Below, in pieces: positions 1 through 64,000 of a stretch of DNA of 64,000 nucleotides. Position 1 is the first letter of the stretch. Each line of letters starts with the position of its first letter. Where the stretch lies: assembly GCA_902799955.1 (NCBI GenBank), contig CADCCQ010000005.1:62001-126000 (forward strand), given 5' to 3'. The position numbers and the translations under genes are program-made. The notes below the pieces were generated by a model. The model had not been told where the DNA came from and did not search any database. It worked only from the letters and a program-made list of their open reading frames with translations. The DNA comes from an uncultured bacterium (GTDB lineage: Bacteria; Verrucomicrobiota; Kiritimatiellia; RFP12; UBA1067).

Positions 1-905
1 GTTAGGACGTGCGCGAATGTCGCGGATATGTACGCCGCGTGCCTGCGGAGGTATTCGATGTCGCCCGTGTAGCGATACCATTCGGCGACGTTGCGAAGCC
101 ACCAGAGTGTGTAGGTGGGCATTCCGTTCATCCACCTGTCGGGGGCGGTCGTGGCGGCCATGTAGTCGAGCGACTCGGGCAGCACGTCCGCCGCGCCGAA
201 CACCGCCAGAACCGCCATCGTCTCGGGATGCGTGTCGCCCATCCACACGAGGCGGTCGCGCTTGATACCGTCCCAGAGGTAGTTCTGGCAGCAGAGGTGC
301 ACTGTGCGGACCGCAGTCTCCCATACGGCGTTCAGGCGCTCGTCGGAGGACCTGAACGCGCCCAGCCTCTTCATCGGGCGCATGACTGAGACCGCCCTGA
401 CGTACTCGATCTGCACGGCGCCGCCGCCGACATTGTCTATGCGCGCGAACCGGAAGCCGGACTGCCCGATCTCGCGCATCCCGAACCACGGCAGGTCGAC
501 CACGCCGTCGCGAATCGCATGGTCGTTGCACGACCCCTTCTCGCCAAGTTCGCTCATGGCCTCGGCGACGGACTCCCCGAAGCGCACCCGCGCGCGCGCC
601 TGGCTCTTGCCGCGCCTAGTCCCGCAGCCAATTTGGATAGAACCATGGAGCTCACGCCCGAAGTCGAGCAGCAGCCATTCGCCAGGCGACAGCACTGGCC
701 CGGAGCCCCTGCCGAACGCCCCTTCGGAGACCTGCCAATGGCGCGGGCCGCAAAGCGCATCCGCACCCTTCAGGGACTGCGACGTCGCGACCACACGCGT
801 CGGCGGAACCATCTCCCGGACGCACGGATCCATCTTGCCAGCAAACACCACGGCGCACTCAAGCGAGGCAGCCGCGATCACACCAATCGTAGAATATGTT
901 TTCAT
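1..905 (-). CDS. alpha-L-rhamnosidase-like secreted glycosidase (5' part only)
   Basis: The reading frame opens at ATG 905 and runs off the left edge of the window, leaving about 301 residues of the N-terminal part. It starts with a typical signal peptide (MKTYSTIGVIAAASLECAVVFA, cleavage expected before GK). A beta-rich region follows (about 65-190), and then the segment NYLWDGIKRDRLVWMGDTHP at about 210-230. That segment is characteristic of the six-hairpin catalytic domain of GH78-type alpha-L-rhamnosidases. Such enzymes release terminal rhamnose from plant or mucosal glycans outside the cytoplasm. The start is fixed by an in-frame stop a few codons upstream. No Shine-Dalgarno sequence precedes the ATG, and a good promoter lies so close that the transcript may be leaderless. 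Family assignment is fairly sure; exact substrate is not, because the catalytic acid region is outside the window. Confidence 0.8.
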   Translation of the reverse strand, partial: MKTYSTIGVIAAASLECAVVFAGKMDPCVREMVPPTRVVATSQSLKGADALCGPRHWQVSEGAFGRGSGPVLSPGEWLLLDFGRELHGSIQIGCGTRRGKSQARARVRFGESVAEAMSELGEKGSCNDHAIRDGVVDLPWFGMREIGQSGFRFARIDNVGGGAVQIEYVRAVSVMRPMKRLGAFRSSDERLNAVWETAVRTVHLCCQNYLWDGIKRDRLVWMGDTHPETMAVLAVFGAADVLPESLDYMAATTAPDRWMNGMPTYTLWWLRNVAEWYRYTGDIEYLRRHAAYISATFAHVL

Positions 906-912
906 CAGATAC

Positions 913-941
913 AGTATACACCATCATACCCAAAAATACAA
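913..941 (-). promoter_or_regulatory. probable promoter of the rhamnosidase-like gene
   Basis: Read on the minus strand there is TTGTAT at 936-941, a 17-bp spacer, and TATACT at 913-918. Expected transcription start is about 906, one base before the ATG at 905, so the mRNA would have essentially no leader. It overlaps the divergent promoter for feoA. Confidence 0.5.
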
Positions 942-952
942 TATTTTTCCAC

Positions 953-982
953 TTGATTAGTTAGGGCTAATTTTGGTATAAT
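953..982 (+). promoter_or_regulatory. probable promoter of feoA
   Basis: TTGATT at 953-958 and a perfect TATAAT at 977-982 are separated by 18 bp. The start point would be near 989, giving a leader of about 60 nt before ATG 1049. Confidence 0.55.
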
Positions 983-1048
983 ATGCGGCAAATTACCCGA
1001 GGCTAACCGAATCACGCCTTGGATGTGAAAAAGAAAGGTCGAGAAGAA

Positions 1049-1267
1049 ATGCCATTGTCGATGGTGAAGATAGGCGAAAAGGTGCGCATCGTGAATGTGG
1101 GAGGCCCGGATGTAGTGAAAAAGCACCTGGGGGCGCTTGGCGTCATCCCTGGGGCGATTGTGACAGTATATCAGATCTCCAGCGGCAACATGATCATAGG
1201 AATCCACGACAGCCGCCTCGCCATCGACGAAGGCCTCTCGCGCAAAATCCAGGTCGTGGAGGCGTGA
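1049..1267 (+). CDS. feoA: FeoA-domain protein
   Basis: A 72-residue protein covering one complete FeoA (SH3-like) domain, with the typical G-x(n)-G-x-x-P-G pattern (HLGALGVIPGAIVTVYQ) and a C-terminal I-D-x-x-L-S-R-I-x-V strand. FeoA proteins normally bind the cytoplasmic side of the FeoB ferrous-iron permease. No feoB adjoins here: the gene stands alone between a divergent glycosidase and a convergent SNF2 gene. I chose ATG 1049, which gives a product close to the usual 75 residues; a TTG at 1019 in the same frame would add 10 residues. The gene ends only 4 bp from the convergent helicase gene, with no clear terminator between. Domain call is good; a role in iron uptake is inferred from the family. 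Confidence 0.75.
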   Translation: MPLSMVKIGEKVRIVNVGGPDVVKKHLGALGVIPGAIVTVYQISSGNMIIGIHDSRLAIDEGLSRKIQVVEA

Positions 1268-1271
1268 AAGC

Positions 1272-3710
1272 CTAGGAGAGCCTGACTACGTCGTCGAATT
1301 CCTCCGGGGACATTTCGCGGAGGAACTTCTCGCCGTCGGGGACAAGGTTGCCCGCAAGCAGGGACTTTCGTCGCAGGATGTCGTCGACGCGCTCCTCAAG
1401 CGTACCCTCGGTAATGAAGGTGTGGACCAGCACGGTGCCACGCTGCCCGATTCTGTGCGCGCGGTCCGTGGCCTGGGCCTCGACCGCGGGGTTCCACCAG
1501 CGGTCGAAGTGTATGACGTGGGTGGCCTTCACTAGGTTGAGGCCAAAGCCGCCGGCCCGGAGCGAGAGTATGAACGCCGACGGCCCTTCGCACTTGGTGA
1601 AGCACTCGACCTCGCGTTCGCGCTCTGCGGCGGACAGCGCGCCGTGGAGGAACGGAAAGTCGCGCCCGAAGCGGTCTTTCAGAAACGCCTGGAGCTGACG
1701 TCCGACCTTTGCGTACTGCGTGAAGACAAGCGCGCTCTCGTCGGCGGCGAAGATGGCCTCCAGGAGATCGAAGAGCCTGTCCAGCTTGCCGTCGCCGTCG
1801 CAGATCAGCTTGAGACGCGTAAGGAGCGCGAACACGTCGCCCTGGCGGCGTTCGCCGGCGCGATAGTCGGCAAGCGCGTCCTCGTACTGCGCCCGCTGTT
1901 GCGCGGAGAGCGCGCAGTACTCCCTGACTTCGCGCTTCGGGCCGAGCTCGCCGGATATCTCCGGGTCGGTCTTCAGCCGCCGCAGGATGAACGGCTCGAC
2001 GGCGCGTGCGAGGCGTCGGGCGGCGGCGCAGCCGGGGTCCATGGAGACGGGTCGCGTGAAGCGGACGTCAAACGAGCGCCTGTCGCCGAGGAGCCCGGGG
2101 TTGAGGAAGCGCTCCAGGCTCCAGAGGTCCGCGACGGAGTTCTCGACCGGGGTGCCGGTCAGCGCCAGCCGGCGCGGGGCGCCCAGAGCGCACACCGCGC
2201 GGGAGACGCGCGTGTCGGGGTTCTTTATCGCCTGGGCCTCGTCCACGACGATCGCGGACCACGCGACGCGTCGCAGAATGTCGTAGTCGCGCACAAGCAG
2301 CGAGATGCTCGTCAGCACCACGTCGCTCTTCGCCGCCTCGCGTTTGAAGCCGTATTCAAGCTGACGCATTGCGCCCTGGTGGACGTATACCGAAAGCGAC
2401 GGGGCGAACCTGGCGAACTCGCGCCGCCAGTTGGCGACGAGAGTGAGCGGGGCGAGGACCAGCACGGGGCCCCGTTCCCCGTTCCCCGTTCCCACCCCTG
2501 CTAGGGCATCGCCTTCGGCGACTCGCTTCGCTCGGGGGATACGTTCCCCATTCCCCAGAATCCACGCTATTGTCTGTATCGTCTTGCCAAGGCCCATGTC
2601 GTCCGCCAGCAATGCGCCGAACCCATTGTCCGTCAGGAACTTCATCCAGGCGACGCCGCGCCGCTGGTACGGACGAAGCTCCCCGGCGAGGCCGGGGATC
2701 CGTTCGTGAACCGTCAGCACGCCACCAGCGCTCGCGCCCTGCCGCTTTGACTTCAGTTCGTTGACGAGCGCGCGAAGCCCCCTTCCGGAATCCGCCGGGG
2801 CGACGGCGATTGAACCGGCGAAGCCGATTCCGCTTGCGAACGCAACAGCCTCGTTCACGGCGAGCTTCCCGCCGTTCTGCCGCTCAAGGGCGCGAAGCGC
2901 CTCCTTCAGGATGCCGCGGTCGACTTCTATCCAACGGTCGCGAAAGAACACGATAGTCGACTTCTGGTCGAGGAGAAAGCGTATCTCCTCGGCGTCGACG
3001 ACCTCGCCGGCGACGCGGACGCGAAGGCGCAGCGTGGCGGAAGGCGCCTTGCCGGCCGTCGCCGCCCCCGCCGCGGCTCCGCCCTCGATGTCGGCCTCCG
3101 CCGTCACCTCGCCCTTGATGTCGCATCCGTCCACGGCATAGCCTGCATCGCACAGCGCCTTCGCGGCGGACTTGACGAAGAACTCCGCCTCGGGGACTGA
3201 AAGCGGCGCGCAGAGGACTTCCCCGCCGTCGCGGACGACCGGCTTCATGGCGCGAAGCGCGCCGAACACGAACGTCGCCTGTCCGAGTGCCTTCAGGGCC
3301 GCGCGCCCGCGCGGGACGGGGCAGACGACGCGGAAGCCATCGGCGTCCGACTCCAGGGTGAAGCGCATCGCGGAGCGCACCGCGCCGTCGTCGTCCACGC
3401 CTCCGCTCCATTCATCGAGGTCGGCGGCGAACGCGGCACATTCCTCGTCATCCCAGCGGACAAGCCCGGTGCGGCTCCTGAGGGCGAGTATCCAGGCGTC
3501 GTGGAGAGTGTCGTGACGCTGGTCCTCGGCGTCCGCGCTGAGCGGCGTTACGACGAAGTCCCTGACGAAGCCGTCAAGCCAAGGGTTGTCCGCGCCGACC
3601 GCGCGCCAGCGGGCGTGCCAGCCGTCGTCCTCCCTCACGAGACATGGCAGGAAGCGACCCTCGGCGATCGCCTCCAGGGCCTCAAGTTGTCTCGGGCTCA
3701 GTTGCTTCAT
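1272..3710 (-). CDS. SNF2/RapA-family ATP-dependent helicase-like protein
   Basis: An 812-residue cytoplasmic protein. The N-terminal about 330 residues are family-specific and not assigned. The SNF2 ATPase core begins near 340 (LRPYQRRGVAWMKFL). It carries motif I DDMGLGKT, the DEAQ box (VVDEAQAIKNP, near 490), TGTPVENS, and in the C-terminal lobe QATDRAHRIGQ. Such proteins translocate on double-stranded DNA to remodel protein-DNA complexes, for example RNA polymerase recycling by RapA. A Gly/Asn/Arg-rich insertion of about 28 residues (nucleotides 2474-2558) separates motif I from motif Ia. It is encoded by GTTCCCC heptamers and a palindrome. The start overlaps the end of the upstream zinc-binding gene by 29 bp, so translation is probably coupled. 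Confidence 0.88.
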   Translation of the reverse strand: MKQLSPRQLEALEAIAEGRFLPCLVREDDGWHARWRAVGADNPWLDGFVRDFVVTPLSADAEDQRHDTLHDAWILALRSRTGLVRWDDEECAAFAADLDEWSGGVDDDGAVRSAMRFTLESDADGFRVVCPVPRGRAALKALGQATFVFGALRAMKPVVRDGGEVLCAPLSVPEAEFFVKSAAKALCDAGYAVDGCDIKGEVTAEADIEGGAAAGAATAGKAPSATLRLRVRVAGEVVDAEEIRFLLDQKSTIVFFRDRWIEVDRGILKEALRALERQNGGKLAVNEAVAFASGIGFAGSIAVAPADSGRGLRALVNELKSKRQGASAGGVLTVHERIPGLAGELRPYQRRGVAWMKFLTDNGFGALLADDMGLGKTIQTIAWILGNGERIPRAKRVAEGDALAGVGTGNGERGPVLVLAPLTLVANWRREFARFAPSLSVYVHQGAMRQLEYGFKREAAKSDVVLTSISLLVRDYDILRRVAWSAIVVDEAQAIKNPDTRVSRAVCALGAPRRLALTGTPVENSVADLWSLERFLNPGLLGDRRSFDVRFTRPVSMDPGCAAARRLARAVEPFILRRLKTDPEISGELGPKREVREYCALSAQQRAQYEDALADYRAGERRQGDVFALLTRLKLICDGDGKLDRLFDLLEAIFAADESALVFTQYAKVGRQLQAFLKDRFGRDFPFLHGALSAAEREREVECFTKCEGPSAFILSLRAGGFGLNLVKATHVIHFDRWWNPAVEAQATDRAHRIGQRGTVLVHTFITEGTLEERVDDILRRKSLLAGNLVPDGEKFLREMSPEEFDDVVRLS
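2474..2556. repeat. heptamer repeats with internal palindrome inside the SNF2 gene
   Basis: GTTCCCC-type heptamers occur at 2474, 2481, 2488, 2543 and 2550. Between them is a perfect hairpin, TCGCCTTCGGCGA at 2509-2521. The whole block stays in frame and encodes the low-complexity insertion between helicase motifs I and Ia. Confidence 0.75.
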
Positions 3711-4233
3711 CGGCGGCCACCTCGCCGAGGGTCTTGGTCCCCGAAAGGAGCGCGACGACCTGCGCCTGTACCTCGCCGAGGTTCTCCAGCCTTATGCGTG
3801 GGTCGAGAATGACGAACGTGTCTCCGTTCTTGCGGTCCTCGTACACGCGACGTATCGAGCCGTCGTCCAGCTCCTTCGCATCGCGCTCGACCAGTATCTT
3901 CGAGCGTTCGAGCATGACGGCGAGGACGTAGACGACGTTCTTCATCGCCGGGTCGTCGAGCGTGATGAGCTTGCGGAGCAGCTCGCCGGCGTCCTCCTTG
4001 CGGAGGGGCTCCTTCTTCTCCTCCTTGACCGGCGCGAAGTAGACGCCATCCCATTGCGAGAAAGGCGTCCAGTCCTTCTCGGCGGTCTTCCAGCATTCCG
4101 GATGGCAGTCGAAGCGCTCGTATCCTGCGGCGGTCTCCTTCAGCGCGCTCACCACCGGCGCACGGTCCACCAGCGGCTTCTGGCAGAAGCTGCAGACGTG
4201 TCCGCGAGATCGTATGTTCCATTCTTGTGACAT
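3682..4233 (-). CDS. small putative zinc-binding protein upstream of the SNF2 helicase
   Basis: A 183-residue soluble protein of unknown function. Near the N-terminus it has CSFC and, about 35 residues later, DCHPEC, which together resemble a Cys4/Cys3His zinc site. The rest is a charged helical region (EEKKEPLRKEDAGELL...) followed by a beta-rich segment (DTFVILDPRIRLENLGEVQ) and an acidic Thr-rich tail. ATG 4233 is chosen because it sits just behind a near-consensus promoter; the frame is open further upstream but that would cross the promoter. Its last 29 bp overlap the SNF2 gene, so the two are co-transcribed and may work together, which is an inference from the arrangement only. Confidence 0.7.
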   Translation of the reverse strand: MSQEWNIRSRGHVCSFCQKPLVDRAPVVSALKETAAGYERFDCHPECWKTAEKDWTPFSQWDGVYFAPVKEEKKEPLRKEDAGELLRKLITLDDPAMKNVVYVLAVMLERSKILVERDAKELDDGSIRRVYEDRKNGDTFVILDPRIRLENLGEVQAQVVALLSGTKTLGEVAADEATEPETT

Positions 4234-4239
4234 GTGGAT

Positions 4240-4268
4240 ATTATAGCATAACAAAATATTGTTGTCTA
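4240..4268 (-). promoter_or_regulatory. promoter of the zinc-protein/SNF2 unit
   Basis: On the minus strand TAGACA (4263-4268), a 17-bp spacer and TATAAT (4240-4245), the latter preceded by TGC (extended -10). Only 6 nt separate the -10 box from ATG 4233, so the message is predicted to be leaderless. Confidence 0.6.
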
Positions 4269-4312
4269 AACTTTCGTGTATCTTGCCTATAAGTTCGTTT
4301 GGAAACAACCGG

Positions 4313-4390
4313 AACAACTTTTTCCTCGCGCCGCGCAACCGCGCGGCGTTCTTGAATCGGCGGGCGTGTTGGCCGCCGTAAAAAAGTTGT
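4313..4390. repeat. 78-bp inverted-repeat structure in the 4234-4535 intergenic stretch
   Basis: The 302-bp stretch between uvrA and the zinc-protein gene holds the promoter at 4240-4268 and this element; I see nothing else in the rest. Outer arms ACAACTTTTT (ending 4323) and AAAAAGTTGT (ending 4390) are complementary. They enclose two GC hairpins: CGCCGCGC/GCGCGGCG with a 4-nt loop (4329-4348) and CGGCGG/CCGCCG (4358-4378). The result is a three-way-junction or cruciform shape on either strand. There is no T-run after a GC stem, so it is not a standard terminator. Confidence 0.6.
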
Positions 4391-4535
4391 CAATGTTGTT
4401 TTCATATTAATTCAGTAGAACTTATCCTCATTTACATTCCCGTGCGAAGCGCCGACGACGGGCTTTCATCTTCGACAGGATGTACGCATACGAGTACTAC
4501 ACAAAGAGAAATGGAGAATATGGCATGGAGGCGTG

Positions 4536-7500
4536 CTATAGGAAACGTCCGGTAAACGACTCCTTGCAGGCGCGGATGGCGGAGACCGGGCCTTCGCAGA
4601 CGAGATTGCCGCCCTGGTCGCCGCCCCCGGGGCCAAGGTCCACGATCCAGTCGGCGCAGCGCATGACGTCGATGTTGTGTTCGATGACGATCACGGTGTT
4701 ACCCTGGTCGCGAAGTCCAAGGAGGATCTTCATCAGCTTGGCGACGTCGTCGAAGTGGAGGCCGGTCGTAGGTTCGTCGAGAAGGTACAGCGTCTTGCCG
4801 GTCGAGCGCCGCGAGAGCTCCGTCGCGAGCTTGATGCGCTGCGCCTCGCCGCCGGAAAGCGTCGTGGCGCTCTGCCCGAGCGCGATGTATCCGAGCCCGA
4901 CGTCCGCCAGCGTCCGCAGGCGGCGCGAGAGCGAAGGGACCTTCGCGAAGAAGTCGGCGGCCTCGGCGACGGTCATCTCGAGGACGTCGGCGATGGACTT
5001 GCCGCCGTACGTCACCTCGAGAGTCTCCGAGTTGAAGCGCTTGCCGCCGCACTGCTCGCACGTGACGTAGACGTCGGGGAGGAAGCTCATCTCCAGTTTC
5101 CTGGAGCCGTCGCCGCCGCACACCTCACACCGCCCGCCCTTTACGTTGAAGGAGAAGCGCCCGGCGGTGTAGCCTCTGGCGCGGGCGGCCTCGGTCTTCG
5201 CGAAGAGCTCGCGGATATCCGAGAAGAAGCCGACGTAGGTGGCGGGGTTGGAACGCGGCGTCCTGCCGATCGGCGACTGGTCGATCTCTATCACCTTGTC
5301 GAAATACTCCACGCCCGAAAGCCTGCGGAACTTGCCGGGGCGCTCTTTCGCGTTGTAGAGCCGCTGCATCAACGCCCGCTTCAACGTCTCTTCGACGAGC
5401 GTTGACTTCCCGGAGCCGGAGACGCCGGAAACGACGGTGAACGCCCCTACGGGGAACCTGGCGGTTATGTTTTTGAGGTTATGCTCGGAGCAGCCAGAGA
5501 TGGTGAGGAATTGGCCGAACTCAGTTCGGCCATCAAATCTGGCGGCGGACGAGCCAGACTGCTCAGGCGCAGTTCGGCCATCACTCCCCCTTCTTGCCTC
5601 GCCGCAAACCGTTTTCCTGCCGGTGAGGTAGTCGGCTGTGAGGCTCTTTGCCTTCAGCAGCCCGGGGAACGGCCCCTGGTACATCACAAGGCCGCCTTCG
5701 CGCCCCGCGCCCGGCCCGAGGTCGACTATGTAGTCGGCCGCACGCATCATCTCCTCGTCATGCTCGACGACAACCACCGTGTTGCCGCGGTCGCGAAGCC
5801 CCTTCAAGGTGGAAATCAGCCGCTCGTTGTCGCGTGGATGAAGCCCGATCGTCGGCTCGTCAAGGACATAGAGAACCCCGGTGAGGCCGGAGCCGATCTG
5901 CGTCGCGAGGCGGATTCTCTGCATCTCGCCGCCGGAAAGCGACGATGACGCCCGGTCAAGCGTAAGGTAGTCGAGGCCGACGTCTATCAGGAACTCCAGG
6001 CGCTTGACGATCTCACGCAATACGTCGTGAAGACCGGCAAAGCTGGGGGACTTGGGAAGCTGGGAATCCGGGGATTGTGGAATCGCGTGGTCATGGGAAC
6101 AGCCATCATCGCACAATCGCGTGAAAAACTCCAATGCCTCAGTCACCGGCATGGCCATCACCTCTACGATCGTCTTGCCCGCGACTGTCGCCGCGCACGA
6201 CTCCGGACGCAGGCGCGCGCCGTGGCAGTCGGGGCAGACGCGGAAGCTCTGGTAGGCGTCGTACTTGGCGCGCACCTCGTCGTCCTGCGCCTCGTCGCGC
6301 TTGCGCTGTAGCGCGGCAAGTACGCCTTCAAACGGGCGATCCACGCTGCGCCACGGCAGGACGAGGTCGTCCTTGAAGCCGTGCATAAGCCCGTGGCGGA
6401 ACTTCGCCGGGAGCTTTTCGTAGGGAGTGGAGAGCTTCACCTTGTACTGCGCGGCTATCCGCGAAAGAAGCTCCTTGTGATAGAGGATGGCCATCTGCCC
6501 GCCGAGCCGGCGCCAGGGGTGGATCGCCTCCTCGAGGGGAAGGGTCTTGTCTGGCACCACCAGCTCTTCGTCGAAGAAGTAGAGTTGCCCGATGCCGGAG
6601 CAAGTCGGGCAGGCCCCGAACGGCGAGTTGAAAGAGAACGAGCGGGGCTTTAGCTCTTCGAAGGATATGCCGCAGTCGGGGCAGGCGTTTAGTTCGGAGT
6701 AGGTCGTAATGGCCGACCTGAATGGCCGGCCATCAGGTTGAGAAGACCTCTCTGACATAGAAAGCATATTGGATTGAACAACGGAAGCGGTGGTGGGCCG
6801 GCCATCAGGTTGAGAAGACCTCTCTGACCCAAAGAACTTATTGGATTGGGCAGCGGAAGCTTTGTCGGGCAGGCCATCAGGTTGAGACAACCTTTCTGAC
6901 CTAGAAGGCTTATTGGATTGGGCAGCGGAAGTTTTGCCAGGCAGGCCATCAGGCTGGGCGCCGGAACCTGCATTGGGCTGGCCATCGGATTGCGCACCGA
7001 CCTCCTCGACTTCGATTATGCCGCCGCCCGTCTTGAGGGCGAGTTCAACGGAGTCGGTGAGGCGCGTCCTGTCGCAGGGGATGACGATGCGGTCGACTAC
7101 GACGTAGATGCTGTGGGCTTTCTTCTTGTCGAGCGCGGGGACTTCCTCTATCGGGTATGTCGTGCCGTCGACTCGGACGCGGACGAAGCCCTTGCGGCGC
7201 AGCTCCTCGATCACCGACTCGTGACGGCCCTTCTTGCCCTTCACGACCGGCGCATAGATGATGATACGCCGCTTCCCGTTCCCGAGAATCGCATCGACAA
7301 TCTGCTCGGCGGACTGCTTGGTGACGGGCCTGCCGCAATGCGGACAATGCGCCACGGCGGCGGAACCATAGAGGATCCTCAGGTAATCGTGGATCTCCGT
7401 CACCGTCGCGACGATGGAACGGGGGTTGCCGCTCGTCGTGCGTTGCTCTATCGAAATCGCCGGGCTCAGGCCCTCTATCTTCTCGACGTCTGGCTTCTGC

Positions 7501-7703
7501 ATCCTGTCCAGGAACTGCCGCGCATACGCGGAAAGCGACTCCACGTAGCGGCGCTGCCCCTCTGCATAGAGTGTGTCGAACGCGAGCGAGGACTTGCCGC
7601 TGCCGGAGAGCCCGGTGACGACGGTGAGGGAATTCCTCGGAATCGTGACGTCGATGTTGCGAAGGTTGTGGACCTTCGCCCCCGTGATCGTTATGTCAGT
7701 CAT
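4536..7703 (-). CDS. uvrA: excinuclease ABC subunit A (UvrA) with repeat insertions
   Basis: UvrA is the damage-sensing ATPase of nucleotide-excision repair. This 1055-residue protein has both ABC halves: Walker A GLSGSGKSS near 35, signature SSSLSGGEMQRI, second Walker A GVSGSGKST and second signature ATTLSGGEAQRI. The zinc motifs CPHC, CPDC/CPTC and CEVC/CEQC are also present. The family is usually about 940 residues; the excess comes from three insertions. These are a 24-residue tandem repeat (nucleotides 6728-6987), an octamer-encoded Ser/Pro stretch (6045-6084) and a linker between the two ATPase halves (5512-5583). Start ATG 7703 (MTDITITGAK) is chosen by family alignment. It overlaps the stop of the upstream secreted-protein gene by 8 bp, an odd partner for a repair gene. 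Confidence 0.95.
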   Translation of the reverse strand: MTDITITGAKVHNLRNIDVTIPRNSLTVVTGLSGSGKSSLAFDTLYAEGQRRYVESLSAYARQFLDRMQKPDVEKIEGLSPAISIEQRTTSGNPRSIVATVTEIHDYLRILYGSAAVAHCPHCGRPVTKQSAEQIVDAILGNGKRRIIIYAPVVKGKKGRHESVIEELRRKGFVRVRVDGTTYPIEEVPALDKKKAHSIYVVVDRIVIPCDRTRLTDSVELALKTGGGIIEVEEVGAQSDGQPNAGSGAQPDGLPGKTSAAQSNKPSRSERLSQPDGLPDKASAAQSNKFFGSERSSQPDGRPTTASVVQSNMLSMSERSSQPDGRPFRSAITTYSELNACPDCGISFEELKPRSFSFNSPFGACPTCSGIGQLYFFDEELVVPDKTLPLEEAIHPWRRLGGQMAILYHKELLSRIAAQYKVKLSTPYEKLPAKFRHGLMHGFKDDLVLPWRSVDRPFEGVLAALQRKRDEAQDDEVRAKYDAYQSFRVCPDCHGARLRPESCAATVAGKTIVEVMAMPVTEALEFFTRLCDDGCSHDHAIPQSPDSQLPKSPSFAGLHDVLREIVKRLEFLIDVGLDYLTLDRASSSLSGGEMQRIRLATQIGSGLTGVLYVLDEPTIGLHPRDNERLISTLKGLRDRGNTVVVVEHDEEMMRAADYIVDLGPGAGREGGLVMYQGPFPGLLKAKSLTADYLTGRKTVCGEARRGSDGRTAPEQSGSSAARFDGRTEFGQFLTISGCSEHNLKNITARFPVGAFTVVSGVSGSGKSTLVEETLKRALMQRLYNAKERPGKFRRLSGVEYFDKVIEIDQSPIGRTPRSNPATYVGFFSDIRELFAKTEAARARGYTAGRFSFNVKGGRCEVCGGDGSRKLEMSFLPDVYVTCEQCGGKRFNSETLEVTYGGKSIADVLEMTVAEAADFFAKVPSLSRRLRTLADVGLGYIALGQSATTLSGGEAQRIKLATELSRRSTGKTLYLLDEPTTGLHFDDVAKLMKILLGLRDQGNTVIVIEHNIDVMRCADWIVDLGPGGGDQGGNLVCEGPVSAIRACKESFTGRFL
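5512..5583. repeat. GGCCATCA repeat pair and palindrome in the uvrA inter-domain linker
   Basis: GGCCATCA occurs at 5528-5535 and 5576-5583 (48 bp apart). The first copy ends a perfect palindrome whose 10-bp arms are 5512-5521 and 5523-5532, with a 1-nt centre. It encodes a Gly/Ser/Ala/Asp-rich linker between the two ABC halves. Confidence 0.75.
6045..6084. repeat. octamer array inside uvrA
   Basis: Five consecutive octamers of the type TGGGAATC (GGGGGACT, TGGGAAGC, TGGGAATC, CGGGGATT, GTGGAATC) fill 6045-6084. They encode a Ser/Pro-rich insertion just before the LREIVKRLEFL helix. Confidence 0.7.
6728..6987. repeat. 72-bp tandem repeats in uvrA
   Basis: GGCCATCA starts at 6728, 6800, 6872 and 6944, exactly 72 bp apart, with a variant GGCCATCG 36 bp later at 6980. 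Each 72-bp unit encodes 24 residues beginning QPDG(L/R)P. The left end is an imperfect palindrome around 6716-6737. The array sits between the UvrB-binding-region strands and the CPDC zinc motif. Confidence 0.88.
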
Positions 7704-10626
7704 CTTGCTTCTTCGCCTCGACCCCGACCCTGTAGAAGAGCGACGGCACGCCGGCGGGGCGTTCAAGTTCGATGGAGCCGGCCTGGTCTCCGGAAACGCG
7801 TTTCATCTCTCCCCATGGGACGTCCAGGCTCAATGTCGCATTGGTACGCACGACATAGTCGAACGATGCCGAGGCGTTTTCTATGGAAAGCGTGAATCCG
7901 CCGCCAGACGACGCGGAGAAGCCCGACACAACGGGACGATCCGCCTCCGTCGGCTCTGTCGACTCCCCCTCCGGCGTCCACTTGATATCGTCAAGCCAGA
8001 TGTTGAATTCGGGACAAGGATTGGGTTCATCCCCCTCGACAACTTCCACATCCTGGTATACATACCACCAAACCACGGTGACATCTGATGGTTTTTCACC
8101 TATCTGAATTGTAAATTCCTTCCATTCATTGGTTGTAGCAAGAGGCTCGGGTGACATCCAATTTCCCGGCATTGATGGATTAGTCCCGTAACCAAAGCGT
8201 AAACCACGCTTACTGCCTGGAACGTCTCGGTATTGAAGCTCTTCGGAAGACTTCGCCCGGAACGAAATTAAACCAACACCATGAACAACACCTGTAATAC
8301 AAATACTATATGCAGAATCTTTAGGTTGCATAATTGCCTTTATCGACGATACGCCTTTGAAGCACACATTTGAATCAACACTCCAACTGCCAGGAATGCC
8401 TGGTCTTTCTACGCGTGTCAACTCGAAGTTGGCATCGGCGGCGGTGGCAAGATCGCCATACGTTATTTTCTCTTCTGTCCATTGCGCCACGTAGCAGACA
8501 TTACTTGCGGGGACTGTCCCCGCGGGCTCCGGAATCCATCCAACGAACACAAACCCCTCACGCGACACATCAGGCGCGGACGGAATCGCAGCGTTATATT
8601 CAAGGTTTGTGGTGTAGCCACCAACACCGCCGTTCGCGTCGAAGATGACCTCGTAGATGTTGTTGGTGTACTGCGCCACGTAGCAGACGTTGCTGGCAGG
8701 GACAGTCACATCTGGCTCTGGCTCCCAGGCGACGAAACTGGAACCGACGCGCGTCACCGTCGGACGCTCGATAGTCGAAGCGTAGTCCAAATAATTTGTG
8801 ACGCCGCCCTCGCCGCCGTTTGCGTCGAAGACGACATCATAGACGTTGTTGGTGTACTGCGCCGTGAACACAGTATTGGAAGTGATTGGCGTATTCGTAG
8901 GATCAGGCGGATCCCAGCCAGTAAACGAGTACCCGATCCTTGCATCGGGATTGAAGCCATCAGGCACTGTTACGTAGTTATTCTCCTTGACGCGATTCTC
9001 ATTATTTGTAACAACCACACTCCCGTCATAGTAGACGAAGTCGGCATCGTAGTAGATGTCTTTGCTCCACTGCGCCGTGAAAGTGACATTACTTGCGGGG
9101 ACTGTTGTCCCCACAGACTCCGGTTTCGGCTCCCACGCAACGAAACTCCATCCGTCTTTCGTCACTTCCGGCGCGGACGGAAGAATCGCAGCGCCATATT
9201 CAAGATTTGTGGTGTAGCCGCCCACGCCGCCGTTTGCGTCGAAGACGACCTCGTATATGTTGTTGGTGTACTGCGCGGTGAAAACGGTGTTGGAAATGAT
9301 TGTCATATTCGTCGGGTCTGGATCCCAGTCGGCAAAGGACCGACCCGTCAATTCATTGACATCGACATCGCCTGGCACTTCTGCGTAATAGCCTTCGCGC
9401 ACGGACACAACCACATTCGTCTCGCCGTCGTCGTTCTGCCATGCGAACGTGGCGTCATGCCATACATCCGCTATCCAATGCGCCCTGTAGTAGACATTAC
9501 TTGCGGGTACTGTCACGTCAGGCACGGGTTCCCATCCCAAGAAACTCCAGCCGCTGCGTTCGGGATCCTGCGGCACAGGCATTTCAACACCATATTGAAT
9601 GTTTGTGACGAAGACATCACCACCATCGTAATTTTCGTCGAATGTGACATCATATCGGTTGATCGTATATCTTGCCGTAAGAGTGATATTGGTCATGTCA
9701 TCAATCGTATCATCCTGCACAATACGACTGTCGCCAATAAACCATCCATCAAAAGTGTAACCTTCACGGACGGCATCTGGCAACGCTGGGCATTTATCCT
9801 CGCCCGTCAACACAAAAGACGACGGCGACACCATGCCTTCGCCGGCATCCAAAGTCATCGTTATTTCGCGAGGTTTCCAGACGGCGTATAGCGTAACGCC
9901 GTTTGTAGTCGCATTGAACCTAGAACCTGCCGATGTAATTGTCTGACCGAATTGATACGTTGCCTCGGTGGCATTGCTGGAAAGCGAAAGCCCCTCTAGC
10001 GTATAGTACGTGCGCGTCCAGTCATTTATAGAAGTGGTCAAATGAACTGTGTTGGTGTATATATACTCCTCTGTCAAGTCTGGCCCAAGATGATTCGGAA
10101 TATTCATGTCATAGTATAACTTATACTTCAGCCATTCGAAACAAGGGGCGATAAATGCAAAATCCTTTGGAGGCTTGCCGAACAAATCCGACCCGTCAAC
10201 CGTGACTACAGACCCAACATTGTTATACTTCTTGTATAAATGCTTTGTTTCAAGGTCAGTAGACGACAACGTGTGCGCATCATTAAATACCCAGATGTCC
10301 ACAATCACCCAATTCGGATTGCTCAAATCGTATCCGTCAGGAATTCTTGTTGTATAGGTTCTGGGGAATAATGAACTTGGCATGTTGTCATATGCAGTCG
10401 CCGAGCCCGCTGGAGAAACAATATCTGACGTATGCTCTTTATTAAACGTAAAGCGCGTTGAGAAATCCGCATACTTGACAAGTTCTCCATTCGCATAACA
10501 TAGGTTGTTTGCATCAAGTCTTACCGAAGCACCGTCTAATGAAAGGCAGCAAAAAGACAACAACAAGACGCACAATGCCGCGCTGACAAATGACCGTCCA
10601 TGGGCATGGCGACGATACGCCACCAT
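7696..10626 (-). CDS. secreted InlB B-repeat (Listeria-Bacteroides repeat) protein
   Basis: A 976-residue exported protein. The N-terminus is a signal peptide (MVAYRRHAHGRSFVSAALCVLLLSFCCLSLDGA). The frame is open to ATG 10653 and 10665, but 10626 gives the best signal peptide. After a unique region (about 30-240) come about seven repeats of roughly 65-75 residues, of the type YxVxFDANGG...LEYG...W.F.GWEP.P..TVPASN..Y.A.W. This is the InlB B-repeat fold of cell-surface proteins. The C-terminal about 230 residues form a jelly-roll-like domain and a final beta domain (SGGGFTLSIENASASFDYVVRTNATLS). No anchor motif is visible. Likely a surface or secreted adhesin; the partner is unknown. Its stop overlaps the uvrA start by 8 bp. 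Confidence 0.85.
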   Translation of the reverse strand: MVAYRRHAHGRSFVSAALCVLLLSFCCLSLDGASVRLDANNLCYANGELVKYADFSTRFTFNKEHTSDIVSPAGSATAYDNMPSSLFPRTYTTRIPDGYDLSNPNWVIVDIWVFNDAHTLSSTDLETKHLYKKYNNVGSVVTVDGSDLFGKPPKDFAFIAPCFEWLKYKLYYDMNIPNHLGPDLTEEYIYTNTVHLTTSINDWTRTYYTLEGLSLSSNATEATYQFGQTITSAGSRFNATTNGVTLYAVWKPREITMTLDAGEGMVSPSSFVLTGEDKCPALPDAVREGYTFDGWFIGDSRIVQDDTIDDMTNITLTARYTINRYDVTFDENYDGGDVFVTNIQYGVEMPVPQDPERSGWSFLGWEPVPDVTVPASNVYYRAHWIADVWHDATFAWQNDDGETNVVVSVREGYYAEVPGDVDVNELTGRSFADWDPDPTNMTIISNTVFTAQYTNNIYEVVFDANGGVGGYTTNLEYGAAILPSAPEVTKDGWSFVAWEPKPESVGTTVPASNVTFTAQWSKDIYYDADFVYYDGSVVVTNNENRVKENNYVTVPDGFNPDARIGYSFTGWDPPDPTNTPITSNTVFTAQYTNNVYDVVFDANGGEGGVTNYLDYASTIERPTVTRVGSSFVAWEPEPDVTVPASNVCYVAQYTNNIYEVIFDANGGVGGYTTNLEYNAAIPSAPDVSREGFVFVGWIPEPAGTVPASNVCYVAQWTEEKITYGDLATAADANFELTRVERPGIPGSWSVDSNVCFKGVSSIKAIMQPKDSAYSICITGVVHGVGLISFRAKSSEELQYRDVPGSKRGLRFGYGTNPSMPGNWMSPEPLATTNEWKEFTIQIGEKPSDVTVVWWYVYQDVEVVEGDEPNPCPEFNIWLDDIKWTPEGESTEPTEADRPVVSGFSASSGGGFTLSIENASASFDYVVRTNATLSLDVPWGEMKRVSGDQAGSIELERPAGVPSLFYRVGVEAKKQDD

Positions 10627-10682
10627 GTCTACTATTTGCGCATTATTTATCATACCTAAAATCATTGTCTTTTTATTCTATT

Positions 10683-10770
10683 ATGAAATTGTGGGATTAT
10701 GGAATTATGGGATAGCAGAATTATTCATTGGCTGATGAGTAATTACACAATTACATAATTCCATATTTAC
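10683..10770. repeat. octamer array and inverted repeat between rho and the InlB-repeat gene
   Basis: Eleven successive octamers (ATGAAATT, GTGGGATT, ATGGAATT, ATGGGATA ... GTAATTAC, ACAATTAC, ATAATTCC, ATATTTAC) fill the gap downstream of rho. The two halves are complementary: TATGGAATTATG (10698-10709) pairs perfectly with CATAATTCCATA (10754-10765). The transcript could fold into an AU-rich stem after rho. Confidence 0.75.
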
Positions 10771-12318
10771 CTATCTCTCCAGGTTCTTCAGGTCAAGGGC
10801 GAAGAGGAACTCGGGGTTCGACTTCGTCTTCTTGAGGGAGTTGAGGACGCTCTTCATGGCGGACTCAGGCCCTGCGGGCGCGAGGATGCGACGCAGCCCC
10901 CACGTCTTCTCGAGCTCCATCGGATCGAGCAGCAGATCCTCCTTGCGGGTGCCGGACTTCTCGACGTCAATCGCCGGGAATATTCGCTTGTCGGCTAGGG
11001 AGCGGTCGAGCACAATCTCCATGTTGCCGGTGCCCTTGAACTCCTCGAAGATCACCTCGTCCATCCTGGAGCCGGTGTCTATGAGGCCGGTCGCAATGAT
11101 TGTGAGCGAACCGCCTCCCTCGATGTTGCGCGCGGCGCCGAAGAAGCGCTTCGGGCGATGGAGCGCCAGGGCGTCCACGCCGCCCGTCAGGATCTTGCCG
11201 GAATGCGGCTGGACGGTGTTGTAGGCGCGCGCCATACGGGTGATGGAGTCGAGGAGGATGATGACGTCACGCCCGTTCTCCACCTGGCGCTTGGACATCT
11301 CGATGACCATCTCCGCCACGCTGACGTGGTGCTGCGGCTCCTCGTCGAAGGTGGACGAGAGGACCATCGCCTTCGTGTTGCGCTGCATGTCCGTCACCTC
11401 CTCGGGGCGTTCGTCGATGAGGAGGATGATGAGCATGGCGTCCGGGTGGTTGGTAGTTATCGCATTGGCCATCTTCTGGAGGAGGACAGTCTTGCCGACG
11501 CGGGGCGGCGCGATGATCAGCCCGCGCTGCCCGAAGCCGATCGGCGTGAAGATGTCGATGACGCGGGTCGAATACTCGTTAGGCGTCGTCTCGAGGATTA
11601 TGCGCCTGGTGGGGAAAGTCGGGGTGAGGTTCTCGAAGTGGACGACGCGGGCGGCGACGGACGGCTCCTTGCCGTTCACGGTGTTCACGTTGCCGAGGCA
11701 GAAGAACCGGTCGCGGTCGCGGGGATCGCGGATCGGGCCCTCGATGATGTCGCCGGTCCTGAGGGCATGGCGGCGAATCTGCTGCTGGGTGACGAAGACG
11801 TCCTCAGGGTATGCGAGGAAGTTGTTCTTCGCGGACCTGAGGAAACCGTGCCCCTCGCGGACGATCTCGAGGCACCCCGAGGCAAGCACCGCACCTCCCT
11901 TGGCTAGATATGCCCGGATGGCGGCAAAGATCAGCTCGTGCTTGCGGTAGGTACCCAGCTCTTCGGGATCGGCGCCGGGCATCATCTTGTCGACGATCTC
12001 CTGGGCAGGCCAGATCTGGATGTCGGCGAGACGGTATTCGGGAAGGTCGGCCCTGCGGTTGGGATTGGCGGCGGGCGCGGACTCCTCGACTCGCTGCTCC
12101 TTAGGAAGCGGCGCGTTTAGAAGCGGATTCACGGATTCCGAACCGTCGGAACCGCGTATAGGGGAGTTGTTGGCCTTGGGCTGCTGCTTTCGCTGCTGCC
12201 CGCGCCCCTTCTTGTGCTGTTTCTTCTGCTGCGGCTGCGCAGGGCCCTGCTGCTTGGTGGCGTCCTGCGGCTTCGCTTCTGCGGCAGGCTGTGCAAATAC
12301 GTCGAGTTCATCTGACAT
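10771..12318 (-). CDS. rho: transcription termination factor Rho
   Basis: Rho is the hexameric RNA-dependent ATPase that ends transcription of untranslated RNA. The 515-residue product has a Gln/Lys-rich, low-complexity N-terminal extension (about 15-75), common in Rho of this phylum and its relatives. The Rho N-terminal helical domain follows ([22 protein letters not shown]), then the RNA-binding cold-shock-like domain ([19 protein letters not shown]). The ATPase has P-loop [11 protein letters not shown], Walker [15 protein letters not shown], and the Q/R-loop region ([28 protein letters not shown]). ATG 12318 is preferred over 12351, with AAAGGT upstream. coaE lies 87 bp upstream on the same strand. 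Confidence 0.96.
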
Positions 12319-12405
12319 GGCTGTACTTACCTTTCTTTCCGTCGGCCTCACGGTCGACTATGACTTACAATGCTGTGCTGTCGGACGCGCCCGAGCGCGT
12401 CCACC

Positions 12406-12957
12406 CTAGCGGCGATTCACACCGGCGAGATAGCGGACAACCCGTTCCGCCTCTCGCCTGAGATCCTCCGCCGACCCGTCGTTTTGTATCACGACATGGG
12501 ACTTGCGCGCCTTCTCCGAGAGGTCCATCTGGGCGGAAAGCCTGGACATCGCCTCCTCGAGCGAATAGCCGCGCATCGCCGTCATCCTTTCGATCTGCCT
12601 TTCTACAGAACTGGCGACGCACAATATTATATCATATTCCGCGTCCCAATGCACCTCAAAAAGCAAAGGAATTATTGCAACCTTCAAACGGTGGCCGCAG
12701 TCGCCCCCGCCGCCGTCGACATCAGCCGCGAACCACTCGTCTATCCGCCGCTTCACAACCGGGTGGATTCGCGCCTCCAGCGCCCTGCGCGCGGCGGGGT
12801 CGGCGAAGACCCTCGCCGCCAGCGCGCGGCGCTCGTCGGGCGGAATCAGCGAATGGACTATGTCGTCGGCGTCCAGTGTGTCGACGCCAAGTTCGTTCAG
12901 GTACTTCGCGAACAGCGACTTACCGCAGGCGATTCCGCCCGTGAGGGCTATGCGCAC
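12406..12957 (-). CDS. coaE: dephospho-CoA kinase
   Basis: CoaE phosphorylates dephospho-CoA in the last step of coenzyme A synthesis. The 183-residue protein starts MRIALTGGIACGKS, with the P-loop GGIACGKS. It has DADDIVHSLI in the substrate region, VIPLLFEVHWDAEYDIILCV and a C-terminal VIQNDGSAEDLRREAERVV, all as expected for the family (usual length about 200). It begins 3 bp after the secretin stop codon, so it is translated from the pilus-locus transcript. A TATGATATAATA run inside the gene (12626-12631 as -10) could act as an internal promoter for rho, but this is weak. Confidence 0.95.
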   Translation of the reverse strand: MRIALTGGIACGKSLFAKYLNELGVDTLDADDIVHSLIPPDERRALAARVFADPAARRALEARIHPVVKRRIDEWFAADVDGGGGDCGHRLKVAIIPLLFEVHWDAEYDIILCVASSVERQIERMTAMRGYSLEEAMSRLSAQMDLSEKARKSHVVIQNDGSAEDLRREAERVVRYLAGVNRR

Positions 12958-12960
12958 TTC

Positions 12961-15900
12961 CTACTCCCCGGTGGGGGCGGGCTTCACGTCGCCCTCCTTC
13001 ACCTCGTCCTTCGCGCCGACCGAGAGTTCGCGTCCGCGAACGTCGACAAGCCTCGTCGTGACGAATATCAGGAGGTTACGCTTGGAGGTCTGCTCGGCGT
13101 GGCTGCGGAAGAGACGTCCGATGAACGGGATGTCGCCAAGGATCGGGATCTTGTCGTCCATCGCCTTGCGCATCTCGGTGATGAGACCGCCCATGACGAT
13201 TGTCGCGCCCGGGTAGACCTGAACCGTCGAGTCAATCGAACGAACGTGGAAGAACGGCTGCTCCATCGGCGCGTCGTAGTAGGTCATGTTTTCCGAGCCG
13301 GTCTTCGCCGTGAGATTGTCGAGCGCCGTAGTCGCGGACGAAACTGCCTTGTCCGCAAAAGTGGACTGCTGCTCTGCTGATAGACCGGTGCCGATGGAGT
13401 TCAGCACAGCGGAAAGTCCCGTAAGAATTTCACCAATGCCCATGAAGTTCTGCATCTGCGAGGAATTGCCCGTAAATGGAATCCTCATGCCGTAGTTTTT
13501 CCATGTCGGCTCGTCGACGACCTGAGTGTTGAGCTTCAGGTTGATGAGGTTGCCGTCGTCCGTGAGCGTCGGGATGACGTCGAGGATTACGCCAACCTCG
13601 CGCATCGTGAAGCTCTGGGGCTCGACCACGGCGAGAATGGCGGACTGCGACCCGCCGTACTGGCTGCTGCCGGACGAAGAGCTGGACTGCAGCTGGACGT
13701 CGTAGTCTGTCGGGTAGATGTACTCGGTGACGACCTTGATGACCGCCTGGGAGTCGGAGGTCGTGAGCACCTTGGGCGCGGAGAGGAGGTCCGTGTCGCT
13801 CCTCTGCGAGAGCATGTGGAGGATCATCGAGAGGTCCGCACCGCCGAGGAAGGCGTTTATGCGCATGAGCCTGTCGTTGGTGGAATAGCCCTCGCCGGAG
13901 ATATGGTTGGAAAGCGTAGAGAGGTAGCGGTTGTTGACGCCGTAGTCGGAGTCGCCGCCCATGCTGTTGATGCCCATATTGCGGTTGTGGTGGGCGCGGC
14001 CGTCGCCACGAACCCAGCTCGCGCCACTTGACTGCGCATAACGAGTGTATGATGAAGAATCAGTATTTACAAATTCATTTTTCTCTGTAACAGTTGTATC
14101 CGGATTGGGAATCATACCGCCGGCCATAACAGATGTGGTTGTAGTGGTAGTCGACCTCGTATCACTAACCAACGATGAACCAGATCTGCTGCCGAACACG
14201 CCGTTCCTGAGTCCGAGGGCGCGGGCGGCGTGCGCGCCGATGTTGAGGGAGTAGTCGCTGTTGAGCATCCATTCAAAGCCAAGCGAGTTGAGGTCCTCCT
14301 GGCAGACCTCGACGAAACGGGCCTCGATCTCGATGAGCTTCGGGTCGGCGTTCATTTCGGTGAGCGCCTGCTCAAGTTCCGCGAGGTTCTCGTATGTGTT
14401 CTTCACGCGGAGCTTGCCGATCGTCTTGATGTACATGATCTGGGAACCCTCAGGCCACTTTACGCCGAGGAGCTCAAAGAACTGCTTCCAGTCCTTCTCC
14501 TGGTTCTCCTCGCCGCCGGCGTTGGCGGACGTGCCGGAGTTGAATCCGCCGCGCTGCGCAAGGCCTCTGACGTCCTCGGCGGCGATGTTCATCTTGTCCA
14601 TGAAGGAGGCGAGAACCGGATAGGAGCGGGTGACCATCTCCTCGGTTGTGGCGTCCTTGTGCATGACGACGACCATCTGACCCTGAACCTTGAACTTGTA
14701 GTCGACGGATTCGCAGACGAGCTTCAGGGCCTCGTAGAAGGAGATGTTGCTGGCGGTGATCATCGGAATCTGAGGAACGCCGGGCGTGGCGGCGGCTGCG
14801 TCGGCATTGCCGGCGTCGGCATTGAACCCGCCCTCGTTGGACTGCTCCGCCGCGCCGTTCGACTGCAGGACCTCGGGCGTCTTCAGCCAGAAGTTGAAAC
14901 CGCGCTTGTCGAGCGGAATCTCCGGACGGTCCCAGTCCTTGGACGCGACGCGGAAGAACTCGACCGCGTCAATGATGGTGGCCGGCGGCTTGAAGGAAAT
15001 CGCGGGGAGGATCATCTCCTTCATGCGCTTGATTATCTCCTGCTCCTGCGCCCTCTCCGGGTCCAGATGCGCAAGGGGCTTCTTTGTCGTTTCGCGGACG
15101 TCCGAGACCTCGCGCGCGTCTACCGCGTACACGGGGCGCCATGCCTCGTCGACGTCGGCCATCATGCCTTCGCGTGCGGCCTCGCGTTCCTGCATGAGGA
15201 TCGTGTGGCGCTTCTTCTCTATGGAGTTGCGGATTCTGATCGCCTCCTGGTTGGAGGGGTCGTTCACAAGGACAAGCTCGCATTCCTCAAGTGCGCCCTT
15301 TATGTCGCGGATCGCGAGAAGCTGGCGCGCGCGCTTGAGGTGCTGGTTGTTCTTTGTGCGGAGATCCTTGTACTCAGCCTCGTTGCGACGATGCTGAATC
15401 TCCGAGACATCGGTCTTGTTCTCGTCGGGATCGCCTGCTGCGGTCCAGGCCTCGTACTGGCGGCGCGCCTTGGGATGGCGACGCGCGATGGCCTTCTCCA
15501 TGAGCTTGAGCGCGCGGTCGCGGCGGCCCGTCGCATCCTCCTGCATGGCGGCGAGGTACAGACCCTCGGCAATGCCCTGCTGGCACTTCCTGCGGTCCTC
15601 GGCAAACTTCGGCGTGTCGCTGAGAAGCTTGAGGGCAATGGAATAGTGGCGAACCATGTCCATGTATTCCTCGTTCTTCTGACTGTTGAGGGCCTCGTCC
15701 ATCTCGCGCTTAGCCTGGATGTTGAACGCCTTGATGCGCAGTTCCTGCGTTTTGCGGATGTTCTCGATAAGCTCGGCATCGGGCCCGTTATACACAGGCT
15801 GAGCAGGCGCTGGTTCGGCGGCGGGAGCGGGCTCGGCCGAAGGAGCAGGAGCAGGAGCAGGAGCAGGTGAAGGTGAAGGTGAAGGTGAAGGTGAAGGTGA

Positions 15901-16719
15901 AGGCTCGGGCGCAGCAGGCGCGGGCTCGGGCGCCGTAGGCGCGGGTTCTGGTGCCGGCTCGGGAGCGGGCGCAGGAGCAGGAGTGGGTTCAGTCACAGCA
16001 GGCTCGGGCGCGGGAGTCGTCGGTGCGGGTTCGGGAGCGGGCTCCGCAGCAGGTGCAGGAGCAGGTGAAGGCGCAGCAGGTGCAGGCTCGGCCACGGTCG
16101 GAGCAGGAGCAGGCGTAGGCTCAGGCTCTGGCGTCGGCTCGGGAGCGGGCGCAGGTTCCGGCTTCTGCGCAGGGGCCGGCGACGGGGCTGGCTTGTCGAC
16201 TTCATCAAGGAGAGCATCCAGGTCGTCACCAGAATTCTTCTTCGGCGCAGGCGTCTTCGGCTCAGCGGCAGGCTTCGCCGGAGCGTCAGTCGGCTTGGCT
16301 GCAGGCGCGACTGGTTTTTCCGGCGTCTCGACGGCAGGCTTCGCGGGCGCGGTCTGCGCAGGCTTTTCGGCCTCCGCCTTTTTCGCAGGCTCTGGCGCGG
16401 GCTCGGCGACCTTGCCGTCCGCCGGCTTCACGTCGGCCGGCTTCTCGGCGGCAGGCTTCGCAGGCGCAGGCTGCTTAGGCGCGGGCTTTTCGGCCTCCGC
16501 CTTTTTCGCAGGCTCTTGCGCGGGCGCAGTGGCCTTGCCGTCTGCCGGCTTCGCGTCGGCAGGCTTCTGCGCGGCCGGCTTCGCAGGCGCGACGTCGGCC
16601 TCCAGGTCTCTGAGGAGATCGTCAAGATCGTCCTGTGCCATGACGTTGTTCCACGCGGCGGCGAGCGCCACTGCCGCAGAGATTGCGACAAATCTTTTGA
16701 GTTGCGTCATATCGAACAC
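12961..16719 (-). CDS. Amuc_1098-family secretin (type IV pilus/type II-like outer-membrane channel)
   Basis: A 1252-residue exported protein. The N-terminus is a signal peptide ending near AWNNVMA. Residues about 45-320 are almost entirely Pro/Ala/Lys/Glu repeats, including six tandem Ser-Pro pairs. A helical TPR-like region (about 335-540) follows, then periplasmic N-domains (about 600-830, FYEALKLVCESVDYKFKVQG). The secretin core comes last, ending with the family signature VQVYPGATIVMGGLITE...DKIPILGDIPFIGRLF. Secretins form the outer-membrane pore for pili or type II secretion. The Akkermansia counterpart is the PilQ-like member of the Amuc_1098-1102 locus and is clearly shorter. The GTG at 16719 has AAGGAG only 3 nt upstream; ATG 16710 is the alternative. 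It has its own promoter at the end of the preceding gene. Confidence 0.9.
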   Translation of the reverse strand: MFDMTQLKRFVAISAAVALAAAWNNVMAQDDLDDLLRDLEADVAPAKPAAQKPADAKPADGKATAPAQEPAKKAEAEKPAPKQPAPAKPAAEKPADVKPADGKVAEPAPEPAKKAEAEKPAQTAPAKPAVETPEKPVAPAAKPTDAPAKPAAEPKTPAPKKNSGDDLDALLDEVDKPAPSPAPAQKPEPAPAPEPTPEPEPTPAPAPTVAEPAPAAPSPAPAPAAEPAPEPAPTTPAPEPAVTEPTPAPAPAPEPAPEPAPTAPEPAPAAPEPSPSPSPSPSPSPAPAPAPAPSAEPAPAAEPAPAQPVYNGPDAELIENIRKTQELRIKAFNIQAKREMDEALNSQKNEEYMDMVRHYSIALKLLSDTPKFAEDRRKCQQGIAEGLYLAAMQEDATGRRDRALKLMEKAIARRHPKARRQYEAWTAAGDPDENKTDVSEIQHRRNEAEYKDLRTKNNQHLKRARQLLAIRDIKGALEECELVLVNDPSNQEAIRIRNSIEKKRHTILMQEREAAREGMMADVDEAWRPVYAVDAREVSDVRETTKKPLAHLDPERAQEQEIIKRMKEMILPAISFKPPATIIDAVEFFRVASKDWDRPEIPLDKRGFNFWLKTPEVLQSNGAAEQSNEGGFNADAGNADAAAATPGVPQIPMITASNISFYEALKLVCESVDYKFKVQGQMVVVMHKDATTEEMVTRSYPVLASFMDKMNIAAEDVRGLAQRGGFNSGTSANAGGEENQEKDWKQFFELLGVKWPEGSQIMYIKTIGKLRVKNTYENLAELEQALTEMNADPKLIEIEARFVEVCQEDLNSLGFEWMLNSDYSLNIGAHAARALGLRNGVFGSRSGSSLVSDTRSTTTTTTSVMAGGMIPNPDTTVTEKNEFVNTDSSSYTRYAQSSGASWVRGDGRAHHNRNMGINSMGGDSDYGVNNRYLSTLSNHISGEGYSTNDRLMRINAFLGGADLSMILHMLSQRSDTDLLSAPKVLTTSDSQAVIKVVTEYIYPTDYDVQLQSSSSSGSSQYGGSQSAILAVVEPQSFTMREVGVILDVIPTLTDDGNLINLKLNTQVVDEPTWKNYGMRIPFTGNSSQMQNFMGIGEILTGLSAVLNSIGTGLSAEQQSTFADKAVSSATTALDNLTAKTGSENMTYYDAPMEQPFFHVRSIDSTVQVYPGATIVMGGLITEMRKAMDDKIPILGDIPFIGRLFRSHAEQTSKRNLLIFVTTRLVDVRGRELSVGAKDEVKEGDVKPAPTGE
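15842..15901. repeat. hexamer repeats in the secretin gene
   Basis: About four GGAGCA-type hexamers run directly into six perfect GGTGAA hexamers (15866-15901). On the coding strand the latter encode Ser-Pro pairs. Because each unit is two codons, copy-number change would lengthen or shorten the linker without shifting the frame. Confidence 0.85.
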
Positions 16720-16745
16720 GTGCTCCTTGGTTTACTTGGTTGAAT

Positions 16746-16774
16746 ATTATAGTACAATTTTAATATTTATTCAA
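16746..16774 (-). promoter_or_regulatory. promoter for secretin-coaE(-rho)
   Basis: TTGAAT (16769-16774), 17-bp spacer, perfect TATAAT (16746-16751) on the minus strand. The -35 box lies inside the last codons of the Amuc_1099-like gene. Start would be near 16739, leaving a leader of about 20 nt. Confidence 0.6.
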
Positions 16775-17852
16775 GTGTTTCTATTACACGAGTTTTTCCG
16801 GTGGCCTTGTCCTTGAGCCTGACCGCCGCGCCTTTTCCGCGCGATTCTACGGACATGACCTGGTACTTGGTCCCGTGAATGTCTATCTCCTCGCCTTCAG
16901 TGACAGAGAAGTTTGCGGTCTGGTCATGGGTATACGCGAGGTTCGCCTTCACGTCGACGGGCGTCTTCGTGTTCCCGAGCACAAGCTTGAGCGTCTTGCC
17001 GCTGGCCTTGATCTTCACCGTCGCCTCGGAGACGTCCACGGGCTTCTGCATGCCGCCGCCCATCGTGACCTTCTTCGTCTTCTGCTCGTAGCTTACCGCG
17101 ACGAAGCCGCTCTTGCCGATGTCCTCGCCCTCGTACACCGAATATATGCCGCGATCGTAGTCGCGACCTTTCGTCGGGTCCTTGAAGTTGAACTTGATCT
17201 TGCCGCTGGGCAGCTTGTATGCCCCCTGGAAGATGAGGTGGGTGAACGTCTGCTGGAGAGGCAGCTGCACCTTGACGAAGTCCAGGTAGTCTGGATGCGA
17301 CGCAGGATCCTTCAGATCGGTCTTCGCCGTGTACTCCTCGATGTTCGTGAAGCCGTCGCCGTCGATGTCGCCCGCCGCGTCCGAGGCGTCCGCGGGGTTG
17401 AGCCCGACCGATTTCTCGAACTCGTCGGGAAGACCGTCGTTGTCCGTGTCGTATGAAGGCTTCTCGTCCCTCTTCTGCTTCTTGCCGCAGTCGGGGAACG
17501 GACACTTCGCGACACCGTAGGGGATCGGGCGCCCGCAGCTCTTGCCGCCGTCGGCGTCGGAGCAGAACACGCGGAACTCGGACGCAAGGAAGCTCTTCTC
17601 CGTCTCCGAGACGTCCTCAAGCACAGACGGGGAAGCGACGCCCTCGGTGATTTCGTTGAGGACGTCGAGCGACACCGGCTCCACTTTCTTGGATGGCCTG
17701 CCGCCAGACGCCGCGCCTGCCATGTCGGCGTCGTCGCCGACCAGGACGAAGTTGAACACCACTGACGCCGCCAGCACGGCGAGTCCGCCGAGAACGGCAA
17801 ACCAGTGCCAGTTGTCGAGGAAGAACCCCTTGCCTGAAGAACGTGAAATCAT
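16767..17852 (-). CDS. Amuc_1099-family pilus-like system protein
   Basis: A 361-residue inner-membrane-anchored protein: short cytoplasmic tail, one transmembrane helix at about 17-37 (FAVLGGLAVLAASVVFNFVLV), then a periplasmic part. At about 95-125 there are four Cys in a rubredoxin/zinc-ribbon-like layout (FCSDADGGKSCG...KCPFPDCGKK). Two thrombospondin-3-like Ca-binding loops follow (DTDNDGLPDEFE and DIDGDGFTNIEEY, about 133-170). The C-terminal domain (EEIDIHGTKYQVMSVES...AVRLKDKATGKTRVI) resembles the small beta domains of PilP/GspC-type proteins that touch the secretin. The start overlaps the stop of the 1100-like gene by ATGA. The family call rests mainly on locus order plus architecture. 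Confidence 0.72.
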   Translation of the reverse strand: MISRSSGKGFFLDNWHWFAVLGGLAVLAASVVFNFVLVGDDADMAGAASGGRPSKKVEPVSLDVLNEITEGVASPSVLEDVSETEKSFLASEFRVFCSDADGGKSCGRPIPYGVAKCPFPDCGKKQKRDEKPSYDTDNDGLPDEFEKSVGLNPADASDAAGDIDGDGFTNIEEYTAKTDLKDPASHPDYLDFVKVQLPLQQTFTHLIFQGAYKLPSGKIKFNFKDPTKGRDYDRGIYSVYEGEDIGKSGFVAVSYEQKTKKVTMGGGMQKPVDVSEATVKIKASGKTLKLVLGNTKTPVDVKANLAYTHDQTANFSVTEGEEIDIHGTKYQVMSVESRGKGAAVRLKDKATGKTRVIETLE

Positions 17853-18841
17853 TTCCTGCCTCCTTTGGCCTTTGCGTCGTCGGCCTTTGCGAAAACAATC
17901 GTAGAGACCTTCATCACGACCGTAAACGGAGCGGCCGTCTCCGGATTGGTGACGAGCCCCTTGCGGATGACGTCCTCCTCTTCCTCCTTGCCGGAGTCAA
18001 GCAGACCTCCCGACCTGCGCCCGCCTCTGCGTCGGCCGCCGGCGTTGTCCTTCTTCTCCTTTTCGCCTTCGCCCAGTATCTTCTTGAGCGGATCGTCGGC
18101 CTGCTCGAACGAAATGGAGTCGATCGCCATAAACCTGTCCTTGTCGGACGCGACGGCGTTCAGAACCTTGATGAGCGCCTCGGGCCTGGCCAGGAAGGTG
18201 AACTCGTAGTTCTTCTCAGTGCTCGGATATGGGTTGACTTTCTCGGCGCTCCTTGACGGTCCGCGGCCTCCCCTTCTCGGCTTGTTCTCCTCCACGGGCT
18301 TGGGCGGCTGCACGACGGTGACTGCGGTCAGCTCGGTAGCGCCGGACTTGAGGAGTATCTCGGTGAAGTGCACCACGTCGCCCCATTCGCGCTGGAGCGC
18401 GGGCACGTCCGCCTCGGCGGGGTTGGCGGCAGTGTTCGGGTCGATGAAGTCCTTGAACCTCTCGCCAAAGTAGAAGGTGTCCTTTATTATCTTCGTCTCG
18501 CTTCCGGCGGGGAGCTTCATCAGCTCACGTTGCTTCTTGAACATCCTCAGGCGGAACGCAGCGGGCGCCTCGCCGCGGTGCGGGTTGGGGCGGGCCATCT
18601 CCGAGACTCTTTTGAACGCATCGTCGGCCCAGTCGTCGATCGCCTTCTTGTTGTCCTTGTGCGCCTTGGCCGCCTTGGGGTCGGCCCATGCGTTCTGGGA
18701 TATGGCGCTCTGCTGTGTCTGCAGCTCTGCCCGCTTCGCCTCCTGGGCGTCGCTCTCGGAATAGACGAGCCATCCGATCGCAAGCGCCAGGACGCCGGCG
18801 ACTCCGCCGATGACGCACATCACAAGTTTGTTTTTGCTCAT
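17849..18841 (-). CDS. Amuc_1100-family pilus-like (PilO/GspM-type) protein
   Basis: A 330-residue protein, close to the 317 of Akkermansia Amuc_1100. It has one N-terminal transmembrane helix (about 5-27, LVMCVIGGVAGVLALAIGWLVY), a Gln/Lys/Ala-rich coiled coil (about 28-95) and a ferredoxin-like periplasmic region (NPYPSTEKNYEFTFLARPEALIKVLNAVASD...MAIDSISFEQ, about 205-260). A low-complexity Gly/Arg-rich loop and a final strand follow. PilO-like proteins dimerise in the periplasm and help align the pilus or secretion machine. The Akkermansia protein is known for TLR2 signalling. The gene is linked by ATGA overlaps at both ends. I infer the Amuc_1100 identity from position, length and topology; sequence identity to that protein was not measured. 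Confidence 0.75.
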   Translation of the reverse strand: MSKNKLVMCVIGGVAGVLALAIGWLVYSESDAQEAKRAELQTQQSAISQNAWADPKAAKAHKDNKKAIDDWADDAFKRVSEMARPNPHRGEAPAAFRLRMFKKQRELMKLPAGSETKIIKDTFYFGERFKDFIDPNTAANPAEADVPALQREWGDVVHFTEILLKSGATELTAVTVVQPPKPVEENKPRRGGRGPSRSAEKVNPYPSTEKNYEFTFLARPEALIKVLNAVASDKDRFMAIDSISFEQADDPLKKILGEGEKEKKDNAGGRRRGGRRSGGLLDSGKEEEEDVIRKGLVTNPETAAPFTVVMKVSTIVFAKADDAKAKGGRK

Positions 18842-20730
18842 TTGTACTCCGGCTCCTTGAACTGTATCTTCAACTCATACTGCCTGAGGCTGTCGCCCTT
18901 GCCGTACGTAGGCGACGGACCCTGCTGGACCGATACGACCTTGCCGCCCTTCATAAGGCGGTCGGCGATGATCTCGCCGAGCGTCTTGTCCGCGCCATGC
19001 GACGCCGAGGCGTCTCCCTTCGCGGCCTCCGCGCCGTCCTTCCCGCCGTCCTTCGCCGCGACCTTTGGGGCCGCGGGGCTCTCCGGCTTGCCGTCCTTCT
19101 TCGCGGCATCGGGGTCTGCCTTGTCGCCAGAGTCGGCGGCTTCCGCGTCTTCTGAAGGAACGGCCTTCGCGGCGGAGACGGCGGCGACGTACGATCCGAA
19201 CGAATCGGCCACGTCCTTCCAGCAGCGCAGCGTCACGACGGTGACAGTCGACTTGACCTCGACCTCCCTCGTCTTGCCCTTTCTGCGGGGATCGGGCTGC
19301 TCCACCTTGGTGACCTCGACCTTGTCCTCCCACTTGGATATCCAGATGCCCGGGTGGAAAATGGCCTTGCGGACCTCCATCACGCGGTCGACTGCGGCTC
19401 TGCGACGCACAATGCGGCTCGCGAGGTTCGTGGCGGCGGACCAGGAGGCCTCCTCGTCGCCAGCCGCCTTGTTTATGCTGGCCGTGACGGCGCCAAGGCG
19501 CGTCGCCTCGGCCTCGGCCTTGCCGTAGTCCTCCTCCAGCTTGGCCGTGGTGCCCTTCGCGCCGACAAACCAGCACGCAAGGCCGGCGACAAGCGCAATG
19601 GCGGCTACCGCCACGACAGGGACCTTCGCGGCCTCAGCGCGAGCCTCGACTATCGAAGGCGGAAGCAGGTTTATGTCGATCGCCGCGCGGCCCGCCGCGT
19701 GGAGCGCGACGCCCGTGTTGGCGGAAAGGAGCACGGCGTCCGACTCCAGCGCCGAACCGTCGAGCGCCTTGCCGACGCCGACGACCTCAAAGGGGTTGAG
19801 GTACTCGACCTCGATCTGAAGGGAGTCGCGGAAGAACTCGTCCGTCTGCGGAAGCAGCGACGAGCCGCCCGTGAGGTAGAGCCTCACCGGCGTTCCGCCG
19901 CCCTGCTGGCTGCGGTAGAAGTTTATCGAGCGGGATATCTCGGCGTGGATGCGCGTCATCACGTTGCGGCACGCCTTGGAGATCCTGTCGAGCGTCTCGT
20001 CCTCGTCCTCGGTGACGCCGCCCATGGAGACGTATGCGCTCTCGCGCTTGACCTGCTCGGCCTCCTCCTGCGTGCATCCGAGTATCTGCGCAATCTCCTT
20101 TGTTATCGTGTTTCCGGCCTGGGGGATGGAGCGGTTGTATATCTTCTCGCCCTCGACGATGACGAGCGACGTGACCTTCGCCCCGATGTCGAGCAGCACC
20201 GCGCACTCGTCGTCCGGCCTGGAGGCCTTCAGGACATTCGTGATGGCGAGCGGCGCCACGTCGACGATCTCCGGGGAGAACCCGGCGGACGACACGGCGG
20301 ACGTTATCGCCTCGACCTGGTCGACCTTCGCGGCGACGACCATGACGGACTTGTCGCCGTTCGGCGTGTCGCCCAGGATCGCCCTGTCGCAGACCATCTC
20401 GTCTATGGGGAACGGGATGTTCTGCTCTATCTCGTACCTGACGAGCTGGTCGAACTTCTCCGTGCCGCCCGCCATCGGAATGGCGGCGGCGCGGGGGAAC
20501 GCCATCTGCCCGGAGATGGAGATCGCGACCTTCCCGGGGCGGATGCCCCTCTCTCGCACTATCTCCAGAAGGGCGGGCGGCAGCACGACGTCGGCGTTCT
20601 CCGCGTCAAGCGGCGCGGCAAGGGCGGCGGTGCCATAGTTCAGGAGCGTCAGCGACCTTCCGCCGGCTTCGTATTCGGCGAGGGTCACCGACGACGCTCC
20701 GATGTTCAGTGTCAGGAGTTTCTTGGCCAT
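18838..20730 (-). CDS. Amuc_1101-family PilM-like ATPase fused to a PilN-like segment
   Basis: A 630-residue protein. Residues 1-345 are an actin-fold, FtsA/PilM-like domain: LNIGASSVTLAEY phosphate-1 loop, VLLDIGAKVTSLVIVEGEKIYNRSIPQAGNTITKEIA, and YLTGGSSLLP adenosine motif. A transmembrane helix follows at about 370-390 (VPVVAVAAIALVAGLACWFVG), then a coiled coil and a periplasmic domain with an Ala/Lys/Asp-rich linker. In type IV pili PilM is cytoplasmic and binds the short tail of the separate PilN; here both seem joined in one chain. The gene starts 67 bp after the 1102-like gene and overlaps the 1100-like gene by 4 bp (ATGA). Confidence 0.85.
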   Translation of the reverse strand: MAKKLLTLNIGASSVTLAEYEAGGRSLTLLNYGTAALAAPLDAENADVVLPPALLEIVRERGIRPGKVAISISGQMAFPRAAAIPMAGGTEKFDQLVRYEIEQNIPFPIDEMVCDRAILGDTPNGDKSVMVVAAKVDQVEAITSAVSSAGFSPEIVDVAPLAITNVLKASRPDDECAVLLDIGAKVTSLVIVEGEKIYNRSIPQAGNTITKEIAQILGCTQEEAEQVKRESAYVSMGGVTEDEDETLDRISKACRNVMTRIHAEISRSINFYRSQQGGGTPVRLYLTGGSSLLPQTDEFFRDSLQIEVEYLNPFEVVGVGKALDGSALESDAVLLSANTGVALHAAGRAAIDINLLPPSIVEARAEAAKVPVVAVAAIALVAGLACWFVGAKGTTAKLEEDYGKAEAEATRLGAVTASINKAAGDEEASWSAATNLASRIVRRRAAVDRVMEVRKAIFHPGIWISKWEDKVEVTKVEQPDPRRKGKTREVEVKSTVTVVTLRCWKDVADSFGSYVAAVSAAKAVPSEDAEAADSGDKADPDAAKKDGKPESPAAPKVAAKDGGKDGAEAAKGDASASHGADKTLGEIIADRLMKGGKVVSVQQGPSPTYGKGDSLRQYELKIQFKEPEYK

Positions 20731-20764
20731 TTGTCTGAATCCTGGGTCATTTGTGTTTGGCGTC

Positions 20765-20786
20765 GCCCCGCGCGACGGCGCGGGGC
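20765..20786. other. GC-rich hairpin between the 1102-like and PilM-like genes
   Basis: Nine-base perfect arms (20765-20773 and 20778-20786) with a 4-nt loop, in the 67-bp gap. No U-run follows on the transcribed strand, so a processing or stability element is more likely than a full terminator. Confidence 0.55.
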
Positions 20787-20797
20787 CGGCTGTTGTG

Positions 20798-21658
20798 TTA
20801 TGGAGCGACCTGCTCGAAGTAGTTGGGCTTCACGAACTGCCAGATAGTCTTGGACCTGTCGAGAAGGCCGGGACGCATGGTCACGTACTTCGCCATGGTC
20901 TTGCCGCCCTTCTTGTACTCGGCCTCCATGATGGCGGGGTTCTTCCAGAAGGCCGCCTTCGCAAGCTCCTCCTGGAGGGCGGGGTTGCCGAGGATCCTGG
21001 GCGTGATGCCCTTGATCTCCTTCATCTCGCTCTCGACGCCGAAGCCGCCGTCCATCAGCTCGCCGTCCTTGTTGCGGATTTCGATGCCGACTGCCTTGGG
21101 CTCGCCGTAGCACTCGAGGTAGGACGGGGCAAGGCAGACGGACGCCGCGTGCTCGGCGACGGTCTTGTCGCTGGGCACGTTCTCGTACGTGACGGACGTC
21201 GTGAAGTAGGAGTAGCGGGAGGGCGGGTTGGGCAGGGCCGGGTTGTCCCAGTCGCCGCGGACGTCCTTGTCGGCCGTCTGCATGTCCAGGAGGACGTGCC
21301 AGGTGAACGTCAGGCGGTCCTGGCGGACGGGATTGGAGTACTTCGCCTCGAGGACGATCCAGCGGCGCTCCTTCTGGTTGCACTGCACAAAAGTCTGTCC
21401 CATGGACGGGGCGACGAAAGTGGCGTTGTTGCGGCCCGTCTTCGGCATCTCGAGCCGCACGGTGTTCTTGAGCTTCTGCTCGCGGGCGGAGAGCCCCGCC
21501 GCGTCCTCTGCGTCTGCAGCCGCTATTGTCGCGGCGCGGCGGGATGCCGCCGAGCCGTAGCTGCTTCCGGTGCGGCCAGTGCGGCGCGTAGTGTACTGCG
21601 CGTCGCAGACCATGCTCGCGGCGATCGCCGCCGCCGTCAGAATCATCATCTTTTTCAT
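20798..21658 (-). CDS. Amuc_1102-family exported pilus-locus protein
   Basis: A 286-residue exported protein with signal peptide MKKMMILTAAAIAASMVCDA and an Arg/Thr/Ser-rich mature N-terminus. The body is beta-rich with no membrane segment (VRLEMPKTGRNNATFVAPSMGQTFVQCNQKERRWIVLEAKY...). Function is unknown. The call is based on being the first gene of the block, upstream of PilM-like, 1100-like, 1099-like and secretin genes, as in Akkermansia. ATG 21658 has AAAGGA about 9 nt upstream. The preceding kdsD-like gene ends 57 bp upstream, so one long transcript is possible. Confidence 0.7.
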   Translation of the reverse strand: MKKMMILTAAAIAASMVCDAQYTTRRTGRTGSSYGSAASRRAATIAAADAEDAAGLSAREQKLKNTVRLEMPKTGRNNATFVAPSMGQTFVQCNQKERRWIVLEAKYSNPVRQDRLTFTWHVLLDMQTADKDVRGDWDNPALPNPPSRYSYFTTSVTYENVPSDKTVAEHAASVCLAPSYLECYGEPKAVGIEIRNKDGELMDGGFGVESEMKEIKGITPRILGNPALQEELAKAAFWKNPAIMEAEYKKGGKTMAKYVTMRPGLLDRSKTIWQFVKPNYFEQVAP

Positions 21659-21715
21659 TCTTGCGTTCCTTTCGATTTTATGGTTTGGTTTTTACGTCTT
21701 TGATTGCCGTTGGTT

Positions 21716-22969
21716 CTACAACACTTTCATCTTCGGAAGATCCTGTATGTCGACCACGCCGACGACGCGGCCTGCGCCGTCGCACACAGGGAGGTCGTCT
21801 ATTCTGCGCCGCTCGAAGATTTTCAGCAGCTCCGAGGCGTATGCGTTGTCGCGCACGAAGAGCGGAGAGCGGGTCATGTAGCTGGAGACCGGCTGGCCAA
21901 GCACAGCTTGGCCATCAATGCTACGTGGAGCAGCCTGATCGCAGGGAGCGACATCGGCTTGGCCATCAATGCTACTTGGAGCAGCATGACCGCAGGCGGC
22001 GACAGCGGCTTGGCCATCAATGCCAGGAGAAGCCGACTGGGCACAGGGAACAGCGGGAGCTCCAACCCCGCCATGCTGCGACATCGCGCGACGGAAGTCG
22101 CCGTCCGTAAAGATGCCAAGCAGCCTTCCTTCGCCGTCGGCGATTACGGCGGAGCCGCTCTTCGCCTTCGTCATCGCCATCAGGGCGTCCATGACAGTAG
22201 ACTCCGGCGCGACGCTGGCCATCCTCTCCCCGGTGCGCATGACGTCCGTCACCTTCAGCACGAGCGCCCTGCCTATCGCCCCGGCCGGGTGGTTCATCGC
22301 ATAGCTGGAGACGTCGAACTTCATCGCATCGAGCATCACCATCGCAAGGGCGTCGCCCATCGCCATCGTCGCCGTCGTGGAGTTGGTAGGGGCCATGCCG
22401 AAGGGGCAGGCCTCCTTGCCGCACGGTATCTCGACGTGGATGTCGCTCATCGCGGCGAGGTTGGACTCGGGACGGCCTGTTAGCGAGATGACCTTCAGCC
22501 CGTGGCGGCGTATGGCCGGGATGAGGCGAAGTATCTCGTCCGACTCGCCGGAGAAGCTGAGCGCCAGAAGGACGTCGCGCGGCGCGACCATCCCAAGGTC
22601 GCCGTGCATGGCCTGGACGGGGTTGAGGACGATGGACCTGGTTCCGGTGGAGGCGAAGATCGCGCTGATCTTCTCCGCCACCGCCAGGTTCTTACCGACG
22701 CCGGTGACGACGATTATGCCCTCGGAGCTGACGCACCGCAGCATAAGCTCGACCGCCTTGGTGAAGCTCTCACCAAGTGATTCGCGCGTGCGGCGCAGGC
22801 CTTCGATCTCGATGTCGAAGACCTCGCGTGCGCGGTTGAGCATTTCGTCGCTTGTCATGTTTGTTTCTGGCTTTGGACTGGCGGGACGAGCGGGACCGGC
22901 GAGACTGACGCCTGTCGCGCCTGTCCCTCCCGTCTCGCCTGTCGTCTGCCTGTCGTCCGCCATTGGCAT
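21716..22969 (-). CDS. kdsD: KpsF/GutQ-type sugar-phosphate isomerase (arabinose-5-phosphate isomerase), SIS-CBS-CBS
   Basis: A 417-residue enzyme. An unusual Gly/Thr/Pro/Ala-rich N-terminal extension (1-37) is encoded by nonamer-like repeats. The SIS domain (about 55-215) carries LALSFSGESDEILRLIPAIRRHG and APTNSTTATMAMGDALA. CBS1 (about 235-290) and CBS2 (about 355-410) follow. The family converts ribulose-5-phosphate to arabinose-5-phosphate for Kdo/LPS synthesis. Between the CBS domains lies a roughly 50-residue insertion with three SIDGQA/GIDGQA repeats, absent from ordinary family members (about 325 residues). Start 22969 is supported by AGGAG, which overlaps the pta stop codon, so translation follows pta directly. 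Confidence 0.85.
   Translation of the reverse strand: MPMADDRQTTGETGGTGATGVSLAGPARPASPKPETNMTSDEMLNRAREVFDIEIEGLRRTRESLGESFTKAVELMLRCVSSEGIIVVTGVGKNLAVAEKISAIFASTGTRSIVLNPVQAMHGDLGMVAPRDVLLALSFSGESDEILRLIPAIRRHGLKVISLTGRPESNLAAMSDIHVEIPCGKEACPFGMAPTNSTTATMAMGDALAMVMLDAMKFDVSSYAMNHPAGAIGRALVLKVTDVMRTGERMASVAPESTVMDALMAMTKAKSGSAVIADGEGRLLGIFTDGDFRRAMSQHGGVGAPAVPCAQSASPGIDGQAAVAACGHAAPSSIDGQADVAPCDQAAPRSIDGQAVLGQPVSSYMTRSPLFVRDNAYASELLKIFERRRIDDLPVCDGAGRVVGVVDIQDLPKMKVL
21894..22019. repeat. 51-bp GGCCATCA repeats with palindrome in the kdsD-like gene
   Basis: GGCCATCA begins at 21910, 21961 and 22012, exactly 51 bp (17 codons) apart. The first copy is part of a perfect hairpin, arms 21894-21902 (TGGCCAAGC) and 21906-21914 (GCTTGGCCA). 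The coding strand reads TGATGGCC, giving Asp-Gly in each unit, as in the uvrA repeats. Confidence 0.85.
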
Positions 22970-22975
22970 TGTCTC

Positions 22976-24013
22976 CTACTTCGTCTGGCTCTGCAGCAGG
23001 GTCACGCAGATTGTCCCGACGATGTCCTCGGCCGAGCAGCCGCGGGAGAGGTCGTTCATCGCCTTGGCGAGTCCCTGGAGGTTCGGGCCTATGGCCGTGG
23101 CTCCGCCGAGGCGCTGGGCGATCTTGTAGCCGATGTTGCCTGCCTGGAGGTCAGGGAAGATGAACACGTTGGCGTTGCCCTGGATGTCGCCGCCCGGGTT
23201 CTTGAGCTGACCGACGGCGGGCACTATCGCGGCGTCGAACTGGAGCTCCCCGTCCATCTTGATGCCTGCCTCGGCGAATCGCGGCTTGGCGAGCTCGACG
23301 GCCTTCTGCACCTTCTCGACGAGGTCGCCGGCGGCGGAGCCCTTCGTGGAGAAGCTGAGGTATGCGACGCGGGGCTCGTTGCCCGTGAGGTCGCGGTAGG
23401 TCTGCGCGGTGGCGAGGCCGATGTCGACGAGCTGCTCGGCCGTCGGGTTGGGAATCACGGCGCAGTCGCCAAAGGCGAGGACCGTGTCGCCGGACGGAGT
23501 CGGCGCCTTGAGGTCCATTATGAAGCAGGAGCTCGCCGTCTTCACGCCCTTCTGCGTGCCGAGGGTATGGAACGCCGCGCGGAGCATGTCGCCAGTGGAG
23601 GCGATCGAGCCGGCGACGAGTCCGTTGACGCGGCCGAGCTTCACCATCATCCCGCCGAAGTAGATTCTCTTCGTGCGCAGGGTCTTCTCCGCCGCCGCGA
23701 GGTCGATGATCTTCTGCTTCTCCGGCGGCTTCCTGGACTCCTTGGCGTTCCAGGCCTCGAGGTACGCCGCCTCGAGTTCGGCGTCGCCCTTCGTGTAGTC
23801 GATTGTCCTGATGCCGCGTTCGGCCAGCTTCAGGCCAGCCTTCTCCTCGGCCGCCGCGATCTCCTCGGGCGTGCCGAGCACGACGGGCGTGCAAATCTTC
23901 CGGTCGACGCAGGCGCATGCCGCTGTCACGACGCGCGCGTCCATGCCTTCGGGGAGGACGATTGTCCCGTTGAGGGCCGACGCCTTTTCGATGATTGATT
24001 CAATTGCTGTCAC
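22976..24013 (-). CDS. pta: phosphate acetyltransferase
   Basis: Pta interconverts acetyl-CoA and acetyl phosphate and works with AckA to make or use acetate. The 345-residue protein is the short, single-domain PTA type. It carries IVLPEGMDARVVTAACACVDRKICTPVVLG, GSIASTGDMLRAAFHTLGTQKGVKTASSCFIMDL, VLAFGDCAVIPNPTAEQLVDIGL, YLSFSTKGSAAGDLVEKVQKA and the C-terminal ANVFIFPDLQAGNIGYKIAQRLGGATAIGP. The start is GTG 24013. ackA lies upstream on the same strand, separated by the octamer array, and the kdsD-like gene follows at 6 bp. Confidence 0.96.
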   Translation of the reverse strand: MTAIESIIEKASALNGTIVLPEGMDARVVTAACACVDRKICTPVVLGTPEEIAAAEEKAGLKLAERGIRTIDYTKGDAELEAAYLEAWNAKESRKPPEKQKIIDLAAAEKTLRTKRIYFGGMMVKLGRVNGLVAGSIASTGDMLRAAFHTLGTQKGVKTASSCFIMDLKAPTPSGDTVLAFGDCAVIPNPTAEQLVDIGLATAQTYRDLTGNEPRVAYLSFSTKGSAAGDLVEKVQKAVELAKPRFAEAGIKMDGELQFDAAIVPAVGQLKNPGGDIQGNANVFIFPDLQAGNIGYKIAQRLGGATAIGPNLQGLAKAMNDLSRGCSAEDIVGTICVTLLQSQTK

Positions 24014-24031
24014 TTTCGGTCTTCTTTCTTT

Positions 24032-24095
24032 TCAAGGTCTTAGGCTTCTAGTATTCTAGGTTTCTAGGTTTTTAGATTCTTAGATTCCTCAGTCT
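24032..24095. repeat. octamer array between ackA and pta
   Basis: Eight consecutive octamers: TCAAGGTC, TTAGGCTT, CTAGTATT, CTAGGTTT, CTAGGTTT, TTAGATTC, TTAGATTC, CTCAGTCT. It fills most of the 103-bp ackA-pta gap and shares the 8-bp period of the arrays at 6045 and 10683. Confidence 0.8.
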
Positions 24096-24116
24096 TTCGA
24101 GCTTTTATAGGCTTGT

Positions 24117-25244
24117 CTAGCCCAGCACCCTTACCGTGTCGCGGGCGATCATGAGCTCCTCGTTCGTGGGGATAATCACGACGGGGATCTTCGAGCCCTT
24201 TGCGGAGATCACCGCGACCTGTCCGCGGACCTTGTTCGCCTTCTTGTCGAGCTTGACGCCAAGCGCGCCGAGGCGGGCCACTATGCGCTCGCGGACCTCG
24301 GACGAGTTCTCGCCGATGCCGCCGGTCATCACTATCGCGTCGGCGCCGCCGATCACGGTGTTGTACGCGCCGATGTAGAGGGCCGTGCGGTACGCGAGCA
24401 TCTCGAGCGCGAGCTCAGCGGCCTTGTCGCCCTTCTCCGCCTTGGCGCAGATGTCGCGGCAGTCGCTGGATCCGGCGAGCGCGAGGAGGCCCGACTTCTT
24501 GTTGAGGAGCGTGTCCATCTCGGCGGGCGTCTTCTTCTCTGCCTCCATGATGGCGAGGACGGCCGCGGCGTCGATGTCGCCGCACCTGGTGCCCATCACG
24601 AGGCCGGCAAGCGGGGTTAGCCCCATCGTGGTGTCCACGCACTCGCCGTTCTTCACGGCGGCGAGCGAGGATCCGTTGCCCATGTGGCAGGTGACGAGGT
24701 TGACGCGGGCGACCGGCTTCTTCAGGAACTTCGCCGCCTCCGCAACGATGAACTTGTGGGACGTCCCGTGGAAGCCGTACTTGCGGATCCCCATCTTCTT
24801 GTAGTACTTCGGGTCGATGGCGTACATCGCCGCGCAGTCCGGCATCGTCTGGTGGAAGGCCGTATCGAACACGGCGACGTTCGGGACGCCCTTGAAGATC
24901 TGCTGGCACGCCCTGATGCCGCCGATGTTGGCGGGCATGTGCAGGGGCCCGAACTTGACAAGCTTGTCAAGCTTCGCGAGCACGGCCTTGTCGACCTTGA
25001 CGGAGTCCTTGAACACCTCCGCGCCATGGAGGACGCGGTGGCCTATGGCGTCGATGTCCTTCGGCTCCCCTAGGTCGGCGACGACCTTCCTGAGGGCCTC
25101 TGTGTGGTCCTTGGGGCCGCCGCAGCCGATGCGCTCCACGAGCCCCTTCGCGAGCCGCTCGCCCGTCTTCATGTCGAAGAGCTGGTACTTCAGCGAGCTG
25201 GAGCCCGAGTTGATTACGAGTACTTTGACTATTGCCTTCTTCAT
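24117..25244 (-). CDS. ackA: acetate kinase
   Basis: AckA transfers phosphate between acetyl phosphate and ADP. The 375-residue protein has the family marks VLVINSGSSSLKYQLF at the start, GHRVLHG, VFDTAFHQTMP, RKYGFHGTSHKFI, CHMGNGSSLAAVKNGECVDTTMGLTPL and VMTGGIGENSSEVRERI. It is about 25 residues shorter than most AckA because the segment after LVERIG is reduced. ATG 25244 is chosen by family alignment; the frame is open further upstream. It lies only 26 bp after the 3513-residue protein gene, so it may be transcribed from the giant operon as well. Confidence 0.95.
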   Translation of the reverse strand: MKKAIVKVLVINSGSSSLKYQLFDMKTGERLAKGLVERIGCGGPKDHTEALRKVVADLGEPKDIDAIGHRVLHGAEVFKDSVKVDKAVLAKLDKLVKFGPLHMPANIGGIRACQQIFKGVPNVAVFDTAFHQTMPDCAAMYAIDPKYYKKMGIRKYGFHGTSHKFIVAEAAKFLKKPVARVNLVTCHMGNGSSLAAVKNGECVDTTMGLTPLAGLVMGTRCGDIDAAAVLAIMEAEKKTPAEMDTLLNKKSGLLALAGSSDCRDICAKAEKGDKAAELALEMLAYRTALYIGAYNTVIGGADAIVMTGGIGENSSEVRERIVARLGALGVKLDKKANKVRGQVAVISAKGSKIPVVIIPTNEELMIARDTVRVLG

Positions 25245-25270
25245 CTTGTTGCCTTGTTCCTTCTTTGCTG

Positions 25271-28200
25271 TCAGTCCATCACGATCTTGAAGAACCTCTT
25301 CTCCTTGCCGGCATACGCGTCGAGGTTGACTCCGCCGATTGTGAACTTGCCATTCTCCACGGTCACGGTCACGACGCCGTCCTTGACGCATTCACCGGAG
25401 GCCTGCGTTGCGACCTCCCAGTTCGTGAGGTCGGCCGAGGTGTAGATCTTGCCCGTGAGCGTCTTGGGCTGCTCGTAGATGTTCGCCGCGAGCAGGCGCT
25501 TGCCGCCGGGAGCGACAAGCTCCGCGTTGCCGGAAGCCTCGACAGAGAGGGAACCGTCCGCAGCGGATATGAGCGTAAACTTCACCTCGTCGACCGTCAT
25601 GGTCGCGTTCTCGCCAGACTGGGCGATGGCGGCGTTATAGGTGGGCGCCGAGGAGGTGTCCGCCTCGAGCATCAGCGCCGCGACTCCCGCGTTCTTCACA
25701 ACGGACAACGTGTACGCCGCGAGGCCGACGGAGGCCTGGCCGTCGCCCTCCAGGTTCTGGAGGTTGCCGGAGAGCGCCTTGTTGATCACCACGCCGCTGT
25801 TGAGCGTTGCGTTGAGGTCCTCCGTGCCGGCGTCGAGGGTGCCGCCGTTCTTCACGATCTCCCATGCGTCGGGCAGGCAGTTGCCGTTGGTGTCGACGTC
25901 CTCGATGTAGCAGGTGAACACCTCGCCTTCTCCGAGCTTGTCGCCGATGACAATGGCCGTCGGGTTGAACATGTACTCGGACTCGCCGTTCCTCGGGCAG
26001 ACATAGCCCCAGGACTCGTAGGTGTTGCGCTTGCGGTCGGCACCGTATGTAGAGCCGAAGTCGATGAACGCACGGACGTAGTACGTCCCCTTCGGGAGTC
26101 CGATCAGCGTCGCGTTGGCCTCGTGCTCGGCGTTCACCGCGGAGACGGACGCCTTGTTCGCGACCTTCGTGCGGGCCATCGGCGCCCCCGTGAAGTCGGG
26201 CGTCGTGAACGCCTCGACGTATACAGTTCCGTCGGAGAGAACGTTGGCCGGGCCGAAGTACTTCGTGCAGACCTTGATCGAGCCGTACTCCGGGCTGTTC
26301 GTGGGCGTGTTCATCTTGAACTGCGAGTAGTCGGAATACTTGGCAGTCTTGAACTTTGAGTTGAACATGCTCACGCGCCACTGGTAGTCACCAATGGCCT
26401 CAAGCTGGTCGCCGGCGTAGGCATCAGGAACGAACGTGTAGACGCCGTCCAGGTCGGTGGCGGGAGCGCGGCGGAAACCGGAGTCGTACACCACGGTGGA
26501 GGAGCCAACCTTCGTGACCTGCACCCTGAATGCGGTGTACGTCTTGTTGCGGTTCATCGTCCACTTGAAGACCGGCCTTGCTCCGAACACGACGGCAGAC
26601 TGCGCGCCTGGAGCGACCGGTATCGGGACCTTGCGGTTCTCGTTGGCGTCGAAGTGCCTCACCGTCGAGATCTCGAAGAGGTTGTTCGTCGAGTCGATCG
26701 ACGCATCGCCTTCGCCGAGGACGATCCTGTACGCCGCGAACAGCGGGTCGCCGCCCCTGGCGGTCACGTTGCCGTTCCCCATCACTTCCGTGTAGAAATT
26801 CGACCAGTCGAGGTCGAGCTCGTTGTTTTCTAGCACGTCGCCTTCGTAGAAGAAGCTGCGCTGGTCAAGTTCTAGCGTCTTGTCGACGATGCAGCGATTC
26901 GTGATGGCGAGGGACATGATACTCCAGCCCGCCTTGTTGTTCTCCACGTCGTCCGCGAAGCCAATGAGCGTACGGTACACGCGGAAACGCTGGTACTTGC
27001 CGCCGGACAGCGCTCCGACAACGAGGTTCGTCGAGTCGCCGTTCTCGTTGCCCCACATCAGTATCCTGTCGGTGGACGCGCCAGATCCGCCTTCGGAGGA
27101 GCTGGACCCGCCGCCCGAGGAGAGCAGTGCCGCGCGGGTTATCACCGGGCTGGTGTCCGTGAGCTCCATCTCGGCGGCGCCGCCGTACCAGCCAACGTCG
27201 ACGTTACTGTCGAAGCCAAGGGGCTCGCCGGGCGTGTACGTCCCGTTGTCGTCGAGGTCGTAGAACGCGACTACGCGGTTCCTACCCTCGCGCACCGCGC
27301 CCTTGTTGGCGGCGCCGAGATAGATCGTCAGCTTGTTCTGCTGCATCACCGGGACCTTCGCCTTGTACGCAAAGCGGAACACCGCCTCCTTGAAGGCGTA
27401 CGCCGTGCTGTTGGAGGACACCTGGCTGCCGTCTGCGAACGTCCCGAGGTCAAGGGAGAACGCGCCCGTCTGCGTGTTGATCGTGCCGATACGGTTGCCG
27501 TTGTAGCAGATGTACCCTTCAAGGGATTCGGCTTCCCTGAAGACGGAGATCTCGTCGCCAGTTCCAATCGGCTCCCACTTGACCCCGTCGTTCCGCGTCT
27601 GCAGGACTACGCGCGCCGGCCCGTACATGTTGTAGGCGTAGAGGTATTCAGTGTATGTTCCGCTCCTCGGCTGGTCGTCGAACAGCCATGCATAGGAGTC
27701 GCTCCGCGGCACATGGGCCACCTCCACCTGGAAGTCCGGATCGTCGGACACAACATAACCAGGAGTGAGATTGCCCCTGACGACGCGGTTGCCCCATGCG
27801 CCCAGGTAGTAGTGGCGATCCACCGTCTCGCCGGGACGGATCTTGAAGGTCGCGTCGGGCACGACGCCAAGATCCTGCGCGCCCTTCGCCGTGTAGGTCT
27901 GGACGACGATCGGGGCTAGGGTGTTTCCGTCGGCGCTGCTTCCGGAGGAGGACCCGGACGACGAGGAGCCGCTCGAGCCGGAGCCGGAACCCGAGCCGGA
28001 TGCCGTGAGCGGCTGGCTCAGGTTGTACCTCAGCGTCAGACTCAGAGTCGGGATCGGATGATCCCTGAGTTCGGTGCCGCCGAGCAGGTGAGAGATGTTC
28101 TCGCCGAGCATGGACGCCACGAACGTGTTGTAGCGGCACTCCGCGAAGGCGCTCCAGCCGTCCTCGTCTTTGTCGGACTTCGCGTCCCAGGCGTAGCGGC

Positions 28201-31200
28201 TTACGTAGCCCGGAGTGCGCGCGGACTCCCAGTTGTCCTCCATCATGTCGTGGTCGGTGAATATCTCGCCGGCATAAAGCTGCCCGATCTTGAAGAAGTA
28301 GTCGGTATCGTACATGTTGACGGAGTGCGCGTCGAACGGCGAGAACTTCACGCCGAGGTCGAACACCTCGGAGAGGAGGTACTCGGTGTAGTTGGAGAGG
28401 CCGTCGTTGTCGAAGTCGGCGAGGAGGTCCGCCTTGGACTTGATCTTGTAGAGGTAGGCGATTGCGTCCGGAATGCCCACAAGGTCCTTGGTGGTCGTCT
28501 GCCACGGGTCGGTCGGCGTGTTGCCGTCGTCCCATTCCTCAAGTACAGTGAGCTGACTGTCTGTCGCCGGTGCGAGGGTACGCGCGTCATCATAGTTGAA
28601 CGGGCTAACCTTCGCGTCAGCGATGGTGTCGGTAGCGCCTTCCGGCCCGAACATCACGTAGAGTTCCCAGCCGTCAAGCACGCCGTCGCGGTCGTTGTCG
28701 GCGTCATTGGGCTTGAGCGAGAAGTTGGCCCATGTACGGGTCGTGTTGACTTCCGCCTCGGTGCAGAGGCCCAGCGCCTCGAAGTAGCGGACGAGGAGGT
28801 ACTTGTCGATGGCCGTGAACGGCTTGGTGTTCACCGCGCCGTCAACGGGTACGGCTGTGAGCGGGTTGTAGCCGTACTTCTCGTACACCTGCGCGTGTAC
28901 GAACACGGCGGTGACGTCCTCGACCTTGTCCACACGGAACAGAGTCGCCTCGTCGGTCAAGTTCGTACCCACGCCGTAGCAGTGTACGTAACTGCCATCC
29001 TTGAGGACCGGATAGTCGTATGCGGAGACGAGGCGCGAGAGCGGCAGGTCGTCGCCAACGTGCACCGTCTCGTTCGTCGGGTTGACGAGGTAGAATGCGC
29101 CCGCCGCGTCGGTCACGAGTTTCCAGGTCTCCTCAGCGTAGGCCATCACGTCGCCGTTCAGAACGGTTTCCGCATCAGAGGTAAGCGGATCGGTCCCGGC
29201 GAACATGGCTTCCCAGCCGTCGGGCATGCCGTCGCCATCAGTGTCCCAGAGGGAGGCGCTGGTGTAGGTCTCGCCCATCTCGTCGTCGGCGGTGAGACCG
29301 TCGCCGTCTACGTCGGTGGTGTCGGTGCCGGCCGCTGCGGAGGCGGCGGTGAGGAGCGATTCGTCGTCAAGGCAGTCGGGGATGTCGTTCTGGTTGACAT
29401 CCGTATCCTCCATGAAGATTTCTGCGGACGGCACGTTGCCGCTCTTCGAGACGATCTTGATCGCGGCCGGAGTGTAGATGTCCACAAGTCCGGTTCCGAT
29501 CTGGTTCGCGTAGCCCCAGCTTTCGCTGCGCTGGCGGACACTGTCGCCGTTGCGGTCAATGTAGGCGAGGGCGTAGTAGGTTCCTTCCTCAAGGCCGAGG
29601 AAGCGGACTACGTACGTGTTGTTCGTAAGCAGCTCTACCTTGCCGTCAACGTCGAAGAGGCGCGACTGCGCGGCGGGGTCGCCGGTGAAGTCGGCCGTCT
29701 TGTACAGCCGCACCACCACGCTGGAGAGGTCGTTCGTGGCGGGGCCGAAGTAGCGCACCTTCACATCCGCAGCCCCATAGGCCGTAGTGCGGGTGCCGCC
29801 CTCGGCGAGTGCGGTGCTGAACGCCGCCGCATCGCTCCACACGGCCGTCTCAAGGTTCGTGTTGGAGAACTTGGGCGAGAACATCGCAACGCGCCAGCTG
29901 TAGTTGGTGTTGTTGTCGAGCGACCAGGCGTCGGCGCAAACGTTCGTTCCGATGTACGCGGGCGCGGTCCAGACATACGCCCCCGTCGCGTCGCGCGCGG
30001 GCAGGACCTGGAGGTCGGAAGTGTAAACGGGATTCTCGTCCGTATCTAGGATCTGGAGGATGAATGCCGTGTTGTCCTCCGTGCCGGTCCACCTGAACGT
30101 CGGACGCTGCGTTTCGACGATCGGGCCCGTCAGCGGGCTCGGGGAGACGACGGACGGCTTGGCCTGCTCGGCCGGGAAGTTGACGGTGAACGTACGCAGA
30201 ACGTCGTTCGAGTTGATGTTAATCACCGATCCTGCGTTTGTGACGACCGTGTAAGTCACGGAAAGAACGCTCTTGGGATCAAGACCGGCGATCGCCTCCA
30301 CGTCGGCGCGCAGGTTCGCCCAGTCGAGACCGAACTTGCCAGCTGTGACAAGATCGCCCTCGTGGACCGACCTACGTTTCGACGTAACCGCATCGCGGTT
30401 GTAGACGATGCGGCGTTTGACGGGCGTAGCGTTGTCCAGCATCTCCAGTCCGTTAATGGCGGTACGGATGATGCGGACCACGTTGGTATCGACGTTATAG
30501 GCGAAGCGCTCGCCGGCGGCGGCCGACGTATCCATCATCTCGATGACGAGCTCGGGCACGTTGTCCCAGCCCACTTCGACGTTCTTCACGAAGCCGAACG
30601 GCTCGACGCCGGGCGTGAAGGCGCCGTTGCCGTCAAGGTCGATGAACGACTCGAAGGCGGTCAAACCCTCCACGAGCGCACCGCTGTCGGGCTTGCCGAG
30701 CGAGAGCGACATCTTCCTGCCCTGCATCTTCGGAAGCTTGGTTGTGTATCTGAGGCGGTAGACGTAGTTGTCGGGGGAACCGGTGGTGGTCGCGGCCAGA
30801 TTGCCGTCGGCGACCTTCGCCAAGTCCAGCGTGAAGTCGCCCGACGTGAAGTCTATTTCACCGGCACGCACCATGCCTACGTACATAAAGCCCTTCTGCG
30901 TGGCGTCGTCCACATCCACCTGAAGCTGGGTCGGTGCGGCAGCCCAGCTGAATGTCGGCAGATCCACCTGGAAGCTGTCGTTGTACGTAATGCGCGCGGC
31001 GTCTAGTTCCTCATAGGTGCCCGTGAAGTGGTTCGTCACGCCGTTCACCACTACGCTCCAGGAGTAGGAGTCGGTGGACTGGATGTATGCGCGCTCGAGG
31101 ACGAAGGAACCGCCCTGCGGCTGCACGTGGCCCGGCGTTAGGGTACCGTGCATGACGCGCTTCTCGGGTGCTCCGAGGAAGTACTCGTGCTGCTCGGTCT

Positions 31201-34200
31201 CGCCGAGGGTGTACTTGTAGGTGGCCGTCGGCGCATTCAGCATGTTGTTGCCGGAGTAGGCCTGGACAATGAATGTCGTATTGGTCGAATCGGCGGGGAT
31301 TTCGCCGTTGTAGCGGAGCGTCACATGGATGACGGGTTCCGGCGAGTCGGCGACCTCCGTATCGCCCACGTAGTGCGAGACGAACTTGCCGGACTTCGAC
31401 TTCTTGAACGTGGAGTAGCGCAGTTCCGACCAGGCGGACCAGCCGTCCTCGTCATAGTCGCTCCAGGCGTCGAACAGCATGTCGTCGGTGCCGAAGGCGT
31501 CCTCGAAGCCGTCCTCCATCATGTCGAAGTCGGCCACGATCTCGCCGAGGTAGTAGCCCTCGTACGGCGCGGTGGTCGATTTCAGGAAGTAGTCGGTAAC
31601 TTCCTGCGCGTCGCCGGAGCGGGTCTTCGTCGGGTTCAGGAACGGATAGCCGTTCAGCACGCCGAAGCCGAAGTCCTCGCCCCAGGAGATCAGCCACTCC
31701 TGGTAGATCGAGAGGCCGTCGTTGTCCGGGTCCTCGTCAGGGTCGAGGTCGTAGATGTCATAGAGCTTCTGCCACCAGTCGGGCAGACCGTCGTTGTTGT
31801 TGTCGGCCATGCTCTCGTATGCCTTGTCATACGGATCGTCGGATGCGGCGTAAACGCCGGGCATGATGCCGCGTGCGAGGTCGATCTGGTACGCCTCCCA
31901 CGCCGACATCTCGACGACCGCGCCGGAAGGCAGCGTATAGTTGACTTTCGTCCTCGCGGTTAGCGTGGCGGCATCCGCGCCGTATTTGGCTTCGGCCCAG
32001 GCCTCCCACCAGTCGGGCAGGCCGTCGTCGTCGGTGTCGTCAACCGTGGCCGTCCAGGCGTCGGTCGAGCCGTTGTCGTCCCAGAAGTCGGGGCAGCGCT
32101 TCGCGTATGCGCCGCCGAGCGGCAGGAGGTCGGAACCGCCCACGAAGAGCGTGCGGTTGCCGAAGCGGAGGCGGTTGTACACGTCGCGTACGGCTATCTT
32201 GAGATTGTCATCGTCGATGGAATTGCGCATCCAGTCGAGGCGCTGCTCGCGGAAGAACGTCTCGGCCATGTAGTTCCAGTATGGATATGGATTCGCCATG
32301 TTCGGGAAAATGAACTTCGAGACGTTGACGTCGGCTGGCAATGTCACGCCGCCGATCAGCTCGCTCCAGTAGCGGCTGTCGTAGGTGGAGCCGTCAAGCG
32401 CGGGCAGCATGGCGCACGTGTCGCGGATCCACGGCACGATCGCGCGGTTGCCGTAGACGGTGCTGGCGATCGGGATGGCGTTCCACCATCCGCAGCGGAT
32501 ATCGACGCTGCGACCGTTCCACTTCACGTTGTCGAGCACCCTTTCGGTGAATCCGCTGGGCTCGGATGTTACATAGTCGGCCTCGACTTCGCTCGGCAGC
32601 TGCTGGAAGCCGTAATGGAACACCAGTTCCGTCGGCAGGTTGGGACGTCCGTCGTTCAGGTTGTGCGTACCGTCCTTCAGCCATTCCTTGTAAACGGCGT
32701 TGCGCAGGTCGGAGACGTCCTGGAGTGTGTAGCGCTTGGCCATGTCGGCCTGGATCTCCGCCTGCGTGCGGGCGCCGTCCCACACGCGCACTTCATCGAC
32801 CCAGCCCTTGTAGTGGGCGCAGTAGTTCGTCCACGAAGATTCGGACCCGATGTCGAGGGCTCCGAGTTCCTTGGCGTCCGCGCCGATGAGCAGCGCGCTT
32901 GGATAGGTGTCGTAGCCGTCGACGCCGAAGTTGGCGCCGTTCGGGTTGACATCCTGCAGCGTGACGATTAGGCCGTTCGCGGGAATGAGGTTGGATTTGG
33001 AGCGGTGGATGTCGCGTCCGTTGATGTAGAGGATGAGCTCGTTGCCGTCAAAGGTCAGGGCCACATGCGACCACTTGTTGGACTCAAGCGTATTGCCCTC
33101 GACCGTGGTGGTGCCGAAGCCCTTCGGGCTGCCGTTCGGCACGGCGTCGTCGGAGTCGAACTCGCCCCAGACGCGGCCGCCTGCCTCCATCTTGATCCGG
33201 AAGTTGGCGCGCACCTGGTGCGTGGCGTTGGAGAGCGTGCTGGAGGGATAGTTGCACACGCGCGTGACGATCGTCTGGTCGCGGGAGAGATCCTCGGGAC
33301 GCACCCACGCCTCGACGGAGAACGAGCGGAGCATCGCGTAGTTCTCGCCGATGCGGCGGTGGAGCTTGCCGGAGTAGGACTGCAATACCGATTCCTCACC
33401 GGGGAAGTACATCGCCTGGCGGCGGTCGGGATCGGAGCCGTGGATCGGGCTGGTCGCACTGGTCACGGCGTGGGTGAGCTCCTGCTCGTCGGGAATCCAG
33501 TCGTGGTCGGTGTCGTAGCCTTCGTTCTCCTCGAAGGTGAACATGAACTTGTTCACGCCGCCAGGATCCTTGCCGTCGACGTAGGTGAACCAGGGGTAGG
33601 TGGAGAGGGCCGGGACGTCTTCCCCCTCGCCGCTCGCGTACGGATCGCGGCAGTAGTACTGCGCCGTGACGCTGATCTTCGAGGAGGAGTCAGTCATCCA
33701 CAGCGGCGTCGGGTCGGTGTGGTAGTTCTTCGGATTGGGCATGTTGACGAGCAGTGCCTCGTCCGTGTTGCGCAGGCCGTCGCCGTCGGCGTCGGCCTCG
33801 GCAACGCCCATCGCCCACGGGAACCTCATCGCGTCGTAGACGAGTTCGGTCTCCTGCCAGTTCGACCATGCGGTGCAGCGGGCGCTGAACAGCTTCCCGT
33901 TGCTCAGGGTGGTGTTGTACGCTTCGGAGATCACGTCCTTGCCGCCCAGCAGCGGGTTCAGGCCGTGGAACAGCTCATAGTAGTCGTCCATGCCGTCGCT
34001 GTCGGTATCCCAGGCGCGCGGGTCGGTGCCGACGTAGCGCGAGGCACTCATGCGGGATTCGTCGTCGGCCGTGGCGATGTCGCTAAGGCCCCGCGGCGGC
34101 ATGAGGAGACGGCTGCCAGACATCGTGAGGTCCCACGTCTTCTCCGGAGGCGCGAAGTACCCGAGCTCCCTGTACTTGAAGCCGTCGCCCTGGCGTGAGG

Positions 34201-35812
34201 AAAGACCCGCGAACCCGGCGGCGCGCGCCGTCTTGAAGAACGTCGAGCCATCCCACACCTGCATGGGCAGGAAGCCAATGTACTTGCGCGTTCCGGCAAT
34301 GCCGTTGGGCAGGTAGCTGCCCATGAGCGGGGTTTCGGTATCGTCGTAGCGGAGGTGGCGGAGCACCTGCACAAGGTATTCCTGGAAGTTCTGGAGTCCG
34401 TCGTTGTCGAAGTCGAGGTTGCGGCGGGTGCCGGTTCTCGGGTCAACCTGATTTGCGGTCGGAACCTTGAATGCGTCGTTGTACGTGCCGTCCATGCCGT
34501 ACGAGATGTAGGCGCGGATCACGGCGTTGGTTCCGAGGTTGTCGTTGCGCTTGATGATCTGGACGATGTCCGGGTGGATGCCCTCGAAGCCGGTGCCGGC
34601 GGGAACCACCGTACCTTGGTACTGGAGTTCCCAGAGGTCGGGCAGGAGGTCGAAGTCGGTATCGACGCCACACGGGTTGAGACCGCCGCCACGGATGCAC
34701 TTGGAGCCATCGTCCTCCGGACCGCCGTAGATGAACACGGCTTCGCCACCGTCGCTCACGCCGTCGCGGTCGGTATCGCCGTCCCTGGGGTCGGTCGGGG
34801 TGAACTTGTTGAACCAGCCCCTTGCATTGCCGGGATGGTGCTGGTAGATCGTCGCCACGTTGTTGCCGTTCGTGGCGGACTCGTAGGCGTTGCAGGAGTC
34901 GGAGCCGGCATATTCGTTGAGCAGGCTCAGGCCGTCGCGGTCGCCGTCTCCGCTGGCGTCAGTGGCGTCGTTGGGGTTTGCGCCCACGTACAGTTCCCAG
35001 CCGTCGGGGATGCCGTCCTCGTCGGTATCCGCGCCGTGGTTCGTGCTGGAGTACGTTGGAATCTCCGCTACGGCTGCGACCTGCTCTGCGCCGCCGCCGT
35101 CAGTGCCGGCCCAGGAAACGGTATAGGCGGCCTCCGAGAACGGCCTGTTCGGATTGGTGGTGAGGTCACGGAAGAGGTCGGGAAGCGGCCGATTGTTGTT
35201 CGGGGTGGCAATTCCCGTCTCATAGCGGTACTTCATCAGTCGGTATTCATCCACGCAGTTGTACGGCACGGTGTTCACGGCCGGGCCCCAGCGGTGGGAG
35301 ACGTCGCCGTTGTTGTTTACGAACCAGCCCGTGAACGGGTGGAATTCAAGCTGGTTGTAGACCTGGTCGTGGATGAGCATCAGAGACTGCCTGAGCTGGA
35401 CCGACACGACCTCCGTATCTGCAAGTTTCACCACATCGGGATCAAGCGGCTTCACCTGACCATTGGGGGTGCCGCGCTTCTTCGGCACGCACACGGCGGA
35501 GTCGTTGCCGTAGTGGAACACGGCAAGAGCCGTGACGTTCGAGACGTCCACCTCGCCGAACACGACGGATGCGAGCACATTCGTGCCGCCCTTGGTCTTG
35601 CCGCCGTCGCCGTCGAAGCTGTCCACATTGAACGTCTTGAGGTTGGTTCCGTTTTGCTCTAGCGCGTAGATCTTTCCGTTGTTGAGCGTCACGATGGCGT
35701 ACGAACCCTGCGTGTGGTAGGAGGCCATGAAGTCGCCGTCCGGGTTCTGTTCGGGATTCGAGGGAACCTTGAGCGGGTTCAACCCGCGCATCACCTCCCA
35801 GAGGTCGCTCAT
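25271..35812 (-). CDS. giant secreted protein with thrombospondin-3 repeats and LamG domain (possibly the C-terminal part of a split gene)
   Basis: A 3513-residue protein with at least fifteen Ca-binding thrombospondin type-3-like loops (DTDxDGxPDxWE pattern). A concanavalin/LamG domain lies at about 800-1040 (SFSVEAWVRPEDL...LYINGRDIHRSK...WVDEVRVWDGARTQAEI). A Gly/Ser linker sits near 2600. An approximately 800-residue module is present twice (about 1360-2140 and 2465-3305). The end (KRFFKIVMD) shows no LPXTG, PEP-CTERM or membrane anchor. There is no signal peptide: the chain begins MSDLWEVMRGLNPL, which is the second half of a Ca-binding loop. The ATG overlaps the stop of the 1570-residue gene by ATGA. 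Either the two chains are separate and coupled, or the gene was split by a frame change. Likely a cell-surface or extracellular adhesin or scaffold; the ligand is unknown. Confidence 0.85.
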   Translation of the reverse strand: MSDLWEVMRGLNPLKVPSNPEQNPDGDFMASYHTQGSYAIVTLNNGKIYALEQNGTNLKTFNVDSFDGDGGKTKGGTNVLASVVFGEVDVSNVTALAVFHYGNDSAVCVPKKRGTPNGQVKPLDPDVVKLADTEVVSVQLRQSLMLIHDQVYNQLEFHPFTGWFVNNNGDVSHRWGPAVNTVPYNCVDEYRLMKYRYETGIATPNNNRPLPDLFRDLTTNPNRPFSEAAYTVSWAGTDGGGAEQVAAVAEIPTYSSTNHGADTDEDGIPDGWELYVGANPNDATDASGDGDRDGLSLLNEYAGSDSCNAYESATNGNNVATIYQHHPGNARGWFNKFTPTDPRDGDTDRDGVSDGGEAVFIYGGPEDDGSKCIRGGGLNPCGVDTDFDLLPDLWELQYQGTVVPAGTGFEGIHPDIVQIIKRNDNLGTNAVIRAYISYGMDGTYNDAFKVPTANQVDPRTGTRRNLDFDNDGLQNFQEYLVQVLRHLRYDDTETPLMGSYLPNGIAGTRKYIGFLPMQVWDGSTFFKTARAAGFAGLSSRQGDGFKYRELGYFAPPEKTWDLTMSGSRLLMPPRGLSDIATADDESRMSASRYVGTDPRAWDTDSDGMDDYYELFHGLNPLLGGKDVISEAYNTTLSNGKLFSARCTAWSNWQETELVYDAMRFPWAMGVAEADADGDGLRNTDEALLVNMPNPKNYHTDPTPLWMTDSSSKISVTAQYYCRDPYASGEGEDVPALSTYPWFTYVDGKDPGGVNKFMFTFEENEGYDTDHDWIPDEQELTHAVTSATSPIHGSDPDRRQAMYFPGEESVLQSYSGKLHRRIGENYAMLRSFSVEAWVRPEDLSRDQTIVTRVCNYPSSTLSNATHQVRANFRIKMEAGGRVWGEFDSDDAVPNGSPKGFGTTTVEGNTLESNKWSHVALTFDGNELILYINGRDIHRSKSNLIPANGLIVTLQDVNPNGANFGVDGYDTYPSALLIGADAKELGALDIGSESSWTNYCAHYKGWVDEVRVWDGARTQAEIQADMAKRYTLQDVSDLRNAVYKEWLKDGTHNLNDGRPNLPTELVFHYGFQQLPSEVEADYVTSEPSGFTERVLDNVKWNGRSVDIRCGWWNAIPIASTVYGNRAIVPWIRDTCAMLPALDGSTYDSRYWSELIGGVTLPADVNVSKFIFPNMANPYPYWNYMAETFFREQRLDWMRNSIDDDNLKIAVRDVYNRLRFGNRTLFVGGSDLLPLGGAYAKRCPDFWDDNGSTDAWTATVDDTDDDGLPDWWEAWAEAKYGADAATLTARTKVNYTLPSGAVVEMSAWEAYQIDLARGIMPGVYAASDDPYDKAYESMADNNNDGLPDWWQKLYDIYDLDPDEDPDNDGLSIYQEWLISWGEDFGFGVLNGYPFLNPTKTRSGDAQEVTDYFLKSTTAPYEGYYLGEIVADFDMMEDGFEDAFGTDDMLFDAWSDYDEDGWSAWSELRYSTFKKSKSGKFVSHYVGDTEVADSPEPVIHVTLRYNGEIPADSTNTTFIVQAYSGNNMLNAPTATYKYTLGETEQHEYFLGAPEKRVMHGTLTPGHVQPQGGSFVLERAYIQSTDSYSWSVVVNGVTNHFTGTYEELDAARITYNDSFQVDLPTFSWAAAPTQLQVDVDDATQKGFMYVGMVRAGEIDFTSGDFTLDLAKVADGNLAATTTGSPDNYVYRLRYTTKLPKMQGRKMSLSLGKPDSGALVEGLTAFESFIDLDGNGAFTPGVEPFGFVKNVEVGWDNVPELVIEMMDTSAAAGERFAYNVDTNVVRIIRTAINGLEMLDNATPVKRRIVYNRDAVTSKRRSVHEGDLVTAGKFGLDWANLRADVEAIAGLDPKSVLSVTYTVVTNAGSVININSNDVLRTFTVNFPAEQAKPSVVSPSPLTGPIVETQRPTFRWTGTEDNTAFILQILDTDENPVYTSDLQVLPARDATGAYVWTAPAYIGTNVCADAWSLDNNTNYSWRVAMFSPKFSNTNLETAVWSDAAAFSTALAEGGTRTTAYGAADVKVRYFGPATNDLSSVVVRLYKTADFTGDPAAQSRLFDVDGKVELLTNNTYVVRFLGLEEGTYYALAYIDRNGDSVRQRSESWGYANQIGTGLVDIYTPAAIKIVSKSGNVPSAEIFMEDTDVNQNDIPDCLDDESLLTAASAAAGTDTTDVDGDGLTADDEMGETYTSASLWDTDGDGMPDGWEAMFAGTDPLTSDAETVLNGDVMAYAEETWKLVTDAAGAFYLVNPTNETVHVGDDLPLSRLVSAYDYPVLKDGSYVHCYGVGTNLTDEATLFRVDKVEDVTAVFVHAQVYEKYGYNPLTAVPVDGAVNTKPFTAIDKYLLVRYFEALGLCTEAEVNTTRTWANFSLKPNDADNDRDGVLDGWELYVMFGPEGATDTIADAKVSPFNYDDARTLAPATDSQLTVLEEWDDGNTPTDPWQTTTKDLVGIPDAIAYLYKIKSKADLLADFDNDGLSNYTEYLLSEVFDLGVKFSPFDAHSVNMYDTDYFFKIGQLYAGEIFTDHDMMEDNWESARTPGYVSRYAWDAKSDKDEDGWSAFAECRYNTFVASMLGENISHLLGGTELRDHPIPTLSLTLRYNLSQPLTASGSGSGSGSSGSSSSGSSSGSSADGNTLAPIVVQTYTAKGAQDLGVVPDATFKIRPGETVDRHYYLGAWGNRVVRGNLTPGYVVSDDPDFQVEVAHVPRSDSYAWLFDDQPRSGTYTEYLYAYNMYGPARVVLQTRNDGVKWEPIGTGDEISVFREAESLEGYICYNGNRIGTINTQTGAFSLDLGTFADGSQVSSNSTAYAFKEAVFRFAYKAKVPVMQQNKLTIYLGAANKGAVREGRNRVVAFYDLDDNGTYTPGEPLGFDSNVDVGWYGGAAEMELTDTSPVITRAALLSSGGGSSSSEGGSGASTDRILMWGNENGDSTNLVVGALSGGKYQRFRVYRTLIGFADDVENNKAGWSIMSLAITNRCIVDKTLELDQRSFFYEGDVLENNELDLDWSNFYTEVMGNGNVTARGGDPLFAAYRIVLGEGDASIDSTNNLFEISTVRHFDANENRKVPIPVAPGAQSAVVFGARPVFKWTMNRNKTYTAFRVQVTKVGSSTVVYDSGFRRAPATDLDGVYTFVPDAYAGDQLEAIGDYQWRVSMFNSKFKTAKYSDYSQFKMNTPTNSPEYGSIKVCTKYFGPANVLSDGTVYVEAFTTPDFTGAPMARTKVANKASVSAVNAEHEANATLIGLPKGTYYVRAFIDFGSTYGADRKRNTYESWGYVCPRNGESEYMFNPTAIVIGDKLGEGEVFTCYIEDVDTNGNCLPDAWEIVKNGGTLDAGTEDLNATLNSGVVINKALSGNLQNLEGDGQASVGLAAYTLSVVKNAGVAALMLEADTSSAPTYNAAIAQSGENATMTVDEVKFTLISAADGSLSVEASGNAELVAPGGKRLLAANIYEQPKTLTGKIYTSADLTNWEVATQASGECVKDGVVTVTVENGKFTIGGVNLDAYAGKEKRFFKIVMD
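25855..28425 (-). repeat. second copy of the large internal duplication
   Basis: The encoded segment (about residues 2465-3305) matches the segment from 29375-31735 in order and motif. Shared elements are TEYLLS with GEIFTDHDMMED, SDKDEDGWSAFAECRY, HYYLGAWGNRVVRGNLTPG, AKVPVMQQNKLTIYLG, ARPVFKWT, RVSMFNSKF, KYFGPAN, KGTYYVRAFID and YESWGYV. Similarity is at protein level and moderate. Confidence 0.75.
29375..31735 (-). repeat. first copy of the large internal duplication
   Basis: Encodes about residues 1360-2140: IYQEWLIS with GEIVADFDMMED, SDYDEDGWSAWSELRY, EYFLGAPEKRVMHGTLTPG, TKLPKMQGRKMSLSLG, QRPTFRWT, RVAMFSPKF, RYFGPAT, EGTYYALAYID and SESWGYA, in the same order as the copy at 25855-28425. 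Confidence 0.75.
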
Positions 35813-38800
35813 GCCCAGTGGACGGGATTTGTGCCCATGGCGAATTCCTCGAGGTCGGTGAGGCCGTCGTTGTCGGTGTCGCGCGTGGCGATGTCGCCGC
35901 TGGCCCTAACCGTCGGGTCGAACGCCTTCATAATGTCTTCAGCCGAAAGCGGTTCGCCCTTCGTGATGTTGTTCAACGTGAACTTCTCGCCCGTCAGCTG
36001 CACCCATTTGTCGCCATCCATCCAGCCGACGGCCGCCCGATACCAGAAGTAGTATTCGTATCCGTCGGGGAGGAAGTCGCCGTCGGTATCCCACATCGTC
36101 GGGTCTGTGCGCTTTTCGGGAATCCAGCTGTCATCCTTGTTGAGCGCGGTGTTGAAGTCGGCCTGCCAAGTTGCCAGCTTGGTTGCGTAGTCGGGGTCGT
36201 CCGTCGGGACGGTCGCCTTGAAGTCGGCCCATGTCTGGACGCCGTTCCACTTGGCCACGGCATTCGTCTCGGCCTCGGAGAAGTGCGGCACGGAAATCCA
36301 CTTGCCGCGCACGTACGAGTTCTTGCCGTCAGGATCCTTGCGGAGGTTCAGGCCCTCGTGGAAGCCACGGATTTCCCATTTCGCGTCGAATGGAACGCCA
36401 AGCGTGGTCCAGCCGTCGGCCGAACTCGGCATTCCGCCCTCGAAGGACCTGGACGGCAGGTAGTCGGCGTCTTCATTGAAGCTCGCGATGTCCTGGAGGT
36501 CGTTGCCCGATTGCTCGTCCTCCTCGGTGTTGAAGATGCCGAAACCGTATCTGACGACCATGCGGTCGGGGATGCCGTCGGCGTTGATGTCGCCGCAGTT
36601 GTCGGAGGCCAGGTATTCCCTGGAGAAGATCGCCTCTACGTAAGTCTCGGCGAAGCTGCCGTCCTCCTCGTCGACGGGCTCGGTCGGCAGCGGCACGTTG
36701 CTCGGCGCGGCAGACGCTTCCGCCATCTCCGGCGAAATGGAGCCGTGAATCTGGCTAGTCACACCACCGTTCTCGCCGACGGTATGGAGCAGCCAGACGT
36801 AGAGGTAGGAGTCCTTGGCCGCGTCGGAATAGTTGTAGTACGACGCTAGCGCGACGTTGCCGGCCGTGATGTTGTTGCCACGCGGGTCGAGCGGGATGTC
36901 ATGCTGGTACCTGGCCGTGCCGTCGAGGTCGCCGTCGTCCACCGGGTCCGCCGTCTTGTAGCCCCATGCCCACGCATTTATGGACGAGGCACGCGAACAG
37001 TTCCACTTGAGGCGGAAGCTGCTTGCGCCTGCGAATATACCGCCCTCGACCCAAGTATGCCCTTCGCCCAGGCCGCCTGCGTTATTATACTTCACGGAGA
37101 GACGCGAGCTAGCCGTGCCGCCGGACGGGCCGTGCGCGATCGTCGTCAGGAACTTGGACGCCCTCACGAAATACTTGTACTCGAAGCGATGCGAGCCGCC
37201 GTCCTTGTCCTCGATCGTCAGCACGACCGTCTGGAGGCCCTGGCGCGAGCCGAAATTGGGGACGAACGTCCCGAAGAACGGCGTGGTGACGTACCTGACC
37301 CTCTCGGACTCCGGATTCTCGCATCCCGTGAACTTGACCCTTACGCCCGGGCCCGAGTTGTCGGCCCACAAGGTGGTGAAGTCGGCGTCGACGTCGCCCT
37401 GGACCTCCCACGTGATCGGGTAGTCCGTCGCCATGCCGCCGCCGACGTTCCAGGCGTTCGTCTGCGACTCCGTGACGTTGCCGAGGACCGGCGCGATGTT
37501 CTCGATGTAAACCTTCGCGGAGAAGGGATTGTAGTATTGAGCCCAGCTCTTGGTGGGGTCGATGGACGGGGTCGGCGTCACGACCTCGGCCTTGACCGTG
37601 AAGCCCTTGGACGACGAGAGCCGCGTACCGTCGAGGTCGTCGATGACAAGCTCATGGTCGCTGGCGTCGGTGAACGAGACAAGATACTCGTTGGCGGCGA
37701 GGCCTGTCGGGAACATCGTCTCGTATCCGGCGGGGATGGTCTTGTATTCGTTCGCAAGCGTCAGCTTGCCGGGATTGGTCCCATCGGGCGGCGTGACCGT
37801 CACCTTGACGACGATCGGAGACGCGTCCTCGACCTCGTAGAAGCCGATGCCGAGACCGATCCTGGCGCGGTTGTCAGTCTCGCTAATCACCTTCTCCTCG
37901 ACCATGAGCGTCGGGCTGTCGATGATGTTCAGGTTGAAGGAGTAGACCGGCGCCTTGCTCCAGCTGGTGCCAGCGTCGATCAGGTCCTTGTCCAGCGCCT
38001 GGATCTTGACGGTCCAGGTGCCCTCCTGCGGGAAGTTGTAGGTGAACGAGGCGTCGTTGATGCTCGTCCCCTCGGCGACGAGGGTGTTGGAGTCGGCCTT
38101 GTGGCCCACGGTCTTGTTCTCCCTGGGCGTCCCGTTGCGGATAGCCGTCCACTTGTACTGGAAGCCGTGCGTGAGGTCGTACGCCGCATCGTCGATGTCG
38201 GTCTTGATGGTGATGTTCTGCCCCTTCGGATACTGGTTCTGGAACGTGTACCCGTCCGTCTCAGACTCGAACCCGTTGACGTAGACCGTGTTTATCGTCG
38301 GCGCCTTGTTGTAGACCATGATGTTGATCATCTCGGTCGTCGGATAGCCGGAGAGCTTGTAGGCGGGGTCGTAGTTCTTCTTCGTGCAGAGCACGACGGA
38401 GAACGTGTAGTTCTGCCCGTCCTCGGAACCGTCGAGGACCGTGAAGTTGCCCGTGGCGGAGGTGCCGTTTACGGAAATCGGGCGGCCGGTGGTCGCGGGC
38501 GCGGCGACGGCGTCGTTAGTGAGTATGCAGGGATTTCCGCCGAACATGCCGAGGTCGACGTCGTCAAGCGCGAGAAGGAATGCGTAGACCGTCGTCGGCG
38601 TGTCGTTCGGCGCGCTGAGGCTAACCTTGAACCTGACGGTGTCGCCTTCTTCGTACGTGTCGTCCTTGTCGTCGGTGGTTTCGCATGTCGTGGTGCGCGC
38701 GGCGGCTACATGGACGTTGAAGTACGCGATTTCGCTCGTCTTGCCGCTGATCGGCGCCTTGACGCGCACCTGCGAGGCGTAGTCGCCGGAGCCGTTGTAC

Positions 38801-40521
38801 GTCATCGTCGGAGGCTTGCCGCTCGTAAGGCCGATGAGTGCGCCGTCCTCGCCGCTCGCCGCGAACTTCTCGGTCAGCTCGACCCAGCTTGCGGACGGGC
38901 CTGTCTTGATCTGGACGGTGTAGCCGGTCGTGGTGTCCGTGACGTCCGCGTATGTGTCGTCGACCGCGACGTTGATCTCAAGGTCCTCGCCGGAGGTCAC
39001 TTCGTACGTGCCGGATGTCGTGGGCGAGGTTATGACGGGCTTCGCGGAGCTTATCCACATGGCGCCCGACACCATACTCGCCATGTCGATGCCGCTCGCC
39101 GCGCTGTCCGCGGCGGAGATCGTCGGGTTGAACTGGACCTGGTGCCCGTCGCCGATGGTGTGGGCGTCGCCTCGAAGCGTATAGACATACAGCGGATACT
39201 TCGCCGTGCTTCCCGCGGGAATCGTCACGGTCGGCAAAGTGGAACCGCCCGGCAGCGTTTGCACGGTGTCCTGAGTCGGGGAGAAGCGTACGTAGTTGCC
39301 CCAGGGCTCGGTGTGGCCGTCCTCGAACGCAGGCGTCACGGTCACGGTCACGGGGACCGACACCGCCTGGGTGAGGTACACGGAGAGGCGGGCCTTGGAG
39401 ACGAGGTAGTCGCCGTCCGCCACGGCGGTCAGAGTGTCGGACTCCACGACGACGCTCGCCGGGAGCGGCTCGATGCACTTCACCGGGACGGTTATGTAGT
39501 CTGTTATCCTCACGCCCGTCGCGGCGGAGTAGTTGTAGTTCGGCCATGCGCTGAGGACGAGGTTGGCCGTCCCGTTCTCGGCTACGCCCTCGATGGAGAA
39601 GCCGCTGGTGACGCGCCCGCGCTCGAAAACGACCTCCGCGACCTGCGTCTGCTTGATGATTGGGTTGTTGCCCGAGTCATAGCCTGTGACGAGATTCATC
39701 GGCGTGCCGTTCTTGATCTTGACCGCAGACTCGTCGTCGGACCACACGTAGAGCGTAATCGCCTCCTCGACCGCTGCGGAGGCGTCGAGGGCGACAGGCG
39801 TCCCGATCGTCTGCGTGGAGTTCTGGTGGACGCTGCGCCAGAGGGGGAGGGCATCGGTCTTAGGCGTCTCCCAGTTCGACGCGAAGTCGATGGAGCGAAT
39901 GAAGAAGCCGCACTGCGAGAGGGAGTAGTCGAGCTTCCTGCCGCCACCATCAGGCGAGCTGGCGGGTCTGTTCGGGGTCCAGAACCACATCTTCGCGTCA
40001 TCGCCGTTGGCGTTCCTGACCCTCCACTTGTCGGTGCGGTTGAGCTTGTATGCAAGATCCGCAGTGTCGGCGTCGCTTGCCGGGCCGGTCTCCGTGGCGA
40101 GGAGAATCGGCGTCGCGAAGTCGCCGACCTTCGTCAGGTAGGAGAAGATGAGGTCGGTGAACCCGTTGGCCGTGTCGGCCTTGCACTCCTCCAGCGTGGC
40201 GTATGTGAGCCGGCCGGAGACGTATATCCCTATCTGGAGGGGATAGAGCGCGTCATCGACGATCTCCGAGGTCGCCCCCACGTGGACTAGCCGCCACACA
40301 GTGTTGTCGTCCCCCGCCGTACGCTGGATGAGCCTCACGTTGAAGTACGCCCTTTCGCCGACGCTCATCGGGCTCTCAAGCGTGGAATACGCATCCGTCG
40401 CCGTACCGTCCGCCGTACATGGCCGAATCTCGAATATGTCGCCGCCGGCACCCAATGCCGTCATGCCGGTCGCGAACGTCGCGGCAAGCGCGATGCCACC
40501 GAGGAGCTTATTCATCTTCAT
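35809..40521 (-). CDS. large secreted beta-sandwich protein (N-terminal partner of the 3513-residue protein)
   Basis: A 1570-residue exported protein with signal peptide MKMNKLLGGIALAATFATGMTALGAG. Most of the chain looks like consecutive beta-sandwich domains. A Calx-beta-like stretch lies at about 360-480 (VPVTVTVTPAFEDG...VTIPAGSTAKYPLYVYTLRGD). PKD/Ig-like stretches follow (QNITIKTDIDDAAYDLTHGFQYKWT). Near the end are two Ca-binding loops (DINADGIPDRMVVRYGFG and RDTDNDGLTDLEEFAMGTNP), with the stop a few residues later at VHWA. The abrupt end inside a repeat series, with the next gene resuming mid-repeat, suggests a split protein. GGAGG lies about 10 nt before ATG 40521. The ATG overlaps the lipoprotein stop (ATGA). 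Confidence 0.82.
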   Translation of the reverse strand: MKMNKLLGGIALAATFATGMTALGAGGDIFEIRPCTADGTATDAYSTLESPMSVGERAYFNVRLIQRTAGDDNTVWRLVHVGATSEIVDDALYPLQIGIYVSGRLTYATLEECKADTANGFTDLIFSYLTKVGDFATPILLATETGPASDADTADLAYKLNRTDKWRVRNANGDDAKMWFWTPNRPASSPDGGGRKLDYSLSQCGFFIRSIDFASNWETPKTDALPLWRSVHQNSTQTIGTPVALDASAAVEEAITLYVWSDDESAVKIKNGTPMNLVTGYDSGNNPIIKQTQVAEVVFERGRVTSGFSIEGVAENGTANLVLSAWPNYNYSAATGVRITDYITVPVKCIEPLPASVVVESDTLTAVADGDYLVSKARLSVYLTQAVSVPVTVTVTPAFEDGHTEPWGNYVRFSPTQDTVQTLPGGSTLPTVTIPAGSTAKYPLYVYTLRGDAHTIGDGHQVQFNPTISAADSAASGIDMASMVSGAMWISSAKPVITSPTTSGTYEVTSGEDLEINVAVDDTYADVTDTTTGYTVQIKTGPSASWVELTEKFAASGEDGALIGLTSGKPPTMTYNGSGDYASQVRVKAPISGKTSEIAYFNVHVAAARTTTCETTDDKDDTYEEGDTVRFKVSLSAPNDTPTTVYAFLLALDDVDLGMFGGNPCILTNDAVAAPATTGRPISVNGTSATGNFTVLDGSEDGQNYTFSVVLCTKKNYDPAYKLSGYPTTEMINIMVYNKAPTINTVYVNGFESETDGYTFQNQYPKGQNITIKTDIDDAAYDLTHGFQYKWTAIRNGTPRENKTVGHKADSNTLVAEGTSINDASFTYNFPQEGTWTVKIQALDKDLIDAGTSWSKAPVYSFNLNIIDSPTLMVEEKVISETDNRARIGLGIGFYEVEDASPIVVKVTVTPPDGTNPGKLTLANEYKTIPAGYETMFPTGLAANEYLVSFTDASDHELVIDDLDGTRLSSSKGFTVKAEVVTPTPSIDPTKSWAQYYNPFSAKVYIENIAPVLGNVTESQTNAWNVGGGMATDYPITWEVQGDVDADFTTLWADNSGPGVRVKFTGCENPESERVRYVTTPFFGTFVPNFGSRQGLQTVVLTIEDKDGGSHRFEYKYFVRASKFLTTIAHGPSGGTASSRLSVKYNNAGGLGEGHTWVEGGIFAGASSFRLKWNCSRASSINAWAWGYKTADPVDDGDLDGTARYQHDIPLDPRGNNITAGNVALASYYNYSDAAKDSYLYVWLLHTVGENGGVTSQIHGSISPEMAEASAAPSNVPLPTEPVDEEDGSFAETYVEAIFSREYLASDNCGDINADGIPDRMVVRYGFGIFNTEEDEQSGNDLQDIASFNEDADYLPSRSFEGGMPSSADGWTTLGVPFDAKWEIRGFHEGLNLRKDPDGKNSYVRGKWISVPHFSEAETNAVAKWNGVQTWADFKATVPTDDPDYATKLATWQADFNTALNKDDSWIPEKRTDPTMWDTDGDFLPDGYEYYFWYRAAVGWMDGDKWVQLTGEKFTLNNITKGEPLSAEDIMKAFDPTVRASGDIATRDTDNDGLTDLEEFAMGTNPVHWA

Positions 40522-41000
40522 TTGCCTTTTCCTCCTTCTTTCTTCTCGTTAAGTGTCTTTACACGATCTTTATCAAGCTTTTCACGCCGCGCGCTCACGA
40601 TGCCGATCTGCTCGCGGACGGCGCGCTGGGAATCCTCCCGGACCCTCTGCACATCCTCTGCGGCCGCCTTGACGGCGTTGGAGTAGACAGACAGCGCCTG
40701 CGCATTCGCGCCTGCCGCTATTGCCCGCTCCAGATCGTTCCTGGCGTCGTGCACGCGCCGCAGTGCGGCGTTCAGCCGGGCGTGGAGCTCGTTGACCTTC
40801 GCCAGGTACTTCGGGTCACGCATCCTCTCGGCCCATTCGTCCCTAGGCGGGGCGACTTCCTCCTGAGAGGGCGTCGCCGAGCCGTCGGGGGCCTTCCCCG
40901 AAGGCGAAGACTCCCCGTCGCCGGAGCAGCCGCATCCGGAGAGCGTAGCCGCCAGCGCGGCAATCGCAATCAGTCTCAATGCGTCAGTGTCCACTGTCAA
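40518..41000 (-). CDS. small coiled-coil lipoprotein
   Basis: About 160 residues. A lipoprotein signal with lipobox LSGC (LIAIAALAATLSGCGCSG) predicts lipidation and membrane attachment. A Pro/Ser linker follows, then one long charged helix, probably a coiled coil (RMRDPKYLAKVNELHARLNAALRRVHDARNDLERAIAA...VQRVREDSQRAVREQ). The start is unsure: TTG 41000 is possible, and TTG 40979, 4 nt after the stop of the 2613-residue gene, gives a compact signal peptide. It is sandwiched between two giant secreted-protein genes with an overlap to each. A role in tethering or assembling them is an inference from position. Confidence 0.75.
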   Translation of the reverse strand: MTVDTDALRLIAIAALAATLSGCGCSGDGESSPSGKAPDGSATPSQEEVAPPRDEWAERMRDPKYLAKVNELHARLNAALRRVHDARNDLERAIAAGANAQALSVYSNAVKAAAEDVQRVREDSQRAVREQIGIVSARREKLDKDRVKTLNEKKEGGKGK

Positions 41001-44000
41001 TAACCTCGTTGTAGTAGTTTGTCTTCATCATTATCTCGGCGTCGCCAAGCGGGGTGAGGCGGTTGTCTATCGCCCAGCCGAAGAACACCGGCGAGTAGCC
41101 GTGCTCCTGCACCCAGTCATACCACCCGACACTGTATCCCGGCGACTCCGTGCCGAGGGGGTCCTTCACTTCGACTCTTGATATGAAGGTGCTCTTGTCA
41201 AAGGAGTCCTCCTTGAACACGAACCACCTCTGCGGGATCCAGCTGTCCTTGTTGCCCTCCCTCGTGTAGCCGTTGGCGAGGATGCCCGTCACCTTGAAGG
41301 TCGCGCTCGTCCAGCCCCACTCGCCGACTGGGTCGAAGTCCCACGACGTGTAGCCCGGCTCCATGCCGCGGATAACCCACGGCGGCTTGGCAAAGTTGGC
41401 GTACATGCCGGAGACGTTGGTGTTGGTTATCTGCATGTAGATGCCCATCTTCACGTTCGTCACCGCGGAGGAACCCATATATCCCGGAACGATTGCGGGC
41501 CCAGGCGGCTCGGCGATGCCGCCGATCAGGAAGAATCCGCCCGCGGTCGGGTCGATGTCGAGCCAGTACATCGTCGTGAGGTCGAGCGGCGTGGTCGTCG
41601 GAAGCGGCGAGGCGGCCCTGTTGGAGTACGGAACGAAGTAGGCCTGCTTCACCTCGCTCGCGTCGGGGTCGGCCCAATCGTCGCCCCAGGCGTTTTTGTG
41701 GTTGCTGAGCCAGTGCATTATCGCGCGGCGGTAGCGCGGATCGATTCCCGCAGCCTCCAGGTCGGACTGTATCTTCGAGGAGGCCACGACTGTGACGTTG
41801 TTGGAGCAGCCCTTGCCGACGCCGCTGACGGTGTACGTCCTCGCCGGGCTGGCGTTGGTCGTGAACGCGACGCTCTTCCCGTCGACGGTGACGTTTCCGA
41901 GTTCATACCACCTGTCTGCGGTGTAGGTGATGTTCGTGCCGCGGTCGCTGCCCTTCGTTATGAACACGAGGACGTTTCCGTTCGTCTGCACGGCATCGCC
42001 CACAGTCTGCAGAATGTGCCCCTCGCCGTCGAGGTAGCAGTACACTATGATCGACGTGCCGTTGGGCGTCGGTATCGCGTCCGGGTCGATGTTCTGGCCC
42101 TCGTTGACGCGTCCGGGGGTCTTCACCACGAGCCGCGACCAGACGTTGGAAGTCTCGCCCCTGGAGTCGAGGACACTAAGCGAGTTCGGAACGCCTCCGT
42201 CGTCGTCGCCCACGTAGAAGAAGTGCGAGCCCGGCATCTTCCTGTTGAAGTAGTTGACCCTGTTCGTCGGGTTGTCGGACTCAATGATCGAGTCCTTGTT
42301 CCAGTCGTAGCCGCGGACCACGACCTCGTGCTCGATTATGCCGCTGGCGCGTACCAGCTGAAGGCCAACCGGCTCTATGCCGGAGATCTCACCGTCGCGG
42401 GTGAACACCGAAGTGGGATGGTCCACGTCCCAGACCGCGTCCAGCGTCCCGTCGTCATAGGAAAGCCGTCCGCCATACCTCGGAGAGGACAGCTTGTTCG
42501 CAAGGACCCTGAACACCATGTTGGACTGCATCCAGCGAAGGTCTTTCGTGGCGGAGAGCGAACCGCTGCCGAACATCCCCAGCTGGTTCGTCAGGACTAT
42601 CCCATTGCCCTCCTGCGCCTGGAGGAGGTTCACCTTCCAGCCCGATATGTCGGCGTCCGCCGGAACCGCGACCTCTACGTACTGCATGTCCTTGTCGGAG
42701 TTCTCGTAGTTGATGTACTCGCCGAAGATGTTGGCCTCGTTTATCCAGGCCCAGTGGGGGGCGACGGTGTCGAGGATGTTGAAGGCCGCGAAGGTCTCCT
42801 TGCCAGCGTTCTTGTCGACCGGCGCGTACCATGCCGGCGGAGACCAGTCGGCGGCGGTGAGGAGGTTCGTGACGGGCGTGTTGCCCTCGCCGCCCATCGG
42901 GTACCAGATGACCTCGAGCATGTACTGGACAACCTGCCCGGACGCGGTCACGGGATCCACGATGGCGTCTCGCGCGTTGAGGTAGCTGGAGCGGTAGATC
43001 AGGTTGGTATCCGTCGCGCGGGCCAGCCAGGCGTGCTTCGCCCTGGGGTTGTCGCGCCAGTTCTCGTAGCCCCACGGCGTTTCGCCCACGAACCAGTGGA
43101 ACTTGACGAGCGGCGTCTTGCTGAAGTCGACCTCGTTGGGGAGCTGCTTCGCCTCCACCTCGCACTGGACGCCCCACGACTCGTTACAGAGCGGCTGCCA
43201 CTGCTCGCCCGGCACGCCGGGCACGTACGTCGTCAGGTTGAGGGCACTGTACTCCTTCGTGTTCCTGAACGCGCCGACGTTCCTGAAGCCGACGGACGCC
43301 CTGAGCGCCTCGGACACCACCATGTCGTCGACCAGGACCCTGACGGGCGTGCTGTAGCCGTAGATCGTGCTGCCGGTGCCGTCCTCAACCGGCAGGGAGC
43401 CGTGCATCCCGACGTCCGAGACGTCATCCACGCCAATCACCGTCAGGCGGAACGCCTTGTAGGACTCATGGCCCTGCGGTATCTTGTAGGCGTAGGACGA
43501 ATACGTCGCGTTGCTGACGACAAAGTAGGTTAGGCGGTCCCATACACCCTTGTCGTCGCCGTCCACGGAGCCGTAGAGCGTGAGCAGCGCGGGCTGTGCC
43601 GACGAGGCGTCGTACTTCCTGGCCTTGAAATGGACCTCTCCCACGAACTTGGATTTGAAGAGCGGCGTCTGGACGAACGGGAGATGCAGCTGGTACGTCG
43701 GGTCGCCGGTGGCGGTTATGAGGACGTCCCTGGTCGTCGAGTTGTTGAGCGCGAGGGACATGCCGGTCTTTGCGGCCGACGTCGTGAGGTCTGGGAGGTA
43801 CATCCGCCTCTCGGAGTTGGAGTCGTCGCCGACGGTCCTGAGGTTCCATCCCCACCAGCTGGAGTCGTCGAGCGTCGGCTCGTCACGGCAGTATATCTCC
43901 GTTATGTTGATGTCGCCGAACGCCGTGGTGTCCATGGAGTTGGAGACGGCGTTCACGACCTTCGGGTCCATGACGATGCGCATTACGCCCTTCACGCCGT

Positions 44001-47000
44001 GGAGCCCGAGGTAGCAGCTACACGTGCCCCTCCTCCTGTCGGCTGCGGAACGGGCGCCTATGTTGAAGTTGGTGATCGTGGTCCAGCTGGAGTTGTCCAG
44101 GTTGTGGAGGTTCGCGACCGTGTTGTAGGAGACGTTGTTAGTCGCGATCTGGAAGAGGAGGTTCACGTTCGTCTGGGCGTTCTCGTAGGCGAAGGACATC
44201 ATGCCGAGACCTATGCCGCGTCCGAACTCGCCGTCGAAAAGCGGGGAGCGGATGGAGCACGGCGTCCCTGGCGTGGTGCGGCGGGCGGAGAGCAGCATCG
44301 ACTTGTTCTGAATCCACCCGGAAGTGAACACAAAGTTCGTGTGCGCATCGTAGTCGGACTCGCTCCTCCAGTTGGGAACGCACGTTTCCTGGGAGTTGTT
44401 CACGTGGGCCCAGTCGGTACCGCGCCACTGGCGAATCACCAGGTTATCGACCGCAACGTCCGTCCTCCTGTCGCGGGACGTACCGCCTGAGGCAAGCTTC
44501 ACAGAGCAGTCCTCCGTCGTGCGCACGACAAAGCTGAACGGCTGAGTGGTCGAGCCGAAGCTGTTGAAGTTCGTCGTCGCGTGGAGCTTCCAGCCGGTGT
44601 TCCGACCAGCGCCAGTGAGGTAGAGGTTCAACGCCTGGTTCGGGATCCTCGCCTTTATTGCCCATTCAACCCCGGAACCAGCATAGTACTTCAGGAGTCG
44701 ACCTGGCGTCAACCGCCACCGCCCTGCTTCAATGTCGGACGAGAGTTCATGCCATTTTGAGGTGTCGGACGCAGGAAGCGTGATTGGGTTGCTCGTATAC
44801 TTATCAATTCTGTTGTCTGCCGTGAAATTGGATATGAACGGCACAGAGACGTCAAACTTGATCAACCTGACGAACCTTCCCTCGCTGTTCGCCGTCGTGA
44901 CACCGTATGTACCACCCGTGAGCCTGTCCTCGGTCGTGTCTCTGTAGCAGACACTGAAGTAGTTTCCGCTCGACAATTGAGAAGGATGATTGGATGCCGG
45001 CATACCCTCGCGCTTGACACCGGCCATTATGCACGTAACCCCAGAAACATCGTTCGACACCGAAAGGTACATCGGAATATATGTCGCCCTGCTTGACGTA
45101 ACGGGAAGATCGAAGTTGAGGTTAGTAATGGAGCCGAGATGAACGGAGTTCATAGTGCCCTCTTCGTCATAGCGCCAGCGGTAAAGCGAGAACACCTGTC
45201 CATTCGCCCTGATGTTCTTGCCGTTTGCTATGGCCTGCTCCACGCGGAATTCATAACAACCGAGATCTGGCGTATAGTAGGCGACGAGCGACAAAGACGC
45301 ATTGCCAGTGAAGCTTGTTCCGTTCTGGTCGTCGAACGCGGCACGGGCTGCGATGGTGTAGTTTGTCATTGACATCTTGTCGTACGCATCATAGTATGCG
45401 AAATCATCAAACTCGATGAACTGCGCAAGGCGCCCGTCAAATGTTATCGACTCAAGACCACGAGGCGAAACCGCCGCATTCACGAAGGAAATGTAGCCCC
45501 TACCCTTACCCTCCATCTGGAACGTGCGGCCCGAATCCTTGTCCTTGAACCTCTCATAGGCAAGCATGCCTGGACCTAGTGCCCAGCCGTTAGGCGAGTC
45601 CGCAGATTCCCAAGGTTCATAGTCTTGAAGAGCAAGAGTCGCCGCGCCTGCCACAAACGCCTCTGACCACCACTGGTTGGTGGCGGACATGTCCTTCCAC
45701 GTGTCGAACGTCTCCGAAAGCTGCCTGGCGTTGGCGCTTGTGCCGGACTTGCTGTCGTTCTCCACCGAATTGCCCTTGAACTTCCCGCCTACAATGTTGG
45801 CATCGCTCCACGAGTCGAAGTTCTGGTAGTCGGCGCGGACTATCGTGAGCGTCTTCTTTTCGTCGTCGACCTGGAAAAGCAGATAACCGGCGTCTGCATC
45901 AAACGGGGCCGCAGTCCAGGATTCCTCCCCAGACTCGACCACATACGCCGCGCTAACGGGCAGCGTCTCTATGTCGACTGGCGAAGCCCAGAGCAACCTG
46001 TTCGTGACGACCTCAGTCGTGCCGTCTTCCTGCCTGTTCAGCGCCTCGAAGCGGAACTTCATGCCGCCGGCACTCGCCGTCCTCGTCGGCAGCAGGCCGC
46101 GCCAGACGTGGTTCGTCACAAGTTCCATCTCGACGGTGTTCGTAGGCGAGCAGTCACCCCACTCGTCTATGGTGAACACCTGGAGGTTGACGGCCTCGTA
46201 GTTGCTTCGACCGTTTCTGAGGCGCACAAACCAGTCCGTTCCGCGGCTCTGGTACGTCGTATCATAATCAGGCCACAGCGGCGGGCTGACAGAAGGCCAA
46301 TTCCCAGACGCCCTGTTGGTAACGACGCTGACGTTCTCCGTGTACAGATCACCCAGTCCAAGGTTCAAACCGGAATAGTCGCAATATTCGTAATACGGGG
46401 CGCTCAACCGCATTTCATAAAAGTACTCTATATCACCCTCTCCCATGCCGCTCAAATCAAGAGGCTTGCTTGATGAAAAGCCATTGGCGGGGTCTAGATT
46501 GACAAAACGCCATTCATTTGTGACCTGGTTGAGGTACCTCCAACGGTAATGCATTTTTGCGACTGTGACAAAAGACGCGATGTCGGCGTCGACCTTGCCG
46601 GGATTCGTTGAAAATGTCACATTGCCTCTTGCATACACGTCGGTGTCGCCGACGGCAGGGAACGGGATACTCCAGGCAGCCTCCTGACCAAGAACCTGAT
46701 GACCACCCTTCGCGGAATCGTATTCTCCGTATGTGTCTAGGTCCACACGCATTGCAGGATAGGAGGCAATTACATTGTCAACCATAAGGAACGTGACACC
46801 TTCATCAACACCATAACCACTAACGGAAGAAACGCGTACAATTCTAAACCTAACAGGTCCTTGGTAGTCTATTTTAGCCGCAATCCTATAGAACCGCGCA
46901 TTAGATCCACCAGGTGTGACATTCACATTAATCACATTGCTTGTGTCAAGGGCCGTGAGATTTCCCGCCCCATCAGACACCAACGGCAACAACGGCACCC

Positions 47001-48825
47001 GCCGCCAAGATGCATTAGCGAAATAATTTGTCACGGAAGGAGACACCGATTCGTCCACCATCATAACATTCTCGTCTGTTGGGAGTTTTTCAGGATCGTC
47101 ATCACAACCCGTAGCGACTTCTACCGCAATCATATACCCATCATCCGATTCGGCCTCTGGGTTGACAACATCAAAGTAAACAGTTCCCACCCCATTTGTA
47201 TAACACGGAGAGTATATTGCTGCACCTTCCTTATTTCGCAGCGCCATGTGCGAGGCCTTTGCTGGCCCCCCCGCGGTTGTAGAAACCGACAGGTAGTTTC
47301 TTGTGGCACGCATAGTACCAGAATCATTATGGTAATTACTACCAATGCGCACATCTTCAAGGCGCCAGATAAGCGTAGCTCCACACAACTCCGTTATAGG
47401 CGTCGAATGTAAAAGCTCGTTCGTCGTAGCTGAGTTGAACCGACGGTGCGACGACGAGGTACCCGTATGCACCCAGTATGTACCTGCGGATGGATCTGTC
47501 TGGTCGTAGTCCTGGTCCGTAATTGGGCAGTCCGACCGGGAGTCGTTGTTAGCCAAAAGGACACGCCCGGAAAGCGTCGCGCTGCTCTCCGTACCTGCGA
47601 GACCGCTGTACGAGGCGTCAGGCCCGGAAATCGAGCCCCAAGTCCCATGTCCGCCAGCGCCCTGTTCATACTCGGCCTTCATCCATGCCGCGTTTCTGGC
47701 CACGGGGGCGAGCCTAAGTTCGTCGTACGAACCATTCAACGAATCCTGCACGCCGCCAGCATCAGCGCCGAATGCAAGTGTTCCGGCATCCACGGTGGTT
47801 GTTATTCCACCCGTTCCAGCCATGCCCCGACCGTCAACATATAGATTGACCTTCGTCCCGTTGTACACGAACGCAAGGTGATGCCAGCTGCCGGAAAGGC
47901 TGAGGTCCGGCGGACGCGACGTATTCGGCGGCACGGGGATGTACCAGCGGGCTGTCGTAGAACCGCCATTGCCAAACAGCACGATGCCCGTGTCGTTGTT
48001 GTTGTCGCGGATTATCGAAAGCCAGCCGTCGCCGGTCATTCCGCTTTTTGTAGCAGCAAAGCACGGCCTTCCGCCCTTCTCCGTTATGAAGTACCATCCT
48101 GAAAAAGTGAACACGCCGTTGTGCGGATATGTGTTTGACACCTGAAGCCTGTTCCCATGCGTAACGCTCGCGGACGAGGAGTTGACGCGGGCGCGACCGA
48201 TCGCGCCGTCCGTGGAGACCATCTGCGTGAGGTCGCCTGCGTCGCCCTTCGTCGGCGTCGCGGCGTGCGCGCCCGCCGTGGAGTCGCCGGACGCCGTGGT
48301 CGCGGCATCGGCGGCAGTGATATTCTCGTTCATGTGCCAGACGCCGTCGTACGCCGTCCATGTGTCGGTGGCCGCCGGCGCCGCCGGGACAGTCGCGGAC
48401 GCAAGTTCGCCCCAAAACGCAGTCACCTTCGCGCCGCTCTTGTACTCCGGAACCCTCACCCAGACGTAGGACTCGCCGTCGCGGTTCCACTCGTCAATCT
48501 CAAACGCAAGAAGATTCCCGTTGGCGTCGACGAACCTCAGGTCCGACGCGTCGTCCTTCGCCTGGGTGTACTGAAACCCCGCCGGCATGTCCTCGGCGAA
48601 CTTGACGAGCATCGGGAAATTCGCAAGCGTCTCCCCTCCGGTGTAGCCGGTCACTGTAAGCGTCGCATGGTACCGAAGCCCCTCGACGGTCGGACCGGCG
48701 CCGAGCCTGGCGCGGCCGCCCGCCGCCGCCGCGGGCGCTCCAGATGCCCCGCGAGCATAATGCGGCAGCATGGCCGCCATTGCGACGGCCAGTGTCATTG
48801 CAGCGTATGTTCTCGCTTTCGACAT
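40984..48825 (-). CDS. giant secreted DUF2341/LamG protein, first gene of the 23.5-kb operon
   Basis: A 2613-residue protein with signal peptide MSKARTYAAMTLAVAMAAML...ARG. A DUF2341 domain follows (about 50-140; NFPMLVKFAEDMPAGFQY...DLRFVDANGNLLAFEIDEWN...VWVRVPEY). A LamG/concanavalin-like domain (about 205-390) carries FTFSGWYFITEKGG, SWHHLAFVYNGTKVNLYVDG and YDELRLAPVARNAAWMKAEYEQ. The long middle consists of beta-rich repeats. At about 2020-2170 there is a lamin-tail-like segment (INEANIFGEYINYEN...YVEVAVPADADISGWKVNL). DUF2341 plus LamG is typical of exported glycan- or surface-binding proteins. No C-terminal anchor is visible. AGGGG lies about 9 nt before ATG 48825, and the leader carries a hairpin. 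Stop and next start overlap. Confidence 0.85.
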   Translation of the reverse strand: MSKARTYAAMTLAVAMAAMLPHYARGASGAPAAAAGGRARLGAGPTVEGLRYHATLTVTGYTGGETLANFPMLVKFAEDMPAGFQYTQAKDDASDLRFVDANGNLLAFEIDEWNRDGESYVWVRVPEYKSGAKVTAFWGELASATVPAAPAATDTWTAYDGVWHMNENITAADAATTASGDSTAGAHAATPTKGDAGDLTQMVSTDGAIGRARVNSSSASVTHGNRLQVSNTYPHNGVFTFSGWYFITEKGGRPCFAATKSGMTGDGWLSIIRDNNNDTGIVLFGNGGSTTARWYIPVPPNTSRPPDLSLSGSWHHLAFVYNGTKVNLYVDGRGMAGTGGITTTVDAGTLAFGADAGGVQDSLNGSYDELRLAPVARNAAWMKAEYEQGAGGHGTWGSISGPDASYSGLAGTESSATLSGRVLLANNDSRSDCPITDQDYDQTDPSAGTYWVHTGTSSSHRRFNSATTNELLHSTPITELCGATLIWRLEDVRIGSNYHNDSGTMRATRNYLSVSTTAGGPAKASHMALRNKEGAAIYSPCYTNGVGTVYFDVVNPEAESDDGYMIAVEVATGCDDDPEKLPTDENVMMVDESVSPSVTNYFANASWRRVPLLPLVSDGAGNLTALDTSNVINVNVTPGGSNARFYRIAAKIDYQGPVRFRIVRVSSVSGYGVDEGVTFLMVDNVIASYPAMRVDLDTYGEYDSAKGGHQVLGQEAAWSIPFPAVGDTDVYARGNVTFSTNPGKVDADIASFVTVAKMHYRWRYLNQVTNEWRFVNLDPANGFSSSKPLDLSGMGEGDIEYFYEMRLSAPYYEYCDYSGLNLGLGDLYTENVSVVTNRASGNWPSVSPPLWPDYDTTYQSRGTDWFVRLRNGRSNYEAVNLQVFTIDEWGDCSPTNTVEMELVTNHVWRGLLPTRTASAGGMKFRFEALNRQEDGTTEVVTNRLLWASPVDIETLPVSAAYVVESGEESWTAAPFDADAGYLLFQVDDEKKTLTIVRADYQNFDSWSDANIVGGKFKGNSVENDSKSGTSANARQLSETFDTWKDMSATNQWWSEAFVAGAATLALQDYEPWESADSPNGWALGPGMLAYERFKDKDSGRTFQMEGKGRGYISFVNAAVSPRGLESITFDGRLAQFIEFDDFAYYDAYDKMSMTNYTIAARAAFDDQNGTSFTGNASLSLVAYYTPDLGCYEFRVEQAIANGKNIRANGQVFSLYRWRYDEEGTMNSVHLGSITNLNFDLPVTSSRATYIPMYLSVSNDVSGVTCIMAGVKREGMPASNHPSQLSSGNYFSVCYRDTTEDRLTGGTYGVTTANSEGRFVRLIKFDVSVPFISNFTADNRIDKYTSNPITLPASDTSKWHELSSDIEAGRWRLTPGRLLKYYAGSGVEWAIKARIPNQALNLYLTGAGRNTGWKLHATTNFNSFGSTTQPFSFVVRTTEDCSVKLASGGTSRDRRTDVAVDNLVIRQWRGTDWAHVNNSQETCVPNWRSESDYDAHTNFVFTSGWIQNKSMLLSARRTTPGTPCSIRSPLFDGEFGRGIGLGMMSFAYENAQTNVNLLFQIATNNVSYNTVANLHNLDNSSWTTITNFNIGARSAADRRRGTCSCYLGLHGVKGVMRIVMDPKVVNAVSNSMDTTAFGDINITEIYCRDEPTLDDSSWWGWNLRTVGDDSNSERRMYLPDLTTSAAKTGMSLALNNSTTRDVLITATGDPTYQLHLPFVQTPLFKSKFVGEVHFKARKYDASSAQPALLTLYGSVDGDDKGVWDRLTYFVVSNATYSSYAYKIPQGHESYKAFRLTVIGVDDVSDVGMHGSLPVEDGTGSTIYGYSTPVRVLVDDMVVSEALRASVGFRNVGAFRNTKEYSALNLTTYVPGVPGEQWQPLCNESWGVQCEVEAKQLPNEVDFSKTPLVKFHWFVGETPWGYENWRDNPRAKHAWLARATDTNLIYRSSYLNARDAIVDPVTASGQVVQYMLEVIWYPMGGEGNTPVTNLLTAADWSPPAWYAPVDKNAGKETFAAFNILDTVAPHWAWINEANIFGEYINYENSDKDMQYVEVAVPADADISGWKVNLLQAQEGNGIVLTNQLGMFGSGSLSATKDLRWMQSNMVFRVLANKLSSPRYGGRLSYDDGTLDAVWDVDHPTSVFTRDGEISGIEPVGLQLVRASGIIEHEVVVRGYDWNKDSIIESDNPTNRVNYFNRKMPGSHFFYVGDDDGGVPNSLSVLDSRGETSNVWSRLVVKTPGRVNEGQNIDPDAIPTPNGTSIIVYCYLDGEGHILQTVGDAVQTNGNVLVFITKGSDRGTNITYTADRWYELGNVTVDGKSVAFTTNASPARTYTVSGVGKGCSNNVTVVASSKIQSDLEAAGIDPRYRRAIMHWLSNHKNAWGDDWADPDASEVKQAYFVPYSNRAASPLPTTTPLDLTTMYWLDIDPTAGGFFLIGGIAEPPGPAIVPGYMGSSAVTNVKMGIYMQITNTNVSGMYANFAKPPWVIRGMEPGYTSWDFDPVGEWGWTSATFKVTGILANGYTREGNKDSWIPQRWFVFKEDSFDKSTFISRVEVKDPLGTESPGYSVGWYDWVQEHGYSPVFFGWAIDNRLTPLGDAEIMMKTNYYNEVIDSGH

Positions 48826-48878
48826 CTGACTTTCCCCTGTGTTTTTACTGTTTTCTTCGCATTAAGACACACGGACAT

Positions 48879-48904
48879 TTCGCGTCGAACCCCTTCGGCG
48901 CGAA
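48879..48904 (-). promoter_or_regulatory. 5'-leader hairpin of the giant operon
   Basis: Outer arms TTCGCG (48879-48884) and CGCGAA (48899-48904), one mismatch, inner arms CGAA (48886-48889) and TTCG (48894-48897), 4-nt loop. It lies in the roughly 97-nt leader between the predicted start site and ATG 48825. Confidence 0.55.
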
Positions 48905-48928
48905 CTTCCACTATCTCTGCATATTTTG

Positions 48929-48957
48929 ATTATATCACATTATCCGCCTCTTGTGTA
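48929..48957 (-). promoter_or_regulatory. promoter of the 23.5-kb surface-protein operon
   Basis: Extended -10 TGATATAAT with TATAAT at 48929-48934, 17-bp spacer, and a weak -35 TACACA at 48952-48957. The -10 box overlaps the TAA stop of gluQ (48930-48932), so the promoter is built into the end of the upstream gene. Confidence 0.6.
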
Positions 48958-49919
48958 AAAAAATTTTCGCAGAAATACGGCCTGTGCGGAATCGTGTCAA
49001 GCGAAAAATGCGGAACAAGCTCCGCCAGCGACATCTCATCGCCGGCCTCGCACCAGCCGCATGATGCCGCGAGTCGGCCTATTATCGTCTGCGGACGGAC
49101 GCCTGCGGCGCGGTACGACGCGACGCGAGTGTCGCCGTGGCGCTTGGCCAGACGGCGTCCGTCCGCGCCAACCACAAGCGGGACATGGCAGTACGAAACC
49201 CGAGCCGCGTCGCCGAAGAGCGCGCGCGCCACAAGGATCTGCGCAGGCGTCGCGCAAAGAAGGTCGTCGCCGCGCACAACCTCCGTAACGCCCGCGAGGA
49301 CGTCGTCGACAGTCGCAGCGAGCGTGTACCCGGCGCCGTCAGCATCGCGCGCGAGCGGAAAGTCGCCGAGCGTCGCCGACACGTCCTGGGAGAATTCGCC
49401 AGCGAACGCATCGACGAAGCGCACATTCGTCCCGCGCTCGACGAGAAAGCGCCAGCACGGGACGCGCGCCCGTCCGCCCTCCGCGCGGGCGTCGAGAAAC
49501 CTCTGCGCGGCGTCCCACGTCGCGAACCGACCTCTGCACGTGCCCGGGTAGAACAGCTGCTCGCCGTCGTGCGGGGCGGACTGCGCCGCCTCGACGTCGC
49601 GCCGCGAACACACGCACGGATACGCGAGCCCCTTCTCGCGCAGCGACTCGATCGCGTCGTGGTATACGTCCCTGCGCTCGGACTGGACGCTCGACTCGTC
49701 CCAGTCGAAACCGAGCCAGCGGAGGTCGTCAATGGCCTGCGCGGCCGCGCCGGGCCTGTCCCTCGGATGGTCGAGGTCCTCCATGCGCATGAGAATCCGC
49801 CCGCCGCGGGACCTCGCCCTGAGCCACGCCACCATGAAGGTACGGACGTTCCCGAGGTGCAGCGCACCGGTCGGGCTCGGCGCGAGCCTGCCTACATATC
49901 TTTCCAGTACTTCTTCCAC
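48930..49919 (-). CDS. gluQ: glutamyl-Q tRNA(Asp) synthetase
   Basis: GluQ-RS attaches glutamate to queuosine at position 34 of tRNA(Asp). The 329-residue protein is a truncated GluRS with no anticodon-binding domain. It has RLAPSPTGALHLGNVRTFMVAW (HIGH-type motif), RMEDLDHPRDRPGAA and RLAKRHGD in place of KMSKS. The Cys/Tyr zinc residues are at YPCVCSRRD and YPGTCRGR. Start is GTG 49919, overlapping the stop of the metallopeptidase gene by 28 bp. It closes the mlaF-mlaD-peptidase-gluQ unit. The last codons overlap the promoter of the giant operon. Confidence 0.93.
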   Translation of the reverse strand: MEEVLERYVGRLAPSPTGALHLGNVRTFMVAWLRARSRGGRILMRMEDLDHPRDRPGAAAQAIDDLRWLGFDWDESSVQSERRDVYHDAIESLREKGLAYPCVCSRRDVEAAQSAPHDGEQLFYPGTCRGRFATWDAAQRFLDARAEGGRARVPCWRFLVERGTNVRFVDAFAGEFSQDVSATLGDFPLARDADGAGYTLAATVDDVLAGVTEVVRGDDLLCATPAQILVARALFGDAARVSYCHVPLVVGADGRRLAKRHGDTRVASYRAAGVRPQTIIGRLAASCGWCEAGDEMSLAELVPHFSLDTIPHRPYFCENFFTQEADNVI

Positions 49920-51364
49920 TCCGCCACGAACTTCTCCATCGTCTCCTTGTTCCCAAACGCCTCTGCCGTCGCCCTGAACATGTCATGGTGGCGCAGAAGC
50001 GCGGCGACATAGTTCTTCTTCACGTCCTTGAACGGGGCGAAGCGCACTTCCGGCGCGCCCTTCTCCAGGAAGTAAGCGATCGACCAGGCGATCTTGTACT
50101 TGAGCCGGCGCGCCTCCGGCGTGCCGTCGTAGAACGCCTTGTAGTCCATCGCCATAACCGCGACCAGCATCTCCGCCACAGCGTCGAGGTCTACCTCCAC
50201 TCCCCAGTCGGCGTTGTCCTCGTCCTCGAAGTACTGCGCGTAGCCCTCGTTCAGCCACGGCGACGCGGAGATCATCGACGTCGCGTACGAGAGGTACTGG
50301 TGGAACGCCTCGTGGCGTATCGTCTTCAGCAGCTCCACGCCGCCGCCGGGCGGCATGTACGCCACAAGCTCTCGGCGCTGCGGGCTCCAGTACGCGCCGC
50401 TCCACTCCATACCCTCGACGTCGTTGATCTCCAGCGCGTCGAGGTACTCGTCGCGGCTCTTAAATATCCTGGCTACGGCCAAGACGTTGGATCCGTCTAT
50501 CGGCGAGGGCACGACCTCGGCGTAGCGGCGCCGCATGACGGCGAGCTCGTTGGTGAGCGTCGCGACGAACGACTCGGACGGCGGGAGGTCGTCGATGACC
50601 GAGAACTCCTCGGCTTCCGCGACATGCCAGTTCGGGTAGTTCGTCACGCTGTGGCGAACGTCCGCGCGCAGCAGCTCCCGCTCGCGCGCCACCTCCGATT
50701 CCCGCCTGTCACGACGCTCCTTCTTGCCGCCGGCGCGCCGGCGACCCTCGCGCCGTGCGCGCCGCCTGTCCGCCTCGTCGTCAGCGCCGCGCTCCGACAC
50801 GAGGACGCCCTCGACGATCTCGTCCCAGCGCCCGAGGAAGTCCTCCTCGAAGTCGACGAGCCTTTCGCTCAGCAGGTCGCCCTCCGCGAGCGTCCACGTC
50901 GCGAGGTACCACACCTTCGACTTCTCCGGCAGGAACGCGCACACCACCGCGCTCTCGTTCGTCCCCTGGTAGTAGAGGACGCTCCTGAAGCCGCGCGGCT
51001 TCTGCCGCGGCGACTTCGGCTCGTCATCCGGCATGTCCACCGGAGAGAGCATCGAGATCGCCTCGTCGCGGACGAACTCGTCGTCGCGTTCGATGCGGAC
51101 GAGGTCCGCGGCGTAGCGCGTGCGCGTGGACGAGACGTCGTCGAACCTCGGCGGCGCGTACACGAGCTTCGACAGCTCCAGGACCCGCCCGTCGTCGTCC
51201 GTCCAGCGCCCCAGCACCGCGTTCGCTGTCCAGAGGTCCAGCTCGTCGTAGCGGTCCTCTAGCCGCATCGTGCCATTGCCCTCGGTGACGAGGTACGCCT
51301 CCGCGCGCGGCATGTCAAGCGGCGCGGGGTGCGCAAACCACATGATTGCGGCGAGCACCGGCAT
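49892..51364 (-). CDS. putative gluzincin-type metallopeptidase with HExxH motif
   Basis: A 490-residue protein. The short hydrophobic start (MPVLAAIMWFAHPAPLDM) may act as a signal or anchor, but it is weak. The N-terminal half is beta-rich (about 20-175). A very Arg/Glu-rich linker (about 195-225) follows. The C-terminal half contains HEAFHQYLSYATSMISASPWLNEGYAQYFED near 345-375, which is the HExxH zinc motif with a downstream glutamate in NEGYAQYFE, as in DUF1570/peptidase-MA-like proteins. Substrate unknown. The start overlaps the mlaD stop (TGATG), with GGAGG about 6 nt upstream. Its place in an Mla operon points to an envelope role, which is inference. Confidence 0.75.
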   Translation of the reverse strand: MPVLAAIMWFAHPAPLDMPRAEAYLVTEGNGTMRLEDRYDELDLWTANAVLGRWTDDDGRVLELSKLVYAPPRFDDVSSTRTRYAADLVRIERDDEFVRDEAISMLSPVDMPDDEPKSPRQKPRGFRSVLYYQGTNESAVVCAFLPEKSKVWYLATWTLAEGDLLSERLVDFEEDFLGRWDEIVEGVLVSERGADDEADRRRARREGRRRAGGKKERRDRRESEVARERELLRADVRHSVTNYPNWHVAEAEEFSVIDDLPPSESFVATLTNELAVMRRRYAEVVPSPIDGSNVLAVARIFKSRDEYLDALEINDVEGMEWSGAYWSPQRRELVAYMPPGGGVELLKTIRHEAFHQYLSYATSMISASPWLNEGYAQYFEDEDNADWGVEVDLDAVAEMLVAVMAMDYKAFYDGTPEARRLKYKIAWSIAYFLEKGAPEVRFAPFKDVKKNYVAALLRHHDMFRATAEAFGNKETMEKFVAEWKKYWKDM

Positions 51365-52545
51365 CAGAGGCCTCCCATTATTAGCGAGCCGAACGTGGAG
51401 ATCGGCGTCGTGTCGCGGAAGTTGTCCACTACCTGCCTGACGTCCTTGGTCAGGCCCTTGACCTCGTTGTAGAGGTCCTCCTCGTTGACGAGGCGACCCA
51501 GCGTGCCCTCCCCGGAGTTAATCCTGTCCGCCACGGCGTTGAGGCTCGCGAGGAGCCTGTTCGCGCCGTCCATCGCCTCCTTCGCGTCGAAGGACTCGCT
51601 GGCCTTGCGGAACGCCTTCACCGCTGAGTCGAATTCTCCGTAAATCGGATCGTCCTTCGCGAGCAGCCTCCCGATGAAGCCCTCGCCGTTCTTCAGCCTC
51701 TCCGTCACCGCGGATGCGTCGGCAAGCGTCTTCTGCAGGTCTTTGTATACGCTGTCGTCCTCGGAGAGCAGCTTGCCGAGAGTCCCTTTGCCTTCCTTCA
51801 CCGTAGTCGTAACTGCCGCGAGGTTCGTCATCACAGTCTTCAAGTCGGCGTACACCGTCTCGTCATCGGAGAGCAGCTTGCCGAGAGTCCCCTTGCCCTC
51901 CCTCACCGTCGTCGTGACCGCCGCGAGGTTCGTCATCACCGTCTTCAGGTCCGAGTATACGGAGTCCTCGCTGGACAGCAGCTTGCCGAGCGTACCCTCG
52001 CCTCTCTCGACGCGCTCGGACACTTTTCGGATGCTGACGCTAGCCGCCTCTATGTTCGTCACGATCGACTTGATCTCGCCGCCTGAGGTGATCTCCTTGA
52101 CGCTGCTGGCGATCGACGACAGGTCGCGCATCCAGTCCGTCGGCGTCTCGCCGGTGAACACGGTCGAGTCAAGCGGCAGCGCCTCGCCAGAGCCCTCCTC
52201 GAGGAGAAGGTAGTTCCCGCCGAGCATCGACAGGCTGCACACCGATATCCTGCACCTCTCGCGCAGCACGACGTCGCGGTTGATCTCCATGAAGACCTTT
52301 ATGCCGTCCGGCCCGAGCTCCATGTGCTCCACCGTGCCGACCTTCATGCCGCGGTACATCACGCTGTCGCGGTCCTTGAGGCCCCCGACGTCCCTGAACG
52401 TCACCACCGCGGTGACCCTCTCGCGCCCGTGCAGGACGTCGACGCCCGATATGACGATCGTGAAGTAGACCAAGAGCGCCAGCACCGCCAGCATGAACAG
52501 CCCGACTATGGCCTCCGAGAACGAATCCTTGCGTCTTGAGCTCAT
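51364..52545 (-). CDS. mlaD: MlaD/MCE-family lipid-transport protein
   Basis: A 393-residue inner-membrane-anchored protein: one transmembrane helix (about 12-34, EAIVGLFMLAVLALLVYFTIVI), then the MCE domain (about 40-125; VTAVVTFRDVGGLKDRDSVMYRGMKVGTVEHMEL). MCE proteins form hexameric rings that carry phospholipid across the periplasm. The C-terminal half has four or five units of about 35-40 residues with the pattern EGTLGKLLSxDDxVYxDLKTVMTNLAAVT, giving a long helical extension. ATG 52545 is chosen: it overlaps the mlaF stop by ATGA and has AGGAG in front. No mlaE permease gene is in the window. Confidence 0.88.
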   Translation of the reverse strand: MSSRRKDSFSEAIVGLFMLAVLALLVYFTIVISGVDVLHGRERVTAVVTFRDVGGLKDRDSVMYRGMKVGTVEHMELGPDGIKVFMEINRDVVLRERCRISVCSLSMLGGNYLLLEEGSGEALPLDSTVFTGETPTDWMRDLSSIASSVKEITSGGEIKSIVTNIEAASVSIRKVSERVERGEGTLGKLLSSEDSVYSDLKTVMTNLAAVTTTVREGKGTLGKLLSDDETVYADLKTVMTNLAAVTTTVKEGKGTLGKLLSEDDSVYKDLQKTLADASAVTERLKNGEGFIGRLLAKDDPIYGEFDSAVKAFRKASESFDAKEAMDGANRLLASLNAVADRINSGEGTLGRLVNEEDLYNEVKGLTKDVRQVVDNFRDTTPISTFGSLIMGGL

Positions 52546-53285
52546 TGCATCTCTCCTTTCATTGCGGACAGGAACTCCCTGACCTCCGCGTTCTCCGACC
52601 TGGCGAACGCGGCGGGCGCCGAGCACTCCACGACGCGCCCGCCCTTCATGAGGAGGATGCGGTCCGCGAACGACAGCGCGCTCGCAAGGTCGTGCGTGAC
52701 GACGACGGATGTTATTCCCAGAGTCCTGTTCAGTTTCTTTATGAGTCTATTGATCGTTATCGACGTCACGGGGTCGAGCCCGCTCGTCGGCTCGTCGTAG
52801 AGGACGATGTCGGACTCCCTCACGACGGCCCTGGCGAGCCCGGCGCGCTTCTGCATCCCGCCGGAGATCTCCGACGGGTACTTGTCCGCGGCGTCTGACA
52901 GCTCCACCGACTCCAGCGCCTTCGCGACGCGGCGGTCGATCTCGTCGTCCGGCAGGTCCGTCGTCTCCCTGAGCGGCAGCGCGACGTTCTCGGCGACGGT
53001 CATCCACGCCAGGAGCGCGCCGCCCTGGAAGAGGTAGCCGACGCGGCGGCGAATGCCGGCGAGCGTGCGCTCGTCACACGTCGCGACGTCCACGCCGTCG
53101 ACCAGCACCTGCCCAGAGGTTGGCGTCGTGAGCCTGACGAGGTGACGGAGCGTGACGGACTTGCCGGTCCCCGAAGGGCCGACTATGCAGAGGATCTCGC
53201 CCTTCTCCACGGAGAAGGACAGTCCGTCCAGCACGGCCGTCCCGCCGAACCTCTTCACTACGTCTCGGAACTCGACTAGCGCCAT
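52542..53285 (-). CDS. mlaF: MlaF-type ABC transporter ATPase
   Basis: A 247-residue ABC ATPase with Walker A GPSGTGKS, the Q-loop at YLFQGGALLAWMTVAENVALPLRE, signature EISGGMQKRAGLARA, Walker B IVLYDEPTSGLDP and the switch His in VVTHDLASA. The FQ-x-GALL-W-T-V-NV and SGGMQKRA wording is typical of MlaF. It powers retrograde or anterograde phospholipid traffic together with MlaE and MlaD. ATG 53285 (MALVEFRDVVKRF) is used; the frame is open further upstream but would run through the promoter. GAGG lies in front of the ATG. It is the first gene of the mlaF-mlaD-peptidase-gluQ unit. Confidence 0.93.
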   Translation of the reverse strand: MALVEFRDVVKRFGGTAVLDGLSFSVEKGEILCIVGPSGTGKSVTLRHLVRLTTPTSGQVLVDGVDVATCDERTLAGIRRRVGYLFQGGALLAWMTVAENVALPLRETTDLPDDEIDRRVAKALESVELSDAADKYPSEISGGMQKRAGLARAVVRESDIVLYDEPTSGLDPVTSITINRLIKKLNRTLGITSVVVTHDLASALSFADRILLMKGGRVVECSAPAAFARSENAEVREFLSAMKGEMQ

Positions 53286-53346
53286 CCGCCTCGCCTTTCC
53301 ATTTTCCCTCCCGCGCGGCCACCGCGGCCGCCGGGGTCGGTGCATT

Positions 53347-53359
53347 ATTATATCACAAA
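53347..53359 (-). promoter_or_regulatory. extended -10 promoter of mlaF
   Basis: Minus strand TTTGTGATATAAT with TATAAT at 53347-53352 and the TGA extension; no convincing -35. A 15-base stretch, GATTTGTGATATAAT, is identical to the one upstream of nusB. Confidence 0.55.
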
Positions 53360-53367
53360 TCCCGGAA

Positions 53368-55041
53368 TCACGCCTTGAGGCTTGCCCCGGTCGACGCGTT
53401 TCCGACAAGCCGCGAATAGCGCTCGAGCCACCCGCCCTTCACGCGCGGCGCCCACTTCCTCGCCTTCGCGGCGCGCGCCGCCGCCTCCGCCTTCGTGACC
53501 TTCGCGGTGATGGAGCGGCGCGGGATGTCGATCGTGATCTCGTCGCCGTTCCTGAGCAGCCCGATGAGGCCGCCCTCCGCCGCCTCCGGCGAGACGTGCC
53601 CGACGCACGCGCCGTGCGTCGCGCCGGAGAAGCGCCCGTCGGTTATGAGCGCGACGGACTCCCCCAGCCCCTGTCCGATGATGTACGACGTAGGCGCGAG
53701 CATCTCCTGCATCCCCGGCCCGCCCTTCGGCCCCTCGTGGCGGATGACCACCACGTGGCCGGGCTTCACCTTCCCGCCGAGGATCCCCGCGCACGCCTCC
53801 TCCTGCGAGTCGAAGCATATCGCCTTGCCGGTGAACTTCATCATCGACGGCGCGACTCCACCCTTCTTCACCACCGCGCCGCGCTCGGCAAGGTTGCCCC
53901 AGAGGACGGCCAGTCCGCCGTCCCGCGAATAGGCGTCCGCGACCTCGCGTATGACGTCGGCGTCCATGATCTTCGCCGCCTTCACCTGCGCGCCGATCGT
54001 CCTGCCGGACACCGTCGGGCACCCGGGGTGGAAGAACTTCGCCACTTTCGACACGCGCTTCATCACCGCCATCACCCCGCCCGCGCGGTCGAGGTCGCTC
54101 ACGTGGTAGTGTCCCGACGGAGCGAGCTTGCACACGTACGGCGTCGCGGCGGAGACCTCGTTCATCCGCCTGAGCGAATAGTCCACGCCCGCCTCGCGCG
54201 CTATCGCCAACGTGTGGAGGACGGTGTTCGTCGAACCGCCCATCGCCATGTCGAGCGTAAGCGCGTTGTCCAGCGAGTCCCTTGTCACCAGGTCCTTCGG
54301 AAGCGGCCCGCCCCTCTTCGCCATCGCGACCGCCCTCTTCGCCGACTCCCTGTAGTGGTCCATGCGCCGCGGGTCGGTCGCGAGGATCGTGCCGTTCCCG
54401 GGAAGCGCCAGCCCCAGCGCCTCATAGAGGCAGTTCATCGAGTTGGCTGTGAACATCCCGGAGCAGCTGCCGCACCCAGGGCAGCTCGTCTCCTCCACGC
54501 GCTCAAGGTCCTTCGCCGTGATCTTGCCGACGGACTCCGCGCCCACCGCCTCAAACACGGAGTTGAGGTCGCTGTCCGCCCCCGTGAGCGGGTTCCTCCC
54601 CGGCGCCATCGGCCCGCCGGACGCGAACACCACCGGGATCCCGACCCTGATCGCGCCCAGGAGCATGCCGGGGACGATCTTGTCGCAGTTCGGGACGCAT
54701 ATCATCGCGTCGAAGCAGTGCGCCTTCGCGACCGTCTCCACGCTGTCCGCGATCAGCTCGCGGGACGGCAGCGAGTACTTCATCCCCGAATGGCCCATCG
54801 CGATTCCGTCGCACACCGCTATCGTGTTGAACTCGAGCGCGACTCCGCCCGCCTCCTCGACGCACTTCTTCAGGTATGCGCCGACTCCGTTGAGGTGGCA
54901 GTGCCCCGGCACGAAGCTCTCGTAGCTGTTGCATATCCCTATGAACGGCTTCTTCATGTCCGCGCGCCTCATGCCCGCCGCGAAGAGCAGCGACCTGTGC
55001 GGCGCGCGCTCCCGTCCCTTCTTCACCTGGTCTGATACCAT
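53368..55041 (-). CDS. ilvD: dihydroxy-acid dehydratase
   Basis: IlvD dehydrates dihydroxy-acids in valine, leucine and isoleucine synthesis. The 557-residue protein is full length, with the family Cys/iron-sulfur motifs [23 protein letters not shown] and [19 protein letters not shown], plus [14 protein letters not shown] and [21 protein letters not shown]. It is the last gene of the nusB-ribD-ribE-capD-like-ilvD unit, 28 bp after the capD-like gene, and ends before the mlaF promoter. Confidence 0.97.
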
Positions 55042-55069
55042 GTCTCCCTCCTTCGTCTTCGAACTGCCC

Positions 55070-56470
55070 TCACTCCGCCGCGCGGGTGATGTATATCTTC
55101 GCCATGTCCGTGCGGTACGCGGACTTCTCCGAGACGTCGATCTCCTCGAAGAGCTTCTCGCCCGGCCTCGCCCCCGTGAACACTATCGGGATGTCGACGT
55201 ACGGCCTGAACCCCGCCTGCGAGATCATGTTCTCCGCCAGGTCGAGTATCCTCACCGGATCGCCCATGTCGAGCGTGTAGATCGCGCGCTCCCTGCGCGA
55301 CGCCGCCTGCAGCACGAGGCTCACCGCCTCCTGCACCGTCATGAAGTACCTCTTCATGTCGGGGTGCGTCACCGTCACCGGGCCGCCGGACGCTATCTGC
55401 TCGCGGAAGAGCGGCACCACCGACCCGGAGCTCCCGAACACGTTCCCGAAGCGCACCGCGCAGAACGACGTCGCCGTGCCCGCGGAGGACGCCTCCTGCC
55501 CGCCGCCCAGCGACATTATGGCCTGCTCCGCCGCCAGCTTCGTCTTCCCCATCACCGACACCGGGTTCACCGCCTTGTCCGTCGATATCAGCACGAACCT
55601 CTCGACGCCGTGTCCAAGGGCCAGCTCCGCGAGCCTGCGCGTCGCGTCCAGGTTGTTGCGCCATCCCTCCTCGGGGTTCAACTCCACCATCGGCACGTGC
55701 TTGTAGGCCGCCGCGTGGATCACAACCGACGGCTTCTCCGCCGAGAGCAGCGCCCCCATCTTGACGGCGTCGCCGGCGTCCGCCATAAGCGGCACCATTG
55801 CGGACGCGACCTTCAGCCCCCTCATCTGCCTGTCGATCTCGTAGAGCGCGTTCTCGCACCTCTCCACCATGAGCACCTTCGACGCGCCGGCGGCGGCGAC
55901 CTGCCGGACGAGCTCCGAGCCTATCGTGCCGCCCGCACCCGTCACCATGACCGTCCTCCCGGCCAGGAACCTAGCCGCGACAGAGTTGTCGAACGTGCGC
56001 TCGTCGCGCTCGAGAAGCCCGCCGTCGCCCGTCCGCGACGCCCAGTACGCCCGCCACAACGCTCGGACGCCAAGTATCGCGACCGTGCCGACGAAGAACG
56101 TCATCAGGGTGATCGAATACGGCGGCCTTATGCTGGACTTCGCGATGTCTGGCATCATGACGCGGATCGCCATCAGCACCGCGCACGCCGCCGCCATCGC
56201 CCCAAGGTACCTGGGGAAGTCGCGCACGCCTACCCTCCGCCATGCCATTCTGTAGCACCCGAAGGCGAAGAGCGACATGAGATGCACCACGCAGACCACC
56301 ACGAACGACGACGCCACCCCGCGCCACCCCCACGAGGGCTCGCCGAAGTTGAACCTCATGCAGAACGCCGCGAGATACGCCGCGCCGATCGTCGCCGCGT
56401 CCACCGCCATCGCCACGATTCGCGTCGCGATGAACCCGGCCCAGGCCCTGCCTTTTCTGTCTACGGACAT
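55070..56470 (-). CDS. CapD/FlaA1-type nucleotide-sugar dehydratase, short form
   Basis: A 466-residue membrane-anchored enzyme. Three to four hydrophobic segments (about 10-110) are followed by an SDR-type Rossmann domain: [21 protein letters not shown] near 170, [21 protein letters not shown] (the Met-x3-Lys variant normal for this group), and [39 protein letters not shown]. The group makes 4-keto-6-deoxy sugars from UDP-HexNAc for polysaccharide or glycoprotein glycans. Usual members are about 600-650 residues; here the CoA-binding-like domain between the membrane part and the catalytic domain is missing. The gene is in an operon with riboflavin genes, 22 bp after ribE. Confidence 0.85.
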
Positions 56471-56492
56471 CTAACGTCACCTCCCTCGCCTG

Positions 56493-57155
56493 TCATGCGT
56501 CGAAGAAACCCGCCCTCGCAAGGGCCTCCTCCGTGAGCCCCGGCCCGGCCGCCGCCTTCGCGGCGTACTTGCCCAGGACGTCCCCTTCGAGATTCACCTC
56601 GTCGCCGGCGCGAAGGGTCCCTATCGTCGTCTCCCTCGCGGTCGTCGGGATCACGTCGACCGCCAGCCAGTCCTCACCAAGGTCCGATATCGTAAGCGAC
56701 ACGCCATTGACCGCGACCGAGCCCTTGAGAAGGCATCCGGCCGCGAACACGCGCCCGCACTGAATCCTCAGCCGGAAGTCGCGCCCCCTCGGCTCCTTCG
56801 CGACGACCGTCCCGCGCCTGTCCACGTGGCCCTGCACTATGTGGCCGCCCATGGCGTCGCCTGCCCTGAGCGCCCTCTCCAGGTTCACCTTCTCGCCCGG
56901 CACAAGCCCCCCGAGGCCCGTGCGCTCCTCCGTCTCGCGAAGGACGTCCGCCGTGAACCTCGACCCGTCGCACTTGACCACCGTCAGGCAAACGCCGTTC
57001 ACGGCGACCGACTCCCCCTCGGACAGCGGCTTCGCCCAGGCGCCGGCGCAGGCTCCGCCAGCGTCCGGCGCGCCGCACTCGATCTCGAGCACAAGCCCCG
57101 CCCCGCGAGAGACGCGCCTGACGGTTCCGATTCTCTGTATGAGCCCGGTGAACAT
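56493..57155 (-). CDS. ribE: riboflavin synthase alpha chain
   Basis: A 220-residue protein with two lumazine-binding repeats. MFTGLIQRIGTVRRV starts the first and GHIVQGHVDRRGTVV is in the second. Internal SVAVNGVCLTVV and SVAVNGVSLTIS match each other. The enzyme dismutates two 6,7-dimethyl-8-ribityllumazine molecules to riboflavin. It starts 3 bp after the ribD stop. The other riboflavin genes (ribBA, ribH) are not in the window. Confidence 0.95.
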   Translation of the reverse strand: MFTGLIQRIGTVRRVSRGAGLVLEIECGAPDAGGACAGAWAKPLSEGESVAVNGVCLTVVKCDGSRFTADVLRETEERTGLGGLVPGEKVNLERALRAGDAMGGHIVQGHVDRRGTVVAKEPRGRDFRLRIQCGRVFAAGCLLKGSVAVNGVSLTISDLGEDWLAVDVIPTTARETTIGTLRAGDEVNLEGDVLGKYAAKAAAGPGLTEEALARAGFFDA

Positions 57156-57158
57156 CTG

Positions 57159-58226
57159 TCAGTCTCCAAACCCTGTCGCCCACGCCCCGAAGTCTGCCGT
57201 CAGGAACCTGTCGCCGCCGTTCGCGAAGCTCCGCTCCTCGTTGAACTTGCCGCGGACGGCCTTGGCGATGGGACGCGAGCCTATAAGAATGGGCGCAAAC
57301 ACGTTCACCCACTGGTCGACGAGCCCCGCGTCCGCCAGCGACCTGGCGAGCTTCAGCCCGCCTTCGCAAAGGACGCTCAGCGCGCCCCTCCTGCCAAGCT
57401 CCTCTATGGCCTTCCTGGCGTCGTCGAACACAATCGTCCTGTTGGGCGCGCCGTCCGAGAACACCCGCGCGGCCTTCGGGAGCCGCCCGCTCTTCGACAC
57501 GACGACGCGGACGAGGTCCGGGTTCGGCCTGCCCTTCGAGAGGAGCGACGGGTTGTCCCTGCGGATCGTCTCCGCGCCCACCATTATCGCGTCGACCTTC
57601 CCGCGGAGATCGCCCCCCGTCAGCTCGCGCGACGACTTGGACGATATCCACTTCGCGTCGCCCCAGTTGTCGCAGATCCTTCCGTCGACCGACATAGCGA
57701 TCTTGACTATCACGTACGGAAGCCCCGTCAGGACGTGCTTGCGGAAATGGCAGATCAGTTCGTCCGCCTCCGCGACAACGCCCTTGTCGCCCTTGAACCT
57801 CTCGCACTGCACTCCAGCCCTCGCGAGGGCACGCTTCGCCTTCCCGCAGTTGTCCGGATTGGGGTCCGGTATGGCGTACACGACCTTTGATATGCCGGAC
57901 GCGGCTATCGCGTCCGTGCACGCGCCGACACGGCCGGCCTTGGAACACGGCTCCAGCGTGACGTAGATCGTCGCGCCCTTGAGCGCTCCCTTGTCCGGAA
58001 CGCCTGACTTGCCGCCCACGCTCAGGAACTTCATCGCGCCCTTGATCGCCGCGACCTCGGCATGGTCGCCGCCGGCCTTCTTGTGCCAGCCCTCGCCGAT
58101 GATCTCGCCGTCCCTGACTATGACCGCGCCGACAGGCGGGTTCGGCCGCGTGTGGCCGACGCCGCGCCGCGCGAGCGCCACCGCGCGCGCCATGAACTCC
58201 GCGTCCGTCTTGGCGGCGACCTTCAT
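57159..58226 (-). CDS. ribD: bifunctional riboflavin deaminase/reductase RibD
   Basis: A 355-residue protein. The N-terminal cytidine-deaminase-like domain has the zinc motifs HAEVAAI and EPCSKAGRVGACTDAI. The C-terminal reductase domain follows (about 150-355: VIVKIAMSVDGRICDNWGDAKWIS, RAVRG end region). It carries out the two middle steps from the GTP-derived pyrimidine to the ribitylamino-uracil. ATG 58226 overlaps the nusB stop by ATGA. The final segment is shorter than in some homologues but the domain set is complete. Confidence 0.94.
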   Translation of the reverse strand: MKVAAKTDAEFMARAVALARRGVGHTRPNPPVGAVIVRDGEIIGEGWHKKAGGDHAEVAAIKGAMKFLSVGGKSGVPDKGALKGATIYVTLEPCSKAGRVGACTDAIAASGISKVVYAIPDPNPDNCGKAKRALARAGVQCERFKGDKGVVAEADELICHFRKHVLTGLPYVIVKIAMSVDGRICDNWGDAKWISSKSSRELTGGDLRGKVDAIMVGAETIRRDNPSLLSKGRPNPDLVRVVVSKSGRLPKAARVFSDGAPNRTIVFDDARKAIEELGRRGALSVLCEGGLKLARSLADAGLVDQWVNVFAPILIGSRPIAKAVRGKFNEERSFANGGDRFLTADFGAWATGFGD

Positions 58227-58678
58227 TTTCCGGGCTCCCCCGCCGCGAGGCTCTTCGCGTACTTGTCGAGGACGCCGTTCACTATCGCGCGCGACTTCGG
58301 GGTCGAAAACCAGTTCACGAGGTCCACCGCCTCGTTGACCACGACCGGTGGCGGCACGTCGGTGCGAGAAAGCTCCCACATCCCCATTCGGAGAACAGCC
58401 CTCTCCACCGTGCCGAGCCTGTGCAGCTCCCAGTTGTCGAGAAGCCCGACGAGCTTTTGGTCAATCGCCTCCCGCTCCGCAAGAACACCTCTCACGCGGT
58501 CCTCGGAAAACTTGCGTATCTTCCCCTTGACGAGGACTCCACCCTCGCTCTCGTCGTACGTCGCAAGCGTATTCCAGAACGTCTCGATGAAAAGATCCAC
58601 GTCCTCCGGCGGATTCATATCCGCCGCAGTCAGCATCTGTATTGCCCATTCCCGGGCCTGTCTTCGTGTCGCCGTCAT
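58223..58678 (-). CDS. nusB: transcription antitermination factor NusB
   Basis: A 151-residue, all-helical RNA-binding protein. Family marks are RRQAREWAIQMLTAAD at the start, a middle LLDNWELHRLGTVERAVLRMGMWEL, and PPPVVVNEAVDLVNWFSTPKSRAIVNGVLDKYAK at the end. NusB binds boxA with NusE in antitermination of rRNA operons. ATG 58678 is preceded by AGGGT; the frame extends far upstream but that part has no coding sense. nusB leads the riboflavin unit, a common pairing with ribosome or riboflavin genes in other bacteria. Confidence 0.93.
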   Translation of the reverse strand: MTATRRQAREWAIQMLTAADMNPPEDVDLFIETFWNTLATYDESEGGVLVKGKIRKFSEDRVRGVLAEREAIDQKLVGLLDNWELHRLGTVERAVLRMGMWELSRTDVPPPVVVNEAVDLVNWFSTPKSRAIVNGVLDKYAKSLAAGEPGK

Positions 58679-58736
58679 GTCAAAGACCCTGTCTTCGTTG
58701 CCCTGCCCTGTCTTGTCTTCGCTGGCATTGCCGTAT

Positions 58737-58749
58737 ATTATATCACAAA
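58737..58749 (-). promoter_or_regulatory. extended -10 promoter of nusB-ribD-ribE
   Basis: Minus strand TTTGTGATATAAT with TATAAT at 58737-58742. Start near 58730, leader about 52 nt. Divergent to the comEC promoter about 80 bp away. Confidence 0.55.
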
Positions 58750-58793
58750 TCTTCCACTTCGGCTCGCGCATTTTCCACGATGTTACAATTCCG

Positions 58794-58824
58794 TTACAAT
58801 CTTTTTCGCGTTTTGTGGTATGAT
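58794..58824 (+). promoter_or_regulatory. promoter of comEC
   Basis: TTTTGTGGTATGAT contains an extended -10 (TATGAT at 58819-58824). A weak -35 TTACAA lies at 58794-58799, within a direct repeat GTTACAAT (two copies, 58782-58800). An AGGAGG at 58838-58843 is followed directly by a three-codon mini-frame (58844-58855) ending just before ATG 58857. Confidence 0.5.
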
Positions 58825-58856
58825 GTACGCAGAAGAGAGGAGGATGCCAGTCTGAA

Positions 58857-60314
58857 ATGACAGCGGGAATGAAGGAAGAGGTTGCGTGGATCGCAGCTGC
58901 CGCCGCGCTCGCGGCGGGAGAGGCGACGGGGCTTGCCCTGCCGTCGCTCGCGGCGTTTTGGCCGCTGGCCGCGCTGGCTGCCGTCCTTGCCTTCCTCTTC
59001 ACCTTCGGCGGCGGAGCGGCGCGGACGATCGCCGTCTGCGCGTTCCTCCTCGGCGTCTCAATCGCAATGCACCGCACCGAGGCACGGATCGACGCCCTCG
59101 ACCGGCTTCTGGAGCTGAACCGCGGGAAGCCCGTCGAGGGGTGTTTCACCATTCCCAACGAACTGTCGTGCCGACCGGACGAGAAAGGCGGAGGGACCAA
59201 GGTGTCCTTCCCCGGGACGCTGAACGGCATCAGGGTCCGCGTCATGTTCACGCTCGCGGAGGGCGAGACGCCGCCAGCACCGGGGGAGACCTGGCGCTGC
59301 GCCGGGTGGCTGACGCGTGGCGGAGAGCTGTTCGGCTCCACAAGAAGGAGTCTCTGGGTGCGGGGTTCGGGGACCTTCGCCAGGCGCTGCGAACCGTCAG
59401 GCGAGGGAGGAGCGCTGTCCATCGCCATCCGCATAAGGGAATCGCTCTCCCGCAGGCTTGGGATCGGACTTGAGAACTCTCCCGAGACGGCGGGCCTCCT
59501 TCGCGCCATACTCCTTGGCGACAAGTCGGCGCTGTCGAAGACCTCGCGCGAAACCTTCTCCGCCGCGGGGACGGCGCATGTGTTTGCGATCTCAGGTCTC
59601 CACGTGGTGATAGTCGCGAAGCTGCTGTCCCTACTGCTCACCCTCATGTTCGTGCCGCGCCGCTGGACCGGTCTGGCGCTGATTCCGCTGACGTGGTGCT
59701 ACGTGTGCATCACCGGCTCGGGGCCGAGTGCCGTGAGGGCGGCGGCGATGGCCAGCATCTACTTCGCCGCGCCCATGTTCTGGCGCAAGCCCAATGCGCT
59801 AATGGCCTGGCTCATCACGTTCGTATTCGCCCACGCCATCCACCCCGAGGCCCTGCTCGACGCCGGGAGCCTCCTCTCGTACACCGTGATGCTTTCGCTA
59901 ATCCTGTGGGCGCGAACGGGAGTCGCAGCCGGACGCAAGCTAGTCTCGGGCATCGTCGCTTCGTCCGTCGCATGGACCGCCGGCGCACCGATAGTGGCGC
60001 GCTGTTTCGGCACGTGCTCTCCAGGCGGCCTCGCCGCGAACATTGTGATGATCCCGGCGGCCGGAGTCGCCGTGACCGCAGGCGCAGTCGGCGCATTGAC
60101 CAGCTTCGTCTCGGAAACCGCGGCATCCTACCTGAACGCCTGCGCGGGGATGTTCGTCGAAATAATGAAGGGCGTGTCGCTCCTCGTGGCGTCGATCCCG
60201 CTTTCCGCCGCACGGCCAGCCGACTGGTCCGTGCCGTTCTGCATCGCATGGTATGCCGCCCTGTCAGCCTGTCTGGCGCTCCTCCGCCTCACGAACAGGC
60301 AGGTCATTCGCTGA
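58857..60314 (+). CDS. comEC: ComEC/Rec2-family DNA-uptake channel, short form
   Basis: A 485-residue polytopic membrane protein. The N-terminal helices and DUF4131-like soluble region (about 20-180) are followed by the competence domain (about 210-480). That domain carries LLRAILLGDKSALSKTSRETFSAAGTAHVFAISGLHVVIVAKLLSLLL and LTWCYVCITGSGPSAVRAAAMASIYFAA. ComEC carries one DNA strand across the inner membrane during natural transformation. The metallo-beta-lactamase domain found at the end of many ComEC proteins is absent; the stop comes after a short basic tail (RLTNRQVIR). It is one of the two plus-strand genes in the window. Confidence 0.88.
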   Translation: MTAGMKEEVAWIAAAAALAAGEATGLALPSLAAFWPLAALAAVLAFLFTFGGGAARTIAVCAFLLGVSIAMHRTEARIDALDRLLELNRGKPVEGCFTIPNELSCRPDEKGGGTKVSFPGTLNGIRVRVMFTLAEGETPPAPGETWRCAGWLTRGGELFGSTRRSLWVRGSGTFARRCEPSGEGGALSIAIRIRESLSRRLGIGLENSPETAGLLRAILLGDKSALSKTSRETFSAAGTAHVFAISGLHVVIVAKLLSLLLTLMFVPRRWTGLALIPLTWCYVCITGSGPSAVRAAAMASIYFAAPMFWRKPNALMAWLITFVFAHAIHPEALLDAGSLLSYTVMLSLILWARTGVAAGRKLVSGIVASSVAWTAGAPIVARCFGTCSPGGLAANIVMIPAAGVAVTAGAVGALTSFVSETAASYLNACAGMFVEIMKGVSLLVASIPLSAARPADWSVPFCIAWYAALSACLALLRLTNRQVIR

Positions 60315-60344
60315 AGTCGCGTACGGGTTGCCCAACTACGCCCG

Positions 60345-61605
60345 CTACCAATCGACGCCCATGAGCATGAACTCGCAGCCGGCCTTCATGTGGATGGCCG
60401 TCATCCAGAGCATCTCCCAGCTGTCGCGGTACACGCCGCGGAACTTCGCCGCGTCGCTGTCGCGCGGGGGATGCCGGTGGTCGTCGAGGAGGTTGCCGAA
60501 ATTCGTCAGCTGGATGTTCTCGCCCGACGCGCCCTCCTCGTCGAGCAGCTGGCAGCCGCTCGAGAACCGGAGCTTCGCGAGGTCCTGCAGCCGCCGGTCC
60601 TTCCAGTAAACGCCCATGCGCCATGTCGCCGGCGCCTCGATCGCGCCCAGGCAGTCCATGCACTGGTTCTGCGGCGACACCATCATCCAGCCGGTCGCCC
60701 GGAAGGCATGGTTGAAGAGGTCGCTCCCTTCCGGCGTCGGGATGTCCCAGGACACCATGTAGGTGAGCGACATGTCAAGCGCATGGCGAACGCGCCGTTC
60801 CCACTTGGCCGACGCATCCCTGTCGCCGCGCTTGACCGCGCTGCGGAGCAACGCCTCGAAGCCCATGAATGCCGACTGGCAGCTTTCGCCGTCCTCGCAG
60901 CGAGCGTCCAGCGTCGCGCCCCAGTAAACGGAATCGTAGGAGATGAACCGCCTGGCGAGCGCGTTGGCGATCCGTTCCGCCGCCTGCCGGCGAATAGACG
61001 ATCGTATCGCCGTCTGCGGCATGGATCATCGCCGTCAGGAGATCGGGATACTTCACGTCACCGATCGAGGCGTCGAGACGTTGAAGGACGACGTTTTCGA
61101 TTGCGATGTCCCTCTCGGCGTCGCGGGCGGGACTGAAGAATTTGAACAGCACGTTTTCCTGTTTCTCGGAAAGCGAGAAGTCCGCGGAGAAGTGACGCAT
61201 TGTCGCATCGGACTCCACCTCGCCCAGCTTCTTCGTCCCCAGCCAGATCTGCGTATTGCCGGGATGGTTCGGACGCGCCACGTAGTTGAAGCTCAGCCGA
61301 TAGTCGCCCGGCGGCAAATCGGAAATGACCTGTGAGACGGTCACATCCTTCCACGGTTGCAGGAACATGGCGTACCTGCCCACGGAAAATTTCTCCGCCA
61401 CCCACACGCCATCGGACTTGGCGATTCCGGAAAGCCCTTCGAACTTCCACCCCGGGCAGTAGAACCCCTTGCTGTCCCAGTACCCGCCCCACTTGTGCTG
61501 CGTCGCCGAACCTTCGAACGTACCGTTCCGAATGAGATTCGCCCCAGCAAAAACCTGCGCCGATACGGCCGCAGCAGTAGCCATGAGACAAAACTGTTTT
61601 ATCAT
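60345..61605 (-). pseudogene. secreted jelly-roll protein gene with a single-base frame break
   Basis: ATG 61605 (AGGAG about 6 nt upstream) starts a signal peptide (MIKQFCLMATAAAVSAQVFA) and a jelly-roll, DUF642/CBM-like domain (NLIRNGTFEGSATQHKWGG...GDYRLSFNYVARPNHPGN...NVLFKFFSP). After AMIHAADGDTIVYS the frame drifts into non-coding sense. The neighbouring frame continues sensibly with QAAERIANALARRFISYDSVYWGA to the stop at 60345. Removing one base near 60988-60992 joins them. The C-terminal helical part (NHAFRATGWMMVSPQNQCMD...ATWRMGVYWKDRRLQDLA) is not recognised. Either a decayed gene or a sequencing indel. The short link between the domains also suggests an internal deletion. Confidence 0.7.
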
Positions 61606-61680
61606 ATTTTCTCCTTGGTTGTTGAACACCAAGTCACGACCTGATGCGGCTCGCTGCACGGACCGTGACCTCGCCAGACG

Positions 61681-62750
61681 TCAGGACTTCAAAGCCTCTG
61701 CGAAGAGGTCGGCGCCCTTGAGGTTGATCTTCAGGTTCGCCTCGTTGTTACACGAGACCCAAGGGGCCATCATGAAGCCCTTGAGGCTCTTCGCCGAGAT
61801 GTCACGCCGACACAGCTTCACGAGTTTCCCGATCACGTCGTCCGCGCCAATCTTGAGCTTTTTACGCTGCCATCCGGTCCAGTTCGTCCCGCACGGCACC
61901 TGTTCGAATCCGGCCTTGTCAAGGTCGTAGAATCCCTTCAGGCGCTTGTGGTCGGATGTCTTGTTCTCGGACAGTTCAAAGCCACCGTAGCTCTCGTCGT
62001 AGTACCAATTGCTCATGAGCACGGACTTCGGGCACCGCTCGTAGAACTCTGGATGGTCCCACCCGTAGTCGCTCCATGCCCATGCGCGCATGTCGTTCTT
62101 CTCCACTGTCCTGACGATGTGCAGAAAGTCGTGCATCCAGAACTCGCCCTTGCGTACGATCACGTAGAGGCAGCGCCCGGAGTGGTCTTGGTGCCTCGCT
62201 GTTTCCTCGTCGTAGCCGATGTGGAGGAAGCGCGGGTGGTCGAAGATTTCCGCCACGTCCGCGATCAGATCCTCGCACACTTTGTAGTAGGTGGGTGTGG
62301 AGATCATGCGGCGATAGTGCTTGAGCCATCCGTTGTGCGTCGTCGAGAAGTTGAGCTTGGGGATCACCTCGATGCCGAGCTTGTTGAGGCGGACGATTTC
62401 CGCGCGCATCTTCTCGGGCGTCCAGCTGCCCTTGATGGACAGTTCGGGGTGGCTGGGATAGACCAGCCCCTCGCCGAGGTCGACCACAATCATGTTCATC
62501 CCCTTTGCGGCGATGTAGTCGGTGGCCTTGCGCCACAGGTCGTCCTTGTTGCGCAGTTCGGTATCAGGGAACGGCGAGTGTCCGTTGGGGGCGGAAACCA
62601 GTCGCACCACATGTTGTGGCCGAGGTGCAACAGGAACGCCTTGATCTCGCCAGGCGCCGTGAAACGAGTGAGCGGCATGCGCGCGGCGGCCACGCCGCCG
62701 GCCGTTGCCAGCGCAGTGGAGGCAATGAATGAGCGTCTTGTCGTCGTCAT
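61681..62750 (-). pseudogene. GH20-like secreted glycosidase gene with a homopolymer frameshift
   Basis: ATG 62750 (AAAGGA about 8 nt upstream) begins a twin-arginine signal (MTTTRRSFIASTALATAGG) and continues to HLGHNMWCDWFPP. The frame then breaks in a run of five C on the coding strand (62587-62591). One more C would join it to NGHSPFPDTELRNKDDLWRK and the rest. The body is TIM-barrel-like: GMNMIVVDLGEGLVYPSHPE, LNKLGIEVIPKLNFS, and the GH20-type H-x-G-x-D-E motif in FLHIGYDEE. Related enzymes cut N-acetylhexosamines. The catalytic frame is otherwise open, so a sequencing error in the homopolymer is as likely as a real mutation. Confidence 0.7.
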
Positions 62751-62789
62751 GCTGTTTTCCTTTCGAGTTGGAGTTGTCAAGATACGTAA

Positions 62790-64000
62790 TCAATCCAGCG
62801 GATGTACGTTCACGCGGTCGAACCAGATCTGCTCGTCAGCTCGCTGCTTCGCGCCTAGAAGAAGACAGAACGAGTCTGCGTTCTCCGGCACGCGCACGAA
62901 CATCTCGCCCTGCCGCCATCCGTCGGACCCCGCTTCGCCGATTGTCGGGAAACAGCCTGGGAGAGACCAGTTCCACGATCCATTCCGCTTCCAGTAGATG
63001 GACACCGAAGGCTGCGAGCCCTTCGTGTAGAACCGCACCAGATAGACGGCTCCGGGCTTTGTCTTCGGCGACTCGAACGTGAAGCATCCATTACCGCTCC
63101 CCTTGATGCTGATCGAGGTCGAATCGCCCACGCCGGTTCCGGTGTCGACGCCGAACACGCCCTTGATCTTCTTGTCATCCTGCCAGCAGCCAAACGGCCG
63201 AGGCACCTTCCCCGCATGGAACTTCCCGGGCGCAAGAGGCTCGTGGTAGGCGCACTCGCCGTTCCCCACCAAATCAGTCAGCGCGCCGGCGCGCGTCTTT
63301 TCCTTCAGCTTCAGCTCCATCCATCCCCGCGGGTCACGCACGTATCCAAGCAGGCTGGAGATGCCGGGAAGAGCCTCCTCCCACGTCTTGTAGGAGCTGC
63401 GATCGCCGTTCCACTTCGCATTCGCCACACCACGCCATCTGATCCATGCACACTTCTCGCCGTACACCCACACGGTGTCTTCCGCACACGCGACAGCCTG
63501 GCGGATGTTCTCCTCGAAGTGTTTGAGGCGTGATCCATGCACAGGGCCAAAATACCACGGGCTGTTCGTGGGATTGATGTAGCTGTCGAGGTAGTGTCCG
63601 GATCCCGTGCAGACGTTGAGGAGAAAACGATCTCTGTTCTTCACGTCAACGACGGGAAGCATGCCCTGCTTCTGCTGCCATGCCGCCACGTAGAAGTCGC
63701 GGCGCGACGCCTCCTGCCTGTAGGCGCGCTCGTCGCCGTCGATCAGCTTCATGGTCTCGGGCAGTCTGTCCAGCATGCCGTTGACGAACGCCGGCCAGAG
63801 GTCGCGCCGGGACTTCAGGAACTGCTGCGGATCCGCCACGCCCGAGAAGTCGTGGTACGAGAGCGAGAGCAACCAGAAGAAGAGGAGCTTCGCGCGCGGA
63901 TGCGCCGCGGCCACGGCGTCAATGAACTCCCCGCCGCGCCGCCGCGCGAGCCTGCTCGTCGAATCGAAATCGCCGTCTTCGTTCTGGAAGACGAACTGTT
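62790..64000 (-). CDS. secreted-type glycan-related protein of unknown family (3' part)
   Basis: The frame is open from the right edge of the window (403 residues visible) to the stop at 62790. The visible N-terminal part (NEDGDFDSTSRLARRRGGEFIDAVAAAHPRAKLLFFWLLSLSYHDF) looks like the end of an alpha/beta barrel. A Trp-rich middle follows (CAEDTVWVYGEKCAWIRWRGVANAKW). The C-terminal about 120 residues (CFTFESPKTKPGAVYLVRFYTKGSQPSVSIYWKRNGSWNWSLPGC...FDRVNVHPLD) resemble a carbohydrate-binding beta-sandwich. It lies 40 bp upstream of the GH20-like gene in the same direction, so the three form a small carbohydrate-use cluster. I do not recognise a named family. Confidence 0.65.
   Translation of the reverse strand, partial: QFVFQNEDGDFDSTSRLARRRGGEFIDAVAAAHPRAKLLFFWLLSLSYHDFSGVADPQQFLKSRRDLWPAFVNGMLDRLPETMKLIDGDERAYRQEASRRDFYVAAWQQKQGMLPVVDVKNRDRFLLNVCTGSGHYLDSYINPTNSPWYFGPVHGSRLKHFEENIRQAVACAEDTVWVYGEKCAWIRWRGVANAKWNGDRSSYKTWEEALPGISSLLGYVRDPRGWMELKLKEKTRAGALTDLVGNGECAYHEPLAPGKFHAGKVPRPFGCWQDDKKIKGVFGVDTGTGVGDSTSISIKGSGNGCFTFESPKTKPGAVYLVRFYTKGSQPSVSIYWKRNGSWNWSLPGCFPTIGEAGSDGWRQGEMFVRVPENADSFCLLLGAKQRADEQIWFDRVNVHPLD

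Follow-up and report, generated by a model that had tools for sequence, protein, structure and literature searches.

A tandem array and a palindrome in a kdsD-like gene

The window that we analyzed is a 64,000-nucleotide stretch of DNA (contig C5:62001-126000) from a 3.8-Mb, 148-contig assembly (genome G000) whose genus we place among gut Kiritimatiellae from the nearest relatives of its transposase (see below). On its reverse strand lies a kdsD-like sugar-phosphate isomerase gene (21716-22969) that encodes a 417-aa protein in which Pfam recognizes a SIS domain (residues 85-210) and two CBS stretches (CBS, residues 361-411), and which is matched in 38 of 40 relatives. Within this gene the octamer GGCCATCA occurs on the forward strand at 21910, 21961 and 22012, a spacing of exactly 51 bp, and a perfect palindrome with 9-bp arms, TGGCCAAGC-ACA-GCTTGGCCA (21894-21914), stands at the start of the series, as a preliminary description of the locus had reported. 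TRF assigned the array a 51-bp period and 2.3 copies at 91% match (21906-22023), with a third copy, at 69%, extending to 22058. Read on the coding strand (reverse), the palindrome is TGGCCAAGC-TGT-GCTTGGCCA, the canonical orientation of the REP-like hairpin described below, and is translated as IDGQAVLGQ.

The linker between CBS1 and CBS2 is short in most relatives and has approximately 50 extra residues in G000. This lineage-specific insert (21920-22066, reverse strand; residues ~302-350) is missing or substituted by other repeats in relatives. Its earlier placement between CBS domains holds, with Pfam locating residues ~302-350 between them, and exactly the span 302-350 has a pLDDT below 50 in the AlphaFold model and is thus predicted to be disordered. 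The corresponding linker of genome G002 contains an insert unrelated to that of G000, and those of G012 and G007 (L044, L052) contain species-specific 7-bp simple repeats (CCACGAA, GGGAACG).

The window also contains uvrA (4542-7703, reverse strand; 1054 aa), which has three lineage-specific linker inserts and whose linkers behave like the kdsD linker across relatives; the linkers of both genes are permissive landing sites. A hairpin at 5512-5532 (reverse strand), TGGCCGAAC-TGA-GTTCGGCCA, reads FDGRTEFGQ; the kdsD hairpin is built alike but differs in its arms (AAGC/GCTT in place of GAAC/GTTC). Situated 48 bp from the full uvrA hairpin, at approximately 5572-5583 (reverse strand), is a half-hairpin copy that repeats the left arm GATGGCCGAAC, includes GGCCATCA at 5576-5583 and diverges at the loop. 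A separate 72-bp array (6724-6953, reverse strand) has TGATGGCC in every unit; it gave no match to our covariance model R1 (see below) and is probably a degenerate relative of the hairpin. In both the 8-mer and the Asp-Gly frame, the uvrA copies of GGCCATCA (5528, 5576 and 6728-6951) match those of kdsD, in agreement with the preliminary description. The third uvrA insert (window positions 6040-6120) resembles the 8-bp simple repeats that G000 has in its intergenic DNA.

The dispersed unit is a 21-nt hairpin

GGCCATCA is strongly enriched in the window, with 13 occurrences against 1.98 expected and a maximum of 6 in shuffled sequence. It had been proposed that spaced copies of the octamer would serve as a genome-wide signature of a family of elements. 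We dropped this signature: pairs with gaps of 30-60 bp number 4 in the whole genome, 3 of them in the window, and one (C71) is a chance pair in unrelated coding sequence. The octamer and its 51-bp spacing are therefore real, yet they are not the dispersed unit. We also rejected the idea that the 51-bp unit forms a dispersed family, as a protein search with the insert returned itself alone and the genome contains the unit at no other place. Rather than bounding an element, as had been suggested, GGCCATCA forms one foot of a hairpin 21 nt long.

Whole-genome searches were complemented by a 1.25-Mb sample of stretches of G000, in which GGCCATCA occurs 74 times, a moderate excess over Markov expectations of 38-56, and is clustered at few places. 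One cluster, in a GDP-mannose dehydratase-like gene (L176), ends in CTAGATTTGATGGCCGAACTGTGTTCGGCCAA, which is nearly identical to CCAGATTTGATGGCCGAACTGAGTTCGGCCAA of uvrA and is read in a different frame; across the hairpin the two genes have approximately 30 bp in common. Conservation of DNA across different reading frames contradicts a protein-level cause. ORFs of G000 also harbor many other in-frame tandem arrays, of 24-96 bp, that lack GGCCATCA (L106:15832-16094, L111:18909-19184, L115:3266-3464, L156:765-922 and L188:10240-10388).

The hairpin consensus is AGnnTTGA-TGGCC-NNNC-TGN-GNNN'-GGCCA, a 21-nt stem-loop with AGnnTTGA as its 5' context. When we searched 29 genomes of the genus for GATGGCC-N(7-14)-GGCCA, 29 of the 53 instances with an 11-nt gap were self-complementary inside, compared to 5 of 69 with other gaps and approximately zero in a reversed control. 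Eight perfect hairpins are present in the 1.25-Mb sample, and none appeared in any of 20 simulations. The stems vary with compensating changes: among 38 copies, which had been selected for pairing, both sides had changed in five of the nine stem pairs and pairing stood at 98%, well above shuffled and slid controls. In the upstream tag, 37 and 42 of 48 copies keep A and G, respectively, at -8/-7, and the two preceding bases are not GT. An Rfam search of the window gave no match.

Hairpins reside within essential genes

We examined the distribution of the hairpin with a covariance model, R1, in 29 genus genomes, all of them MAGs of 56-95% completeness with manual gene calls. R1 was built from copies that it later scores and its fit to these sequences is circular, which applies to most strong sites in G000, including those in kdsD (21888-21926, 46.7 bits, E 2.5e-10) and uvrA (5506-5544, 53.8 bits, E 1.9e-12). 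Ten of the 29 genomes have R1 matches, with 23 in G000, at 22 sites (one matched on both strands), and 4-13 in each of the other nine; at E <= 0.01, R1 found none in the remaining 19. Twenty of the 22 sites in G000 lie inside genes with Pfam or NCBIfam support, on either strand. Single sites are found in uvrA, kdsD, valS, ileS, alaS and the genes for the GDP-mannose dehydratase-like protein, a family-2 glycosyltransferase, a glutamine amidotransferase, an alcohol dehydrogenase, a Spi-inhibitor protein and a metallopeptidase; leuS, gltB and a TPP enzyme gene of the acetolactate synthase type have two each, and a RAYT gene has three. The other two sites are in a 789-aa ORF without assignment and immediately downstream of the RAYT ORF. 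A 21-base hairpin has spread inside essential genes of this genus without breaking them.

Five of the six frames of the hairpin lack a stop codon, one sense frame being closed by TGA. The frames in use in G000 are sense xDG[QR] (9), sense LMAEL (5), antisense LA[EK]xSxAI (5) and another antisense frame (1), such that near-identical hairpins read as LMAELCSA in the GDP-mannose dehydratase-like gene, VSELRSD in ileS and LA[EK]xSxAI in antisense copies. The fixed frame that was originally envisaged is contradicted by this variety, yet some bias in frame exists, in that the two rare antisense frames are used less often than expected (P 0.0005, from a hand count made after the data had been seen).

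Some sites recur between species. Six genomes have the valS hairpin at one and the same position, and gltB hairpins occupy two places, in five and three genomes; at these common sites the stems differ between species and are mostly self-consistent. Because hairpin sites are common to several species, the present distribution is partly vertical. At those gltB places, G002 has its own different element or simple repeats. The G002 element, with core CACCCCTCTAGCGACCGCTTGCGCGGCTCGCTTCGCTCGGGGGATA, is dispersed, often flanked by 7-bp repeats (L116-L124, e.g. L116:1501-1650; L143 in gltB), and has two in-frame copies in uvrA and further in-frame copies in kdsD, gltB and the gene for a coaE-like kinase, in some cases in the same linkers as the hairpin. 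We considered the 50-aa G002 insert in the kdsD and uvrA linkers as a member of the hairpin family and rejected it as a different element with its own core.

Tandem units contain half-hairpins

We searched for extra arms within 300 bp around 66 hairpins. Left-half copies lie upstream of the full hairpin in uvrA, kdsD, gltB, valS and other genes, in several genomes, and cease to resemble it in or close to the apical loop; in G023 there are right-half copies downstream. Each of the 51-bp units in kdsD (21906-22058, reverse strand) thus consists of flank plus left half-hairpin (TTGATGGCCAAGC) and diverges at the loop. The 51-bp units are secondary, and the kdsD repeat is most likely the recognizable scar of a mobile element as opposed to a stand-alone 51-bp element. 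We infer that slippage or a template switch at the folded hairpin gave rise to the arrays; ends made by an enzyme fit the data equally. The preliminary proposal of one family of protein-compatible palindromic elements, similar to those of Rickettsia, thus stands for the linkers of kdsD and uvrA, with the amendment that the common unit is the terminal hairpin and not a 51- or 72-bp repeat bounded by GGCCATCA.

A candidate transposase fused to a DprA-like domain

On contig C15 of G000, hairpins are grouped about one ORF (L176:11098-12612) that encodes the motifs VMPDHVHF, RRFKNYTT and WQQGYHDY...ERYIAYNP and is a RAYT-type transposase gene fused to a DprA-like domain. Pfam Y1_Tnp misses the close family and was abandoned for finding the transposase; NCBIfam and profile or structure searches detect it. 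All five orthologues tested match NCBIfam NF047646 (REP-associated tyrosine transposase) at E 5e-10 to 5e-14, below the 80-bit equivalog cut-off, and the HUH residues H84/H86 and Y164 are invariant. In the predicted structure (mean pLDDT 81.9), the N-terminal part matches the fold of 4er8, a RAYT bound to a REP hairpin (Z 12.0), and the C-terminal part matches DprA (Z 12-13; 4ljl, Z 12.8) and ShosA (Z 14.5), in agreement with sequence profiles (ISDra2, 2e-6; DprA, 0.013). Its nearest named relatives are from rumen and gut Kiritimatiellae assemblies, which is our ground for placing the genus there, and other Kiritimatiellae assemblies with the RAYT-DprA gene also have hairpins in or adjoining it. 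Weaker relatives that match both the RAYT and the DprA parts (24-29% identity) exist in Bacteroidales and other Verrucomicrobiota. In the open-access literature we found no paper that combines DprA with a tyrosine transposase and none on palindromic elements of Kiritimatiellae.

The putative transposase gene itself bears the hairpin at both ends and internally. In G000, hairpins of opposite orientation precede the ORF (12298, +; a weak copy of 24.5 bits with R1) and follow it (11034, -), and an inverted pair lies inside it. The hairpin-derived segment of the protein falls between the HUH motif and the invariant-Tyr region and is predicted to be disordered. Close RAYT homologues (best match >= 434 bits) are present in 7 of the 10 genomes with hairpins and in 1 of the other 19 (P = 0.0005 over 29 genomes, uncorrected for phylogeny); G008, G011 and G020 have hairpins and no close RAYT, and G017 has a related RAYT and no hairpin. 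RAYT-DprA is likely the transposase for the hairpin, and that it mobilizes the hairpin is our inference.

Origin and spread of the hairpin

We consider it highly probable that the locus reflects a REP-like hairpin family, mobilization by RAYT-DprA and a later 51-bp duplication. According to this model, the kdsD palindrome (21894-21914) would be one copy of a hairpin that entered the linkers of many genes in frame, most likely mobilized by a RAYT-type HUH/Y1 transposase with a DprA-like fusion. Because five of six frames are free of stops, copies in flexible linkers would survive. The 51-bp repeat would have arisen later, when flank and the hairpin's 5' half were duplicated in tandem with the break falling in the loop, probably through polymerase slippage at the folded hairpin. 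Counting against the model are the low copy number (4-23 per genome), the reduction of the GTAG tag to AG, the mismatches between hairpin and close RAYT in G008, G011, G020 and G017, the NF047646 scores below the cut-off and the partly vertical distribution of sites.

An alternative explanation is that the hairpins are real and dispersed and the RAYT-DprA gene is merely one of their hosts, with another enzyme or host single-strand DNA processing (gene conversion, template switching) responsible for their spread. The three hairpin genomes without a close RAYT are consistent with this idea, as is the position of the RAYT gene's insert in a disordered linker, as in other genes. We nonetheless regard it as unlikely in view of the co-occurrence of gene and hairpin and of the opposite-orientation hairpins at the ends of the G000 gene, the defining arrangement of RAYT units (PMC2817692). 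It is considerably less probable still that the hairpin is an immobile signal used by the host (an RNA structure, uptake site or recombination site) and kept by selection: compensatory change does maintain stems at the same site in different species, but 19 of 29 genomes lack the hairpin, among them four of the five clean genomes with the highest completeness, and its copies are few and scattered over unrelated genes and both strands. That kdsD and uvrA contain two unrelated minisatellites sharing GGCCATCA by chance or through coding constraint (an Asp-Gly linker motif) is scarcely credible, for although arrays without the octamer abound in G000 ORFs and its excess in the sample is moderate, approximately 30 bp of common DNA recurs in different frames and on both strands with compensatory stems, and many hairpin copies have no array at all.

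Building on mobilization by RAYT-DprA, we tentatively entertain a broader possibility, to which we give somewhat less than even weight: RAYT-DprA may drive the hairpin into coding DNA as readily as elsewhere, its own ORF included, and may seed coding minisatellites through loop-breakpoint duplications, thereby diversifying the linkers of essential proteins such as tRNA synthetases, UvrA and glutamate synthase.

Comparison with known palindromic elements

REPs associated with RAYTs have been described (PMC2817692, PMC8266576); that of Stenotrophomonas has an 8-bp perfect stem and a 3-nt loop (PMC8266576, PMC2817692), and REP copies typically exceed 100 (PMC2817692). REPtrons are recognized by predominantly extragenic palindromes and by a hairpin that is bound and cleaved (C|T) by its cognate transposase. 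The Kiritimatiellae family comprises a dispersed short palindrome, a RAYT-type Y1/HUH gene and inverted flanking palindromes. It is like REPtrons in having a palindrome in the 20-40 nt range, here with a 9-bp stem, a 3-nt loop, compensatory stem changes and some inverted pairs, and in the opposite-orientation palindromes at the ends of its Y1/HUH transposase gene. By contrast, it has 4-23 copies instead of more than 100, is mostly intragenic, and its transposase is fused to a DprA-like domain and holds a hairpin pair inside its ORF. Since only the AG of the GTAG tag is conserved, we do not file the family as a GTAG REP, and since 20 of 22 sites in G000 are in genes rather than extragenic, we call it REP-like and not REP.

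Kiritimatiellae belong to the PVC superphylum. Opitutus terrae, a PVC member, has intragenic GTAG/CGTC REPs, as do Thioalkalivibrio and Thauera (Di Nocera 2013, PMC3733652), and intragenic REPs in uvrA (including that of Opitutus) and in tRNA synthetases are documented together with Rickettsia palindromic elements (RPEs; PMC3733652). The likeness lies in REP-like palindromes in frame in conserved genes, among them uvrA and tRNA synthetases; the Kiritimatiellae family differs in tag and sequence family, in being nearly all intragenic and in its co-occurring candidate transposase. With RPEs it shares palindromic DNA tolerated in frame within protein genes, and it differs in that its element is a 21-nt hairpin accompanied by a RAYT homologue. 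To our knowledge, RPEs have no dedicated transposase. PARCEL repeats also place palindromic DNA within coding tandem repeats, but these are amphipathic domain repeats of 25 residues, lie in ORFs of unassigned function and are not hairpin insertions in housekeeping genes (PMC2996958).

Because intragenic REPs and RPEs have already been published, the Kiritimatiellae family is a variant of known elements; what is new is its mostly intragenic location, the AG in place of a GTAG tag, its low copy number and its DprA-fused RAYT. Since Rickettsia, palindromic elements have been known to occur inside genes; here a compact family resides mostly in essential genes, with half-hairpin arrays that suggest a route from dispersed palindrome to coding minisatellite. 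Its co-occurring transposase is structurally recognizable and has an unexpected DprA-like domain, which makes mobility into genes directly testable.
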